Below are positions 1 to 64,000 of a stretch of DNA of 64,000 nucleotides, piece by piece. This stretch comes from Sparassis latifolia (taxonomy: Eukaryota > Basidiomycota > Agaricomycetes > Polyporales > Sparassidaceae): assembly GCA_018466975.1 (NCBI GenBank), contig CM031562.1:124001-188000 (forward strand), in the 5' to 3' direction. Under the pieces are notes generated by a model. The model was not told the DNA's origin and made no database searches. It saw nothing but the letters and a program-made list of their open reading frames with translations. The position numbers were made by a program, and so were the translations under genes. Numbering within the stretch: position 1 is the first letter of the stretch; the number at the start of each line of letters is the position of its first letter.

Positions 1-2629
1 CTAGCAGAAGGTGTCATCGAGCCGAGTGAGTCCCCTTGGTCATCTTTATTGATACCGGTAAGGAAGAAAGATGGAACTATGCGGATTTGCGCCGATTATC
101 GTCTACTGAATGAAAAGACGATTCGCAATAGTTACCCTTTACCACGCATTGATGATTCATATCAAAATTTAGCGGGAGCTCATTATTTTACGTCTCTCGA
201 CCTCAAATCAGGTTACTGGCAGGTACGTCTCACCGACGATACTAAACCGAAGACCGCATTTCAAACTCGATTCGGTCATTACCAGTTTCATGTCATGCCC
301 TTCGGGCTAGTTAATGCTCCTGCCACCTTTCAAACCATGATGAATGACGTTCTACGTAACCAGCTCGATAAGTTCGCCATGGTTTATCTCGATGACATCA
401 TAATCTACTCACCGACATTGGAGCAGCACATCCAACATGTCAATGCCATCCTTAGCACCCTTGCCGCACACAAACTCATCCTTAATGAAGCCAAATGTAT
501 ATGGGGAGCTACCGAACTACTCTATCTCGGACACATCATTTCTGCCAAAGGTATACATCCGAACCCTGATAAGATATCAGCGATATTGACTTGGCCTCAT
601 CCCCAGACCATAACCCAGCTCCGGGGTTTCTTGAATATCGCTGGCTATTACAGACGTTTCATACGGAGTTTTGCGAAGACAGCTAGAGCTCTCTACTCTC
701 TCTTGAAAGGATGTCTGCAGAAGGGATTGACTATTGAATGGCCTGAAAGTTGTGCGCAGGCATTTCAAAATTTGAAACATCATCTCACCAGTCCGCCTCT
801 GCTTATCTATCCAGTTCCATGGCGAGTTTTCGTCATTGACAGTGACGTGTCCGATGAATGTATCGGAGGAGTTTTACAACAAACATCTTATTCACTCGAA
901 GCGTCTAGTGAAGGGGGAAGGAATAGCGATTCTTCTGATGCTCGCTTCGAGTTCCGTGATCGCGATCTTCGCCCTATTGCCTATGAATCTCGTCGTTTGA
1001 CACCAACCGAACAGAGATATTCTGCGCAGGAGTGCGAGATGCTGGCTGTTGATTATTTACTTCAAAAATGGCGTGCCTATGTCGAGGGGTCACCTATCAT
1101 CATCAGGACAGACCATGAATCATTGAAATACTTTCTTACTCAAAAGAATCTCGGCCGTCGTTTACAGCGCTTTGCTGACAATATTGCCCATTTTGACGTG
1201 AAGATTGTCTATCATCCAGGGAAGCATCAGCTCACTGCTGATGCATTATCACGATGCGATGATGAAGACATACCGGATTCTGATACATTGGGCCCGCTCT
1301 TTGCTCATCCTATGGTTGTGGCGCCAGCACCTACACTTCCACACACGAATAGTGTGGATTTGATTTTTGGTTCCGAAGAATGGTTGTATCACAACAACCA
1401 AGCCGAACCGGCACCCAAATCGTCTCGAGAACAGACAGAAGAACCTAGGTCAGTGTACCAGACACTAAAGAAATGGTATGATAGCTTACACGCGAAAGCC
1501 GATAGTGGTGACTCTAGTCCTGACCAAAGCGGCTTCTTCATATGCGGCGATGTGATGTATCGCCTTCTTGATAATAAGGTCTTGGTGGTTTCTATGAATT
1601 TTGAGCAATCGGAGATGTTAGTACGGAATGTTCATCAGGATCTTGGTCACCTTGGTTTCCGACCAGTTGTTGAAGCCATCAAGGACCATGCCTGGCTGCC
1701 CGATCTTTCAGAGATTGTCGATTTCGTTATTCGCACCTGTGATCATTGTCAATTCTCACGCAGTGGCCCTGTCCCGACTCAACCTTTGCATCCTCTTTCA
1801 CGTGTTGGAGCTTGGAGTCATTGGGCTCTTGATTTCGTCAGTCCCCTCCTGCGTACAGCCGCCGGTAATGCATATTTATTGACCGCAATGGACCACGGCA
1901 CTGGTTGGACCTACGCAAATCCACTCCCGCAACGCTCGAAGGAAGCTGTCATTTCGATGCTGAAGAAAATTATTACTGCGCATGGGAAACCTTTGAATAT
2001 CCTGACCGATAACGGTGAAGAATTTATATCCTACCTGGTTCAAAATTTCCTCCGCTGTCTTTCGGTCAATCACCTTCACACGATGCCCTACCACCCGCAA
2101 ATGAATGGTCGCCTTGAGTGTTTCAACTACGAGCTGAAAGAGATGTTAATGCGCTATTGTGCCCCGAATTCGCAAGGTAATTGGGATACTTACATTGACG
2201 ATGCCTTGCTGGCGCACCGCGCACATATCAATCGCCACTCAGGGACCTCCGCATTTTATTTGACTTACGGGTGCATGCCTCGTCTGCCTCACGATCTCGT
2301 TGCTGACACTATTCAAGTGCCTCCTACCGATGAGGAGATTGGTCAGCTACAGAACGAATGACTTGAACATATCCAGGACTTGGAGTGCCTCCGTGAAGAG
2401 GCTAATGAATGTGCTAGGCGCCACCTTGAAGAACAAGCTGAACACCACGAAAGTTCCTATCGTGAGCATGCTTTGGGAATTGGAGATCTTGTTCTTCAAA
2501 GGTCAGAACCTGATTCGAAAATCCACCCGTGCTGGGATGGACCGTTCATTATCCGAGATGTCACTGATAAAAACACGTATCAGCTTAGCACCCACAATGG
2601 ATATATCCTCCGTCGACTCTACAATGGAG
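1..2629 (+). pseudogene. Ty3/gypsy retrotransposon pol (RT-RNase H-integrase), 5' truncated by the window and broken
   Basis: The frame is open from base 1, so the element begins outside the window. Reverse transcriptase comes first, with MPFGLVNAPATFQ and the catalytic YLDD box at 385-396. RNase H follows, with an acidic residue near 837, TDHESLKYF and TADALSR near 1110-1250. The integrase has an HHCC zinc-binding segment near 1630-1755, catalytic D near 1828 and 2010 (TDNGEEF), and E near 2115 in GRLECFN. A GPF-type C-terminal module (CWDGPFIIRD) lies near 2530. This order (RT, RNase H, integrase) defines Ty3/gypsy rather than copia. An in-frame TGA at 2359-2361 interrupts the integrase and the same frame reopens at once. 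The frame is then cut at 2629 by a DNA transposon and resumes at 6881. No chromodomain is visible. It is a dead copy of an autonomous element. Confidence 0.93.
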
Positions 2630-2682
2630 TGGGGGTGGGCAATGCCCGCAACGGAAACGGGCTATTTGCACATGTTTGTTCC
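2630..2682 (+). repeat. Left TIR of the 4.24-kb transposon
   Basis: 53-bp inverted repeat, 52 of 53 bases matching the right end; the mismatch is at 2669. Direct target duplication AATGGAG lies immediately to the left (2623-2629). Confidence 0.93.
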
Positions 2683-3099
2683 TCTATAACGTCCGGTTCC
2701 ACTTCCATTGCTCTATGCCCCTGTCCGCAACTTCTTCCACGTCCATAGAAAAATTTATCTGTATGCCTGATAATTCATGAAAGATGCATGGGCAAAGTTT
2801 CTTTGCGGTGCTTTTCCAGATTCTGTGGTTGTTAAGCAGAAACTTCAATATCTCTGAGGAATTGCCCTGCGGATTTCTTTTCAAGCCAAAAAAAAATTAA
2901 GTACCACAAAGGATGTGTAGCCATATGTCTCATGAACAAGCTTTCTCGACAGTGAAAAGGATTGGTGGAGGGAGTGAAAAGATGCATGGGCCGTCACAGG
3001 AGGAGTTTGATCCTCAGAACACGAGCGCTTAACAGTCCGAACTACGCTAGATCTCACTCCACATACCTCGGCCCATCTCTCTACCCTTGAATCTTCACG

Positions 3100-6000
3100 A
3101 TGGGGCGCACTCTGGCTCAAAAGGCTCACATACAGTGCCTGAATGCACTTCACCCTTCTAGGCAGCCCAACGTATCGATCAGGAACGCTGAAAACTGGCC
3201 ACCTGGTAGAAAGAACACGAAGAACAGTGAAATTCAAGCACACTTACTCCGACTCACCAGTGATCTGGCAACGAAGGATTCAGAAATCTGTAGGTTACAG
3301 GAATTGCTTGCTGCAGCTACACACCATGCTTCTCGCCTCTCTGCGGATATTGCTAACTGAGACAAGACATTGAAAGCACTTGAAAATGAAGTTCTAGTGC
3401 TCAGGCAGCAACTGGAGGCTCGGGTCTCATCTGGAAACACTGCCCTAGTGAACCTCTCTGGCGCTCGAAAGGATTTACAGAAATCTCGTGCACGCAATCT
3501 TCATCTGGAACGAGAAAGACGGACCCTGCGCTCGAATCTTACTGCTAAAGTGTCTACTCTGGAGAACCATCTTGCACTTGAGATTACCCAGAATCGTGCT
3601 TTGTCTGCTGAGTCTCTTTCTCAGATTGCTGCTCTCACTACTGCTTTGGAGAAGTGCTATGCAAATCTAGCCCACCAGAAAGCCATATCGGCCTCACGAC
3701 GGAAACAGGCTCGTACCTGGGAGAAGTGGGCACATCGCGCTCAACAATCCCGTGTGCGCTCTCAGTGTTCCTTAAAGAAGCTTTCGGTCTGGCACCCCAC
3801 GTCTTCCCGGGTGTACTCACCTGCAGCACGATGACTTGCTCGGCAACTCATGAAGGCGGGTTGTGCAGGAGACAAGATCAAGTATGCGATCACGGCATGC
3901 AGACAAGCCTTCGGTATCAAAGTGGCCCGAGGTATCTCACGTCGTACAGCAGGTCGCGCAAAGCAGGAGGCAGGTGTATACGGTTTGATGCAGCTAGGGA
4001 GGGAGATCAGCAATGCACCCGGTACGTTTTCCGAGTTATTGAAATACCTTATTCTTATTCTGTTGATAGCTTTCGGAGAGAGTACAGATGGTACCACACA
4101 CCGCAAGATTACGTATGAAGCGAGGCACATTACACTCGCTGTACCTAGTTATGCTCCTGGTGTAGATGATTCCGACAAATCAACTTGGACATTTCGCACG
4201 CGATTTGCAGAAGTTGCTCCTGCGCTCGATCATACTGCACAATGCCAATTCAAGGGCTCACAGCAGCTGGCGGAGAAAATCTTGCAGACCTATAGCAACA
4301 GTCCTCTGGCCACTCGTGAAGGACAGTCTATGGAAACTAATGATTGGATACGCAAACAAGTGATGCAGAACATGGATCATGCAGCAGACGGGAAGAAGAA
4401 ATTCAAGCTGTGTCAAGATTGGAAAGAGGACGTGACACACCATGACCTTGGACGTGAACGGATGGATGTTCTGTCGTCGGCAGAGCTTGTGACGGCCATA
4501 TGTTCTATCTCAGCAGATGACATTCGCCAGGTTGCTGGTGATGCAACAGAGTTGTAAGTCGGCATTATGGAACTTTGTTTGCTAGTTAACCTAGACAATC
4601 AATAGGTCACTGGAGGAAAAGAGCAAGATTAGGCTCAGACTACTAGAGAGGCAACTTGGTGACATCTCTTTTAATGAACTCCCCTCGACTCAACAACGTC
4701 TCATTGATCTCTTCATCTTCAGTGGTTGTTGTGGCCACAAGGATCTCAATGCATTCAAGTATGGTGTTGTCGCGATGGGAATGAAATGGGAGAACATGGA
4801 GCTTCCACCGCCAGTCCTCCTTGCAAACAAGGCTAATGATGCTGTTATCAAACTTGGCCAGAATGCAGATAGTGCCGCTGTGCAATGTGCTATGGACTCC
4901 AGTGCTCACGGTGGCGTCAAGCTTACAGCTCTTGCAGGGGCACTCTTTCGACACAAGAATGATGACACAGGATATCAGGACCGACATCGCATCTTCATGG
5001 CATTGTGAAAGAAGGAGTTGCATGACGAGAACACAAATCGGCGATTTCCTGATACGTCCAACACACGCTATCAGGCATATTCGTATGGTGCCTGTGAACT
5101 TGTTGTCTACCATCACCTGTACGTCGAGCTAATGGAAGAGATCTGCAACAGCAAGGCCAAGCCAGGAGTCAACTATCTCGAGAGTAATGTCGCAAAGGGA
5201 TTGCAGGATGCCTCGACTCTTGCTGAGCTTGCAGCCATGGCACTATACGGTGTCTCTGTATCGTGGCCTTATCTTAGCCAAGCCTGAGGTGATGGCTCGA
5301 AGATTGTGAACCTTCTCGACCTCACGGAACTACACCGCAAACTCCCCACCTTCTGCAATCATATTGCACTCCACCCTACTCTTCTTCTTGACTCTAATGC
5401 TCCACTGGACGAGGTTACACTTGATGGCAAACCATTCATGGACAAGATGCTACTCGCTGCTGTGTGCATGCTTGCCCCTGATCTCCCTGGGCTCACGTGC
5501 ATGATCAGTGCTATGTTCTCTGGTGCAGCAAAGGGATGGGTACAGTTCACCACAGAATTCACTGTCGGTGGACCATTTGACTCTCTGACACCTGCGGAAC
5601 GTGCACTAGTCTTCATCCCATCCACCAATGATGCAAACGAGGGTGCCCTCGGCTCATGGCGTGTCCATGCTCGATCACGTCCTAGCAGCACAGCCTCCAC
5701 ATTCTCTAGTCAGGCACGCAGTGAGCGTAACAACACCGAAGAGTTCATCGTGAAGTGCTGCAATGAGGATGACCAAGGGTACGTGATGCGGACTGTACGA
5801 ACAGCTGACGCTAGTGGTGAGAATGCACAGTTTCGAGAAGAACTGGTGGAGAATCAGCGGGAGCGTGCAGTCCAGTATCGCAAGAAGCAGGAGGAAGATC
5901 AACGAAAGAAGGATCGAGAGAAGGAGAGGTTGCGAAGCATTGGACTCATTACTGACCGAGATGAAATCCATAGAATGACTGTTGCACAACTCAAGGATCA

Positions 6001-6336
6001 AATTGACATACACCGAAGTTATTCAATGATGAAATCCTCCTCAATACAACCCAGAAGAGTCTGCCCAACAAAATTATGAAGATGTATGCTGTGCTGGCGG
6101 CAGTGACAAGGAACAGTGACTGGTATGTGCTTGTTGAAGCTCCCATCATTTTCATGTTATCAGACTTGGCCCAACTTCTCCTTAGTCTTGCAGACAACCA
6201 GCTAGACTTGGGGAATACTCATGCAAATACTGTGGAAGACACCCTGATCCACGATACCCCGGACCTCGATACCATCATGGACGACGTAAATACTAACATC
6301 GGGCTTGAAGCTGACTATGACATAGACATGTACTAA
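3100..6336 (+). pseudogene. Decayed large transposase-like protein of a basidiomycete repeat family, probable DDE with CxxH motif
   Basis: The reading frame starts at an ATG at 3100 and can be followed for about 1,050 codons. The first 240 residues are basic and then coiled-coil. An in-frame TGA lies at 3358 and another at 3832. A canonical 52-nt intron (4554-4605, GTAAGT...TAG) joins the frames correctly. TGA stops follow at 5006 and 5285, and a one-base loss near 6022 shifts the frame for the last 100 codons. Candidate catalytic residues by position are D in STDGTTHRK (4087), D in NMDHAADGKKKF (4375), the CxxH in SGCCGHKDLN (4727-4738) and E in NDANEGALGS (5639). A CxxH between the second D and E is a hallmark of hAT, KDZ and related RNase-H-fold transposases; its use here is my inference. 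From memory, many basidiomycete genomes hold uncharacterised proteins with DGTTHR, KKFKL and NDANEGALGS strings like these. The gene fills the element between the TIRs, which supports a transposase role. Confidence 0.72.
4554..4605 (+). other. Intron in the transposase-like gene
   Basis: Donor GTAAGT, acceptor AATAG, 52 nt. The upstream frame would otherwise end at a TAA inside the donor. Splicing links frame 1 to frame 2 and gives a continuous protein through the CCGH motif. Confidence 0.8.
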
Positions 6337-6820
6337 TACCTAACACTTTAAAATACTTTACTCTGTGCTATAATGGAATTGCTGTGCTTCTTGGCATCAA
6401 ATTCAGGGCTCAAAGTCGAGTTTGCTGTCTTCAGCGCTGGTAGAATTGCCCCGCCGCGGCGCGCATTGTACTTGCTATAGTATGCTCGCTCTTTCTGCTC
6501 CTCAAGCTCAACAACTCATTCCCTTGGTTTCTGCTTTGGTACATGGCTTCTATACATGCCTAAGCTTGTCTGAGCAACTTTTCAAAAATTTTAGACCACT
6601 TTGAAGCTCACGCAGAAAACGGTGTTGAGGTACCTCGCTGCTTACTTCTCGCATGACCCATAACTCCAGAACTAGTAGGTTAAAAAAATTAGAAATTTCT
6701 GAAGTATGTAGCGGGATATGTCACGAACATAATTTGTCTATAGCATTGACCGTTACATGCCATAGATCTTTCACAATTCGAAGACGGGCATTGGAACCGG
6801 GAGGTTAATGCATTTGGCAT

Positions 6821-6873
6821 GGAACAAACATGTACAAATAGCCCGTTTCCGTTGCGGGCATTGCCCACCCCCA
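6821..6873 (-). repeat. Right TIR of the 4.24-kb transposon
   Basis: Reverse complement of 2630-2682 with one mismatch. The second copy of AATGGAG follows at 6874-6880. Confidence 0.93.
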
Positions 6874-7014
6874 AATGGAGAGCGATTGAAATGGTACTTA
6901 CCTTCAAAACTTGATCCCGAGCCACCGTTATGGTATGCGAGTGCAGATTTACAGCAAAAGGATGCTGAAGCGAGACGAAAAGCTGTCCTTGCGAGACGTC
7001 GAGGACAGCACTGA
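6874..7014 (+). pseudogene. 3' remainder of the Ty3 pol frame after the transposon
   Basis: After the second target duplication the integrase C-terminal tail resumes (ERLKWYLPSKLDPEPP) and ends at TGA 7012-7014 with a basic tail rich in K, R and A. The resumption in frame shows that the DNA transposon is the younger insertion. The tail has no chromodomain. Confidence 0.88.
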
Positions 7015-7175
7015 ACGTATGTTTGTCATTGTTTGTTTCACATGCTTATTTTTTCTGGAGCCTCCAGAAAAACGATGTCTCTTGTACCGGTAATTATTTT
7101 GTCTTCTTTTATCGCTGAGATGCTCTTGTACGATAGTTAGTTGACGTTCCTTCTTTCGAGGACGAAAGATCTTAA

Positions 7176-7186
7176 CGAGGGGGTAA
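7176..7186 (+). other. Polypurine tract of the Ty3 element
   Basis: A purine run CGAGGGGGTAA sits directly before the TG start of the LTR at 7187. This is the usual site for plus-strand priming in LTR retrotransposons. Confidence 0.6.
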
Positions 7187-7600
7187 TGTTGGACTTGGAT
7201 ATTTGCCAGTATTTACTCCGACCCGATATGTATGTTAATCTTCTGTATTTGTATGATACGAGTCTCGACGTCATTACTCCACAGCGGTTCGTCTACATAT
7301 GTAGTTATGAATTCATAGTGACGATAGCCAAGCACTTAATGCAAGGCTCCACCAGACTCCACCTATGTACATAAAAGAGCGCGAGGAATGTGCTGAAGGG
7401 GGTAGTGTGTACTTTCAGAAATATTATTAGGTCTCGCCGCTTTCCGAGACTCCGATAGTAAGCGAAATCTTCAAATAGGTGTGAGCACGTGGCGTAACTT
7501 GATCTGGACGGCGCGTGTCTGCATGAGGCAGTCGTGATGCCGACTACATGCCGACTAGCTCATTAGTTCAGCGTCTATCCGATGTCTTTGAATACACAAC
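7187..7600 (+). repeat. Probable 3' LTR of the Ty3 element (right end uncertain)
   Basis: It begins TGTTGGACTTGG straight after the polypurine tract. The right end is a guess, near an ACACAAC at 7594-7600. The 5' LTR is outside the window, so neither the end nor the target duplication can be checked here. Confidence 0.5.
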
Positions 7601-8683
7601 TTTTTTATCCGTCAAGGACCTACATAGCTGTTCACGCTCTGACTCGGCCGGCTTCTCTGAGGTGGGGAATTAGGAAGACGCGAACATGTGTCGCATGCTC
7701 GCGTGCACGCATGGGTCGACCGTGAAGCCGCACTTGTTGCGTCAGACATTGCAGATGTCCTATCGTCGACTGCACGATCATGACTTCTCCCGAGCAGAGA
7801 AGATCATAGTTTTCTAATCCAACATTCTCGACGACGCACGAACTTTCGTCTTTGTAGCTCATGCAAGTCACTCCTCTGTATCCTGCCTTCAGGGAATGTG
7901 GGGATATCGACAATCTTGCCGTGTTCACGTTGGTGAGTCGCGCTGGCGTCGCGGCTCCTGTTCTCATGCTTCAAAATAGTGACTCCATTGCACTAAGATA
8001 CCAATTTGTGATAGTTCTTGGATGTAAACAAGAATATATGATGTTCCGACCATCGGGGGCTGGCTGCATAGCTTCGCCTGGAATTCATGTGGCTTTCGCC
8101 ACTTCCATCTCATCGAAAAGCACTTCGCAACGCATGGTGATCTCGAAACACCGGAGCAGGTGAGTGAGCCTGTCCGATCTGCAGAGATAGAAGGAAATAT
8201 AAAATCGCATCATCTTCTACACGCCCTCTGGCCTTTTAGCTGGGTCGCCCGTCGTTCCGGGACAGTCTGTACCTGTGAGAACAGGCTATCTTAAGAGTCT
8301 TCTCTTAAGTATATTGACGTGAACTCAATTAGTTACAGTGTCATGTTGATTGAGTTCGATATTTCCTGCCAGCAGACTGGGCGACGATGTGTTCTCCATG
8401 CTTCGTTCATGCGGGCAGGGGAGCACTTGTCAACTTGTCGCTGCAGTTTCTCGAGCGTGAGAGCTGTTGGTGTCTTCCTGGGACACAACGCTGGTCGTTT
8501 GAACTTCTCATTTCCTCTACGGCCACACGGATACCAACGAGGAGGCGAGGTGAGCGATGTCGAAAGCCGAAGTAAAAGCATGGCCGGGGAGCATCTAACT
8601 TACATTCGCCGCAGGCGTGCCATCTTTGCACGCGGTTTACATACTCGGCAAGTAGGCCAAGGCAGCTGCAGCTGCGAATTTGA
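7601..8683. other. No recognisable gene
   Basis: Short open frames only, none with a family signature or a consistent splice pattern. No inverted or tandem repeat was seen. Confidence 0.5.
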
Positions 8684-9221
8684 GTGCGCCCAGTACAACA
8701 CGGGTTATATCTCGCCATGTCTGAGGACTTCATGTGTGTATTGACTAAAGAACTCATGGCAGAAGACTTAACCGAAACATCCGTGGAGGTTGATCCCTCC
8801 GAGCCCATGCCGCCCGGCGCAACGGAGACCGATTTAGTAAAGGTGAAGGAAGAGGGAAATGCCGCTTTCAACGTACAGTGCTTCCCAGAAGCAATTGAGC
8901 ACTACACGAGAGAGATCGGTGTGCACTCTTGCCATTGTTGGCTCACGCGACCCGCTCACTCTCCTTCGTTCTCTGTCCTGTGTAGAACTTGACCCCTCCG
9001 AGCCGACGTACCTCACGAATCGTGCTGCGGCATACATGGCGCTCAAATGCTTTAAGCCGGTTCTCGCTGACTGCCAACACACTGCCACACTTCAGGCCGC
9101 CCCTCCCTCACCGAAGACTGTCATCCACTTGGCGTGCAGCCAACTATCCACCGTTCTACCGCACCTATGCTGTCCATATAAGATCGAATGTTCGCATACT
9201 CAACATTCACGCAAAGGATGA
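8684..9221 (+). pseudogene. TPR co-chaperone fragment (DNAJC7/STI1-like N-terminus)
   Basis: A first exon from ATG region 8717-8753 reads into KVKEEGNAAF and EAIEHYTREI, a classical TPR helix A/B. A 67-nt intron (8919-8985, GTGTGC...GTAG) joins cleanly to ELDPSEPTYLTNRAAAYMAL, the second half of a TPR, then LADCQ and a run like the linker PSPKT. This matches the first TPR unit of fungal DNAJC7-type (Hsp70/Hsp90 co-chaperone) proteins. The frame stops at 9221 with unrelated sequence, and no J domain or further TPRs follow within the window, so it is a fragment of a cytosolic chaperone gene that was copied or left behind. STI1 is the alternative family. Confidence 0.6.
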
Positions 9222-9986
9222 GGCCTTGAGGTGCCTGCGTGACAAGTAGCAAAATGAACTTGGATTGGAGGAAGTCACGTATGCTGGCCGAGAGAAAAGA
9301 GAGCTACAAGCCACATCGAGATCGTTCTCGCAGAGGACAGCCTTGGTCCGAAGGGTCGAAGCATGAGCCATGGGTGCGCATGTTCACCAGTCCGCCGAGA
9401 GGAATCGCATAAGGGTTCGAGTCTGCCAACGTGCGGAATAAGATGTGCTCATGTAGGGTCTATCTGCTTCCTTCTCCGTAGCTCAGCCGGCTCAAGTCAA
9501 GTATCCCAAATCCCGAAACCTGCCCGTGGTTCGAAAAAGATGCATCAGAACCAGAATAGCCCCGTCGTTCCCTAACGCGTTTACACTAACCAACCGCTCG
9601 CACCATATTTTCTCCACACAGGACGCAGATCCCCGGCACACCTTCCGAACGTTGAACCCACGCGCCTTCCGAACGTAGAATGCAAGCGACGCCCCGCAGG
9701 TAATAACCACAGCCCAAAGATCGAAAACAGAAGCTAAAGCGCAGGATTAAAGACCGGGTTGTTCGTTCTCGCCTGAAGCTACCGTGCAGGGTGCCGTCCC
9801 CCCACTCTGAACGAGATAAATGCGTGACGCTGTCGTTCCCCAAGAACCTGAACCGTCCTACCCGCGATCCTAAGGGGGCACCCCGACTGCTGTAACTACT
9901 AACATACGCGGATGGATAGGGTTGTCCGGACAGATAAAGTCCAGCCGAGCGCACGAGACGGGAAAAAAGGCACTCAAGCTTGCCAG
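9222..9986. other. No recognisable gene
   Basis: Only short overlapping frames. A stretch around 9721-9745 resembles part of the 225-bp tandem unit further right (GAAGCTAAAGCGCAG-like). Confidence 0.45.
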
Positions 9987-10075
9987 TCCCCGGCTGGGAT
10001 TCGAACCCAGCGTCTCGCAGCAGCCACCTCGAGCGATGACTAACCTGTGGACTTGAACCGTCATGCAACCAGGGT
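9987..10075 (-). ncRNA. tRNA-like sequence 1
   Basis: On the minus strand the sequence starts CCCTGGTTG and ends in a perfect T-arm with the B box GGTTCGAATCCC, followed by CCGGGGA. Six of seven acceptor positions can pair, one of them as a wobble. The D-arm and anticodon arm do not fold in the standard way, so I call it a tRNA pseudogene or the head of a tRNA-derived SINE rather than a working tRNA. Confidence 0.4.
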
Positions 10076-10085
10076 GAAGGATATG

Positions 10086-10722
10086 TCAGATTATCAACCC
10101 AGGTTGCAGATCACACGCAGCATCTAACGCGAATGAAAGAAGCCTATGCCGCTGGCGTTTATATGTACGGTGCTAAGGCGAGTCATAAACCCTTTCGATG
10201 TCGTTTATCCACTCGGCTCAGGCTACGCACTACTGTATACACAAGCGACCGAACACCAGAGCAGAAGCTGATCAGAAGTGTAGTAGACCAGGGTGGAAGA
10301 CAAAGCGACATCAGATTACGAAGGCAGGTTGCAAGTCACACACAGCATGTAACGCGAATGAAAGAAGCCTATGCCGCTGGCGTTTATATGTACGGTGCTA
10401 AGGCGAGTCATAAACCCTTTCGATGTCGTTTATCCACTCGGCTCAGGCTACGCACTACTGTATACACAAGCGACCGAACACCAGAGCAGAAGCTGATCAG
10501 AAGTGTAGTAGACCAGGGTGGAAGACAAAGCGACATCAGATTATGAAGGCTGGTTGCAAGTCACACACAGCATGTAATGCGAATGAAAAAAGCCTATGCC
10601 GTCGTCCCTGGGGTACGGCGCTAAGGCGAGTCATAAACCCTTTTGACGTCGTTTATCCACTCGGCTACACACTACTGTAGACGCAAGCGATCGAAGACCG
10701 AAGCAGAAGCTGAAGCGCAGCA
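10086..10722 (+). repeat. Tandem repeat, 225-bp unit, about 2.8 copies
   Basis: Anchors GAATGAAAGAAGCC recur at 10131, 10356 and 10581, exactly 225 bp apart. Units 1 and 2 are almost identical; unit 3 has diverged and is shortened. The unit holds no long frame of its own. Confidence 0.9.
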
Positions 10723-10734
10723 GAGCACTCCAAG

Positions 10735-11629
10735 TCAGCACCGCGTTCGTTCGCGCATAAAGCCGCTGCGCTGCAGCCGCCGACGCTCTGCATAAGAGTC
10801 TACCACAGCCTGCTCCGTCATCATCGTAAAAAGCTTTAAAAAGTGGTTCTCCCAGTCCCGCGCGTGCTCCCCAGTTTGAGACCGTCTGCGGGAGGGACCT
10901 TCACCGGCGGGGCGTAGCCGGCGCTCTTCGCGATCCAGCATCCACCGCGCGGAGCCAGTGGGGGGCCCGTGTACGTATCGGTACGCCATCCGAGGTATGC
11001 ACGGAGAGTGCGGTTGAGTTCGGCACGGGGATACACACCCCAGCGAGAGGGAGACAGGGGACCCGGCACGACGGCGGCGAGATCGAGATGCCCAGACAGA
11101 CGTCTTTGGCGGATCGGGGCGATCCTCACCCCTGGCGTAGCCGTCCCGCTTCGCGGTCCAAAGTCCACTGTCCTCATAGCCTATTGTGTCCAAGAGGGGA
11201 GAAGGTACATTGATAACGCCGGGAACAGGTTACGCGCGAGGGAGCATGTAGGTGGCGTACCCGGCGCGACGGCGGCGGTGACGAGCCCGGTGAGCTGGGG
11301 CATGCGGAGGTATACACGTTCGCGAGCTCATTTGGTACGGCACTCTGCGCAAGGAAGGAAAAAGAGGGCGGAATGGGTGCGGGACGCACCACTGGTTACT
11401 AGCGCTGATAAATGACACGTCGCGCACGTTCTAGCGGTCCATCGCGCCTGCCGTAAGTCGCCCGAAGTGCATGAGATCGCACGCCGGCTGGTCGGAGGTA
11501 CAGCCCATAATCTGCCAGCTCGAGCGACGGCCCTAATCGAACTACGAGGGGGAAGCGTCGAGGTAGTCGAGAATCCTGCAGCAAGTTACGACGAAGAGCG
11601 GCAGCGTCCGTGGCAGTGGATATTGAGGA
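10735..11629. other. GC-rich stretch without a recognisable gene
   Basis: Open frames exist on both strands because of GC content, but none shows a family motif. It may be an old coding remnant on the minus strand (11399-11665). Confidence 0.4.
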
Positions 11630-11656
11630 TGATCGATGATCGATGATCGACGATGG
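11630..11656 (+). repeat. Short GATGATC microsatellite
   Basis: About three to four copies of GATCGAT/GATGATC in a row. Confidence 0.75.
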
Positions 11657-11888
11657 AGGGGACAAATCACAGCGGAGCCAACCACGAGTGTCGCTGTTCG
11701 AACGTGAGGCCTTGAGGAGCGAGAGGATGGAACGACGACGTCATCACTTCATGATCATTCCAGAATTCCAAGTATGTCAGAGGACACCAACACAGTCACT
11801 AACCGAGAACCTCAGCCATCCCGTCGAGCTCGAGCACCAGCCGCAACGGCATCTGACTAGACAAAAAATATTTCCTTGACATTCGAAC

Positions 11889-11997
11889 TCCCTGGTTGGG
11901 ATTTGAACCCAATGAGCAGTGGTCTGCTCTCATACGTGCGGGTCATGCTTTGAATCAAAGCATGACCCGCACGTATGAGCCAACAGGCCACCAGGGC
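11889..11997 (-). ncRNA. tRNA-like sequence 2 with a perfect palindrome
   Basis: On the minus strand 5' GCCCTGG pairs with 3' CCAGGGA (six of seven). The T-arm TTGGG-TTCAAAT-CCCAA is perfect and an A-box-like TGGCCTGTTGG follows the acceptor. Between the two lies a perfect 25-bp inverted repeat with a one-base spacer (11929-11979), which takes the place of the D and anticodon arms. It is unlikely to be a normal tRNA. Confidence 0.45.
11929..11979. repeat. Perfect 51-nt palindrome (25-bp arms, 1-nt spacer)
   Basis: Arm 11929-11953 (CTCATACGTGCGGGTCATGC...) is matched exactly in reverse complement by 11955-11979, with A11954 between. Confidence 0.95.
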
Positions 11998-11999
11998 CT

Positions 12000-13390
12000 A
12001 CTTGAAGCTCTGTTCGTCATACACATCGATCCAGAGCGGTCACTAGTGCTCCACCTCATCTGCGATCATATCTCTTGGAAGTTTGTTCAGTCCTGAAGTC
12101 AGCGGCATGAGCTTGAGGGCACGTCACCGGAAATACGTCCGTGAATCGTCGAGCACCGTGTTAACCTAGCTACGACAATATTCAACGCGAGGTTAACGCC
12201 ACCGCCGCTCGACGACGAGGTACGTCATCGCCTCCGGGTCTCCCTCTGTCTCAGCAGACGTCCCTTCGTTCCCTCGCACTGCCGCGGTTACAGTCGCTCT
12301 ACGGACAGGACCGCCAACTGACTGTATCCTGCGCGGCCCCTCAGATCGCCTCCACCTTGCGCTCGGTGCATTCGCGCGACCTCACCGTTCAACGTTCAAC
12401 GTTCAACCGAGCCATACCTGGGCTCGGAGATGCTCGCCAGACTGGACGTACTCCACGGATGATCACCCCTGGACTTCGTATATACAATTCCGGTGCGCTC
12501 CCTCCTCCTGGCGGTCCTCTCTGTCTGGCGGTCCTCTCTGCGGGGCTCTGGTGGAGGTGCGTTGACGACGGACGGCTCGGGCGATGGGCGCGCGCTGCTT
12601 CTTACTCCGCTACTCGTACGTCCCATTACCCGCTCAGTAGCCGTGGCTTCCCTCCTTTCTGGCTGTCCCCTCTGCCGCATGCGACGAAAGGCACCGCAGT
12701 TGGGCGCATACTGGTGGATGGCTTGGGCATGGACGATTAGCGGGTCTCCTCAAAGCGGCGCTACTACTAGTCGCGCCTCTCCCGCGCTCTTCTTTATTCG
12801 TGCGTGGACCACCACACTCACGCTTACTCACCGCAGTCGGCTCGGTGCGGCTGGCCGGCGGGGCGACTGCTGGGGCGCGCTACGTGCATCTCGCCGCCAG
12901 GGTGTGAGAATACGGGGGAGGACTAGGACCACTCGACTACCGCGATCCCAAGTGACGGTGCGCATAGCGACGGATTTCTGGGCGCGCGCGGGGCGGGGCG
13001 CGAGTGTGAGTCGGTGCGGCTGGATCCCCACCAAGCAGATTTTGAGACCGATTGAGGTTCGTGTGGGTTGGACACAGAGCGGTGCTTGCCTGTGGGGTCG
13101 TCCGCATCGACAGAGAGACGCACTTAATTACGGTACCGCACGCACGCATGCTCGAATCCACCATCCGTTCACACGAGCCCATCCGCGCACGACCGAGCTT
13201 GACGACATTCCCGCAGCAGCAGCCCCAAGTGGCGCGGCCTCTAGCGAGGATTCGTACCTTGCGAGCGTCGACTGCTGTGGATGTATCGATACTTCGTCCC
13301 GGGTATGTGCACACATGTAGAGAAAACGGTCACAGACTGCGATGCAAGCGACGGCATCAGACAAGAAAAAGCACGATGTCATTACGCAAT
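12000..13390. other. GC-rich repeat land without a recognisable gene
   Basis: Contains a copy of a 45-bp repeat at 12198-12242 and a CGTTCAA triplication near 12385-12410. Long frames here are a base-composition effect. Confidence 0.45.
12198..12242 (+). repeat. Dispersed direct repeat, copy 1
   Basis: CACCGCCGCTCGACGACGAG and the following bases recur near 13880-13925 with only a few differences. Confidence 0.8.
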
Positions 13391-13474
13391 TCCCTGTCTG
13401 GGATTCGAACCCAGCTCACGCACAAGCGGCACCAAAGCACAGCTCGCGCGTGCTAGCCAATAAACAACCAGGGC
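13391..13474 (-). ncRNA. tRNA-like sequence 3
   Basis: Minus-strand 5' CCCTGGTTG and a perfect T-arm CTGGG-TTCGAAT-CCCAG with B box, followed by ACAGGGA. A CACGC/GCGTG stem closes a long loop that contains TTTGGTG. It shares ends with the two tRNA-like sequences at 9987 and 11889, so the three form a small family. Confidence 0.4.
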
Positions 13475-14676
13475 TTCGGAAAAGTCTGCGCCGCACCACT
13501 TACAAGTAGGGTCGACGTACATCCCCGAGACCACCTCACCTGCATATCTCGGAGTTCCAGCGTCCGTAAACGTACGTAACCTGTCTCGCCATCGTCGCCA
13601 CCAGCTTCAGACATGAAGGAGAGTGCGTCACAGCTCTGACCGGCGCATCGTCTGGGAGCGCGGGTGCGAGGGGGGCGGGGAGCATGGGAGGACGGCGGGA
13701 CAGGTGGTGAGGAAGGTGGAAGCGCGGGCGGCGCGAGTTTGTAGCTTGCTGGTCCCATCCTGGACTGCTCTGGAGATACGTTGGAGAATCATCGTCGAGC
13801 ACCCATGACGTCGACATCGAACCTCGACGCGATCACCGACCCAAGCTCTGTTCTCAGCAGTTCTCAATCCCCAGATCAACGACACCGCCGCTCGACGACG
13901 AGGTACGTCATCACCTCCGAGTCCTTTCCCCGCCTTTCTCTGCCCTCTGCCTGCCTCAGACCAGCGTCGACGTTGGCCCCACACGTGCACGCTGCAGCTC
14001 GCACTTGCCACGGTCACACTATTGGCGGGCGCAGTTTGGGCCAATCGCGGAGGCATAAATGACAAGTTATGAATCGTTTGAAATATTCCGACGCGGAGGG
14101 ACCTCGATGGTGAATCGAAGCGATCCCCCGCGGCGGGCCTAGTTGGCCCTCACCGTCGCACCACGCCAGAAGTCAGGGTACAATGGTCAGATCACCGTCG
14201 GACAGGAGGCTCACTCGAAGGCCCTAGTATAGTTCGTTAGTGTTCTCGTCAATATCCACGCATCTTGTGCGTACAAGGAGAGCGGGGAGCAGGAGCAGTG
14301 GCCGTATCGACACGTCATCCACGATATGTGCGGATGGAGAAAACAGTAACAGGCGCATTCGCGAGCATCGACTGCCCGACTGGCCGCTGTCGATCGCAGA
14401 AGAGGCCGAGTTCTGATTATCGTATGAACAGCAGCAGCACACGCAAACCACAGCATGTCCCAAACGGCCCAGAGATGTCGTCAGGAAAAACCGGTGCGAC
14501 GGACGGGGAAGAGGCTTGTTTCGCAGTTCGTCGGTCACGCTTGACGCGTTGGTGACTGGCACGACACCCGTGCCTCGACGATTGAGCGTGTTGCGTGTCC
14601 TTGTTACACGACAAGGGCGAGCAGTGCCTGGCAACCTTTGAGTCTCCCGGTCGACTGCAGGGCCGGTGAGGTCGGC
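13475..14676. other. No recognisable gene; copy 2 of the 45-bp repeat
   Basis: Second copy of the 12198 repeat at about 13880-13925. Frames are short or compositional. Confidence 0.45.
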
Positions 14677-15391
14677 GTGCTCAACGTATCAAGAGCGCCG
14701 TCTGCACATCGTCAGTAGCAGGACTTGTAGTTGAGAAGAGCGGAAGACCGTGGATGTTGACTCCGGTGGGGCAATGGTGTAGAATAGCATGGCGCTGGGG
14801 ATTCCTTGATAGTCGATACACAATGGACAAGCACAGCCACCGCCGACGCATCGGTTAGCGATGTGGCTGGCCATGTTCAAAATATCACCGTACCTCACGA
14901 GCGTCGACGCCGGACGAGTCTACCACACGACCGACAACACGTTCGGGTGAATACCCAGATATCGCGCCCGACTGTCGGGCGAGATCGAACATCGACAGAA
15001 CCAGAGCGCACAACAGGCCGGGATGCGATACGCAGCGTGGACGGTTTGCAAAGGTTCCTAACCGCATACTTTTATCGGTTCAAGGTCGACAGCAAATTCA
15101 GGTCCCTGACCGCGTACTTTTATCGGTTCAAGGCCGACAGCAAGTTCAGCTTTCCGGCGCGCTGAAATGCCTGCGTCGAGCAGAGCGAGCCGATTGTTGA
15201 GCGAGAAGGGAGGGTATGGACGATGGTGGCGGGGGCATCATGACGCTGGGGATTTCTTGATGGTCGTTACACAACGGGCGAGCAGAGTCACCACTGCATC
15301 TGGGGATAAGCGACGGGGCCGGCTATGTTCAAGGTGTCAAGCCCACGTTCTGCGCATCGTAAGTAGCAGAACTCGATGTTGAGAAGAACGT
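14677..15391 (+). repeat. Diverged duplicated segments
   Basis: Segment 14791-14885 (GGCGCTGGGGATTCCTTGAT...) recurs at about 15241-15336. Segment 14677-14750 (...CACATCGTCAGTAGCAG...GTTGAGAAGA) recurs at about 15337-15391. The two modules appear in opposite order in the two copies. Confidence 0.7.
15053..15148 (+). repeat. 48-bp tandem duplication
   Basis: 15053-15100 and 15101-15148 match at about 42 of 48 positions, centred on TACTTTTATCGGTTCAAGG. Confidence 0.9.
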
Positions 15392-15889
15392 CAGACGTAC
15401 CTGCATAATGCATCGCTCTCTATCGCTCTTCGCTACTTCGAAACTAGCTCGCGCTTTGGCGCGTCGTCTCTTCGACGTTCGTTCCATATCCTCTGAGAAT
15501 CGTTCCGAGAGCCCTAGCTAGCAAGCTAATAACATCAAGCTTTTAATTGTGGAGAACAACAAAGATATCGCAGAGAGTGTTGGGAGTCGGTGATAGGCCT
15601 AGCGCCACAGAACAAATCGATCGCATGACCGAAAGGGGAAGGCCATCTACCTTGTGTGGCAACTGCCAACCACGGCGTTCTCACCCTCTCCTCAAGTCTC
15701 ATATCTGGACAGGTTTTCACGCCGTGGTCGGACTTAAAAGTATATCTTTAAAGAATACAGAAAAATAGGCCTAGAATGGACAACAGAGAACTCTCAAAGA
15801 GCTCGCCTAAATTACAGAGTAGATAGAACCTACTACGGGGATTCAAGAATGTTAAATACCCGATGTGTAGCGATGGCGAGAGTACGAAT
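15392..15889. other. No recognisable gene
   Basis: AT-balanced sequence with no coding or repeat signal that I can support. Confidence 0.4.
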
Positions 15890-17494
15890 TCACTGGGGGC
15901 TGCGAATATATAATAAGTAATGGCCAGGTAAGATGTCGTTGCTGAGGCTCAGCAGTGCGTCGAATTCGTCGTCGGAGCATGTCGTTATGGCAGAGTTGTT
16001 ACCGCGCAGTGGCAGAGGGTGCCGGATCGATGTAGAAGTATTCAAGCCAAATGTGTTGAACGTCGCGAGATAGCCTAGGTGGGCGTGTGGTCTTCGTCGA
16101 GAACGATGGCGCCCATAGTGCCGGAGTGTGGTAGGTTGTCGACGGGGATGTAGATTGGGGTAATGATGCCGTCCGACATAGCAGGGAGTGGAACTGCGCA
16201 CATGCTAGGCATAGGTGGCAACTCCCCAACTCGCGCAGATGCAAAGGGACATGAGCTGCAGGACTTGAACAAGGATATCTACGTCAGTCCACTGGCCGAC
16301 GGCAAAACGAGAATTGCTCACTCGAAGGCATGTGGATTCCAAGAGGACGACCAACCTAGCACCTGTTGTCTGCGGTTACTAGCCGCGAGCGCCGATCCGT
16401 CGCACACACGCTGGGAGCCGCAGGAAGAACGGAGAGCATGATCTGCACCCAGTGCCCCGCCGTTGGATGTCGGTTAAGGGCTCCGACTCATGTCCACATT
16501 TCGCGCGTGACGTGTCCTCGGAGGGTGGCATCTTCTCACTACACTCGAACCAAAGATCTAAATGACCTCTGACCAGCTGCATAGTGTGCTCGCAGACGGT
16601 GCTGCCTGTGCACCACAAGCAGCACACACTCTTCGAGTGAGCAACGGGGTGGAATCGACATAGGTGTTTCTTGATACCAGCATTGCTAGGGTCGAGCAGG
16701 GTTGCACCGCAATTTTCCCATTCACAGCGCTTGGGTACGTTAATCTGAGGTGCGACATGCAGCTGAGGAGCGATGCTACCGTGGGGGAGAACCGTGAGAA
16801 GCGTATCTGCAGGATTTACATGGGCCATGTCCAACGACATCATAGACGGGCGGGTGACTGGCTGTTGGGCGGGAAGCACTGGAAGATCATACTGAGGATG
16901 GTGAATGGCCTGCTGATGAGTGGCATGAACATCAGAGGGGGGATAGTACCCATTGATCATGTGTCCTTGCGCACCGTACTGATATTCCACCCTCGTGCGG
17001 ATGCAGGCATCACGATACCAGTAGGGTTCGGCAGCATCGGTTGAATTCTCCCAGTATCATAACTTCGAAAATGCTATTGTTAGAACCAGGACGTAGAGCA
17101 CTGAATATATTGCAACGTACATCTGATAGGGTCCAGTAACAGCATCACGGACGTCAGGAGGAATGAAATTCTCCCTAGAAGAATACATGAACCCATCTCC
17201 GTTGTTATGAGGGTTAGAAGGGAATGTGAAAGGACGATAGGTGAATTCTTGAGCATCATTGCGGGGTTCGTGTCGTAGTTGATCCCGATGAGCAACGCCT
17301 TCTTCTTGGGACTCGGAGCGGGCGGCTTGGTGGTCCGACGACCTCCAGCCGCATTCTCTAAAGCGATGGTTGCCTCTGGTGTCTGGCGAAGATGATATCA
17401 GTCGACAAGAGCTGAGGCACATAAAGAAACCAACACACTTCGTAAGATAACGCGTGCGGACATGTACGCATGAGACTGTTTGGGGTTGAGGCAT
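15890..17494 (-). pseudogene. Minus-strand locus: caspase-like start joined to a C2H2 zinc-finger-like protein
   Basis: A TATA-like TATAAAAG near 17560 precedes ATG 17494. A 27-nt exon (17468-17494), an 85-nt intron (17383-17467, GTACAT...CCAG) and the next exon give GGRRTTKPPAPSPKKKALLI then GINYD near 17270-17325, the first strand of a metacaspase/caspase p20 domain. The frame then degenerates within 20 codons and neither the catalytic H nor C is found. A different frame continues with plausible protein (17100-17230), and from about 17000 to 16379 a protein reads CEWENCGATLLDPSNAGIKK with H-x4-H after it, then VCCLWC...H, resembling one C2H2 finger plus a second Cys pair. Whether these are one gene with indels or two genes is unresolved. 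Confidence 0.45.
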
Positions 17495-17594
17495 AGTAGT
17501 GGGCGATGGTGGAAGAGGGGGGTTGAGAGAGAGGACGTACCAGGTGCCGTCTTTTATAGAGGGGTGGCACGCTTACCAAATGTACGAACAATGG

Positions 17595-19250
17595 CTGGAT
17601 CTAACGATGATAAAAGCATGGCAGCGACTTGTTTTGTACCCAAGGAAACAAGCCAATTTAGTAAGTGCAAGGGCGACGATGACGTGTTTCGAGGTTATTG
17701 TTCGGGGCGTTTTGTCTTCCAACGTTTGAATATTGAAGGCGAATAAATCTATAGATCGCAAGCATCGCAGATAGTCAACAAGCATATAACGATAATTCTG
17801 CCAAACAACATCCGCCTACCGATCGCACCAGCCACACTCCCAGGACGACGTGTCCGTACATTTCTGATGACATTTTCAGGAGCTCCATATGCACCTATCG
17901 GTCAACGATTGAATGGAAGACCTCCACCGTGTCCTGTGGAGCAAGTTACTTCGCGGCCAGTGTTAGTGAATACATTCGAATTTGCCCACGGCACCGCTGA
18001 TAAATTGCGCGCGTTCTTAGTATTGCATGAACCAACGTCATATATGGTACAGGTAAGCGAGCCCGTTCAGATGAACGTTTATGCACTCAACAGGGTCTGC
18101 GTTTCCTGAAGGAGCTTATCCACTCATTGTAAAGCGACGCAACGTCAATACCTAGCCATCATCATGTACTGGCGAAGATATGTCAGAGATGACCATGAGG
18201 GCTATTTGGAGATGAGAACGGCATCCTGTACTCACCGAACGCGCTACGTCGAAATCCAATGACCATAACGCTGATTCAGTCACTAAATATTTCACACTCA
18301 GACGCGTCTTCCTGCGGCCAGTAGGCTCCTGGAATACTGACGCTGACGAAATGTTTCCTACAGGTAGAGTAACCGCAAGGTGATATGTCCGTCAATACGT
18401 GACTGGCCCCCCGAGATTGAGAAGCTTGATGCACATGGTCGAGTATGAAGGACGCGCCAATAGGCGCTGGGTTACAGCGCGTCTATTTCTTACTCAATAG
18501 TAAATACCCTGCGGGTTTCCGATCTCATCTCAGCTTTATCGTCGTCGCAGTCCTTGGTTTCTACAGAGGCACCTCTCGTGTTGGAATTTGGCGACACACA
18601 GCCTCTGTATACGTACATACGTCTCCCCCTCTTTCTTTGATTACATGCACAGTTTCTTATCACGCGTTCGCAGACAGCATGCTGTACATCGTGTAGGTTA
18701 GCGCGCCCGGCTCGAGTGGTGGACGTCGCCGCCCCTGCTTGAGGTCAACCGGCCTCATAGCACGACCGGCATGCTGCTCAACGTGCGTCCGCTCTCGTTT
18801 TCGTTCCTGCTCACATCCATCTACTTACGGACGATAACGATAGTCGTCAAACGGAACCGCCGTCCATCGCGCTGCCGAATCTCGGCCGCGACCTGAAGAT
18901 CCCGGAGTGCCGTTTGCAGTGGGTCGTCTCCGCCTGTTCCCTCCATACTCGATGTTCTCCGTGGGTTCCAAGTATCAAGGCGCCGCGGTTATCCCAGCTT
19001 CAGTACGTCAATTACTGAAGGCATGTTCAACCCGTGTTTGACCCGTATCTACGTGCACAGCTGGGAATGCGTTCCCGCCGTCACGAATCCGCTAGGTCAC
19101 ATTCGCGACATTCGCCGCAGGTGCCCGCGGGCGCCGTCGTCGGCAGCATCATCGGCAGCATCCTCACGCAGCTCACAGAGCGTGTGTTCGTCCCCGTCGC
19201 CATGGTACACCGCCGTTTAGGCCAAAGCTCGGGTAGATAGTCAATTTCCG
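17595..19250. other. No recognisable gene
   Basis: The longest frames (17867-18109, 18445-18696, both plus strand) show no family motif. Confidence 0.4.
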
Positions 19251-20339
19251 AGATCAGAAGACAGTTTACAAAAAGATCAGATTGGCATCATACGGACATT
19301 TTTGGGACATTATGAGCGGGATATCTCCCGGATAACTCGCTGCTCTCAGCCTGATATCCTCCATTCACACTCCTGCTGAGCTTTGCCCTCCATGAAGACT
19401 TTGCTGAGATTTCCCCCAAAATCTGCCTGGCGGCATCAACCGTGGGAACCACTGGAACGCCACGTCTTTTCCCGGCATGGTCTGATGTCAAAGTCTGCTT
19501 CTCTCCTTGACCAAGCCTCCAACTTCTCTTCTTGTCATTTGTCCTGGTTGCGCCCACGTTCCAGCGCAGTCCTTGTTCTGTTCTACCGCCCATTGCACAT
19601 TTTCAAGCTCAAGTGCCTTTCTTCTGCAGTGTTTTCTCTGTTGTGCTGGACTTCTTGGTCTCTGGCAAGTTGGGCTGTGACCAACTGTGTCCGTCTGGCC
19701 TTGGCTGTTGTGCCGGCTCCTGCACCAATGTCATCTCTGCCCAAATGCGCAAATACCCTGTACGAGGTGCCTTTCGGTGCATACCGCACCTCTGTGCCCT
19801 GCTGACTACCCCGCGAAGGGTGCCTGTCGCCGAGGTGTGCACTTCTACTCTTCCTCGAGTTTAGCACACTTGCTCGCTAGGTGATGGGGTCACCATCTCA
19901 CAGAATCTGACGGGCCGCGGAGAGTGCTCCACAGTGTGGCACGGTGAATGCCCATGCTACACCGTATACAAGTGTAGTACTGTAGCTCCTACAATAGCGT
20001 CCTGTAGTGTCCTGTAGCATACAGAAAACCAATATATTTGTTATTTACACCCTTAACTGCAATATAACAAGCCGCGCAGCTGTTATGGAAACAAACAACG
20101 ATGAGGAGCCGTGCCCTGCATGTTCCCGAGCTCAGCGGGAGATCACTTGCTGAGGTCTCACAGCTCTCGCTCTCCCCGGAGTCTCCTGGGATATGATGAT
20201 TTCTATCTGGGTGATATCCGTGCCAGATCCGGAAAGAGTCGTGGGATCATCACGCGATATTTGGACCCGGATCTCAGCCTGGACTCTGGCCAAAATGGCG
20301 GTGTAGTGTGGATCGATTTTGTGCTGCGATAGAAAGACG
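19251..20339. other. No recognisable gene; overlapping open frames 19383-19867
   Basis: Both strands are open for over 400 bp. The plus frame 19532-19864 has a cysteine-rich stretch (LGCDQLCPSGLGCC), but no secreted-protein start or family match supports it. Short TCCTGTAG repeats lie near 19980-20025. Confidence 0.3.
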
Positions 20340-20351
20340 TGGCGTCTACTT

Positions 20352-20981
20352 CATGACGGGTGTCCCTGCGCTGGTCTTCGTAGGTGGATTCACGGCGTTT
20401 GACAAAGGCATGCCGTCGACGGTGGAGGATAAGTACGTTGCGCACTGAACTTTTTTGTGTTGTGCTGAGCTTGATCGTTGTGCAGGCGCATGGACCGGCT
20501 CGTTCGGGTTCGCGGCGACGGTGCTGATCGCATTCGGCGCGGACTTTGTGTTCCCGTCTGAGGCGCTGTTCGTTGCTAGGCTGTGTCTGCCGTACAAGCA
20601 GAGCGTCCGTCGGTAGGGCGCTGCTCCAGACGCTCACGCATCTCGGTGGTGCGTTCGATCTGGCGATCACGACGGTCGTGTACGACGCGACGCTCAAGCG
20701 CGTGTCGCTACGGGACGGGATCGTCATCAACGTCGATAGCACGAATGTCTTCCCCCCCTGCCGGGAAGCTGCACGCGTGCAAGGACGCGTTCTTTGGTGC
20801 GTCCGCGTTAAACTTCTTTGGTCGTGTGTTGGTGGTGTTTTTATTCTGACGATTGTTGCCGATGGCTGCGATTTGGGCGATCATGTTCTTGCGCACGGTG
20901 GGCACCGTCGGTGGTAGGCGCAAGAGTAGCAAACTTACAGAACCTGAGGACAAAGTGCCTGTGGGCATCAAAACCAAGTGA
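20352..20981 (+). pseudogene. MFS drug/proton antiporter relic (C-terminal half)
   Basis: VYFMTGVPALVFVGGFTAFD is followed by a 57-nt intron-like stretch (GTACGT...TGCAG) and GAWTGSFGFAATVLIAFGAD, then FPSEALFVARLCLP and GGALLQTLTHLGGAFDLAIT in successive frames, ending in a hydrophobic helix and a hydrophilic tail to TGA 20981. These strings match the last transmembrane helices of fungal 14-TM MFS transporters (DHA2-like), where a GGALFQT/LGGAFGLAIT motif is usual. At least two frameshifts and several stops (for example TAG near 20615) break it, and the first ten or so helices are absent. Confidence 0.7.
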
Positions 20982-21549
20982 ATTGCCGTCGTTTCGTGCC
21001 GTGGACTTGCCGCGTATCCTATTTTCACTGCGCTTTTAGAGATAGATTGGACTGCAGAGTATAGATACCGTAATGCTTCTCGCATATCGCGTATTGCACT
21101 GTTACGGCATGTGATGGAAAGAAGGGAAACCAGACTCATCCTGCCCAGATGTTCAAGCCGAGTGCATGTGGTTACTGCTGAAGTTGTAGACATGTGAAAG
21201 TTGCCTTATATAGCATCTGAGCTTCCCTTCTCGGCTAACTTGCGCCAGCGTCTATTCAACATCTACCGTACCAGTATCTACGTACTGCGCGACTTCAAGT
21301 GCTCGTGGAATCACCCTACATATCAAGGCCATTCCAAGTGAAGCAGCGTGATCAGGTATGTACAAATTCTATTACAGCTGCCGTGCGACGTGGCACTTTC
21401 CTGGACTGAGTAAATCTATTGTTACAGAGCAATCTTGGTGCAAATTTACAACCTTTGCTCGAAGTGCGTTCATCATTCTGATCCTCAGACTCTAGGCCTG
21501 AAATGACACACACGCATTGTAGATGTCGAAGGCTGAAGCTGTGGGCACC

Positions 21550-23084
21550 ATGCTAGAGAAAGAACAGCGTACACACCTCTTGTCGCTGAATGAGGATACT
21601 CTCTTCGCAGTCATCTCTCATCTCTCTACCAACGATGCACTCCTGCTATCTGCGACCACTCGCGTACTGCACGATCTAGCCACTCGCCATGCTCTCTCTT
21701 CTGTGAAGATCCGCTTCCGGGACGCTGCCCATTTCAAGACATTTTGCAGGTATCTTCTCGCAGACATACCCAATCGGTTATATTGCGTGCGACGCCTCGA
21801 GGTCAATGCCGAAGCATGTGATGGTCCAGATATGCTGGATGTAACAGTTCCTCCGCTGCTAGCAGATCTCCTGGAGAAGATCAGACCAGGCCATCTGCAG
21901 GCATTGGTTTTGTATCAGCCAGAGTTCATAATCGGTGGGGAGTCTCGTATCCAGGCTGCGATATCAGCTCTTCCCGAGCTCGTGGAACTCCGATTGGAAG
22001 ACTTTGCTGGGGTGAAGTCTGTCCAGTCTCTTGTGGGCTTCAGCCCGGTATTACGCAAGTTGGCGCTCAAACTCGACTTTCAAGTCCGCATCGGTGACGT
22101 TCTGGCTGGTATTTCCCACATGCAACAACTCGAGTCGCTCGAGTTGTCCGGCGGTGAGCCGCCTTTTCTTGAACCGATCATCGACGCAGGTCTGCGTTGG
22201 CCTACGGTTCGCTACCTTCATCTAAGCAGTATATGCGACTCTGTTTTCGTCCATTCGTTCCCTAACGTACGAAGATTCCGTCTGGAGGACTTCTACCACT
22301 GGTCGGCGGGCAGTCAATCTGGCGTACGTGGTTGGCAGCGCTTGGACTATGTCTGTACAGCATTCATGGCTCTGCAACGATGGATGCTCGCCTGTCCGAT
22401 CCATTGGCTGGACCTCATGGCCTTTGAGATGTATCCGGAAACTCCAGAATTCGACGAGATGTGTGCTGTGCTCCAAAAACAGATCCGCCCTGTAGTATTA
22501 TCTCTGCGCGTCGTAGAGGAAGTGTCCGACAGTTGGACATGCTTGATCGACACATTGCCAGACACACGATGCTTGGAACTCGTGATATACAATGCAGAGG
22601 AGCCACATGCCGATCAAATGAAAGTGAGCCTTCACTTTTCCTTCATCAGAATCAACAATGAAATTTGATACTTCTTAAGCTTGGCCAAATAGACTTTCCC
22701 GCCCTGCTTGCACGACAGAACATCATGTACATCCAAATATACCTCGATTCTGTCGCCACGGCCAAGCACCCGGAGGTGGTTCTAAGTGGCAAGACAGGAT
22801 CACACACCCCTCTCTCACTCTCAACTATTGCAGAATTAGATGCAACCATGGCCGCGAAGGCGCACAGGCTCGCGTGCTCCATCCCGTCACTGAAGTATAT
22901 CGCCCTTGGCTGGAGGCGGCCCGAAAATGATGCAGAGCTAGACTTTCCTCCGACGGTGCGGGCGTCTTGGTGGCGAGTCGTTGGGTCTGGCGAGGGTCGT
23001 GCTGTGGAACCAATGTCGATGGAGCTGGGGGAATGGGTGAGCGCTCAAATGCGCACTCCGGGTTGTAATTTTGGGGCGCTGTGA
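21550..23084 (+). CDS. F-box/LRR-like protein A (intact)
   Basis: Exons 21550-22623 and 22680-23084, with a 56-nt intron (GTGAGC...TTAAG), give 492 aa from the ATG at 21550. An upstream in-frame ATG at 21523 would add nine residues, but homologous copies begin at the equivalent of 21550. Residues 8-50 (LLSLNEDTLFAVISHLSTND...) form an F-box-like motif. The rest is leucine-rich with LADLLEKIRPGHLQALVL-type repeats, as in basidiomycete F-box proteins. The conserved end reads SWWRVVGSG...AQMRTPGCNFGAL. F-box proteins usually dock Skp1 in SCF ubiquitin ligases and choose targets by the C-terminal repeats; the target is unknown. It is the closest relative of the broken minus-strand copy at 39377-40744. 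Confidence 0.82.
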
Positions 23085-24199
23085 GCGCACTAGACGATGC
23101 TCGGCAAAGGCCGACCTAGCGTTGTCCGCGGCGGTGAGCTTATTTGTGGTTCGTTCAATGGATTTGTGGCGCTCAATGATGTAGGGCAGGTTTGACATTT
23201 GGTGCGCTTTCATTTTGGGAATGATTTCAGTTTGGTTTCACCGTTCGTTACAAAACTCATACTAGTGTTGCTGAATTTCTGGATTTCTGCTTTTCGTGCA
23301 TACTAATGCTCTCTCGATATTACGTGCATGATACGAGAGACCAACATCGATTTCTGTGTATCATAATTGTACATCCAGCTCATTACGGTCCACGAGCCTT
23401 GTATTTAGACTTGTCTTCGTCTACTACTAAGTTAGTACACCACGGTGTAAACGTTCGATAGTTGACAAATTCAAGGGCTATTTGATCGGCATCCTGCGGC
23501 AGTAAGAAACGCAGCCCGCAGAGCAAGTCGACGATGGTGATGAAATTTATTTCATACAAGCAGAAAAACTGGGAACAGACTAAGTATGTACCTCGGAGAG
23601 ATGGTGGCGTTAAGTATCACTCTTATAGTCATCCTCCAGAGCGGAGGCGGGCCTGCCGTCAGTCGCTCAACCCATCCTGGATAGCAGCGGAGTGCATATG
23701 TGTTGGTGCAGATATCGCGAAGGGGTCAAGCGAATTGTACTTTGAGCGCGCCTTAAAGGCCACAGAGAGTAATATGGCGGCCAGACAAAAGGACGATATT
23801 TCCGCCGAACACCGCCGAACATCCAATCAGTGTGAATTATATACGCTGAAAGAGGACGGAGTGTGGCTGCGCAGCGTCCTTGAAAGTTTGAAGGTGCATG
23901 CAAAAGGATCTGCACATGAAAAATCGCGCTTTCGAAAACAGGCAGGTCACGGTATGGACCTGTCTGCACCCGGAGAGAGGAATCAGATGCAGTTCTTATG
24001 GGACGTAGATGTAAGACAGACACTCCTTTCTAGGGGGAAAACTCCGACGATTATATATATGCTCGTTCACGAAGCGTGGGTCGCGTGCTTCGACCTTCAC
24101 GGATACGCGCGTAGAAGATTGGAGCAAAGCCACAGAGAACAAATCGATCGTCCCGATCATGGTGAGGAACTATTATAAACCACACACTTCACAATCTGT
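23085..24199. other. Intergenic; one unrecognised open frame 23534-24178
   Basis: The first 130 bp downstream of gene A resembles the 3' flank of the 39-kb copy. The plus frame 23534-24178 (214 codons from an ATG) has no motif that I know and no homolog elsewhere in the window. Confidence 0.35.
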
Positions 24200-24624
24200 T
24201 CTCCAAGTCCACGACATAAATCTGCTATCCCTCAACGAGGCCGCCGCCGACGACCTCCTCCTCGTCTCTCTCCTCTGGTCTCGCGATGCGCCGCGTTTAT
24301 CTGAAACTACGCGCCATCTCCATCTCATCGCTCTACCGCGCGCACTCTTCTCTGTCAATCTGCAGACCTGCAAACAGCTCAAAGCTTCTGTACATCCATT
24401 CTCAATCGGCGATTCTCTCGGGCACAGTTTTTGCGTCATCTTAGCGTCCTCATCCGTAATCATCATTTGACTGGTGCATATCTTCTTGCTGACGTGTTAG
24501 AGAAGGCACATGAACTCAGGTCAATATACATGGAGGATATGGAGCATCTCATCTACGCCGCCCCACGTGTCGGCAATGCACTTACAGAGCTCGAGCGACT
24601 GGAGGACATCCATCTGTATGGTGT

Positions 24625-24769
24625 TGTTGAAGGTGGGCAAGCTGGCGCCCATCTCGGAGGTTGCCGGCGGAGTTTTCCTTAGTAGATTTTGTACGCTCAC
24701 GCTGGTCGTTGTACGTTGGGAGAGAATTTTATCGTCGCCGCTGCGCCGTCTGTTGCTGCTTGTGCAATA
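24625..24769 (+). repeat. 5' LTR of the deleted copia-type element
   Basis: 145 bp, about 90 percent identical to 25485-25629 by eye. The LTRs differ mostly by transitions. Confidence 0.9.
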
Positions 24770-25026
24770 GGTTATGAGCCCCGAGCTCTGACACCCTAGT
24801 GTTTGCTTCTTCCTACTGCTTACACACCCTGCTTATTCTCTTGCTGTGCATCCTCGAATCAACCGCTAGCAACGACCGGTAGTCACGCTTGCAACTGCAT
24901 TTCGGCCTACACTCTCGATTTTTGGCAGTTACCTTTGGCTTGTGCGCTCATCTACCAAGCCATCCAATCATTTTTCATTCATTCCTATTCCTATTCTATT
25001 CTACATTGGTTTCGTCAGTGGTCACC

Positions 25027-25370
25027 ATGCCAGAACATGACTCGCGCATTCCCAAGCTCGTTGAGGGCAACTACATTGAGTGGAGTGCCCTGATGAAGGT
25101 GCATCTGGTCACTGCAGATTTGTAGGAGGTTGTTGGGCCTGAGGAGGAGGAGCTGGTAGTGAGAGGACTGAAGGGAGTGGCAGCGAAGAAGAAGAAGTGT
25201 GAGCAGGTGTACTGGAAGATCTTGATGAACCTCAGTCTCCCAGAGATGGCTTTCGTGTTGGGTTCGGAAAACCCCCGAGAGGCATGGGCTGCACTTGAGG
25301 AAACTCATAGGTCAGCGTCTGTCAACACTATTCCGTCATTGCATTGCTGTTTCTTTGGAGGATGGGAAGG
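25027..25370 (+). pseudogene. Copia-type gag fragment
   Basis: MPEHDSRIPKLVEGNYIEWS, KVHLVTADL, then EVVGPEEEELVV and AWAALEETHRSASVNTIPSL are typical of the N-terminal copia gag (UBN2/DUF4219-like) in fungi. TAG at 25123 replaces a tryptophan-like position, and the frame is lost after about 25360. No zinc knuckle, protease, integrase or RT follows. Confidence 0.75.
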
Positions 25371-25484
25371 ATGAGGCTGTGATGTTGGTGAGGGTTTGGG
25401 ATGACTCAGGGGAGGTTTTGCATTTGTTTTGGTTTTTCCCTTTTCACTTTCTTACCCTCGATGGGTGCTCACCTTGTGGGAGAG

Positions 25485-25629
25485 TGTTGAAGGTGGGCAA
25501 GCTGGTGCCCATCTCAGAGGTTGCCGGTGGAGTTTTCCATAGTAGATTTTGTATGCTCACGCTGGTCGTCATACATTGGGAGAGAATTTTATCGTTGCTG
25601 CTGCGCCGTCTGTTGCTGCTTGTGCAATA
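25485..25629 (+). repeat. 3' LTR of the deleted copia-type element
   Basis: 145-bp direct repeat of 24625-24769, followed by the second GGTGT. Confidence 0.9.
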
Positions 25630-25935
25630 GGTGTCAGTAATCTTGTGCGGGAGATACTCCCCAGCTTCCGCAGCCAGGCGGGCCAAGTCACTCTCGCAGG
25701 CCCCTATAGTCCTCGGAGTCCTAAACCGTTCTTTCATTTCTCTGAGCTCACTTTGCAACGTGCGCATACTATCGATGTCGAACGGGTTGCAATTGTAGAA
25801 TCACCCTTAAGCTCATTCTCCCTCAAAGTGTTGGCGTTTGCTTCTCAGTATGCCGCCCTCTCCCTAGTACCTGGTCTCCCCTCCTGTCTCGCTCGCCATA
25901 AATATGCCGGTTTTTGTTGGTCGTGTTGGCCCTAG

Positions 25936-26685
25936 CCACATCACAGTAAGGGCAGGTGCAGATTGTAATAACGACGTAAGCACTTATGTTGAATTAGTTT
26001 AATTTGAGATCGTGGCATAAAATCTGACTCGCAGCGAGATCAATGTGATTAGTGTAAAGGAACACCAATTGATACTGGATGCCTTCCCGTAGGATTTGGA
26101 GCACTTCTAAATCACAAAGCGGACTGCGAAACACCCCACTGTGTCAGAACAGCAGGATTTGTGAAACCGTAGCGTCGCAACATGATAATGATCAAACCAA
26201 GTTCTAGAGGGTCGGAGGATGAGCCGGCAGCATGATGTAAGCAATATGCAGCACCAAATATAGGCAAAGATGGGCATTGCGAGTGGGCGGAGATCGAAAT
26301 CATCGTTTAGAGAGACGTTTAGAATCTGGAAGGGGGGTCGACCCCCCCTTCCAGATATAAGGTTTAGAAAGAGCTCACTGTGCTCTCACGGTATGCGGAG
26401 ATCAATTTGCCGATGTGCCGACCTGATTTAGAGACGAAATTTAGTTTAGAACGTTTCTAAACGGCTGCAGGAAGGCATCCACTAGTATACATCTTGCGTA
26501 CTAGATTCGGAAAACCTTGATGTACACGCAGGATTAACGCTGTGAGAAGTGATGCAACTCATTGCAAATGGGACGAGCGAACATGTCAACCATAGGAGTC
26601 GAACATACATGAGTATACATAGTCGCACGAACTGGCGCGTGATATTAACACACCTAAAAACATGTAGATGCGTACGGTCAACGTT
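25936..26685. other. No recognisable gene; short palindrome and inverted repeat
   Basis: TGGATGCCTTCC near 26078 is repeated inverted near 26468-26480, and a near-perfect palindrome lies at 26324-26356. This could be a decayed MITE, but no target duplication was found. Confidence 0.4.
26324..26356. repeat. Near-perfect palindrome ATCTGGAAGGGGGGTCGA...
   Basis: Arms ATCTGGAAGGGGGG and CCCCCCCTTCCAGAT flank a central TCGA; one arm has an extra C. Confidence 0.85.
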
Positions 26686-28189
26686 TCAAGCCATAAGCGC
26701 GTCAAAATCGCAGCCCGGCGTCCGCATCTGCTCCCTCAGAGACTCTCCCATCCTGGTCTCCATCTGTACTAACACCCGCTTCCCGGACCTGCCGGCCGCC
26801 ATAACCTTGTACCAGTAGCATGTGTACCTGTACTTGGGAAACTGCACACTGAGAGAGACATACCGAAGGGACTGCGGAAGGAGCTCTGGGAGCTTGAACG
26901 ATGCCATGCCCCCTGCTATCGCGAGCTCACAGTGTTGAGTCTGAACGCAAATTTCAAGACAGATGAATGGTAGCTGCGTCAGGATCTCAGCGGCTATATT
27001 CTGTCAGGAGCGAAGAAATAAACAGTTGCTCAGCAGTGCGAATACATATGATGGGAAATATACTTACCATGTATCTCACAAGTCGAAGGTGCGTCTGACC
27101 ACTGATCTCGTCGCACTCCAGCTCGATGCACCTTGGTTTTCACGCAGAATTGGTGAGAGTTTCTGCGAGAGACTTCAGACTAGTAGTGAATTGATAATAC
27201 TGGGTATGCAAGGAAACCACAGCAGGCATCATTGCCTCCCATTGCACCGTATCCAGCCAAGGACCAGGCATCATTTCCTTCCATTGCGTATCTGGCCAAG
27301 GATCAGGCATCAAGGAGAACTTCACGTCCAGCCAGTGGACTGGACACCAGATGCTGCAGTTCACCAAGTCTGCAAAAGTAGTCTGGTGGTAATCCAAGCT
27401 GTTCAAGTCCCAGCAGAGATGTGAGTTGGTTTGTTGGTTAGAGGGAGCTTGGAATTGGCAGTGGTCCAGGCACAGCTCGGAGATGGCGGGGAATGTGTGC
27501 ACAAAGTGCAATGGTACAGAAACCTGAGACAGGTGAAGGTGGTGCACAGAAGGCCACGTCGACGGCGACTCAGCGGCAATGATGATATTGTGCAGATGAA
27601 GAACATGCAGGCCTTTGGTGCTGGTGCTAGTGCTGGTGAGAGTGCGAGGCATTGAAAACACATGGGATGGTCCGGATAACAGCTTAGTATTGTAGCAATT
27701 GACAGCGAGCATTCATAGCGTGCTTCGCAGTCTCCCGACTGTTGTACTGAGATGGTCCAGTGAGTCAACGTGGCTCAGGGTCAGACATTTCAAATTGGGG
27801 AGCGCGGCAAGTGCATCCGCAACCTTGGAATCTCTAAGAAATCGGGAATCACAGAGGGTGAAGCTGAGGAGGTTGCCATTCTGCAGAGACTCGAGCAAGG
27901 ATGCCAGTGCCGGAGAAAGATCCTGAATGGGCTCGACACACAGGTCGGTCCGGACAGAAAACTGTAGTTCGCGCACATAATTCCAATATTTCGAATGACT
28001 CGGATGAACATAAGCGCTGAATACTGGCAGCTTTTGTGGCATGATGGTTACAGATGTCAATGCACCTCTCACCGAAATGTCGTTGAGCGCTTTTGTTGTG
28101 GCCGAAAGCCTTAGAGCATCAGGAGTGTCGAGATGGGAAAGAATCTCAGACAAGATATCGGGAATCAGTGATTGAAAGTTCATGCACAT
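26686..28189 (-). pseudogene. F-box/LRR-like gene C with two in-frame TGA stops
   Basis: Exons 27068-28189 and 26686-27000 are joined by a 67-nt intron (GTAAGT...GACAG) and read 478 codons. The F-box-like part is SLIPDILSEILSHLDTPDAL RLSATTK. Leucine-rich repeats follow, and the conserved C-terminus reads GESLREQMRTPGCDFDAL. Two TGA codons interrupt it: one at 27713-27715 between STL and MLAV, and one at 27140-27142 between TNSA and KPRC. Both fit CGA arginine codons changed by one C-to-T. Everything else, including splice sites, is intact, so loss of function is recent, or readthrough is possible. Confidence 0.8.
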
Positions 28190-28289
28190 GGGGAGGTTCG
28201 ATGGTAGGATGATGACTGGCAGGAAGACAGAAGAAGACAGACATGCTTTTTGTAAACAATGCTCCGTGAGAACATGTGCCCACGCCACC

Positions 28290-30553
28290 GTCGCGCCACC
28301 ACCACGCCGCTTGCAAGCGTCGAAGAGATGAGTCTCGTATCAACGCTGCGAACACGAAAAGAGATAACTTCATCGCATTCACTGATGCACTGGCTTCCCA
28401 AAGTATAGACGATCATACCTTTGAAAAAGTGCGCCGTCGGGAAGACTGGCCATCAACTGGCCGTGGTGACGAACAACAACCGATGATAAGAAACGCGAGA
28501 AGCAGAGGGGCTCGGACACCAGAAATCACACGTCTGCATGACGGGAAGAGAGCACCAGCGATCTATGGAGGAATGCGCGCCGGACATGTATACGCTAACA
28601 GAGTCATCGGACAAATGAAAACGTAAGGCAGATGAGTGAGGATACCGCAGAATCTCATCAGATAATCAAGATGAGAGGATTATATGACGATGACTTTATC
28701 CATGTCGAAAGCGGGGAGAAACAAGGCAGTACGAGAGGTCCGAGGTCCATTCCGAGACGTCTCTCCCGACGTGTCCATGGGCATTTCTTGGCATGGCGAC
28801 GTGAAGAACTCAAGTGCTTCTTTTTCGACCTCGAAAGAAAGACATGCCTGGAACAATGCGGACGATGTCAGCTTCTAATGCTAGCATGACGAAAAACTGA
28901 TGGACATACAGAGAGCGAGAAAGTCGGAGAACACAGACAATAAAATTTGAGCTCCCCACATAAAGAAGCGAACGTCAGTGCTTTGCGCACGAGCCAAGTT
29001 CCCGTGTTGATGATGCGCCGGGGTATAGACGAAGAGAACCTCACGGCACATTTCACTCGGCAGCAGAAAGCTTTTGGGCCAGTAGACATGCAGTGGCCGA
29101 CATCACTCACCCCAGTTGGATTTGAGTATCGGGATCAACTTGCGTTTCCCATAGAGCAAGTGGGGCACTCTGTGCTGTCTGTTGCTTAGGATCATGCTCC
29201 ATCTGGAGGTCCGCTGCATAGATAACCGGGTGTGGAATGAAACGCGTGGAAGCGCAGAAAATTCAGACATGATCGCAGACGACAATCGAGACGGTAGAAG
29301 TGTGATAGTGAAGTTAGAAATGCGACAACGGGAAGCGGCCAAGGACACCTTATGCAACGAAACTAGAAGGTCGATCCAGGCAGTACTGTGCCCGTAGCTT
29401 TCGTAGGGAACGAACGGTTCTCAGACACATGAAGAGGAACATCAGACCATAAGAAGTCGAGAGGCTGGTCTGAGCTGCAACTGCCTCTATGGCTGAGTGT
29501 CGAAGTTGAAGTCCTCTAAAAATATTAAGCGAGATCCACTGTCAGCATTGCGAGCCTACCTCAACTGTACGGTTTGAATAAAAAGATACTCGCCGCAATT
29601 GACCATTAGGAACTGTTGTTTCGGCGTACAAGATGAATGATGTGGTTGAGTCGATGTGAAAGCACATGAATGGACAGGCAGAGGAATGATCGTCTTTTGG
29701 ATTTGAAGAAAGTGGCGTGTAGAATACCGACTGCATATACCCCAATCAAAGGGCGAGAACGAGAAGTAGGCACGAAGGTTGGGACCAGCACTGAGATGTG
29801 CGCTGCAGCTGAGCACTCACTTTCCTGAGAGTAGCTATGAGAAATGCCATTGCTCGCCTACTCACCAGAGCAAGTCGTACCGACAATGCAGACGAGATCC
29901 TTCTGATGGAACCAACTATCCAATGACTACCCACGGAGCTTCCCGATGTCCATGCTGAAAACGCGCCATAGGAAACGTGCCAACGCCGAAGCCTGCAGAA
30001 CAGGAGGAGCGACGCGCATCTAACTGACGCTGTAACCAGTGTACGCCAGATTGAAGAGTGGGACGACAGCACCCGCTGCGCACGACTTCTATGGCAATTT
30101 CATTCTGAATGGGTTGGCGAGGGTTAGAAAGTGAACGAATGGGAGATGGACTAAGCAGTGGGCAACTCTGAGGTTTTCACGCGACGAATGCACAGAGTAC
30201 GAGAGAATCCACGAAGGACTACCCTTGTTGCTTGTCATTGTCATTAAGATCAGGGACAACCACACGTATCAACTCGACTGTGAATAAGGACACGAACCTG
30301 GTATAGCAGCAGCCTCACTCGACAAGAACACAGCACCTCCGGATTCTAATAATCGCGACTTTCCGCCCACAGGTGCAGAGCAAAGGGAGGGCGGGCCAAC
30401 TACATGGGAAAAAACGTAATGACCGAAGAACATTGCGGAGCGATCCAAAATTTTGAAGAAATATTGTCAGACTACAGGAGTGTTCATCTGAGCAAGAGGA
30501 CAGCAATTGTTTCAAAGAGGAGAACCGATACCTACTAGCAGCAGAGAGACCGC
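28290..30553. other. No recognisable gene
   Basis: Frames up to 116 codons (for example 28276-28626 plus) lack motifs and splice support. No repeat was detected. Confidence 0.4.
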
Positions 30554-32179
30554 GATGGTGGCATCAACCCTGACCCTGTTTTCAGTCCCCTGCCGCTTCT
30601 GCCGAGTCACTGTATTCGCGAATCCAATCGCGCTACCACCTGTCTCAACCGTGACGGTATCGATATTGATGGATGATGCATCGCTCATGTAAGTATTGGT
30701 TGTTTTCACGTCATCTGTTTAAACTGGTGAACGGTACGGTTCGTTCATCTTGCATGTCACTCTGCTCGTGACTATCCACGTAGCTTCAAGACTCAAGCCT
30801 GCTCATACGATCGCAAGGTTCAGGCCTACTACAGGATATCCAACTCCTGCATTATACTCGGTGAGCCACTCCCTCCCAACCCATATAGTGGGCCTGAGGA
30901 GGCCGCCTACAACACCTGTCGCCACCTGGAAAGTCTCCTTGACTGGAGTGAAGTATCTGATCAGGCTCGCACGAGCAAGAGAATACCACAATTGTGCGGA
31001 CGTCTCCTGGGATACATGATGCTAGAGGCAGCCACTCTGGAGGGTCACCTCAATGTGACGAGGGAAATCCAGACGTGTGTGTTAGCGTCCGATACATAGG
31101 TCCATCTGCCAGGCCTCGCACAGTTTTACGAGGAGCACTTCATTCGTGTTTGTAAGTTACTCGGGCTAAAATTGACGACAATATTTAATCCTAATGTGCT
31201 GATAATTCTTTGGATTTGCCGTCAAGTCAGCGAAGGGTGCCACACCTATGGTGTCAATGCATCCTTCCCGACCATTGTTCAACCTGACTGCAGAGGAAAT
31301 GAAATTGCTGCTCGAGGAGGCTCTTCAGGATCACAGAGCTGAAAAATTGCTCGTGAGTTATCGTCTTGCATGGGCTGGGTACTTTCTATCTGACTTGGAT
31401 ACTCTATCTTACTGGTAAGTGTCTTGTTCGCGATAACTATCGATGCGTCGTTACAGAAAAATACGATGCTTCCACGTATGAAAGCAAATTCGTGGAGGAT
31501 GCAACGTTCGTACCTCTATCCCCTATCACATGCACAGAGCTCGCGCATATAATCGCTGAATCGATGAATGCAAATATCGGAGGTGGTGATCGGAAGGTGT
31601 GGTTTTACTATGACGTACTTCTCTATCCTCATCTAATAGAACTGTTCAGCTCAGCGAAATTATGCTGCCTCTGCGTGGGCAGTTTTGGATCATTTTGGCA
31701 AGGTCAATGTCGTTGATGACGAGTTGAATGAAGTTGAATGGGCCAGGAATCGATCGCCTTCAAAATGTGATGACTATGTGTATGGATGCTGATAGATTCT
31801 TTGACATCCTCAGAATGGGTTTCGAAGAAATTGTGCGTCCCAATTTACATTTTGGTCGCCAAGTTAAACAGACAATATTGACCTTTGGGGCACTAACTGC
31901 TACCGCCTGTGGGCAATAAACGCTCCCTTTTTGATTGCACTCGGCGTCAACGTCAAGAATCCTGTAGTTCAGCTCACGATCACCGATACTAGCCTTCCAT
32001 TGCCTGATTTGCGTCTTCTTTGCCTCCACGCGACATACACCAAGGTAGCTCATCTTTCTGGGGCGGGAAAATATATAGATGCAATTCTCAAAGACATGAA
32101 AGAGCTGAGAGTATTGTCCTCTGATGGTGGCTCTGCTCATGTGTTGCAAGATGCGCTACTTCACAGTAGCTTTAGATGA
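30554..32179 (+). pseudogene. HNH endonuclease-domain protein, decayed
   Basis: Exons can be followed from ATG 30554 with a GTAAGT donor near 30690. The middle exon reads GRLLGYMMLEAATLEGHLNV...LAQFYEEHFIRV with a TAG near 31100. Then NLTAEEMKLLLEEALQDH leads by an intron (GTGAGT...GGTAAG) to CLVRDNYRCVVTEKYD, PITCTELAHIIAES, YAASAWAVLDHFGKVNVVDE, and after a break GIDRLQNVMT. The C-terminus is SLPLPDLRLLCLHATYTKVA...GGSAHVLQDAL. Cys, His and Asn positions match the HNH domain of the large basidiomycete family of that name. A 10-bp tandem duplication (TTGAATGAAG) near 31715-31740 shifts the frame in the HNH core. Function in this family is unknown. The combination of stop, frameshift and one misphased exon marks a pseudogene. 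Confidence 0.78.
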
Positions 32180-32517
32180 AGTCACGTAAGTGCGATATTC
32201 GTGCTAAAATCTCCAGGCGTTTTTTGATGAGTGGTATACGTCAAGCTGCATCAGCGGCTGCCGCAGTAAGAGGCTGATTCACTCACTAAACAGCTGGTTC
32301 GAGTGCCAGTCCTAGTTGTGCACCCGAAGTAGGCAAGTCTTCAAGAACATGCGGTGGAACCCCCTCCCCCTCTCTCTCTGATTGGGAGATTGGGAGTCGT
32401 CATCGACCCATATAAATTTTAAGACTAACATCTTCCATAAGTCTTAGCTGGTTGAACCTCGAGATATGCATCATAAGTACTCTTCTACTGAGCGGGACAC
32501 AAAGTCTACTGACAAAA

Positions 32518-33655
32518 TCACAAACGCGTCACGGACCACACCATTCCCGTGAGGGCACTACCCTCTCTCTTCAAGAGAGCGCTATCCACCTGATACAGGC
32601 TGGCTTCCACCTTCACCTTTCCCTTTTCGAACACCGTCCCATCCCACAATTCGGTCCAACTTTCCGGGGAATGACGAAACATGTGGCTGCGGATGGGTTT
32701 CACGCCGGGGACATCCACTCTGGGGCCCTTCTCAGCACAACCGCCTTGCACCCCAAAGATCACGGATCCCGGCTCGGGTGAGAGCAGCCCGGCCACCGAT
32801 CGCGCAAGCTGTAGCTGCTGTTCCTCGTCAAACAGGTGAAAGAACGATGATGCATGGATTGCAGATACGTGTCCAAGGAGGGGCGTCAGTGTCGTGAGTG
32901 AACGCAAGTCAGGTCTCGGGGTCTCGGGAGGTGCGTAGAATGGCGGCACTGGTTTCAAGAAATCGGCATTGAATGCATCTCCTGGAAGGAACGGCACCGG
33001 AAAAGTTTCTGCAGTGGAAGTGAAGAGCTGGTGACCCAGTCGCCAGAAATCTGAAAGTGTGAGGCTTGTTGTAGTCAAGCTTCGGTTGATGCAACACTAA
33101 ACGCACCAGCTTCGAGGTCGGACGCGATGGCATTCTCGATCGGGTAGCCGTCGACGATGGCTTTCCTAACGTCATTTCCGACTAATATACTACACGTCAG
33201 TATCGCGATTATCGCAGACTTTTGAAACAACACTTACAGCAGCAGCCTATATCGAGGAATATTGCACCCTTTCGCTCCTTACCGAGCTTCAAGAGCTGGC
33301 CATAAGCAGGCAGATGCGACACCTTGAGCCTATGTAGGTAAGCTGGTTATTCTTTCGAGCGTCGAAAAGTCAAGCTGCTAACACACTTGGTGAACGCGAA
33401 GCGTCGGATACAAGGGTAAGGATGGACCTGCCACGGCAATAATGAGCACAGATTGTTACTCCGTGGAAGAGGCCACACATCATATGCATCAGCTTGGATC
33501 TTCGAGATGTGTGCTTTCAGCGCAGCCTCATCCTGGATACCTGTCTGCGACTGGAAGAACGCGAGTTCCTGACGGTCGAGGTCGTAGAAGCTATCATCTA
33601 GGGGAGTATTCTCGAGTACATTCGAGATGGTGTTATCAGCTTTTCCTTGAGCCAT
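32518..33655 (-). CDS. SAM-dependent methyltransferase of the fungal secondary-metabolism type (intact)
   Basis: Five exons (33479-33655, 33387-33427, 33238-33329, 33107-33181, 32518-33050) give 305 aa with all phases consistent. The start MAQGKADNTISN precedes YDLDRQELAFFQSQTGIQDE and YPCIRRFAFTK. Motif I of the SAM site is near residues 97-108 (AIFLDIGCC then GNDVRKA), split by an intron. VPFLPGDAFNADFL, SAIHASSFFHLFDE and HMFRHSPESWTELWDG follow, ending MVWSVTRL. This order is typical of small fungal methyltransferases related to those in terpenoid and meroterpenoid clusters. No other biosynthetic gene is adjacent, so the substrate is unknown. A hAT-like MITE lies 205 bp upstream of the ATG. 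Confidence 0.88.
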
Positions 33656-33859
33656 GCCGACTTAGTTGTATGATGCAATAGAGCGAATCCATGGCAAGAG
33701 TAGCGGTGATGAGCTGCTCTGCGCTTCAGGTACTTATACAAGATCGACTAACAATCGAGGCCACGCACCCATGACAGAACAGGCCAATTGGAGGGCACCC
33801 ATCCTCGGCCAGCGGCAACCATGCGCAGTTGGTAACGGCATCGAATTATGCATCCATAC

Positions 33860-34271
33860 AGGACCCCCGACAATTGGGGAAGGTCCCTGAGCCAGTTACA
33901 GACAAATTTTGAACTTTCGAGAGCCTCATGCCTGGTATTTCACGGACAAATCAGGGGGTTGACCGCCGGATAGCCTGAGCCATTTCGCGGACATCGGGGA
34001 GGCAGCGGCCTGATTCGGGGCCGGACAAACACTTGTGGAAGGCCGGCGAGGGAGAGCGGGCGGAGGCGGCGGAGGCGGCGTAGCCGCCGTCTCAGAAGCG
34101 CCCAAAATTACCTTTTTAGGGTTAGAATTTGAAGAGAAACGCGGACCGCGGAGGCAAAAAATGTGGTGAGGCCTAATTTTTCACGGACATTTTGGGCCCG
34201 AAACGGCCTTTTCCCAATGGACATTTTTGCCCTCTCCAGATCAGGCCTATTCACCAATTGTCGGGGGTCCT
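33860..34271. mobile_element. 412-bp hAT-like MITE
   Basis: 18-bp perfect TIRs start AGGACCCCCGACAATTGG. The flanking 8-bp direct repeat ATCCATAC lies at 33852-33859 and 34272-34279. It has no coding capacity. CCTGAT/TCCGGA-like subterminal motifs are shared with the 57,099 element. An 8-bp target duplication is typical of hAT and related superfamilies. Confidence 0.93.
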
Positions 34272-34279
34272 ATCCATAC

Positions 34280-35257
34280 GGCAAGAGACGTGCCAAGTGG
34301 CGCGATGGAGATGAGATCTCTATGTGGAGATTTGCATTTTCCTGATGCGGGGTCCTAGTACGTCACATGGTACTTGGTACACAAAAGGTGCTCTTGAATT
34401 CTATATAGAGGAACGACTCTTTCTTCCTATATACTAGAGGCTGGTTAATGAGCCTACTCTTGAATCATCCAAGGCAGATCGCCATATGATTCCTTCCGCG
34501 GTGTAGTTTTGAGAGGGCCTGGTGACCTACAACGAACGGGAAGCATCTCCTGCGCCTATTATTGCTAATGGGCTTAAAGGGACTCCATCGCCATGTTGAC
34601 TAGCTTTCAGACATTTGAATTCATGCAAGGACGCACTAGCGTTCAGGCTGGCATCGTTCTTGATCTCAGAGATCGGCAGACTGGTGTTCCACTGTGGTCG
34701 CTGCTGTGCTCGGTGTCCATGCGCAAGGTGCGAGAAGGCGAGGAAGATGGGAGAGTACATGATACGGTATGTCTATGAAGGATATCATCGGTGTGCTGCA
34801 TTCATGATAGTTGCAATATGTCATTCTGATGTGTCTATATTGACAGTCGCATGTGAAAACCACCAGGTGTGTCTCTTGTTTCACGGCGTGCTCACTGTGG
34901 CTCTGACGCTACCATAGGTTGCACAAATGAGGCGCATCATCACATCTCCTGCGCCGCTCGAGTCGACGTCGTTAGTGTTTGCTTATAGGCTTGACCTATC
35001 CTTCACTTGTGTCGTGCCCTCAAGCAACTTTGACGTGCTGAGCGAGAACTTCAACAAGGCACAGCTCGTCTTCGCCGTCGGCAGTTTATCATTGGCCATT
35101 GTCATCGCGAAACCGATGGCCAGCGGAAAGCGGCTGCGGGAGAGGTGGTATGACTAGCATGTGTATTTCTTGTTGGGTCCCTGGGTGCAAGTATTTGACC
35201 GTGTGGGGGACAGTCGCGCCAAGATGCTTACATGCCGCACAATTGGCTGAGAAATTG
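34280..35257 (+). other. Unrecognised region with a possible spliced frame
   Basis: Plus frame 34593-34778 (EFMQGRTSVQAGIVLDLRDR...) ends at a GTATGT donor-like site, and 34927-35157 reads on after a possible acceptor with a hydrophobic FAVGSLSLAIVIAK segment. I know no family for it and cannot confirm that it is a gene. Confidence 0.3.
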
Positions 35258-35260
35258 CTT

Positions 35261-35783
35261 CACAAGGTGCATTCCACCTTTTTTCCTGGGGAAAAACCTG
35301 GGGAAAATGACAAAATAAGTCTCCGGGAAATATTTCCAGGAAAAACTGTGAGAAAACAATAGTGTAAATCCTGGGGAAAAACCGTGACCCAGAAAAAGCA
35401 AAGATTTCTCGGACTGCATACCTCTTCATCAGCAAAAGTCAACTCTTGCTTACCCAGATTATTCCCTTGATCGAGGAAATTTTAAGGAGATCCTCATTAT
35501 TATTCTTCCTTATTCACCTTAATTGGCCAAATAAGGAAGCAGACCTCCTTAATCAAGGCAATAAGGAGCTAACCAAGAGTTGACTTTTCCTGATGTTGCA
35601 GAAATCCCGATTTGGAAACAAAGGTTTTTTCTCCAAGAAATCTGTTGCTTTTTCTGGGTCATGGTTTTTCCCCAGGATTTACACTATTGTTTTCTCACAG
35701 TTTTTCCCGGATATTTCCCGGAGACTTACTTTGTCGTTTTCCCCAGGTTTTTCCCCAGGAAAAAAGGTGGAATGCGCCTTGTG
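35261..35783. mobile_element. 523-bp foldback element with CACA ends and 3-bp target duplication
   Basis: Ends are CACAAGGTGCATTCCACC and its inverse with one change. CTT repeats directly at 35258-35260 and 35784-35786. Nearly the whole element is an inverted repeat (arms of roughly 170-250 bp) rich in TTTTTCCCCAGG/CCTGGGGAAAAA. Only the middle (about 35450-35560) is imperfect. It resembles the 62,905 element in ends and arm sequence. CACA/CACTA ends with 3-bp duplications point to the CMC/EnSpm group. Confidence 0.88.
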
Positions 35784-35944
35784 CTTTGCAATGTAACATA
35801 GCGACGCATCCGTACAACAACCTTTGTTCATGACGCCGCTTCATTCATTCAATTTGTCCTTGTGCGCTTACTCAATCATCCAGGTGCAACAATACTAATC
35901 CATTGTCACCGCCACCGTCTTGCCTTGAGGCATGTTATTCTAGT

Positions 35945-35955
35945 CGGGTATTTAT
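35945..35955 (+). promoter_or_regulatory. TATA-like box upstream of F-box-family gene D
   Basis: GGGTATTTATAGG lies about 85 bp before the ATG at 36039 and is followed by a CT-rich stretch, a common fungal promoter arrangement. Confidence 0.55.
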
Positions 35956-36038
35956 AGGCAGTATCCTCTACCCTCTTCCCTCACCCTTCCTCCCGCCAGC
36001 TGCCAACACACTCCGCTACTGCTTGCTCCATCTGCAGC

Positions 36039-37401
36039 ATGGAAGCTTCAGTTATTCGCAACCACTATGACTTGCTGGAACTTTATGTCACAAATCTTCA
36101 CAGACCTACCCTGCTCCAAAGCCTCTCCATTACCTTCTCGTATCAACCAGGAGAAGCTTGCGTCATCAATCTTGCAATGGTGCTTGGCCTGGCTCCTAAC
36201 CTACAGCAGTTGTCCCTTAGCCATACGAGTGATTTATTTGCTGTCAACCCAGATCTCAGGAAAAATCTCTGCGCACTGAGGTGCCTCCGCGATCTCAGTT
36301 TGGATATGGCCACACCAAAGATCATCGAGATCCTCGCGCCCCTTGGGGCAACTGTGCATAAGCTCAGTCTTCGCGGTCTACTGCCACCGCCACCGCCAAC
36401 CTGGCCACTCCCGGGAGACCTACCAATCTGCCCTCACGGATCCCATGAGCTATGCTCATCCCTTGCTGTTGGGGATGCATCTCTCACCCAAGAGTGGCCC
36501 GCCGTTCGTGAGCTCTCGCTTATAAGTGGCATCGTCATAATGGGCGACTTGGTGAAGGCATTCCCGAATGCCTCAACTGTTCTTCTTTCGCCCTTCATGT
36601 TGCAGAATGTCCCTCTTGGCGACATGTACATGCGGTTCTGGGATCATCTGCAGTATGTCCGAGGAAGCTTCGAATCTCTACTCTGCTGGGATTTTCACCG
36701 TCCTGTACACCGGCTCGACATGGATGCACGAGACCTGTTTCTGAGGAACACGAAATTTATGATACCCTCCGTGCTGGCACAGTCGTCGCCTGTTGTCCTG
36801 GCTCTGTGTGTAGAGCAGCTGTTTCCAGTTGTGAGTTTTAGCTCCAGGACTGCCTTTTGGGAGGCCGCGTTTCAGCCGGGCTCCTTGAAAAGGCTGCGAG
36901 TTCTCCAGCTGTGCATAGTCAGCACGACAACAGAAGCGGGGCAATGGTTGGTGCGTCGCAATTCCTTTCCCCCATAAGTTGCCCATTGTCTCATTGTAAC
37001 TGCAGGAAATGGTCTGTGCACTTCTCGCAAACGTCAAAACGCTGCAGGTATTGGCGCTGTACTTCGGGCTCAAAAAACCAACTGCTGGTCAAAGTGTTCC
37101 TCCTGGTGCCACACCCTTGGCGGATTTCATTGAGCGGGGGCCAGGCTTTCATTTGCCCGAGGCGTTCAAGGTAGAGCGGCTTGCGAGTGGTATTCGCTCG
37201 TTGCAATTGGTCTCGCTCTCCTACGGTGATGTGCAGATTGATGACAAGGAGTTATGGTCCTTCCATGTAAAAGGTGAAACCAAGTATTGGTGTGGCCTCC
37301 AGGATGGTTTGCACGCCGCCAAAACAGAGGAGGAGGGACAAAACCTGGCTTCCGCGCTGTATAGTTCGGGCGACGATCCAGTCATGTTCACATTCCTGTG
37401 A
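36039..37401 (+). CDS. Leucine-rich protein D of the F-box family, lacking a clear F-box
   Basis: Exons 36039-36950 and 37006-37401 with a 55-nt intron (GTGCGT...TGCAG) give 435 aa without stops. The protein starts MEASVIRNHYDLLELYVTNL, directly in leucine-rich sequence (LAPNLQQLSLSH, LRCLRDLSLDMA, LGATVHKLSLRGL), and includes a proline run PPPPPTW near residue 115. The intron sits at the same place as in the F-box copies (before the last 130 codons) and the RFWDHLQYV...PVHRLDMDA segment matches RLDYVC...HWLDL in gene A. There is no SLNDDVL F-box motif in front, yet promoter-like signals precede it. It may be an N-terminally truncated but expressed paralog. Confidence 0.72.
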
Positions 37402-37646
37402 CATTCGATGTCTAGTCTAGTACTCACGTTCTTCAGCGAAGGCGGCTCATCGGTGTTAATCAAATCAACTTCCATGTATTTGAATTAGACTCTTCTATGT
37501 AGCGTGAAATTGCGAGCTCCGAAATGTGCAATATACATCTCTGATCTCTCTGGCAAGCGACGAACGCATAGTGATGCACTGGGATAAGCAAGGGTGTTCC
37601 ACCAATTACTCGGGCTATGGCTATTGATACGGGATGTAGATACTTA

Positions 37647-38914
37647 TCAGTGCATGCCATAGAGCCCGCTAGACATCTCCGACATGTATCGCTCGTCGCC
37701 CGAGTATTTGATGAACGACCAGTGGAAAGCATCGTCGGACCATTCATCCTCAGAGTGCACAGCGGCACAGCGAAGTACCGCAAAGGAGTGTTGTAGCCAA
37801 CGAGCACGTCGCGCATCCGTATGACAGAGCCTGAGTGCATCAGTGATAGAGGCGCGAATGCGGTTCAGGCCTAGCCGAGCTAGGAGAGAAGGCACGATAT
37901 TCTGATGGGCGAGGGCAAGTGCAGTCAGCTCAAGACGCATCCTGGCACGCAATTATCCGTATACTTCCCAGCCACTTCGCAGTCTCGGTGTACACACGCT
38001 GATTCCACGATAGCCTCCACTTCGTTGTCGAGACATCGAATCTCGGGTACAATCTCAACGAGCCTTGTCCAGAACAGGACCGACGGATCGGCGGGGACGG
38101 CCAGTGAGAGCACGCTAGGCCGAATGTACTGCAGAGGACCAAGAGCGAACCCGACACTCACTTCGTGCCACAAGTTACCTAGTCCCGTTACGTGGACCGC
38201 AGCGAGTCGCTGCGCCCGTGCGACTGCCATCGTCGGTGGGGCATCCCGGTTAATGATCACGACGTGCCAAAGTCGCGTGCTCTTCACATTCGGAAACAGC
38301 ACGAGCGCGGGGACCACGACGCGGAAGAGGGATAGGTGTCGCAATGCCGCCCACTATGTTCCCTTCTGAGCCAACCGGATAGTGCATCGTCGAGAGCGAA
38401 TTCAACGGACTTCACATTGTTTAACGGGGTCAGCCGAAAGAGAGCCATAACAATCTTGGAGTCTCGCGTGGCATAGAAGGTGAGGACTTTGTGTGACCTG
38501 CCGTGAAACCTGGAGATCATATCCACCACGCGCTTGCTAGCGTCTCGGAGCTGAAGTTCCTGCAGCTCCTCGAGTGCGATATCACCGACGAAGCATGGGA
38601 TAGACAGCTTCGTCGGAGTTTGGTAGCCACCTCGAACACGTCTGCGCTTTAGCTGGATCCAGATGAGAACAATCGGCCCATGCAAATACTTCATCTGCAT
38701 TGGGGCGTCATCGAGTATGTACCTGCAGAACGCGATAGGCTGGTCTTTCTCGGGGAGGATCACGGCGGATGATGCCTGCTGCAAAAGCGATAAGACGAAG
38801 ACGGTAGTTGGTCCGGGACAGGTGAAGAGCATCTCGCGGGCGGAGGTGAAAGATAGTTGCTAAGAGGACATCCTCGTCGCGAGAGTGCAGGTTCATGTCG
38901 CGGTGAAGGAGCAT
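37647..38914 (-). pseudogene. F-box/LRR-like pseudogene (frameshifted)
   Basis: From ATG 38914 or 38896 the F-box-like DEDVLLATIFHLRPRDALHL is followed by LSRTNYRLRLIAFA. A one-base gain in a T run near 38786 shifts the frame. The next frame gives SSAVILPEKDQPIAFCRYIL and ALEELQELQLRDASKRVV. A second shift near 38345 leads to LRHLSLFRVVVPALVLFPNV, LWHEVSVGF and DPSVLFWTRLVEIVPEIRCL, then a C-terminal exon ending at 37647. Two frameshifts with otherwise good family resemblance mark a fairly young pseudogene. Confidence 0.72.
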
Positions 38915-39376
38915 CGACGAGGGGGCACGAATTACCTCTGCGACGCAGGCGAGGCCTACCCTCGAATCACGAGCACGAGATATAAGACAAGGCAGATGCG
39001 TCAATAGACGGCGATGTAGCAGGAAGTGGCGTACCGTACGTGGAAAGAATACGCGAGCACTCGGCCAATGCAAAAGAACAGTGGGAAAACGTGAATGCAT
39101 TCGACGAATCAAACTGCAGCGTCGACTGTGATGAACGAGATGGACACAGAAGATTCACGACTCCCACGTATAATATCGAGTATGCGCGGAAAACCCAAAA
39201 TCGGACAGTCAGGCCAACTCTAGTATGAGATTCGTAGTGAACAGAACAAAAAGATACTGAACGTCGCACCTGCCTCACGTCATTGAGCATTACAAAGCTG
39301 TCGAATGGACCACAAATAAGCTGAGACGCAGACAATGCATAGTCGGCTTAGGCCTTTCCCGCTCGTCGTCCAGTGC

Positions 39377-40744
39377 TCATAGCGCCCCAAAGTCACAACC
39401 CGGAGTGCGCATTCGCGCACTCACCCATTCCCCCCGCTCCATCGATATCGGCTCCACAGCACGGCCCGCGCCGGACCCGACAACTCGCCACCAAGATGAT
39501 CTGATCACTCGAGCAAAATCCATCTCTGCATCACTTTCAGTTTGCCTCCAGCCAAGGGCGATATACTTCAGCGAAGGGATTGAACACGCGAGCCTGTGCG
39601 CCGTCGCAGCCATGGTCACATCCAACTTTGCAATATCTGAGCTTGACAGACGATCCCGAGGGTTCAAAGGTCGGAGAAACCATGTCGGGCTCGTCATAAA
39701 AGGATCAAGGTATATTTGGATGCACATGATGTTCTGTCGTGCAAGCAGGAGGGAAAGCTCAGTTTGAAGAAGCTTAAAAAGAATTAAATTTCGTGCCTTA
39801 TTCTAACGATGTGAACGCTCACATTGATTTGAGCAGCGTACGGCATCTCCCCCTTGTCATGGTGGTGTGTGACAATCTCCAAGCATTTTGTGTCGGGCAA
39901 GTTGTCGATCAACTGTGCCCAGCTGTTGGAACATCCCTTGAATACGTGCAGAGACAATACTGCAGGGCGAATGCGTTCCTGGAGTACGATACGCATCTCT
40001 CTGAAGTCTATATCGGGGTGGGACTCTACGGTACGGAGGTGCAGCCAATGGACAGGACAAGTGAGCCACCATTGTTCGAGATCCATCAGCTCCGCGCAGA
40101 CGTAGTTCAAGCGTTTCCAACCGCCTACGGCTGAGTAAGGGACAACTCGAGCGATTCGAGTTGTTGCATGTGGGAAATACTAGCCAGAACGTCGCTGATG
40201 CCGACTCGAAAGTAGAGTTCGAGTGCCAACTTGCGTAATACCGGGCTGAAGCCCACAAGAGACTGGATATACTTCACCCCAGCAAAGTCTTCCAATCGGA
40301 GTTCGATGAGCTCGGGAAGAGCTGATATTGCAACCTGGATACGAGACTCTCCACCAATTATGAACTCTGGCTGATACAAAACCAATGCCTGCAGCTGGCC
40401 TGGTCTGATCTTCTCCAGGGGATCTGCTAACTTAGCAGCGCAGGAACTGTTACATCCAGCATATCTGGACCATCACATGCTTCGGCATTGACCTCGAGGC
40501 GTCGCACGCAATATAACCGATTGGGTATGTCTGCGAGGAGATACCTGCAAAATATCTTGAAATGGGCAGCGTCGCGGAAGTGGATCGTCACCGAAGACAG
40601 AGCATGGCGAGTGGCTAGACCATGCAGCACTCGAGTAGTCGCGGAGAGCGAGAGTGCGTCGTGCGTAGCAAGATGGGAAATAATTGCTAAGAGGACGTCG
40701 TCGTTCAGTAACGAGAGTTGTGTACGCTGATCTTTCTTGAACAT
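39377..40744 (-). pseudogene. F-box/LRR-like pseudogene G, inverted sister of gene A
   Basis: From ATG 40744 (MFKKDQRTQL) it matches gene A almost residue for residue through AHFKIFCRYLLADIPNRLYC and NAEACDGPDMLDVTVP. A five-base insertion near 40433 then shifts the frame. The next frame (40385-40125) again matches A (VLYQPEFIIGGESRIQ...). About 65 codons present in A (from SGGEPPFLEP to the HWSAG region) are missing near 40130, and a TAG lies there. The following exon part and the second exon (39377-39772, intron 39773-39822) are intact. The 3' flank also resembles that of A, so it is a segmental duplicate. Confidence 0.85.
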
Positions 40745-41185
40745 AACTAAAAATAGTTTCGATGAAAGTTTCACAGGTCCAGAGCTGTACGATGAACGCA
40801 CTACAAACAAAAAATTCGAGAGTTGCAAGTGTGTCGTGTCGTAGATATGATCAACGACAACAAGATCGCCTCTGTAATGATATATCCATTCCGAGTCAGC
40901 GGAGGGAGTAGATACAAGCAGGCGATGGGCAACGTCGCAGTCATAGGTTCTGAACGAAGTGGCAGTACGTACCAGCTGGGAATGGCCTCAGTAATTACGC
41001 GTCTAAGTGCACACCACTTGTTTGCGCGAGAGTTCGGTATAGGTGAGAATTTGATCGTGGCCGCAGATCAGCTGAGAAGGGAAGCTCAGATGCCATACAA
41101 GGCAACTTTCCCAGGGCTTGCACCTTGAACTGTAACTACTGAGTAAGTACTGAGTACTGACACCCCGCTTGGGCATCAGGACAGG

Positions 41186-42538
41186 ATGAGTCCAGTTTCC
41201 CTCAACGACGATGTTCTCCTCCTCGTCGTTGCCTGTCTCGATCCCCTCGATGCCCTCCGTCTGTCCGAAACCAGCCGCCATCTCCATCTCATCGCGCTCC
41301 CGCAGGCACTTTCAGCTGTAACTCTCACGGGGCACGTCGAGCTCACAGCGTTCTGCAGGTCCATGCTTAGTCGCCCGTCGATCCACATACTTCTTGTGCG
41401 CCGCCTCCGTATTGCGCTTACCGACAACAACTTTTCCAGTGCGCCACTCCTCGCGGACGTCCTTCAGCGAGCTGGTAGACTGCGGTCCATAATCATGCTT
41501 CAGTCAGAAAACTTCATCGAGGCCGAACCACGCATCGGCGATGCTCTCGCTGCGCTCGAGGAACTTGAGGTTGTCTACCTGCTTGGTTGTCACGAGCGTG
41601 TGCGAGAAATGCTCCATCGGCTTCGCAGTAGGCCACGCAAAGTCATACTTAGCTCCTCTCCACCATACCCTCACCTCGTTCTTTATCTCTCTCGACTCTC
41701 AGCTCTGCAGCACACAGTGAAGCTCGGATTATCCAAGGTTACGGTCAAAGATGAACCCCCGCCTGGCGAACTCGCTGGGCAGCTGCAAGCGCAGTGGGAT
41801 GCGCAGTATCTGAGCCTCTGGGACGCTGAGATTCCAGTGTCTTTTTTTTCTAGTAAGGTCCCCAAGCTTAGAGCTGTGGTGCTACGACAGAGCAATATCA
41901 CAGTGCCGGCATCATCCTTACCAGGCACAGCCACCTTCTTGCCGTTGCGCACTGTCCGCCATATGACACTCGACATGTCATGGATAGACGTAGACACGAC
42001 AGAAGCAGATGTTGTGCGTGCGCTGCAGCCGCTGCAGTGCATGCCGCCTGTAGCGCTTTCGGTGCAGGCCGGCGTAAACTCGACGCACTATTTATGGGAA
42101 CGCCTCGCTGCGTTCGGCACGCAGATCAAGTATCTCGACGTGGATCTAAACTGTGTGCAACGGGAAGCGCGTAGCCTGTTCATCTACTTCCTGGTGAGCA
42201 CACTCGATTATGGCTATGCGGCCGTCCGTATTCTAACCTTGTCTCAGTGCACGGTACCCCAACTCCTTACTCCCCTGAACATTGTCTGTTTCCGCATCTC
42301 TGCGCGGTCGATGTCGGACGAAATGATCCAGAAGGTTCTTCAGTTGCATATACCCTCTCTGCGCTACCTTGCTGTCAAGTCCTCACACTGGTACATGAAC
42401 GAGCAGACTGACAGTGGCGCGTATACATTGTGGAGTGCAGAGGGGCCTGGGGATGCGCGGCTGTTCGTGAAAATGCCACCCGAGACTGGAGAGGCGATTC
42501 ACGAGCGCTTCTGCTCTGTGGCACTCGAAGAGATATGA
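41186..42538 (+). CDS. F-box/LRR-like protein F (intact)
   Basis: ATG 41186 is followed by 450 codons to 42538 without interruption. The F-box-like N-terminus is VSLNDDVLLLVVACLDPLDA LRLSETSRHLH. Leucine-rich repeats include LLADVLQRAGRLRSIIMLQS and LEELEVVYLLG. A 54-nt stretch (42194-42247) begins GTGAGC, contains CTAAC, ends TCTCAG and sits where other copies have their intron. It has no stop and is a multiple of three. If spliced the protein has 432 aa. It is divergent from the minus-strand copy at 39377-40744, 442 bp apart start to start, so they may share a promoter region. Confidence 0.82.
   Translation: MSPVSLNDDVLLLVVACLDPLDALRLSETSRHLHLIALPQALSAVTLTGHVELTAFCRSMLSRPSIHILLVRRLRIALTDNNFSSAPLLADVLQRAGRLRSIIMLQSENFIEAEPRIGDALAALEELEVVYLLGCHERVREMLHRLRSRPRKVILSSSPPYPHLVLYLSRLSALQHTVKLGLSKVTVKDEPPPGELAGQLQAQWDAQYLSLWDAEIPVSFFSSKVPKLRAVVLRQSNITVPASSLPGTATFLPLRTVRHMTLDMSWIDVDTTEADVVRALQPLQCMPPVALSVQAGVNSTHYLWERLAAFGTQIKYLDVDLNCVQREARSLFIYFLVSTLDYGYAAVRILTLSQCTVPQLLTPLNIVCFRISARSMSDEMIQKVLQLHIPSLRYLAVKSSHWYMNEQTDSGAYTLWSAEGPGDARLFVKMPPETGEAIHERFCSVALEEI
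42194..42247 (+). other. Probable in-frame 54-nt intron in F-box gene F
   Basis: GTGAGC donor, CTAAC branch-like site, TCTCAG acceptor, position conserved with the introns of the other family members. Retention would add 18 residues without a frameshift. Confidence 0.6.
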
Positions 42539-44271
42539 CTGTCTCCTGCACATTCGTATATAACGCAAACATCTGAGATGAGGCGACGCGGGGGTCCTTC
42601 TAGCTCATGAGACCAATTTGTTCGATAATCAACTCGATTTTGCTCTTCAAGCTTCAATATTCTTCAATGTCCAACCAGGCAATTTGATATGTTTATTCTC
42701 CATGTTTCGACGATGAGCCTAAGGTTTTGAGGGCTGAGCAGCAACGAGGGCTCAGCCTTCAATATTTCAATGGTCGAGGGTGAGTAAAATACAAAGTGAT
42801 CGACAGGCCACTACGCGCATGCGTAGAAGATACATGTACGACATATATACTGTGCGAGTGAAGATATTACTCTAGCAAAACAGACGTATCGTGAATCTCA
42901 CCGTCCATTTCTGTACGGTGCTGAGGGCGCGTAGCGCTACAGATATTCTGCTCCTCCTAGACCAATAGTGATGTCGAATGGAACAAACTGAGCGCACGGC
43001 ACTCATTAGATCATGACCAGCCAGGTGCTGTCGTGATACAATGTCTGGTCAGCACACGATTCCCCGTAGGCAGAAAAGGACAGACTCTCTACTACAACCC
43101 TGCGCGCGTTGCCGCTTCCCTCGATGCTGTTCGTCTTCACTCCATTCCACCGTGACTGCGACGTACGGTTGCGAGGGTGGACGCGGCTCGGCAGCGTTAA
43201 GTACCCTGCATTGACATGCAACTTCAGCACGACTCTTCAAGGGAATTTGAACCTCCAATGCTTACCTGCCATTCCAACAGATAGGCTGGGTAAGGCCACG
43301 GCCTAATTCCATGACCAGATACTGAAGCTGCAGGGAAAAATGAAGGAGGCACCTCCAAAGTGGGACAGACCAGTAAGATATCGAGAGGCCGGCGGTAGAG
43401 AAGCGTTGCAGTGAACTAAGTACCTCCTGAATTTCCTCGGACATTGTGTACTTCATGCGTGACACGTTTGAGTCGAGCTTTATGTCTTGAATGAGGTGAT
43501 CAGAGCAATGGAAATCTCTCGAAGCCGAGGCATATTCACCGAGAGCTCTATGCGCAGAAGATCGGCGAAGGGCATTGTGAGGATTCGGGATGAAGGCGGA
43601 GATCTCTGTATAGACTGTACTAGAAACTCTAGAAATAGTTGCCTAGACAAATGACAATTAGCAAAAACATGAGACGGTCGAGCATGACTATGTGTAGTGT
43701 ACTTTCAGACCACTACGCAGTACGACGCAGCCCTGAGTCTATCACCAATACAGAAGACCACTCGGACGCGGACCCGGTATGCATAACCCCGTAGCAATGT
43801 GAGCTGCAGAAGCTGCACGCAGGGTCCTGTCTCCCACTATCAGGCACACTAGTACTGTGCCTTCGCGTACGTCGTCGTGACCAAGGTCAGAAGGTAACTG
43901 TACATCCGAGACGCCGTGAACACATCTAAACCATGAGGCAGACTGTCCGGCCAAATTATAGGCCCATGTACCTGCAATAGCGGGCTAGAGCCGACCCACT
44001 ATTGCCAATATTGACGAGCATACTGGATAGGAGAAGTAGCAAAGATTATTCTGATCATACACAGCAACATGAAAAGACATTCTGGCGAAACAACGTGAAG
44101 CTTGCCTTTACATACCAGTCATCAGACGTGAATACCAGATGATACAGAGCAATAGAGGAATCTCAACATTGTAGTACAGATAGAACGTCGCCAAGCCTTA
44201 AGCACAAACAGAGTCGCATACATGAAAACCTATACAAAGACGGGAAGAAGAGCAGCACGTCCGCTACAGTC
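42539..44271. other. No recognised gene; possible minus-strand exons 43010-43640
   Basis: Minus frames 43262-43465 and 43006-43258 are linked by a plausible GTAAGC...GCAG intron, and one reading looks protein-like (SQPYVAVTVEWSEDEQHR). I cannot assign a family. The rest is empty. Confidence 0.35.
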
Positions 44272-45304
44272 TCAGGGCTCTAGAGCTTGCTGTTGCATAT
44301 CTCTGAAGCTCTTGACTGTCGATATCAGTCCCTGGATGTTCGCGTCCCATCTGGCAGCACGTATCGCACAATGGCTGCACTCAGTACCCAGACGATACTG
44401 CTCTTCTGCCCGCCGAAATACTTCGGCATACTCCATGACACACCCGATGTTTTGGGAGAGAGTGGAGACAACATGCCTGCGAAACAGAGGCCATAAATCG
44501 CACTCCGCAATTCCACCTTTATGCAGTACCACAGAGGGCTCTTGGAGAGAGTTCACCCAAACCTTGACCCATTGCTCACGGTAAAGAAGCTGGATTCATC
44601 GGTTAGAGATCAGTTAGTCATCTACGGCCAAAATTCCACTCACCCATGAGGCGAGGACTGTAGAATCAAAATTCCTCAGCGCATCAGCAACTGGATATCC
44701 GATGCTCTTCGGTGCAACTTCGTTGCATAAGTTCAAGTGTCCATGCCTTGCGGCATACAAGAACACCGCAGTTGGATGAGTGGGGATTGCTGCCCTGCAT
44801 TAGAACATACATCAGCATTTGACTTGGATCCACTAAAGTAAAACTGAAAATCGAGGATGGGTACATAACAGTCATAGTATCGAACTCACTTCATGAACAC
44901 CTTGCATATCTCTAACGCGGGAAAGACACGATACTTCTCAGCAGCCTCAGCGAGGCCTGCAATTATTTTAAATGGCTCTCCCTCGAGGTTGGGTTGTGGC
45001 TGCCGGTACATGTACTGGAAGAGAAGGTGGAGCGTCTCCGCCGTCTCTGAGAGCTCAACAATCTCTCCGTTCGTCACAAAATCGGCGCCAGGGAAGCCCT
45101 CTGAGTGCATCTCGAGGTTTCGCCTGTGAACGTTGAACAGCACTCCGTCTGATGACTTAACAACGAGGTCTGCGTCTGACGCAGAGACTGCTCATAATGC
45201 ATAGTCACTAGTCAGAACATCGGCGTGAAGATCAAAAGTCGTTAGAAGGCAGACTTACAGCGACCACTCTGACGTAATGCTTTCTGGGCCTGATCAGAGG
45301 ACAT
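44272..45304 (-). CDS. BTB/POZ domain protein (intact, four exons)
   Basis: Exons 45259-45304, 44890-45187, 44644-44794 and 44272-44589 join in phase to 270 aa from ATG 45304 (MSSDQAQKALRQSGR). Residues 16-110 are a BTB fold: DADLVVKSSDGVLFNVHRRN, a hydrophobic core VELSETAETLHLLFQYMYR and LAEAAEKYRVFPALEICKVF. The following YAARHGHLNLCNEVAPKSIG and the C-terminal block (REQWVKVW...CSHCAIRAARWDANIQGL) match the usual basidiomycete BTB proteins, which are a lineage-expanded family. Such proteins dimerise and often bridge Cul3 ligases or chromatin factors; the role here is unknown. All introns (71, 95, 54 nt) have GT-AG ends. Confidence 0.88.
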
Positions 45305-45931
45305 CGGCGGTAGTGAATGTAGTCTACGATACGCTGGAGAAGAAAGACAGAACACGAGGCTCGGGGACGATTCGTGCACGTGATCGTGGATAGACGCGTC
45401 GAGGGTGTACCATCAGCCTGAACAAAGAGGGTTAGCAGAGTAACCAACGAGTTCACAAGTTGAAAAAAATAACGGCCGAAGCGAAGCGAAAAGGTACTGA
45501 ATGAGACAGGGTTGATGAAGTGACGAGGTCACCAGCGCAGTGGAAAGGTGATAACAATGATCTGCAGATGCACGGTCAGAGTCTTCAGACACTTGCCAAT
45601 TGCGCTCAGAGAGCTAGCCAGGACGGAGCATGCACACTCACCCACTTCTCCTTGTTTCAGCACAACACTCTCACTCCTAAATAGATCTCGAAGGCGCAGA
45701 GGTTTCGTCAATGGATCAGACAAGTAAGCCGCCAACACTGGAGAGCCATGAACTCCGCAGAGATATGGTCCTCCTCCTCATGCACTGCTAACCCTGACCA
45801 AAAGTTCAAGTAGACCCGCTGTAAAAAATTTCCGGGCAGAGTCTTAGTGTGTCACTGAATGCACAAATACTAATGAAAAAGTACCTCATTCACCTACGAA
45901 AGGTAGGCGAACGCGGTACAGATCGAGGCGA
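45305..45931. other. No recognisable gene
   Basis: Upstream region of the BTB gene. Minus frame 45529-45738 has no motif. Confidence 0.4.
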
Positions 45932-46310
45932 TTACTTCAGGCTGAGAAGGTTTACGACCGCTGCCGGAAAGCTAGACTGCTCGACTGCTTCCAGCAGTGT
46001 GGCGTATGGGAAACATTCCCCCAAACCGGATGAGAACGGACATAATAGCCTAGTGATGTGCTTCCTCGCCAAACGCGGAGATACTCGAGGAGATACAAGA
46101 CCAACATGCGCAGACGGAGACTGTGGTCTGGTTTTCTCCAGAACATCTGCCAGCAGAGACAGAGTTGACAGATACAGGATGTCTTGCCATGGCAAAACTT
46201 CGGCATAATCCTGAAGGCATCGCACGCAATATCACTGAATGGATATATCGGCGAGAACGTTTAAAATTTTGTAGAGCAACTGGTTTAGAGGCGGATCCCG
46301 GATAACAAGA
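45932..46310 (-). pseudogene. F-box/LRR-family relic
   Basis: LSTLSLLADVLEKTRPQS followed in an adjacent frame by LRMLVLYLLEYLRV matches the VPPLLADLLEKIRPGHLQAL...VLYQPE block of gene A. Only about 100 codons remain, with frameshifts. No F-box or C-terminal exon is nearby. Confidence 0.6.
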
Positions 46311-46569
46311 GCACGTTGTGAGTAGAAATATAGGAAATGGAGAGGGGCGTAATCGTTCAGCGACAGGAGATATCTATATTTTGCTTTTTTCTACCTGATA
46401 TGTCAGATACGTTTGCCAGATTTATAGGGTCTGATAACTAACCTTCATACTATCAGTCAGGATAGGCCCGAACAGAAGCACTTCGAGCAGAGTTGCAAGA
46501 CTGGCGAGTTTATGAATAATCGACAATTACCGGTAGGATTCTTGAGCCAAGGAGGTAGATACAAACTTG

Positions 46570-46998
46570 TTACGATGCTATGGCAGTGATGTCTGAAAAT
46601 TTACTACATACCTGTGAGTAGAAACGGGTGGAGGTTCGACGTATGTGCCCGACCTCGAGGTCGTGAAAATTGTGCCAATGACACGACGTTGCATAGAGTA
46701 GGCCCCAGGCCCGGTAATATCGTCTGAGTATACCTAACAAAAACCAGGAGCAACCCTCTGCGTTCCGACCACCCGTTCTTGTGGCGTAGATGCAGGTGTG
46801 AGGATCAGACGATGAATTGCCCTGAGTGTGGATCAACAGTTGAGACGGTCGGCCTAGAAGGGAAGCTCGGATACCATAAAAGACAAGTTTGTGAAAGGCA
46901 CGTGACCACAATTCTTTACTGAACGCCAGCGGGGTTGCTTTCAAGTACTCAGTACTGTCCTCCAACGAAGTCCTTGTCGTCTCGCTTCTCCATTCCAA
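46570..46998 (-). CDS. Unrecognised 142-codon open frame, possible exon
   Basis: The frame has protein-like composition (HKLVFYGIRASLLGRPSQ, HTCIYATRTGGRNAEG, RRYYRAWGLLYATSCHWHNF) with many W, Y, C and H, and reaches a GTATGT donor-like site after FYSQ near 46616. Its start near 46998 is not marked by family evidence. I do not recognise it. It could be an exon of a conserved fungal gene or a transposon fragment. Confidence 0.4.
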   Translation of the reverse strand: MEWRSETTRTSLEDSTEYLKATPLAFSKELWSRAFHKLVFYGIRASLLGRPSQLLIHTQGNSSSDPHTCIYATRTGGRNAEGCSWFLLGILRRYYRAWGLLYATSCHWHNFHDLEVGHIRRTSTRFYSQVCSKFSDITAIAS

Positions 46999-48099
46999 TT
47001 TTTGATGTCATTTATGTCATCCTGGACTAGCTGCCATTGCTGATATTCTGAGGCATTCTCCGCTATGGGCTGTCATTCTTGGGACGCACTTCTAACCACC
47101 ACTTTTGCGGACGGATTAGCAACCGATCCACTCTCGTGCCCCGTTTACTTCGGCTCGTTATCACATGCTGGAATTCTCCTGAGACAGCGACTATTCCTCT
47201 CCACGCGAATGTTCTCATGCGGTCGGACTGGGTCAATCATCATTCACACAGCTTCATGCACATTGGCGATAATCTGGCTATGCTTGAGAACCGGACGATT
47301 TGTACAGCTTTTTTGCAGGTGACGCTTCTAGGTTTCCGCTGTAAGCCGCGAAGAATCGAGCACGTCTGTGGCATGCAGGACCCTCGATGGCTGTACAGCA
47401 CGCGGTGATGCTCGTATTGTTCAACGTCGCTATCGAGGGCAATTCGCCCGGCCTGCTATCTCGCAATAATACTCATATACACGCTTCTCCCCTCCCCCCC
47501 TCTTTCCCCCCGGCGGAGCTAGTTCCTCAACATGGACGAGATTGTATCGCTGCTAGTGCCAGGTATACTAACCCTCTTACCGGTGCGCTCCATTCGCTGC
47601 GCAATGCTGGATGCAACTTACAACTAGTTTAACAGCGACTCAACTGACGCCGAACTTGGGTGTTCTTTGAGGCAGCTGCAGCACATAGCGCCAGTTGCAC
47701 TGTCGCTCCAAGGCGATGCATACCTTGTGGCCTTCTTTCTTCGTATTCTTTGTCGCACTTTCGTCTTGGTTCTTGTGTCTCGACATGGTTTTGGACCCCA
47801 TACACTTCGTTGGACCATGATTTGCAGTGTTCATGGATAATACCCAATTGGATCACCATGTTCCGAACAGCGAAACTTCCCAATGTGCCTCGCTTGTGCA
47901 TTGGACTTTGATTGTAGGAGTTTGAATGTGCCCTTGAGGAGAAATATAACGCGATAGACGCCTCATCGTCGTAATGTTCGAATAGTCTGCCTTGTTCGGT
48001 ATTCTCGCCTCGTGCTATCTGTTCTGCAGCGTGCAACGTCCGACATCATTGTCAAGAACTATCCATTGGCAGTTCCTTGGGCACAATCACAGCATCTCG
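46999..48099. other. No recognisable gene
   Basis: Several frames of 60-135 codons overlap on both strands without motifs. Part may belong to the decayed F-box copy that follows. Confidence 0.35.
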
Positions 48100-48760
48100 T
48101 CACCCAATGTACTCAGATACCTGCATATTTCTTGAGCTAGTTCTCCGATTTCGAGCGCATGAATGGACGAGATTGTTATCTCTGCCAATGTCGCGCACGC
48201 CGACCCTCTGGCCGTCGATTCACACTGTCCATCGCATAACGCTCGATACCTCGCAATCGAGTAGCAAATCCATCCAAGAGCGTTTTGCGCATGCCGTGCG
48301 AGCGCTACAGTGCGTGCTACTGGTCGTACTCTCGCTGAAGGTGTGCCGACCCGCTGCTTTTTTTCTGGGCGCCCGTTGTCGCGCTCCTTCCCCAGCGCCG
48401 GTATCTCGACGAAGTCCCGGAAACCGTACGCATTCGTGACGCAGGACCCGCAGATATTAACTAACGGCTTGTGGGTACTCAATCTCTGCCGCGCATTTAT
48501 CCTGGTGCGGTCACATTCAGTTTTCTTCTCACAGCGGACTGCTCCTCCCCCAGTTAAGCATTCTTTGTCTCCGCATCTCGATCTTGGATATATGCTTGGT
48601 GGTTAATAATGAGATCCGGGATATTATCTCGCCCCATATATCCTCGCTATGGTATGTCACTGTCAGCCCGGCACATGTCGAAGGGAGGCAACCCGACGCT
48701 ATGTGTACGTGATGAAATGTCGAGGTCCGATATCTCTGAGCTGCTCATGGAAATATTATG
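48100..48760 (+). pseudogene. F-box/LRR-family relic (C-terminal part)
   Basis: TLWPSIHTVHRITLDTSQSS...AVRALQCVLLVVLSLKV matches PLRTVRHMTLDMSW...VVRALQPLQCMPPVALSVQA of the intact gene at 41186. In another frame LLPQLSILCLRISILDICLV and ISSLWYVTVSPAH match its last exon (QLLTPLNIVCFRIS...IPSLRYLAVKSSH). Frames change at least twice and the N-terminal half is not found. Confidence 0.65.
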
Positions 48761-49507
48761 CGGTGGGTTGTCTTCACATGTACTGTTGAGCTGTTTGTCT
48801 CTCCCGGCCTGGGCCTTTGCGATGGGCAGGTCCGATGCGTCGTTACGCACGTCGTGAACAGAACAACCGCTGCATCGTGTCGCATGTGAGTAGTTATTCT
48901 CTTTCGCATGCCAACAATGGTTGTTTCTCCGTAATGTGCGTTGGCTGGTGTTTGTCCCAAGTCAGTGTCTGGAGATCTGCGTACCCCGAAATATCGTCAT
49001 GCAGGACATCTCTCTCTTGTCCTGACCAGGCAGGATGCGCAGTTGTTGACCGGATTCTAACGCGTTTCTGTCCTTGTCGTATTTCGTTTGCTTCGCGCAT
49101 CGCCTATTGCATTTTCGATTTCTGCTTGCCGCCCCAGTGCAGAGTTTGGATACGTGTAGACTCCTTCAAAATCCGATATCCCACGGCTGCGTGCTGGGTT
49201 ACTGGGTATTCGTTATGGACATTGAAGTAACGTCCACGTATGCACTGCATAGTGAGTAGGTTGGGCAAAAAGCAGGAGAAAGGGCTGAACATCGAAGGGT
49301 AGTACGGGATTATCAACGGGGTGGGAAATTTTGATGAAAACTATTGTCCAAGTAAACATACTGACTATCACTGCAACCGCATGTCTCGGACAAAGGAGTT
49401 ATACGATATCGATAAATCAACTGCCACAAAAAGAGCTCACCGACAGCGATCGGACAGTGATGATGTATGACGAGAACTTCTCGTCAGCTGTCGAGTGTCG
49501 GAGACAC
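48761..49507. other. No recognisable gene
   Basis: No coding or repeat signal that I can support. Confidence 0.4.
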
Positions 49508-51040
49508 TCACAGCGCCCCAAAATCGCAGCAAGGTTTGCGCATTTGTGCACTTAACCATTCCCCAAGTTCCATCGGCATTCGCTCAACAGCACAATCAGC
49601 GCCAGATCCTACAACCCGCCACCAAGATAACCTCATGTCGTAGGGGGCATGGATGTCCGCAAAAGATTGTCTCCAGCCAACCGATACGTATTTCAGCGAA
49701 GGAATCAAGTACGTGAGTAGGATCACCATCGTCGACATGGCTGCATCCAATTCAGCAATTTCTGGGCTCGACGGAGGATGCAGGTCTTTCCAGCTGGAAA
49801 ACTCCCATCTGATGTCAGAACAGTCAATGTATAGTTGAATGCATATGACCTTCAGTGATGCAAGCAGGGGAAAACTCTGTGTGATCGAACTTGAAGAGTG
49901 TCCGGTGAATTACAAGTGTCGCTCTAATAGTGGAAGACTCACAAGTTGAGAAGAGCACGGCTCATCTTCTTCCGTCATTACGAGTTCCAAGCACCTTGTA
50001 CTTGGTAAGCTGCTGACAAATTGCGTCCATTCTGCAAAGTCTGTCCGATAGACATGCAGAGTGATCACGGCAGGAGACGTGTATTCACGGAGCATAATGG
50101 AGATATTTTCGGAGTCTTCGGGCCTGTCATAAATGAAGAGCTGGAGTTCCAGCCAATGTACCGGACAAACAAGTGGCCATCGTCGGAGATCGGCTGGCTT
50201 TGCACAGACGTGGTCCAAGCGTTGCCAACATGCAGTAGTGATTACTCGAGATGGACTGGAATGTCCGGTAGGACTGTCGAAGACGTTGTCCAGGCTAAGC
50301 TTTCGGGCATTAGGAAATGCATGAATGAATGTAGATCTTGATGTGCTCATTTGGTGTAGGTTAAGGTGACGCACGGCAGGCCACCGTAGCCCCGAATCGA
50401 TGCTACCCCAGGGCGGAGGAGGTTCAGACAAGCAACCAGACAACTCGAGCACTTCGACCTGTTGCAGATGGGAAAGACTAGGCAGTATGTCACTGATTGC
50501 CAAGCCGGCGCGGACAATGAGCGACAACCTACGTAGCCCGCAGCTACAATTATTGAGCGATTGGACATCATTCAGTCCAATCCCTTCGAGTCGGACGTCC
50601 ACAAGGTCAGGAAGAGCAGAAATAGCAGCCTGGATACGTGGTTCCCAGCGCATGATAGACTCCGTTAGAGGTAGTGCCAGCGTTCGCAGGTGACCCAAGT
50701 GAATATGCTCTAGAACATCTGCCAACAGAGGAAGAACCGATCTATTCAGGTGCTCTTCCTCCCACATTTCCAAGTTGATCTCGAAATGCCGTATGTGACA
50801 TAACCGGTTGGGCACATCGGCGAGAAGATATCCGCAAAACCTCTCGAAACGTACAGTATTGTAGAGGGAAATCGTCACTGAAGAGATAGCACGACGAATG
50901 GCTTGATCCTGTAGTACTCGAGTCGTGGAGGATAGCGAGAGTGCGTCGCGTGAGGAGAGGTAAGATATAACCAACCGGAGGACGTCGTCGTTCAGAGACA
51001 GGAGATTACGACACGGTCCCTTCTCTAGATCTTGCACCAT
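49508..51040 (-). CDS. F-box/LRR-like protein H (intact)
   Basis: Exon 1 runs 51040 to 49943 from ATG (MVQDLEKGPCRNLLSLNDDV) and exon 2 runs 49876 to 49508. The 66-nt intron starts GTGAGT; I chose the acceptor ACACAG because it is the only one that keeps frame. The protein is 488 aa. F-box-like LLSLNDDVLRLVISYLSSRD is followed by leucine-rich repeats (VLPLLADVLEHIHLGHLRTL, LSHLQQVEVLELSG) and the family end SWWRVVGSGAD...AQMRKPCCDFGAL. It is colinear with gene A throughout, but only about half the residues look identical, so it is an older duplicate. Confidence 0.8.
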
Positions 51041-51082
51041 TAGACTGGAACTGCTTTGTAATCTAGACCGTATGAGATGCAC

Positions 51083-51744
51083 TCAGACACAGCTTACCCA
51101 TCAGAACGAGTAAAAGCACCTTTGCTAGGACTTCAAGAGTTGCAAGATCACTAAATCCGAATTCTTGCAACTAGTCACGACGGGATTCCACCGGGAACAG
51201 TTTGGTATAAGTATCGATTCACTCACGACATCCGACAGGAGTACATACCAGACAGTAGTGCTTCACTCAGTGTGGCTGTGCGGCGGTAGGTCTCATCGAA
51301 TCAGTGGTTGAAGTTGAACGTATCCCAGGCCGCCACGGGCGCTTCCGAGTCGATTCCCGACACGACGGCGGCGAGTCGAATGGTACTGCACCGCACCCAA
51401 GGTGGCAACTACAACAGAGGTAACAGGCCGCCACTGCAGTTAACCAGTGTTTATACGAATCATGTAAGCTAACGTCTGATTGTCAGATAAGCAGCAAGGC
51501 CAAAATTGAGTGCAGGGGTCAAGAGGCACACGGCTAGTATATGAATTAGAATGTGCTCGCATGTGCTTGCACGAGCAAGGGTCGTACAAAGGATGGAGGG
51601 TGGAGAGAGCACGCATAGAAAATCGCACTTACCTATATTCAAGTATGTTCAGCATGCTCAGTTCCATCCAATACTGAATGCATAAGACGAATGTCACAAA
51701 ATACCAAATACATATCAATTCCATGCACTAGAATTTAGCCCGCC
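51083..51744. other. No recognisable gene
   Basis: Intergenic sequence between gene H and the ubiquitin-like gene. Confidence 0.4.
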
Positions 51745-51759
51745 ACGGTGCACTTGTGG

Positions 51760-54163
51760 CTAGTATCCACCCACCTTGCCAGATCCCTCGGACGCCTTCA
51801 AATTAGCCACCGATTTCACCTCCGTAAGCTTGTTCGGCACCGTAAGATTGTCCGCAACGGGCACATTCTCCTCATAGAGCACGAACCACGGGAGTCTGAG
51901 CTTGTTATACGTGGCACTGCTGATGGGCGTCTCGGGGGGCGGGAGGCCCGTTGCTGCGGCGAAGTACGACGAGTTCAGAATCCCGACGCGCACGCGCACG
52001 CCGCGCGAACGGTCATACGCGGACGCGGGAAGGCTGTCTTTGACAATCTTCTGCGTGATACGCCCGCCGGCAGCGAGGCCTGAAGCCGCTTGGGCCGCGG
52101 GACGTATCTTTCCGCGAGGTCGCCAGAGGCCTCCGAAAGTTTCAGCTTCCAGTTCGATGGTGCATCCCGGCACGATGCCGTAGTCTGCAGGAAGGAATGG
52201 AATATGTAAGCACCAGTTGCTCACTATATGATGAACTATCCTACCGCTGATGTAGTCCTCATCCTTGAGCGCTCGTCCCTTGTAACTCAGTCGCTGTTTG
52301 CTGGGCGCTACCATCTGGCTCTCTCTGAGAGCCAGTTTGATGGCGTAAACGTTGTTGACGGACGGGAACGACATCGTGACCGTTTCATCCGAAGGCATGA
52401 TGTGGACTGATAGCTCTGAGAGTGATGTCAACGAGTGTTTGCAGCATCTGGAGATGAAGGACACTGACTTGCGTTGAAGTCATATGTGGCATAGGCCACG
52501 ATCCGCACCATGGGCGCTATGACTGTCATAGTGCTCCGTGTTTTGCCCAGTATCCTCGGTGTTTCGTCCTCGTCCCTGCGAGGAGTACCTTATAAGTCGC
52601 CAATGCAAAACAGCGCAGAAGTCACACTCACTGTTGGCGATCTGTAAAAGTTAAGGTATCGCCCGCGACGAGACCCAGCTCTCGCGGGGTCTTGTAGAAA
52701 TCGAGGTTATCTCCGTTGCGATGGAAATCGACTGTTGTGGGAAAGGTGGGGAAGACCTCCATTTGCAGGCCTCCGACGGTCTATCGAGATTGGCCGATGA
52801 GGTTCAATTTGTCAGCGCAAGTACTGCGGTCACGAACCTCTTTTCCAGTTATCTGCCCCTCCACCGTGAGCCCCTTCCCAAGAGACATCGCGACAAATTC
52901 TGCACAAGGAATGAATCATACAATAACACAGATATTGGGATTATGCACTCACGACGAACAACTCCAGGCGCTGTGGACACACCATCCTAGGATGACATTG
53001 AGAATATGAGCAAGGAAGTATAACGAAAAGTGGAGAGTTCTTACGATCCAGCTAGACGAATGTTGTACATCAACAAACTTCTCAGACAGTATGCGGAACA
53101 TCACGTACCTCTGACCACCCTCCGGCTTGATCGCTAAATAATCCTGTGTGCCCACCGACGGCGCATCCATGGGGAGGCCCGTCAGGGCATTGACGCCACC
53201 CACAGATATCTTGACAGCTGCCGTACGGCTATATCCATTGTTGAACGATATCCACATCGCCTCACGCTGGTAGAGGGTCTGCGCAGGCGCCACGTTAGAA
53301 GCAAGAATACAAACAAATGAATTACTGACGATAAAAACGTCACTATCGGACGCGATGGACGCAGGAAGACGATCCTTGTATTCTGCCGTGTTACTTGGAG
53401 TCCCATGGTAAGTCTGTGGCGGGCACGGAGAATTGATGACTCACTAGATGGGGAATAGACCCATGGAGGGAGGCAATAAATTGATGCTGTTATTATCTAA
53501 CAAGGAGCTCGATAACGACCACGAGAACGGAGAGATGCTACTTCCTTACCTGGAACACGGACTGTTCTGAATACAAAAGCATCAATTTGTAGGAACAAAC
53601 AGGTATACGAATGAAATGGATTGACGAACCTGTGGAAGTTGATGCCGACGCCATAAATCTCCAGCATGTGCGCATTGGCAGTGTATCCTGGAATGCTAGA
53701 CGCAGCCACTGCAGAACCCGACGTCCCACAGCCAGTAGGAGAAACAGTTGGCAGAAAACACTGATTGTAGTAATGAAGTAACGGTTCGTTGCTTGGATAC
53801 CTTCAGCACAGGTCACAGCACCGCACAGACTAACTCACATATTGACTGCGCCACCCACTCCACTCTCGAAGGTTGAAGGGCCATCCACGACGGTGAGCGG
53901 ATATTCCTCCTTGAGGACGAGTATGGCCTCGGGAAGTTTCAGACCTGATCAACGATGAGCAGCTGAGTGAATTCAGCAGTAGGCCACTTACCCTTTGCCT
54001 CGAATCCGCTGCACAACGTTTCGTACGACAGCGGGATGGGCACATCGTGTAGGGTGAGGTGGCGCACCCCGTCTGCCTCTTGGTAGTCGACCTCGACGGT
54101 AATGCGTCTTTCCGTCCCACTACCTTTAGGCTCGGGAGGATGAGCTTTGAAATGGTTAGCCAT
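51760..54163 (-). CDS. Multi-exon ubiquitin-like fungal protein
   Basis: Exon 1 (53992-54163) begins MANHFKAHPPEPKGSGTERR and exon 2 (53839-53944) gives KLPEAILVLKEEYPLTVVDG. A 79-nt exon (53630-53708) reads SSIPGYTANAHMLEIYGVGI. Further exons give TPSNTAEYKDRLPASIASDS, YQREAMWISFNNGYSRTAAV then KISVGGVNALTGLP (53109-53278), DGVSTAPGVV, QFVAMSLGKGLTVEGQITGKE, and VGGLQMEVFP...DFYKTPRELGL. The last two exons hold a ubiquitin-like fold: QRLSYKGRALKDEDYI, then DYGIVPGCTIELEAETFGG, ending KASEGSGKVGGY at 51760. The combination of an AVKISVGG-NALTG block, an FVAM-LG-G-TVE-Q-TG block and a ubiquitin-like end recurs in uncharacterised fungal proteins, as far as I recall. Junctions around 53566-53839 could not be phased, so either a microexon was missed or a small indel is present. 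Confidence 0.68.
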
Positions 54164-54199
54164 AATTCTGAGGAGTCTCGAGAGTATTGTTGTGGTATG

Positions 54200-55110
54200 G
54201 AAGAAAGAGAGCATAGCCGACGAAATTGGCGATTAATAATGGGAGGATGCGCCACATACGCCACAGACAGTGGATTTTATACCCGTCGCGTCGTGGATAC
54301 CGGACGCACAACGCACACCCTACGACGTATTTATAAGGACAACTCGCCAGAATTAAGTAGCTTGTTAAACACATACTGTGCGCTTCCATGGCAGAAGTAG
54401 CTCTTTATCCCGTCCCCTCGCATGCAAGAGATCGTCACTTGGGCACGATATCCAAGTACGGGTGTACTTGGTGACGTACCGGATCCCTGCGACTCATATC
54501 TGGCTTCTTTTCCGCATATCCAGATGCAGTTTCGGCAGCGTCCAAAGCGTAGAAGGGACCCTGAAGCGAAGGAACATGGAACATGTGTGTGTAATTACGA
54601 GTGTCCGAGCGCCCAGTTAAACTCAGTTTTGGTCGCCTCAAGTCCACCGCTTCGACACACGCCCTACGCACGACCCTGCACGAGTATTCGGGGCCGCTCG
54701 CCTGCAGGAAGGTACATAGCCCTTCACACACTTCAGCGCCCATTGGCAAATTAGAGGCAATAATATAGATTTCGACTGGTGAGATAAAAACGAGAGTGAT
54801 TATGATAGTCGAAGAGTCCGAATCGGCACCGAACGACAGATCACGATCACGTGCTACACTGACGCGCTCGACGCACGCACAAACTCTAATCAGATCTTAA
54901 GAGTTCACACACCCCGCAGAGAAATATCAGATTCAGCATATATAGAATACATTCTCAGATTTACAGCCGTACACACTTCCTAATATGAGATATACAGAGA
55001 CCAACGAAGCCAGCCGAAGGCATTTGCGCGACCGAATCCAGGGTGCCTGACTGAAGTACCGATTCGTTCCATCCACCAGTAGAGAACCATGGCGCACGAG
55101 ACGAGAGCAG
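54200..55110. other. No recognisable gene
   Basis: Includes a TATA-like TATTTATAAGG near 54329 that could serve the ubiquitin-like gene on the minus strand. Open frames 54378-54754 have no motif. Confidence 0.4.
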
Positions 55111-56306
55111 CTAAGTGCTCAAGGAGACGCTGTAGCTGTTTGTGAGGAGCTCAGCGGAGCCCGTAAAGGGCTCGGTGCCGGTCTCGATGCCTTGCAAGTA
55201 CTGTGCGGATACGCGTCAGTCATCACGACTAGGGAATGAGCTGTAAGATTGTACCCACCAGAGAAGACGACACGCCGTAGTTCTCAATGAGATACTCTGC
55301 GAACGACCAGTAAGTCAGCAGTCACCACAGTCAAACGCGAGGTTGTGAGCTTACGGAAGAATGTATTCAGGTCCGTGCTGAAGCTGGTGAGGTCCCCACT
55401 GGCGCTGACGAAGGAGATCGTCTCCCAGTTGGAGTTAGGGCCCTCCCAAACGTTCCAGGAGTAGCCGGCGAGAGAGACGCCGCTCTTGCTGAGCGATCCG
55501 ACGGGTTGGACACTAGGCAGAGGTCACGCGTGAGTGTGTGGGACATTCTTTACTGCCCTGGCTGCTACTCACCCGCCGAGACCAGAGAGCCAGATCATGC
55601 TAGAATGGAAGAACAACAAGCATCAGCGAAGCGCGCGACTGAAGTCAACACGCTTCCTCACATCTCATACGAAGAACTGGAAGACGCCTGCGCTCCATCA
55701 GCGGTGGTGCCAATCCAGATGTCGTAGCTAGCGGAGCCGTCAGCGCTGATTCTTCGGGACCGCCATGTGTAGAGGTCACTCACGATACATCGGCACGAAT
55801 TCCAGAAGACTCCGTGACATACTCCCAGTCCCATGAGGTCGGGACGGACGTGATGGCGCTGAGCTGCAGGAACAGTACCATACCTCAGCACAAATCGAGA
55901 TCCTCGACATTTGAACGTACCAGTACACCTTTCGCGGTGGTGGACTCGACGTTGGTGTCTGTGGCGCACCAGCATCAGCGAGCGCATACGTAAACAACTA
56001 CAGTGAGCTTACAGGTCTTCACGTCGTTCGGGTTATTCGCCCACGTCCAAGTGGTAGACCACGAGATGGTATTCCCGGATGTGCTGATGAGCGTCGCGTT
56101 CTGCGAGCCCGTGCCGTCCGCTGCGCGCCACGTAGTTCCGTCAGCGCGCACACAAACACAGAGCTTACGGCGCACTCACAGATGCCCCACTGGTTGTTGC
56201 ACAGCTGGTAGTTGCCGCCGGTCACGCAGTCGTACTGGCCGGTAATGGTCGTGCTTGCGCGCGCCATAGCCGCGAGGGCAGAAACAAAGACGAGAGACAA
56301 AATCAT
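55111..56306 (-). CDS. Glycoside hydrolase family 12 endo-beta-glucanase, secreted (intact)
   Basis: Nine exons (56180-56306, 56013-56120, 55921-55958, 55784-55863, 55662-55727, 55573-55599, 55355-55512, 55259-55296, 55111-55200) join in phase to 243 aa, with GT-AG ends throughout. Residues 1-17 (MILSLVFVSALAAMARA) are a signal peptide. The mature part starts TTITGQYDCVTGGNYQLCNN. GH12 marks follow: ISWSTTWTWANNPNDVKTYT, TSWDWEYV, then YEIMIWLSGLGG with the nucleophile Glu and GTEPFTGSA with the acid/base Glu near the end. Length matches GH12 (about 240 aa). The enzyme should cut beta-1,4-glucan or xyloglucan in plant walls. No carbohydrate-binding module is present. Confidence 0.95.
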
Positions 56307-56385
56307 TTTCCGAGCTCAGTAGACAGAGATACGAGAGGAGAGCGGTGTGTGGATGAACCTGAGGACTCCTTGCAGCTTGGTAGGC

Positions 56386-56394
56386 GTTTTATAC
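56386..56394 (-). promoter_or_regulatory. TATA box of the GH12 gene
   Basis: Minus-strand GGTATAAAACG lies about 85 bp before the ATG at 56306. Confidence 0.65.
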
Positions 56395-56399
56395 CCCTC

Positions 56400-57090
56400 G
56401 CAACATTTCAAATGCGAAAAATGAACAATGACCCAGCAGCCCGGCCCCGCCATAGATACTGCCCACAAACACACGAGGCGTGCAGTTCTTCCGCAGCCAA
56501 GAAACAAACCACGACCTTTCTCAACTGTGGACAAAGACCCTGTGGCGCGCCAGTGGCGCAACTATGTTGACCAAGACCGCCGTGCTGTCACATGGCGAGA
56601 GGGAGTGAACCATCATCGCAGGCCCTTGTGGCACCTCCAGCGCAAATTCGCATGGCGCATGATGCATGACCAGACACACCGACTTTTTCGAAGTCTCTTC
56701 GCAACCGCATATTAATCAAACGCAGATCAGACACGCGGGCCAGAACGCGCACAACAAGCATTCTGCATTGGCAGCCAGATCAGCTGCAGTACTCGCCATC
56801 GTTTGCAAAGGTGGTTCTGCCCGAGAATGCACAGACGAATATCCGAGCGACCTGCATGATAGGCTCGCCTTGCGGGACAAGTGACTGTCTTTTGCTGACT
56901 TCACCAGGGGAGTGGGTGCAACTGCCAGGTACTCGAACTCGGATCAGAGAGCGGCAGCTACACAAAGACTCCAGAACGACGCCGACCGCACCCCAAACAA
57001 TGGAGACTGGAAAATTGCGTTGAAAAACAAAGGAATACAGCTGCTCGGCGCAGGATGGAGAAAAACTTACACCGGCAAAGACCGAAGGAG
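56400..57090. other. No recognisable gene
   Basis: Promoter side of the GH12 gene and then sequence without coding signal, up to the hAT-like element. Confidence 0.4.
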
Positions 57091-57098
57091 AGGCTGTG

Positions 57099-58555
57099 AG
57101 GACCCCTGACTATAGGTGGAGAGGCCTGATGACTTATCCGGACGAAATTTGGGATTTTTGAGGCCTTAGGCCTGATCTCATCCGGACGTCGGAGGGCCAT
57201 AAAGGCCTCCGGAGGTGATCTCATGTCCGGATAATACGCCGCCATTCTGTGGGAGGCCTGATCCCACTTCGGATGTACGGGGGGCACATATACCGGCCTT
57301 TGGGAGATCGGCCAGTCCTGTGGCTGCCAGTATATAAGTCAGCTCAATTCCGCATTCAAGTCCGCCTCCGAAATTCCTTGATTTGGTGGTTTGCACTTCG
57401 GGTGAGGCTAGGTGACGTATAGTCTCCGTTGCTGACTATATATGGCTATGGATGACAGTCGATCCATATCTAGTATATAGTCTGCATCAAGTCGCGTCGA
57501 TTTACAGGCCTCCCCTCTTACGCCCAAAAAGGAAATAACAACTGCAGCTGTGCACGCGAGTTTAGAAGCTGGAAGGACAACGACAGCCCGGATGGCTGAT
57601 ATTCAACCTAAGAGCTCAAGATATATCCTTCAGAATCCTTGCCTGTTATTTCAGGAATGTTCTCTGGAGGCACTGATAAAGAGAAGAGGTGCAGATGACC
57701 ATTTCACTACAAGACTGTGCAGTATGGCCTGTTCCCTGCCTTCCTTGGTACAAACTGTACTAGAAATATGTTTTGTAGCAACTCAGGTCCTAAAAACACA
57801 GCATCATTAGCCTAGCTACCCGTTCTTCCCTGCAGGAAGAGGAGAAATGCATTGGACATCGCGACGCGTATATACAGAATCACGGTTGCACGTGATGCGG
57901 AAACTTCCATAAGGTGGGAGACCGCCAAAAATACGCTAGTTGACCAAGACTAGGTGACGTACTTCTTCACACAGATTGCGCAGGTATCAAATGTATCTAC
58001 AACGGCATCTCTCCGCTCTACAGACGTTCAGTTTTGCACATCTCTCCGCTGACTACTTTCTGCGCCAGCCCCCTGGTTGCCAGACCCTCAGCACAGACAG
58101 TCGTACACTAGAACTCGAGCGGTCGGCATTCGAGGTTTTCACACAGCTACAGGGAGCAACTGCGCAAATTGTGGCGGCCATGAAGCAACTCACAGCAGAG
58201 CATAGGAAAGGGGATGCGTGTGATGCTGAGTCCGCAGAATAGTAATAGATTTCTATGTGTCGCCGTTGTAAACTGTGGGTAGCTACAATAGACTACAAAC
58301 TTCCAGGAGAGGCCCTGTAGGCCTGATCCTGCCACCCGGTCAGTTGGGCGGCGCCCGGGAGGCCTGATCCTGCAGTCCGGACAAATGTGAGTATCTGGGA
58401 GGCCTGATCCCAGGTCCGGACATTGGGCGAAAAATCGGCCAAAGGTCTGGTCTTATCCGGATATTTGGGGCCAAAATTTGCAAATTTTCTTCGGATGTTG
58501 GGGCCCAATTTTCGGAAATTTGGATCAGGCCTCTCCACCTATAGTCAGGGGTCCT
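57099..58555. mobile_element. 1,457-bp hAT-like non-autonomous element
   Basis: Perfect 32-bp TIRs (57099-57130 and 58524-58555) start AGGACCCCTGACTATAGG. The 8-bp direct repeat AGGCTGTG flanks it (57091-57098 and 58556-58563). Subterminal regions carry many AGGCCTGAT and TCCGGA motifs in both orientations, as hAT transposases often need. The centre holds short frames (57550-57810, 57976-58242) without a transposase signature, so it depends on a helper. Its ends match the 412-bp MITE at 33,860 in AGGACCCC-GAC. Confidence 0.93.
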
Positions 58556-58563
58556 AGGCTGTG

Positions 58564-59530
58564 ATGACGGCGCTTGCCGATTATGCAATGGTGGACGACG
58601 CGTTGTGTACGCGTTGTTTGCTCGGCGGTAAGTAGGCTCCAACTGCAGGCTCTGCACTGGCAGCCCACTACTATCTATTTCGCCATCAGGCCTGGAAGCG
58701 CCATCGCATTTTATACAGCTCGTTTTTCTTGTCTGATTGCTTCAAAACTGCAAAGCATGTTGTACCTCTGCTTGTAACACAGTAAAAGTCCGGAAAGTAC
58801 GCGTGGTCAAATTACTTCCGAGAAAAGTCGAGAGTGCAGAGCCTGCAATAAAAATCATCAACTGTACTGTACATGCTACAGAAGATGATTTCCCAATGCC
58901 GAACGTAAACGGGCCATAGAGCGAGCGGCACATCCGGGTCACTGATAGCACAAGTCAACAATAATATATATCGTCCCGACATTCGAGCACCCTACGTCAA
59001 GTTATGATCAAAGGTATGTCGAACCTCAAAAAAGTCCGAATTTTTAATGCACAACAGTAGATACAGAAGCAAACACTGTACATCTATGGAACATCAGTAC
59101 GAGAAGGCGGATCGTGGCGCGCGTGAAAGAAGCAAAGCAATTAGAAGGGTAAGGAAGATGAATCGCGAGGAAAGTCAACCTCTGCGTGAAACCTGATACA
59201 TATGTGGATGAACGACTACCGACCTGCGGATGCCGTAATTAGCGTTCGGTGAGCGAACGGAGTATAAGTAAGGGCATGCGAAGATTCGTGAAGATAAATG
59301 CTAATGGATGTATCAACAATCTGCGAAGTGACTTTTCAGTATTGCATTACACCAGCAAGCAGGAGACGACGCACTATTAGGGTGTGAATAGACCATAGGG
59401 TAGGCTTGCTGTGCATAGCACAATGAAACGAGCCAAAACAGGCAGCAGGATGGGTATGACGACGACATCAAACATAAGGTTCAAAGCAAAGCAAAGCATA
59501 GCACGGGAGAGCCCAAGCCTCCGCGACGTC
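58564..59530. other. No recognisable gene
   Basis: No coding or repeat signal supported. Confidence 0.4.
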
Positions 59531-60413
59531 CTAGTTCTCCTTTATCGCATTCTGGTCCCATAAGCACCCTTCGCCCTCGATAGGACTCGGGTAGTCCAAC
59601 TGCATTTTCCTCATGCCAAGATCAGACGCCGCACTCGCGTTTCCAAGGGCGGGATATCCGGGCGATGATGGGAGCGCGTAGTCAGAGTCACAGGGAGATG
59701 ACGGAACCACGGCCAGTGTGGAGGAATAAGGTACTGGTGACGCATTGTACATCGTATGCACACGACGCTGGAGTGGCCGGCGCGGGGTCGTGGGCGCTTG
59801 CAAGTGCGATTGGGGGAGCGGAAGCGCAGGAAGGGGCGCGGTTGGTGGTGGTGGTGCGGGAGGTGCATTGCGGCGGAGCGTACGGCGGGGTCTGTCATGG
59901 TTCACCAAAAGGTGTGAGTCTTCGATACCCAGGCAAAAATCAAAGTGATCACCTCAACGCGGTACCAACACTGCCGCTCCGTAGCCGACGAATGACACTC
60001 ATCTCTTCGACGACGGACTCACCGCGAGAGTGCATGGAGAACGTGCTCGCATCGCTTCCGGATCTCGAACGGCCAGCGATCAGAGACTGCCTCTGCACAG
60101 ATGCAGCCGCAGTGCGGTGTGCAGTAGTGGACTTGATGGTAGCGAGGGGCGAAGTTGAAGCGGTAAGCGACGAGCGCCGACGGCGAAGGCGCCGCCCGTG
60201 GTCATGGGTCGGCGCCGACTCTGTCAGGCTGATAGATGGGAGCAGTGTGGGCTCAGGACCGGGCGCATTTGTGCCCGGGAGAGCGGTGGGAGTGATCTCG
60301 TGGTCGAAGTTGAGGTAGGTCTGGCGAGGTGTCGACGGCGAGGACGGCTGCGGAGTGTGAGGCTGCGGAGCAAGGAGACCCGACGAGAAGAATGACGAGT
60401 AGAAAGTCGCCAT
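59531..60413 (-). CDS. Proline/serine-rich protein of unknown function (two exons)
   Basis: Exon 1 (59966-60413) starts ATG 60413 (MATFYSSFFSSGLLAPQPHT) and exon 2 (59531-59919) starts with SHLLVNHDRPRRTLRRNAPP. The 46-nt intron (GTACCG...TCGAAG) is the only combination that keeps phase; total 278 aa. The protein is low-complexity with many P, S, T and R, a basic patch RRLRRRRSSL and an acidic-aromatic end (MQLDYPSPIEGEGCLWDQNA). It has no domain or membrane segment that I recognise. A TATATATTC box lies about 30 bp upstream (near 60440). The well-formed C-terminal exon suggests a real, conserved gene, perhaps regulatory, but function cannot be inferred. Confidence 0.65.
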
Positions 60414-60434
60414 CGCGGTGGAGAGCAGAGCAAG

Positions 60435-60448
60435 ACGAAGAATATATA
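60435..60448 (-). promoter_or_regulatory. TATA-like box of the proline-rich gene
   Basis: Minus-strand CGTATATATTC about 30 bp from the ATG at 60413. Confidence 0.5.
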
Positions 60449-60909
60449 CGCGTCGCCTGAGGATCGAAATTTACTCAGATTCTCGAAGGGGGGTAACAAT
60501 ACTGGCGACGTCGGAGCAGTGAAGACTTGTTGTCAGATAGAAGAAAACAATTTGCTGGGAAGACAACAGAGATTGGAGAAAAATTGAATGAGACCGCGTT
60601 GGCTTTTCAACTCGGCGTTTCGGCTGTGCCGCAATCGCCAAACAACGCGTAAACAACTCATTTCAGCCACATGGCCGTCGCTTTTATTTAATTGGCCACT
60701 GGTATTTCAAGGCCTCTACAAGCTTCATCTTCAACCTCCACCCACATGCACTTCAACCGGTACCGCGAACTGATTTGATATCTTCGAGAGGACACACATC
60801 GGTGAGAATCATTTCCGTCGTCCTGCTAGAATGACTTGGTGTTCATCCCTTCATTAGGCAATCATTTCGTCCGCAGCCACCAGTGAGTTTCACACAACTG
60901 AAGACGGCC

Positions 60910-62414
60910 ATGCAGGTCTACGACCTCAACCACGATGTTCTTAACGCGATTCTGGGTTGGGTAGCGCAAATTGATATGCTACACCTTGCCGAGACGTGTC
61001 GCCAGGCCTACGACGTCTTCATGCCTCGCTTTATTTCTAAGGTCACCTTCCACTCAGGTCCTGCAGAGAAAACGAAGTCATTATCTTTGCCATCCATACC
61101 TAGTCCTTCCTACTGGATCCCATTCTCCGTGGCCCTCTTGGCCCAAGGATCTCCTCGAAACAGCGCTCTCCAGGTGGCCCATTTTTGCACATTCGTCCTC
61201 CGAGTAAATGAGGAGCGACGCCGCTCATCGTGGATGAAGGAGCTGACCATTCTTTACGATGTGTTTGACTCAAAATGGTGCAACAGCTACAGCCTTCACT
61301 TGCTCTCTGACGTGCTGATACGCGCGGTGAACCTCACCAAGCTCACTATCTGCGATGTGGAAGACCTAGTGCAGCTCCATAAACCTCTTGCCTCAGTTTT
61401 AGCTGCAATGCCTCTGCTCAGCGATATCACCTTCAGTGGAGTCCGATCCCGGATGCTGGGAGTTCTATCTAAAATGACTTCCCACCCTCGCCGCCTACAG
61501 CTGCAGTGCTGCTTAGGCCCTACCGAGCAGTTCCTTCAGCGATTTAATGAATCTCTGGAGGTGCTCTGTCTCTGCCAAATCTCAGAACACCTACTCAACA
61601 TGCTCTTTGCCAGTGAGTGGAAATCGGTGCGCGAGCTTTCCTTAAGCCTGTGCGCTGTCGACCTAGATCTCGTGTCGCGTGCATTTTCCCATGTGCGCGT
61701 AGTTTCCTTGGGGCCCAACATGTTTTATCTTTTTCCCAAAAATCTGGTTCACTGGAAGACCCTGGATCGCCTTGTCCTTACTAGCCTACGAGAGATACAT
61801 CCCTTGGGCCCTGTCCGCCGAGTCGATGTCTTAAGTTGCCTCGACTATCTGGAGGGTTCAGATACGAAAGATCCTGTGACATTGCTGACGCAGCTGTCCC
61901 CAGTGGTCTTCTGCTGTCATGTGTGGCGGTCGTCCTTGAGCTTCTATCCTATCCTTGCAAAGACATTGCACAGCTTGAGGTATCTCGATCTCACCATTAA
62001 GACAGGGGGAAAACAATATTGGGACAATGTAGATGGCCCCAGTGGAGAGAAATTGCTGGAGCATGTGGTGCGTAACTCGAATCTGCTTCAAACATGTCGG
62101 CGCTGACCAAACTCTTGCAGAGGGCCCATGTCGATCGTGTCTGTAGTTGCAGGTTTGCGCTCACTGGCATGCGCATCCGGGTCGATGCCTGGGATTGTGA
62201 GCGAGTCACTGCGGATGTGCTCCTGCGCATGGCACTGCATGCTGCCAGGATTCTGATATCGCTCAACTACATCGGCGTAGGCGGCATATCAACAAACTGG
62301 GCGACGTGGTACCGCGTTTGGTCTCACGATGGTGAACAACCCGTCCTAGAGGCACTTCCTGCTCGCGATGCAGTCAAAGTCGAGCGGGAGCTCCTCGACA
62401 CGCAACGTTCGTGA
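60910..62414 (+). CDS. F-box/LRR-like protein E (intact)
   Basis: Exons 60910-62067 and 62121-62414 with a 53-nt intron (GTGCGT...TGCAG) give 483 aa. I chose ATG 60910 (MQVYDLNHDVLNAILGWVAQ) because no earlier ATG is in frame. The F-box-like first 45 residues end HLAETCRQAYDVF. Leucine-rich repeats follow (YSLHLLSDVLIRAVNLTKLT, SLEVLCLCQISEHLLNMLF, LHSLRYLDLTIK). The intron position before the last hundred codons matches the other family members. It lies nearly 10 kb from the main cluster and is the most divergent intact copy. Confidence 0.8.
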
Positions 62415-62901
62415 ATTCCTGGTTTTGTGATCTAGATCTCGTCGATGTCTTCTTATTCTGCGGCCGGGACTTCATTCTTCGCGTTATGCCTCTCTTTCTT
62501 GCGCGTTCCTCTCCTGGCGACTGGACGGTGCTCCTCGTTGTCTCTTCATACCTAGTTACTCGCGATCTCATGAGTCGGCCCCGCTAATTGCAATTATATT
62601 TATTTGGCCGATCTTATGTTTGATAATGTGAGGAAAGAGTATGTATGCTGTGCTTCCGCCTCGTTCTGTTCTTTCTGATGTTTGACGGCGCAAGGTGTAG
62701 ACAGTATTCTCGTCGTCTCAAGACCTCGTTGCTACTCGGAGGGATGAAACTATTGGATAATAGACGTGTCGTTTTGTCCTGCTTTGAAGCATCCATGCGA
62801 TTTGTGTAATGTAAGCGTCGAGTCGCACTTCGTGCACGCCATCCTAAGGCTCAAGTTCGCACAATATATCGGATCTGCGACATATTGCACTACGCTACGT
62901 A
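62415..62901. other. No recognisable gene
   Basis: Downstream region of gene E. Confidence 0.4.
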
Positions 62902-62904
62902 TAC

Positions 62905-63759
62905 CACAGGACACATAGCCCCTTTTTTCCACTGGAAATAATCGGGAAAAACCTGTGGAAATCAAAAAAGTGTTTCCATGGAAAATGCAATGGGAAATGT
63001 TGGGGAAAAGAACAAAACATTTACCACTTTGTTCCCGTGGAAAAATGATGAGGTAAAAAGGGGTGTGAAAATACTTAGTGCATTTTTCTCATTTTTGTCA
63101 TGAGAAAAAAGTGGGAAAATCTTTGTGTATTTCTCCCTTTTGTTTCTGGGAAATAAGTGAAGAAAAGTTTTTAAATCTTCCAATGGAAATAACTGAGACA
63201 TGTTTTATGTTTCTCTCAGGGAAAAAACATGTAGGAAATTCTTTAAGGATTTCCCTGAAAAAAACAGTTGTCCTGTCATGTCCTGTCATATCCTGTTGTC
63301 ACATCACGTCCTGTCCTCCTGTCCTGTCATGTCCTGTCCTTTCGTCCTGTCATGTCCTGTCCCTTTGTCCTGCCTGCACAGGACATGACAGGACAACTGT
63401 TTTTTCCAGGAAAATCCTTAAATAATTTTCTACATGTTTTTTCCCTGAGAGAAACATAAAACATGTCTCAGTTATTTCCATTGGAAGATTTAAAAACTTT
63501 TCTTCACTTATTTCCCAGAAACAAAAGGGAGAAATACACAAAGATTTTCCCACTTTTTTCTCATGACAAAAATGAGAAAAATGCACTAAGTATTTTCACA
63601 CCCCTTTTTACCTCATCATTTTTCCACGGGAACAAGGTGGTAAATGTTTTGTTCTTTTCCCCAACATTTCCCATCACATTTCTCATGGAAACACTTTTTT
63701 GATTTCCACAAGTTTTTCCCGATTATTTCCAGTGGAAAAAAGGGGCTATGCGTCCTGTG
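62905..63759. mobile_element. 855-bp foldback element with CACAGG ends and 3-bp target duplication
   Basis: Ends CACAGGAC(A/G)CATAGCCCC are inverted copies. TAC repeats directly at 62902-62904 and 63760-63762. The two arms (about 62905-63295 and 63375-63759) are near-perfect reverse complements, so most of the element can form one long hairpin. The loop is a run of GTCCTGTCAT-type repeats (63274-63395). Frames seen in the arms are mirror images of each other and are not genes. Confidence 0.93.
63274..63395 (+). repeat. TGTCC/TGTCATGTCC microsatellite in the foldback loop
   Basis: About a dozen GTCCTGTC and CATGTCCT units between the arms. Confidence 0.88.
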
Positions 63760-63762
63760 TAC

Positions 63763-64000
63763 CCTTCATGTGATTTTGCAGATTTTTGAGTGTTAGTATT
63801 CTGTCACCAGACAGCTGATCGAGCTAGTGATACCCAAATTCAATTATTCATTACCTAGCTACGGACTGCGATAGTTACAGTGCTGTTCCAAGAGTCCCTT
63901 ACGATCCTAAGATTAAGTATTACACCGCATTTCATACCGAAGATCTGCCATATATTGGAGATGGAGTGCGGATCATCGTCTCCGATAAGCATAGCCTTGC
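63763..64000. other. No recognisable gene at the window end
   Basis: The last 240 bases show no supported coding or repeat feature. Confidence 0.4.

What the first reader, a model, noticed from the sequence alone, without database searches (positions are those of the whole stretch)
2630..6873. A TIR transposon carrying a large unnamed basidiomycete protein family, caught with a clean target site
Sequence shows 53-bp TIRs, a 7-bp target duplication (AATGGAG) and in-frame continuation of the host Ty3 gene on both sides, so the boundaries are certain. The single gene inside has coiled coil, DGTTHR, NMDHAADGKK, CCGH and NDANEGALGS strings that I remember from many uncharacterised proteins in mushroom genomes. 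A CxxH between candidate D and E residues suggests a hAT/KDZ-like RNase-H fold. If so, a large protein family now listed as hypothetical is a transposase, with a 7-bp target length that is unusual for hAT or KDZ (8 bp).
Basis: partly seen in the sequence, partly recalled or inferred. Interest (0 to 1): 0.82.

Follow-up and report, generated by a model that had tools for sequence, protein, structure and literature searches.

The report
Unnamed hAT-like transposon family in mushrooms
A 4.2-kb jumping gene in a fungus carries a protein found, unnamed, in many mushroom genomes; its predicted shape and conserved residues suggest it is the cutting-and-pasting enzyme, distantly like that of hAT transposons.

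Summary
In detail: 53-bp terminal inverted repeats (52 of 53 complementary) and a 7-bp duplication, AATGGAG, in a Ty3 frame. A second copy in the same genome (98% identical) has the same TIRs and another perfect 7-bp duplication, ATCTCTA. The genome also holds places that match each empty site, so the 7-bp target rests on two insertions. The gene is decayed in both copies; no stop is shared.

I call it a hAT-like cut-and-paste lineage for which I found no name. It is not KDZ by the tests run. Pfam hATC, BED finger, the hAT TIR consensus and an 8-bp duplication were not found, so I do not file it as hAT proper. A 7-bp target has precedents (hAT7, Kyakuja). TIRs around relatives in other species are untested.

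The parts
2623..2629 (.). left 7-bp target-site duplication AATGGAG
   Evidence: empty-site matches
2630..2682 (+). left terminal inverted repeat, 53 bp, starts TGGGGGTGGGC
2630..6873 (+). the whole element, 4244 bp; a second copy at G000:C7:172899-180359 is 98% identical
3100..6336 (+). transposase gene (decayed): exons 3100-4021, 4070-4553, 4606 to about 6122 (frame slip near 6014), perhaps 6164-6336
3229..3789 (+). N-terminal coiled coil (limits approximate); in the P0102 model a helix of residues 65-198
4022..4069 (+). intron 1 (GT..AG, 48 nt, open in frame; left out, the protein has the length of its relatives here)
4087..4089 (+). first catalytic Asp (P0002 D99, beta1)
4375..4377 (+). 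second catalytic Asp (P0002 D195, just after beta4)
4554..4605 (+). intron 2 (GT..AG, 52 nt)
4727..4738 (+). CxxH motif (CCGH; P0002 C295-H298, just after beta5)
5066..5071 (+). Arg-Tyr in NTRYQ, candidate counterpart of Hermes R318-W319 (by motif only)
5639..5641 (+). catalytic Glu (P0002 E600, helix 597-612)
6821..6873 (-). right terminal inverted repeat
6874..6880 (.). right 7-bp target-site duplication
49..2622 (+). host site: Ty3 pol frame (RT, RNase H, integrase; in-frame TGA at 2359), continuing after 6880

Best explanation
It is a cut-and-paste DNA transposon of a lineage for which I found no name. Shown: two insertions with identical 53-bp TIRs and 7-bp target duplications; one recognisable gene; a family with conserved D-D-CxxH-E. 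Predicted: an RNase-H catalytic core split by a helical insertion domain after beta5, as in hAT transposases. Inferred: a coiled coil and the helices before the core assemble the transposase and bind the TIRs; two Asp and one Glu hold metal ions, cut both ends (by analogy with Hermes through hairpins on the flanking DNA; recalled), and join the 3' ends to target DNA at a 7-bp stagger, which repair turns into the duplication. The two copies here are dead, probably by CpG decay after insertion.
Against: No sequence-level match to a transposase: window protein, P0002 (no Pfam family at all) and 38 further members (none among the 25 of 32 families shown); no Hermes in the 60 rows shown of 68 of the PDB profile search. 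Foldseek TM-scores against Hermes are low (0.16-0.30 of the query, 0.10-0.26), so the match is to the core. Only two copies carry complete TIRs, both in one genome, and neither is intact. The three acidic side chains were not measured in space. No activity was tested. The tree groups members by fungal order more than shuffled labels do, which old vertical descent would also give.
Confidence: 0.9

Rival explanations
1. It is an ordinary hAT element (hAT7 or a near lineage) whose transposase has merely drifted.
For: Hermes is the best fold match twice; CxxH; Arg plus aromatic as in Hermes R318-W319; the string IPSTNDANE has the same P-to-E spacing as IPASSVPCE in a hAT fragment of this genome, though that Pro is Pro in only 63 of 100 rows; hAT7 has 7-bp TSDs.
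Against: No hATC or BED domain by Pfam in the window protein or P0002, nor among the families shown for 38 more members, while the hATC model finds 27 places in this genome, neither copy of this element among them. TIR ends TGGGG do not fit the hAT consensus quoted in PMC6027215. hAT7 was classed by similarity of its transposase to hAT. About 100 residues lie between D2 and CxxH. A profile comparison with a full hAT alignment was not run.
Confidence: 0.4
2. It is a KDZ element, nearest Kyakuja, which also makes 7-bp duplications.
For: Kyakuja TSD is 7 bp and it occurs in Agaricomycotina; KDZ is abundant here (164 domain matches).
Against: No PF18758 match in the window protein or P0002, nor among the families shown for 38 more members; neither copy is among the KDZ matches listed (list cut). 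Profile comparison of A3 with partial KDZ fragments of this genome gives probability 0.1, while the two KDZ sets find each other at 97.7 (only 4 and 3 sequences). In the fragment L062, YDIAC, HxxxHxxxC and GEGCER lie within about 60 residues, whereas CxxH to E here is 239-319 residues; which KDZ residues are catalytic is my inference. Kyakuja has CA..TG ends and no TIRs.
Confidence: 0.03
3. The transposon carries a host-derived cargo gene and is moved in trans by another transposase.
For: Only two copies, both dead; no sequence-level transposase similarity.
Against: The gene product has a predicted DDE core, and no other gene was recognised in the element (overlapping frames of 100-157 aa not searched).
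Confidence: 0.03
4. It belongs to Dada or another C/DxxH superfamily (MuDR, P, Kolobok).
Against: The Dada elements described lack TIRs and target small RNA genes; this one has 53-bp TIRs and sits in Ty3 pol and in a repeated sequence. Fold leads to Hermes by a clear margin.
Confidence: 0.07

Closest known systems
hAT superfamily (Hermes transposase)
   Same: RNase-H core, D-D-CxxH-E order, long helical insertion between beta5 and the last helix, Arg plus aromatic in the insertion; best solved fold for two models
   Different: no Pfam hATC or BED found; 7-bp TSD; 53-bp TIRs starting TGGGG; N-terminal coiled coil; about 100 residues between D2 and CxxH
hAT7 (Puccinia and Melampsora, PMC12730594)
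   Same: 7-bp duplication, basidiomycete hosts
   Different: hAT7 groups with Ac/Tam3-like hAT by sequence; this family shows no Pfam hAT similarity. No direct comparison: hAT7 sequences were not at hand
Kyakuja and other KDZ
   Same: 7-bp duplication (Kyakuja), same fungal subphylum
   Different: Kyakuja: no TIRs, CA..TG ends; KDZ fragments show other motifs and no profile similarity
Dada
   Same: 6-7-bp duplication, xxxH motif after the second D, a fungal example in Laccaria
   Different: no TIRs, RNA-gene targets

Membership tests
hAT | RNase-H core with helical insertion, Hermes-like | tested here: met
   predicted models only:
hAT | D, D, E triad and CxxH | tested here: met
   spatial closeness not measured
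hAT | R318-W319 equivalents | tested here: inconclusive
   R408 in 92 of 97 rows with a letter, Y or F at 409 in 97 of 97, no W; paired with Hermes by motif only (residues named in PMC6027215)
hAT | C-terminal dimerisation domain, Pfam PF05699 | tested here: not met
   window protein, P0002 and the 25 of 32 families shown for 39 members, own genome; sequence profile only
hAT | N-terminal BED zinc finger | tested here: not met
   (same limits); coiled coil instead
hAT | TIR consensus [T/C]A[A/G]NG | tested here: not met
   ends TGGGG..CCCCA; consensus from the passage, a plant study
hAT | 8-bp TSD (5, 6 and 7 known) | tested here: not met
   7 bp in 2 of 2 complete insertions
hAT | profile similarity to a full hAT alignment | not tested
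KDZ | Pfam PF18758 | tested here: not met
   (list cut)
KDZ | profile similarity to KDZ of the same genome | tested here: not met
   partial fragments, 4 and 3 sequences
KDZ (Kyakuja) | CA..TG ends without TIRs | tested here: not met
Dada | no TIRs; insertion into small RNA genes | tested here: not met
   TIRs present, sites; definition
cut-and-paste DNA transposon | TIRs, TSD, empty sites, second copy at another place | tested here: met

The most novel reading that the evidence does not exclude
A separate superfamily of eukaryotic cut-and-paste transposons, sister to hAT within the C/DxxH group, with 7-bp targets and long TIRs, ancient in Agaricomycetes, whose transposases stand in databases as many unnamed hypothetical proteins.
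Probability: 0.45. Interest if true: 0.68.

Novelty: new variant of a known kind. Interest (0 to 1): 0.58.

Why it matters
A large set of mushroom proteins called hypothetical gets a mechanism and a testable active site. Annotators could mask these genes as transposons instead of counting them as host genes. It adds a deep branch to compare with Hermes on how the stagger length (7 against 8) is set, and the two copies show how such elements decay in this genome.

Tried and rejected
Relatives with DNA flanks: genome contigs with P0001 and viral contigs with A1 gave none, and no public fungal assembly was searchable, so TIRs around other members are untested. P0001 and a distant member P0095 found only the same two copies in the genome.

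TIR-like sites: three sites 87-92% like the TIR (C7:1906071, C12:2596191, C15:149553; the last two share long flanks) have no second end above the maximum of 30 shuffles in the 4510-4870 bases downstream that I held; I take them for relics. A fourth, C11:4057496, is 88% like 51 bases of the end and was not followed. The pair TGTGGGTTGGCAATACC on C10 lies in a large palindrome and differs from the TIR beyond its first 17 bases. A 63-base TIR query found only the four ends of the two copies.

Pfam on 39 members: the 25 of 32 families shown are mostly coiled-coil models, plus single stray ones such as ferrochelatase (E 0.00015) in one gene model; disregarded. The one weak match of the window protein (E 0.09) lies in the coiled-coil stretch. 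The PDB profile search gave, in the 60 rows shown of 68, only matches within the first 163 profile positions, the coiled coil.

P element, RAG1 and MuDR structures are not among the rows shown; the lists were cut at 50 and this excludes nothing.

Literature: in the held library gave no listed paper that I could tie to this family. Subscription papers and Repbase Reports are not held, so a name may exist there. What I saw: PMC12730594 outline with abstract, passages and sections 4, 12, 19; passages only of PMC3706591, PMC10368747, PMC8230255, PMC6027215. The KDZ paper of 2014 was not held.

Full report
Observation. The element spans 2630-6873 (4244 bp) with 53-nt TIRs, 52 of 53 complementary, and AATGGAG on both sides. 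It interrupts a Ty3 pol frame (Pfam RT, RNase H, integrase); the frame resumes after the second duplication (my reading). That Ty3 frame is itself broken by a TGA at 2359.

Independent confirmation. The window lies in a 41.4-Mb genome in 22 contigs. A second copy at C7:172899-180359 is 98% identical, split by a 3211-bp insertion, and has the same TIRs and a perfect 7-bp duplication ATCTCTA; of lengths 2-13 only 7 matches. Places that match the joined flanks exist for both: six with 1-2 mismatches in 27 bases for the window site, and for the C7 site one of 30 of 30 at C7:203829-203858 plus one with 3 mismatches. Reversed-pattern controls gave 0 in both calls. Only these short matches were seen; that the six are Ty3 copies is inferred. 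The 7-bp target length rests on 2 of 2 complete insertions.

Decay. In the coding stretch compared, copy 1 has four in-frame TGA stops and copy 2 three; none is shared, and single-base frame slips also differ between the copies. Of 75 substitutions 70 are transitions, 45 of those at CpG; element CpG is 169 against 246 expected. This fits methylation-linked decay after two separate insertions of a then intact gene; that reading is inference.

Family. A protein search, scored on residues 240-947, returned 114 relatives; only 7993 candidates were scored. A profile search returned 133, 120 listed. Together 178 ids. Best is Wolfiporia cocos, 62%. Mycena galericulata has 9 clusters in the two tables. 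Pfam: one weak match in the coiled coil for the window protein, none for P0002, and no transposase among the 25 of 32 families shown for 39 members, a choice for diversity. P0130 carries a precomputed PF18759 domain (Plavaka, name recalled) in a 2026-residue model, possibly a fused prediction. In a tree of 34 members plus the window, two deep groups each hold Agaricales and Polyporales, and Pluteus and Mycena galericulata occur in both (midpoint root, orders by my knowledge). This fits old mobile lineages but also old duplications; orders cluster more than in shuffles (7 changes against 14.1, 0 of 200 as low).

Active site. In A2 (100 of the 114 proteins; 14 fragments or odd models left out) D99 is D in 87 of 88, D195 in 94 of 96, C295 and H298 in 100 of 100, E600 in 96 of 99 rows with a letter. 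Median spacings are 96 (D-D), 105 (D-C) and 301 (H-E). R408 is Arg in 92 of 97, and 409 is Y or F in 97 of 97; Hermes has R318-W319 (named in PMC6027215, passage), paired by motif only.

What it is not. KDZ: Pfam and profile tests negative in a genome with 164 KDZ matches, and Kyakuja lacks TIRs. hAT proper: no hATC or BED found, other TIR ends, 7 bp. A hAT fragment of this genome shows IPASSVPCE against IPSTNDANE here, the same spacing to the Glu; one string is a lead, not a test. A full hAT profile comparison was not run.

Novelty. The new part, as far as the searches listed under Tried and rejected can tell, is the link between this unnamed protein family, defined ends and a Hermes-like DDE core. 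Whether it is a divergent hAT branch or its own superfamily is open; I put the second at 0.45.

Noticed in passing
L044:965-4175 (G000:C7:173564-176774): 3211-bp insertion inside the second copy, with short inverted ends around ATCAGGAAAAA / TTTTTCCTGAT and no open frame over 157 aa; looks like another mobile element.
   Followed up: partly
L045:504-6065 (G000:C10): About 5.5-kb near-perfect palindrome (arm pieces of 429-851 nt, 96-100% complementary); a TIR-like 17-base motif pair lies in its arms.
   Followed up: partly
G000, whole genome: KDZ domains are very abundant: 164 matches, many with stops; hATC gives 27.
   Followed up: no
L046:4072-4124, L047:4192-4246, L048:4535-4570; also G000:C11:4057496-4057546: Solo TIR-like ends, 87-92% like this element's TIR; for the first three no partner was found in the downstream stretch held. 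L047 and L048 share long flanks.
   Followed up: partly
window 2359-2361: In-frame TGA in the host Ty3 frame just after the integrase domain; this Ty3 copy was or became dead as well.
   Followed up: no
protein P0130 (Trametes sanguinea): 2026-residue gene model that joins this family to a PF18759 domain (Plavaka, name recalled); fusion or nested elements.
   Followed up: no
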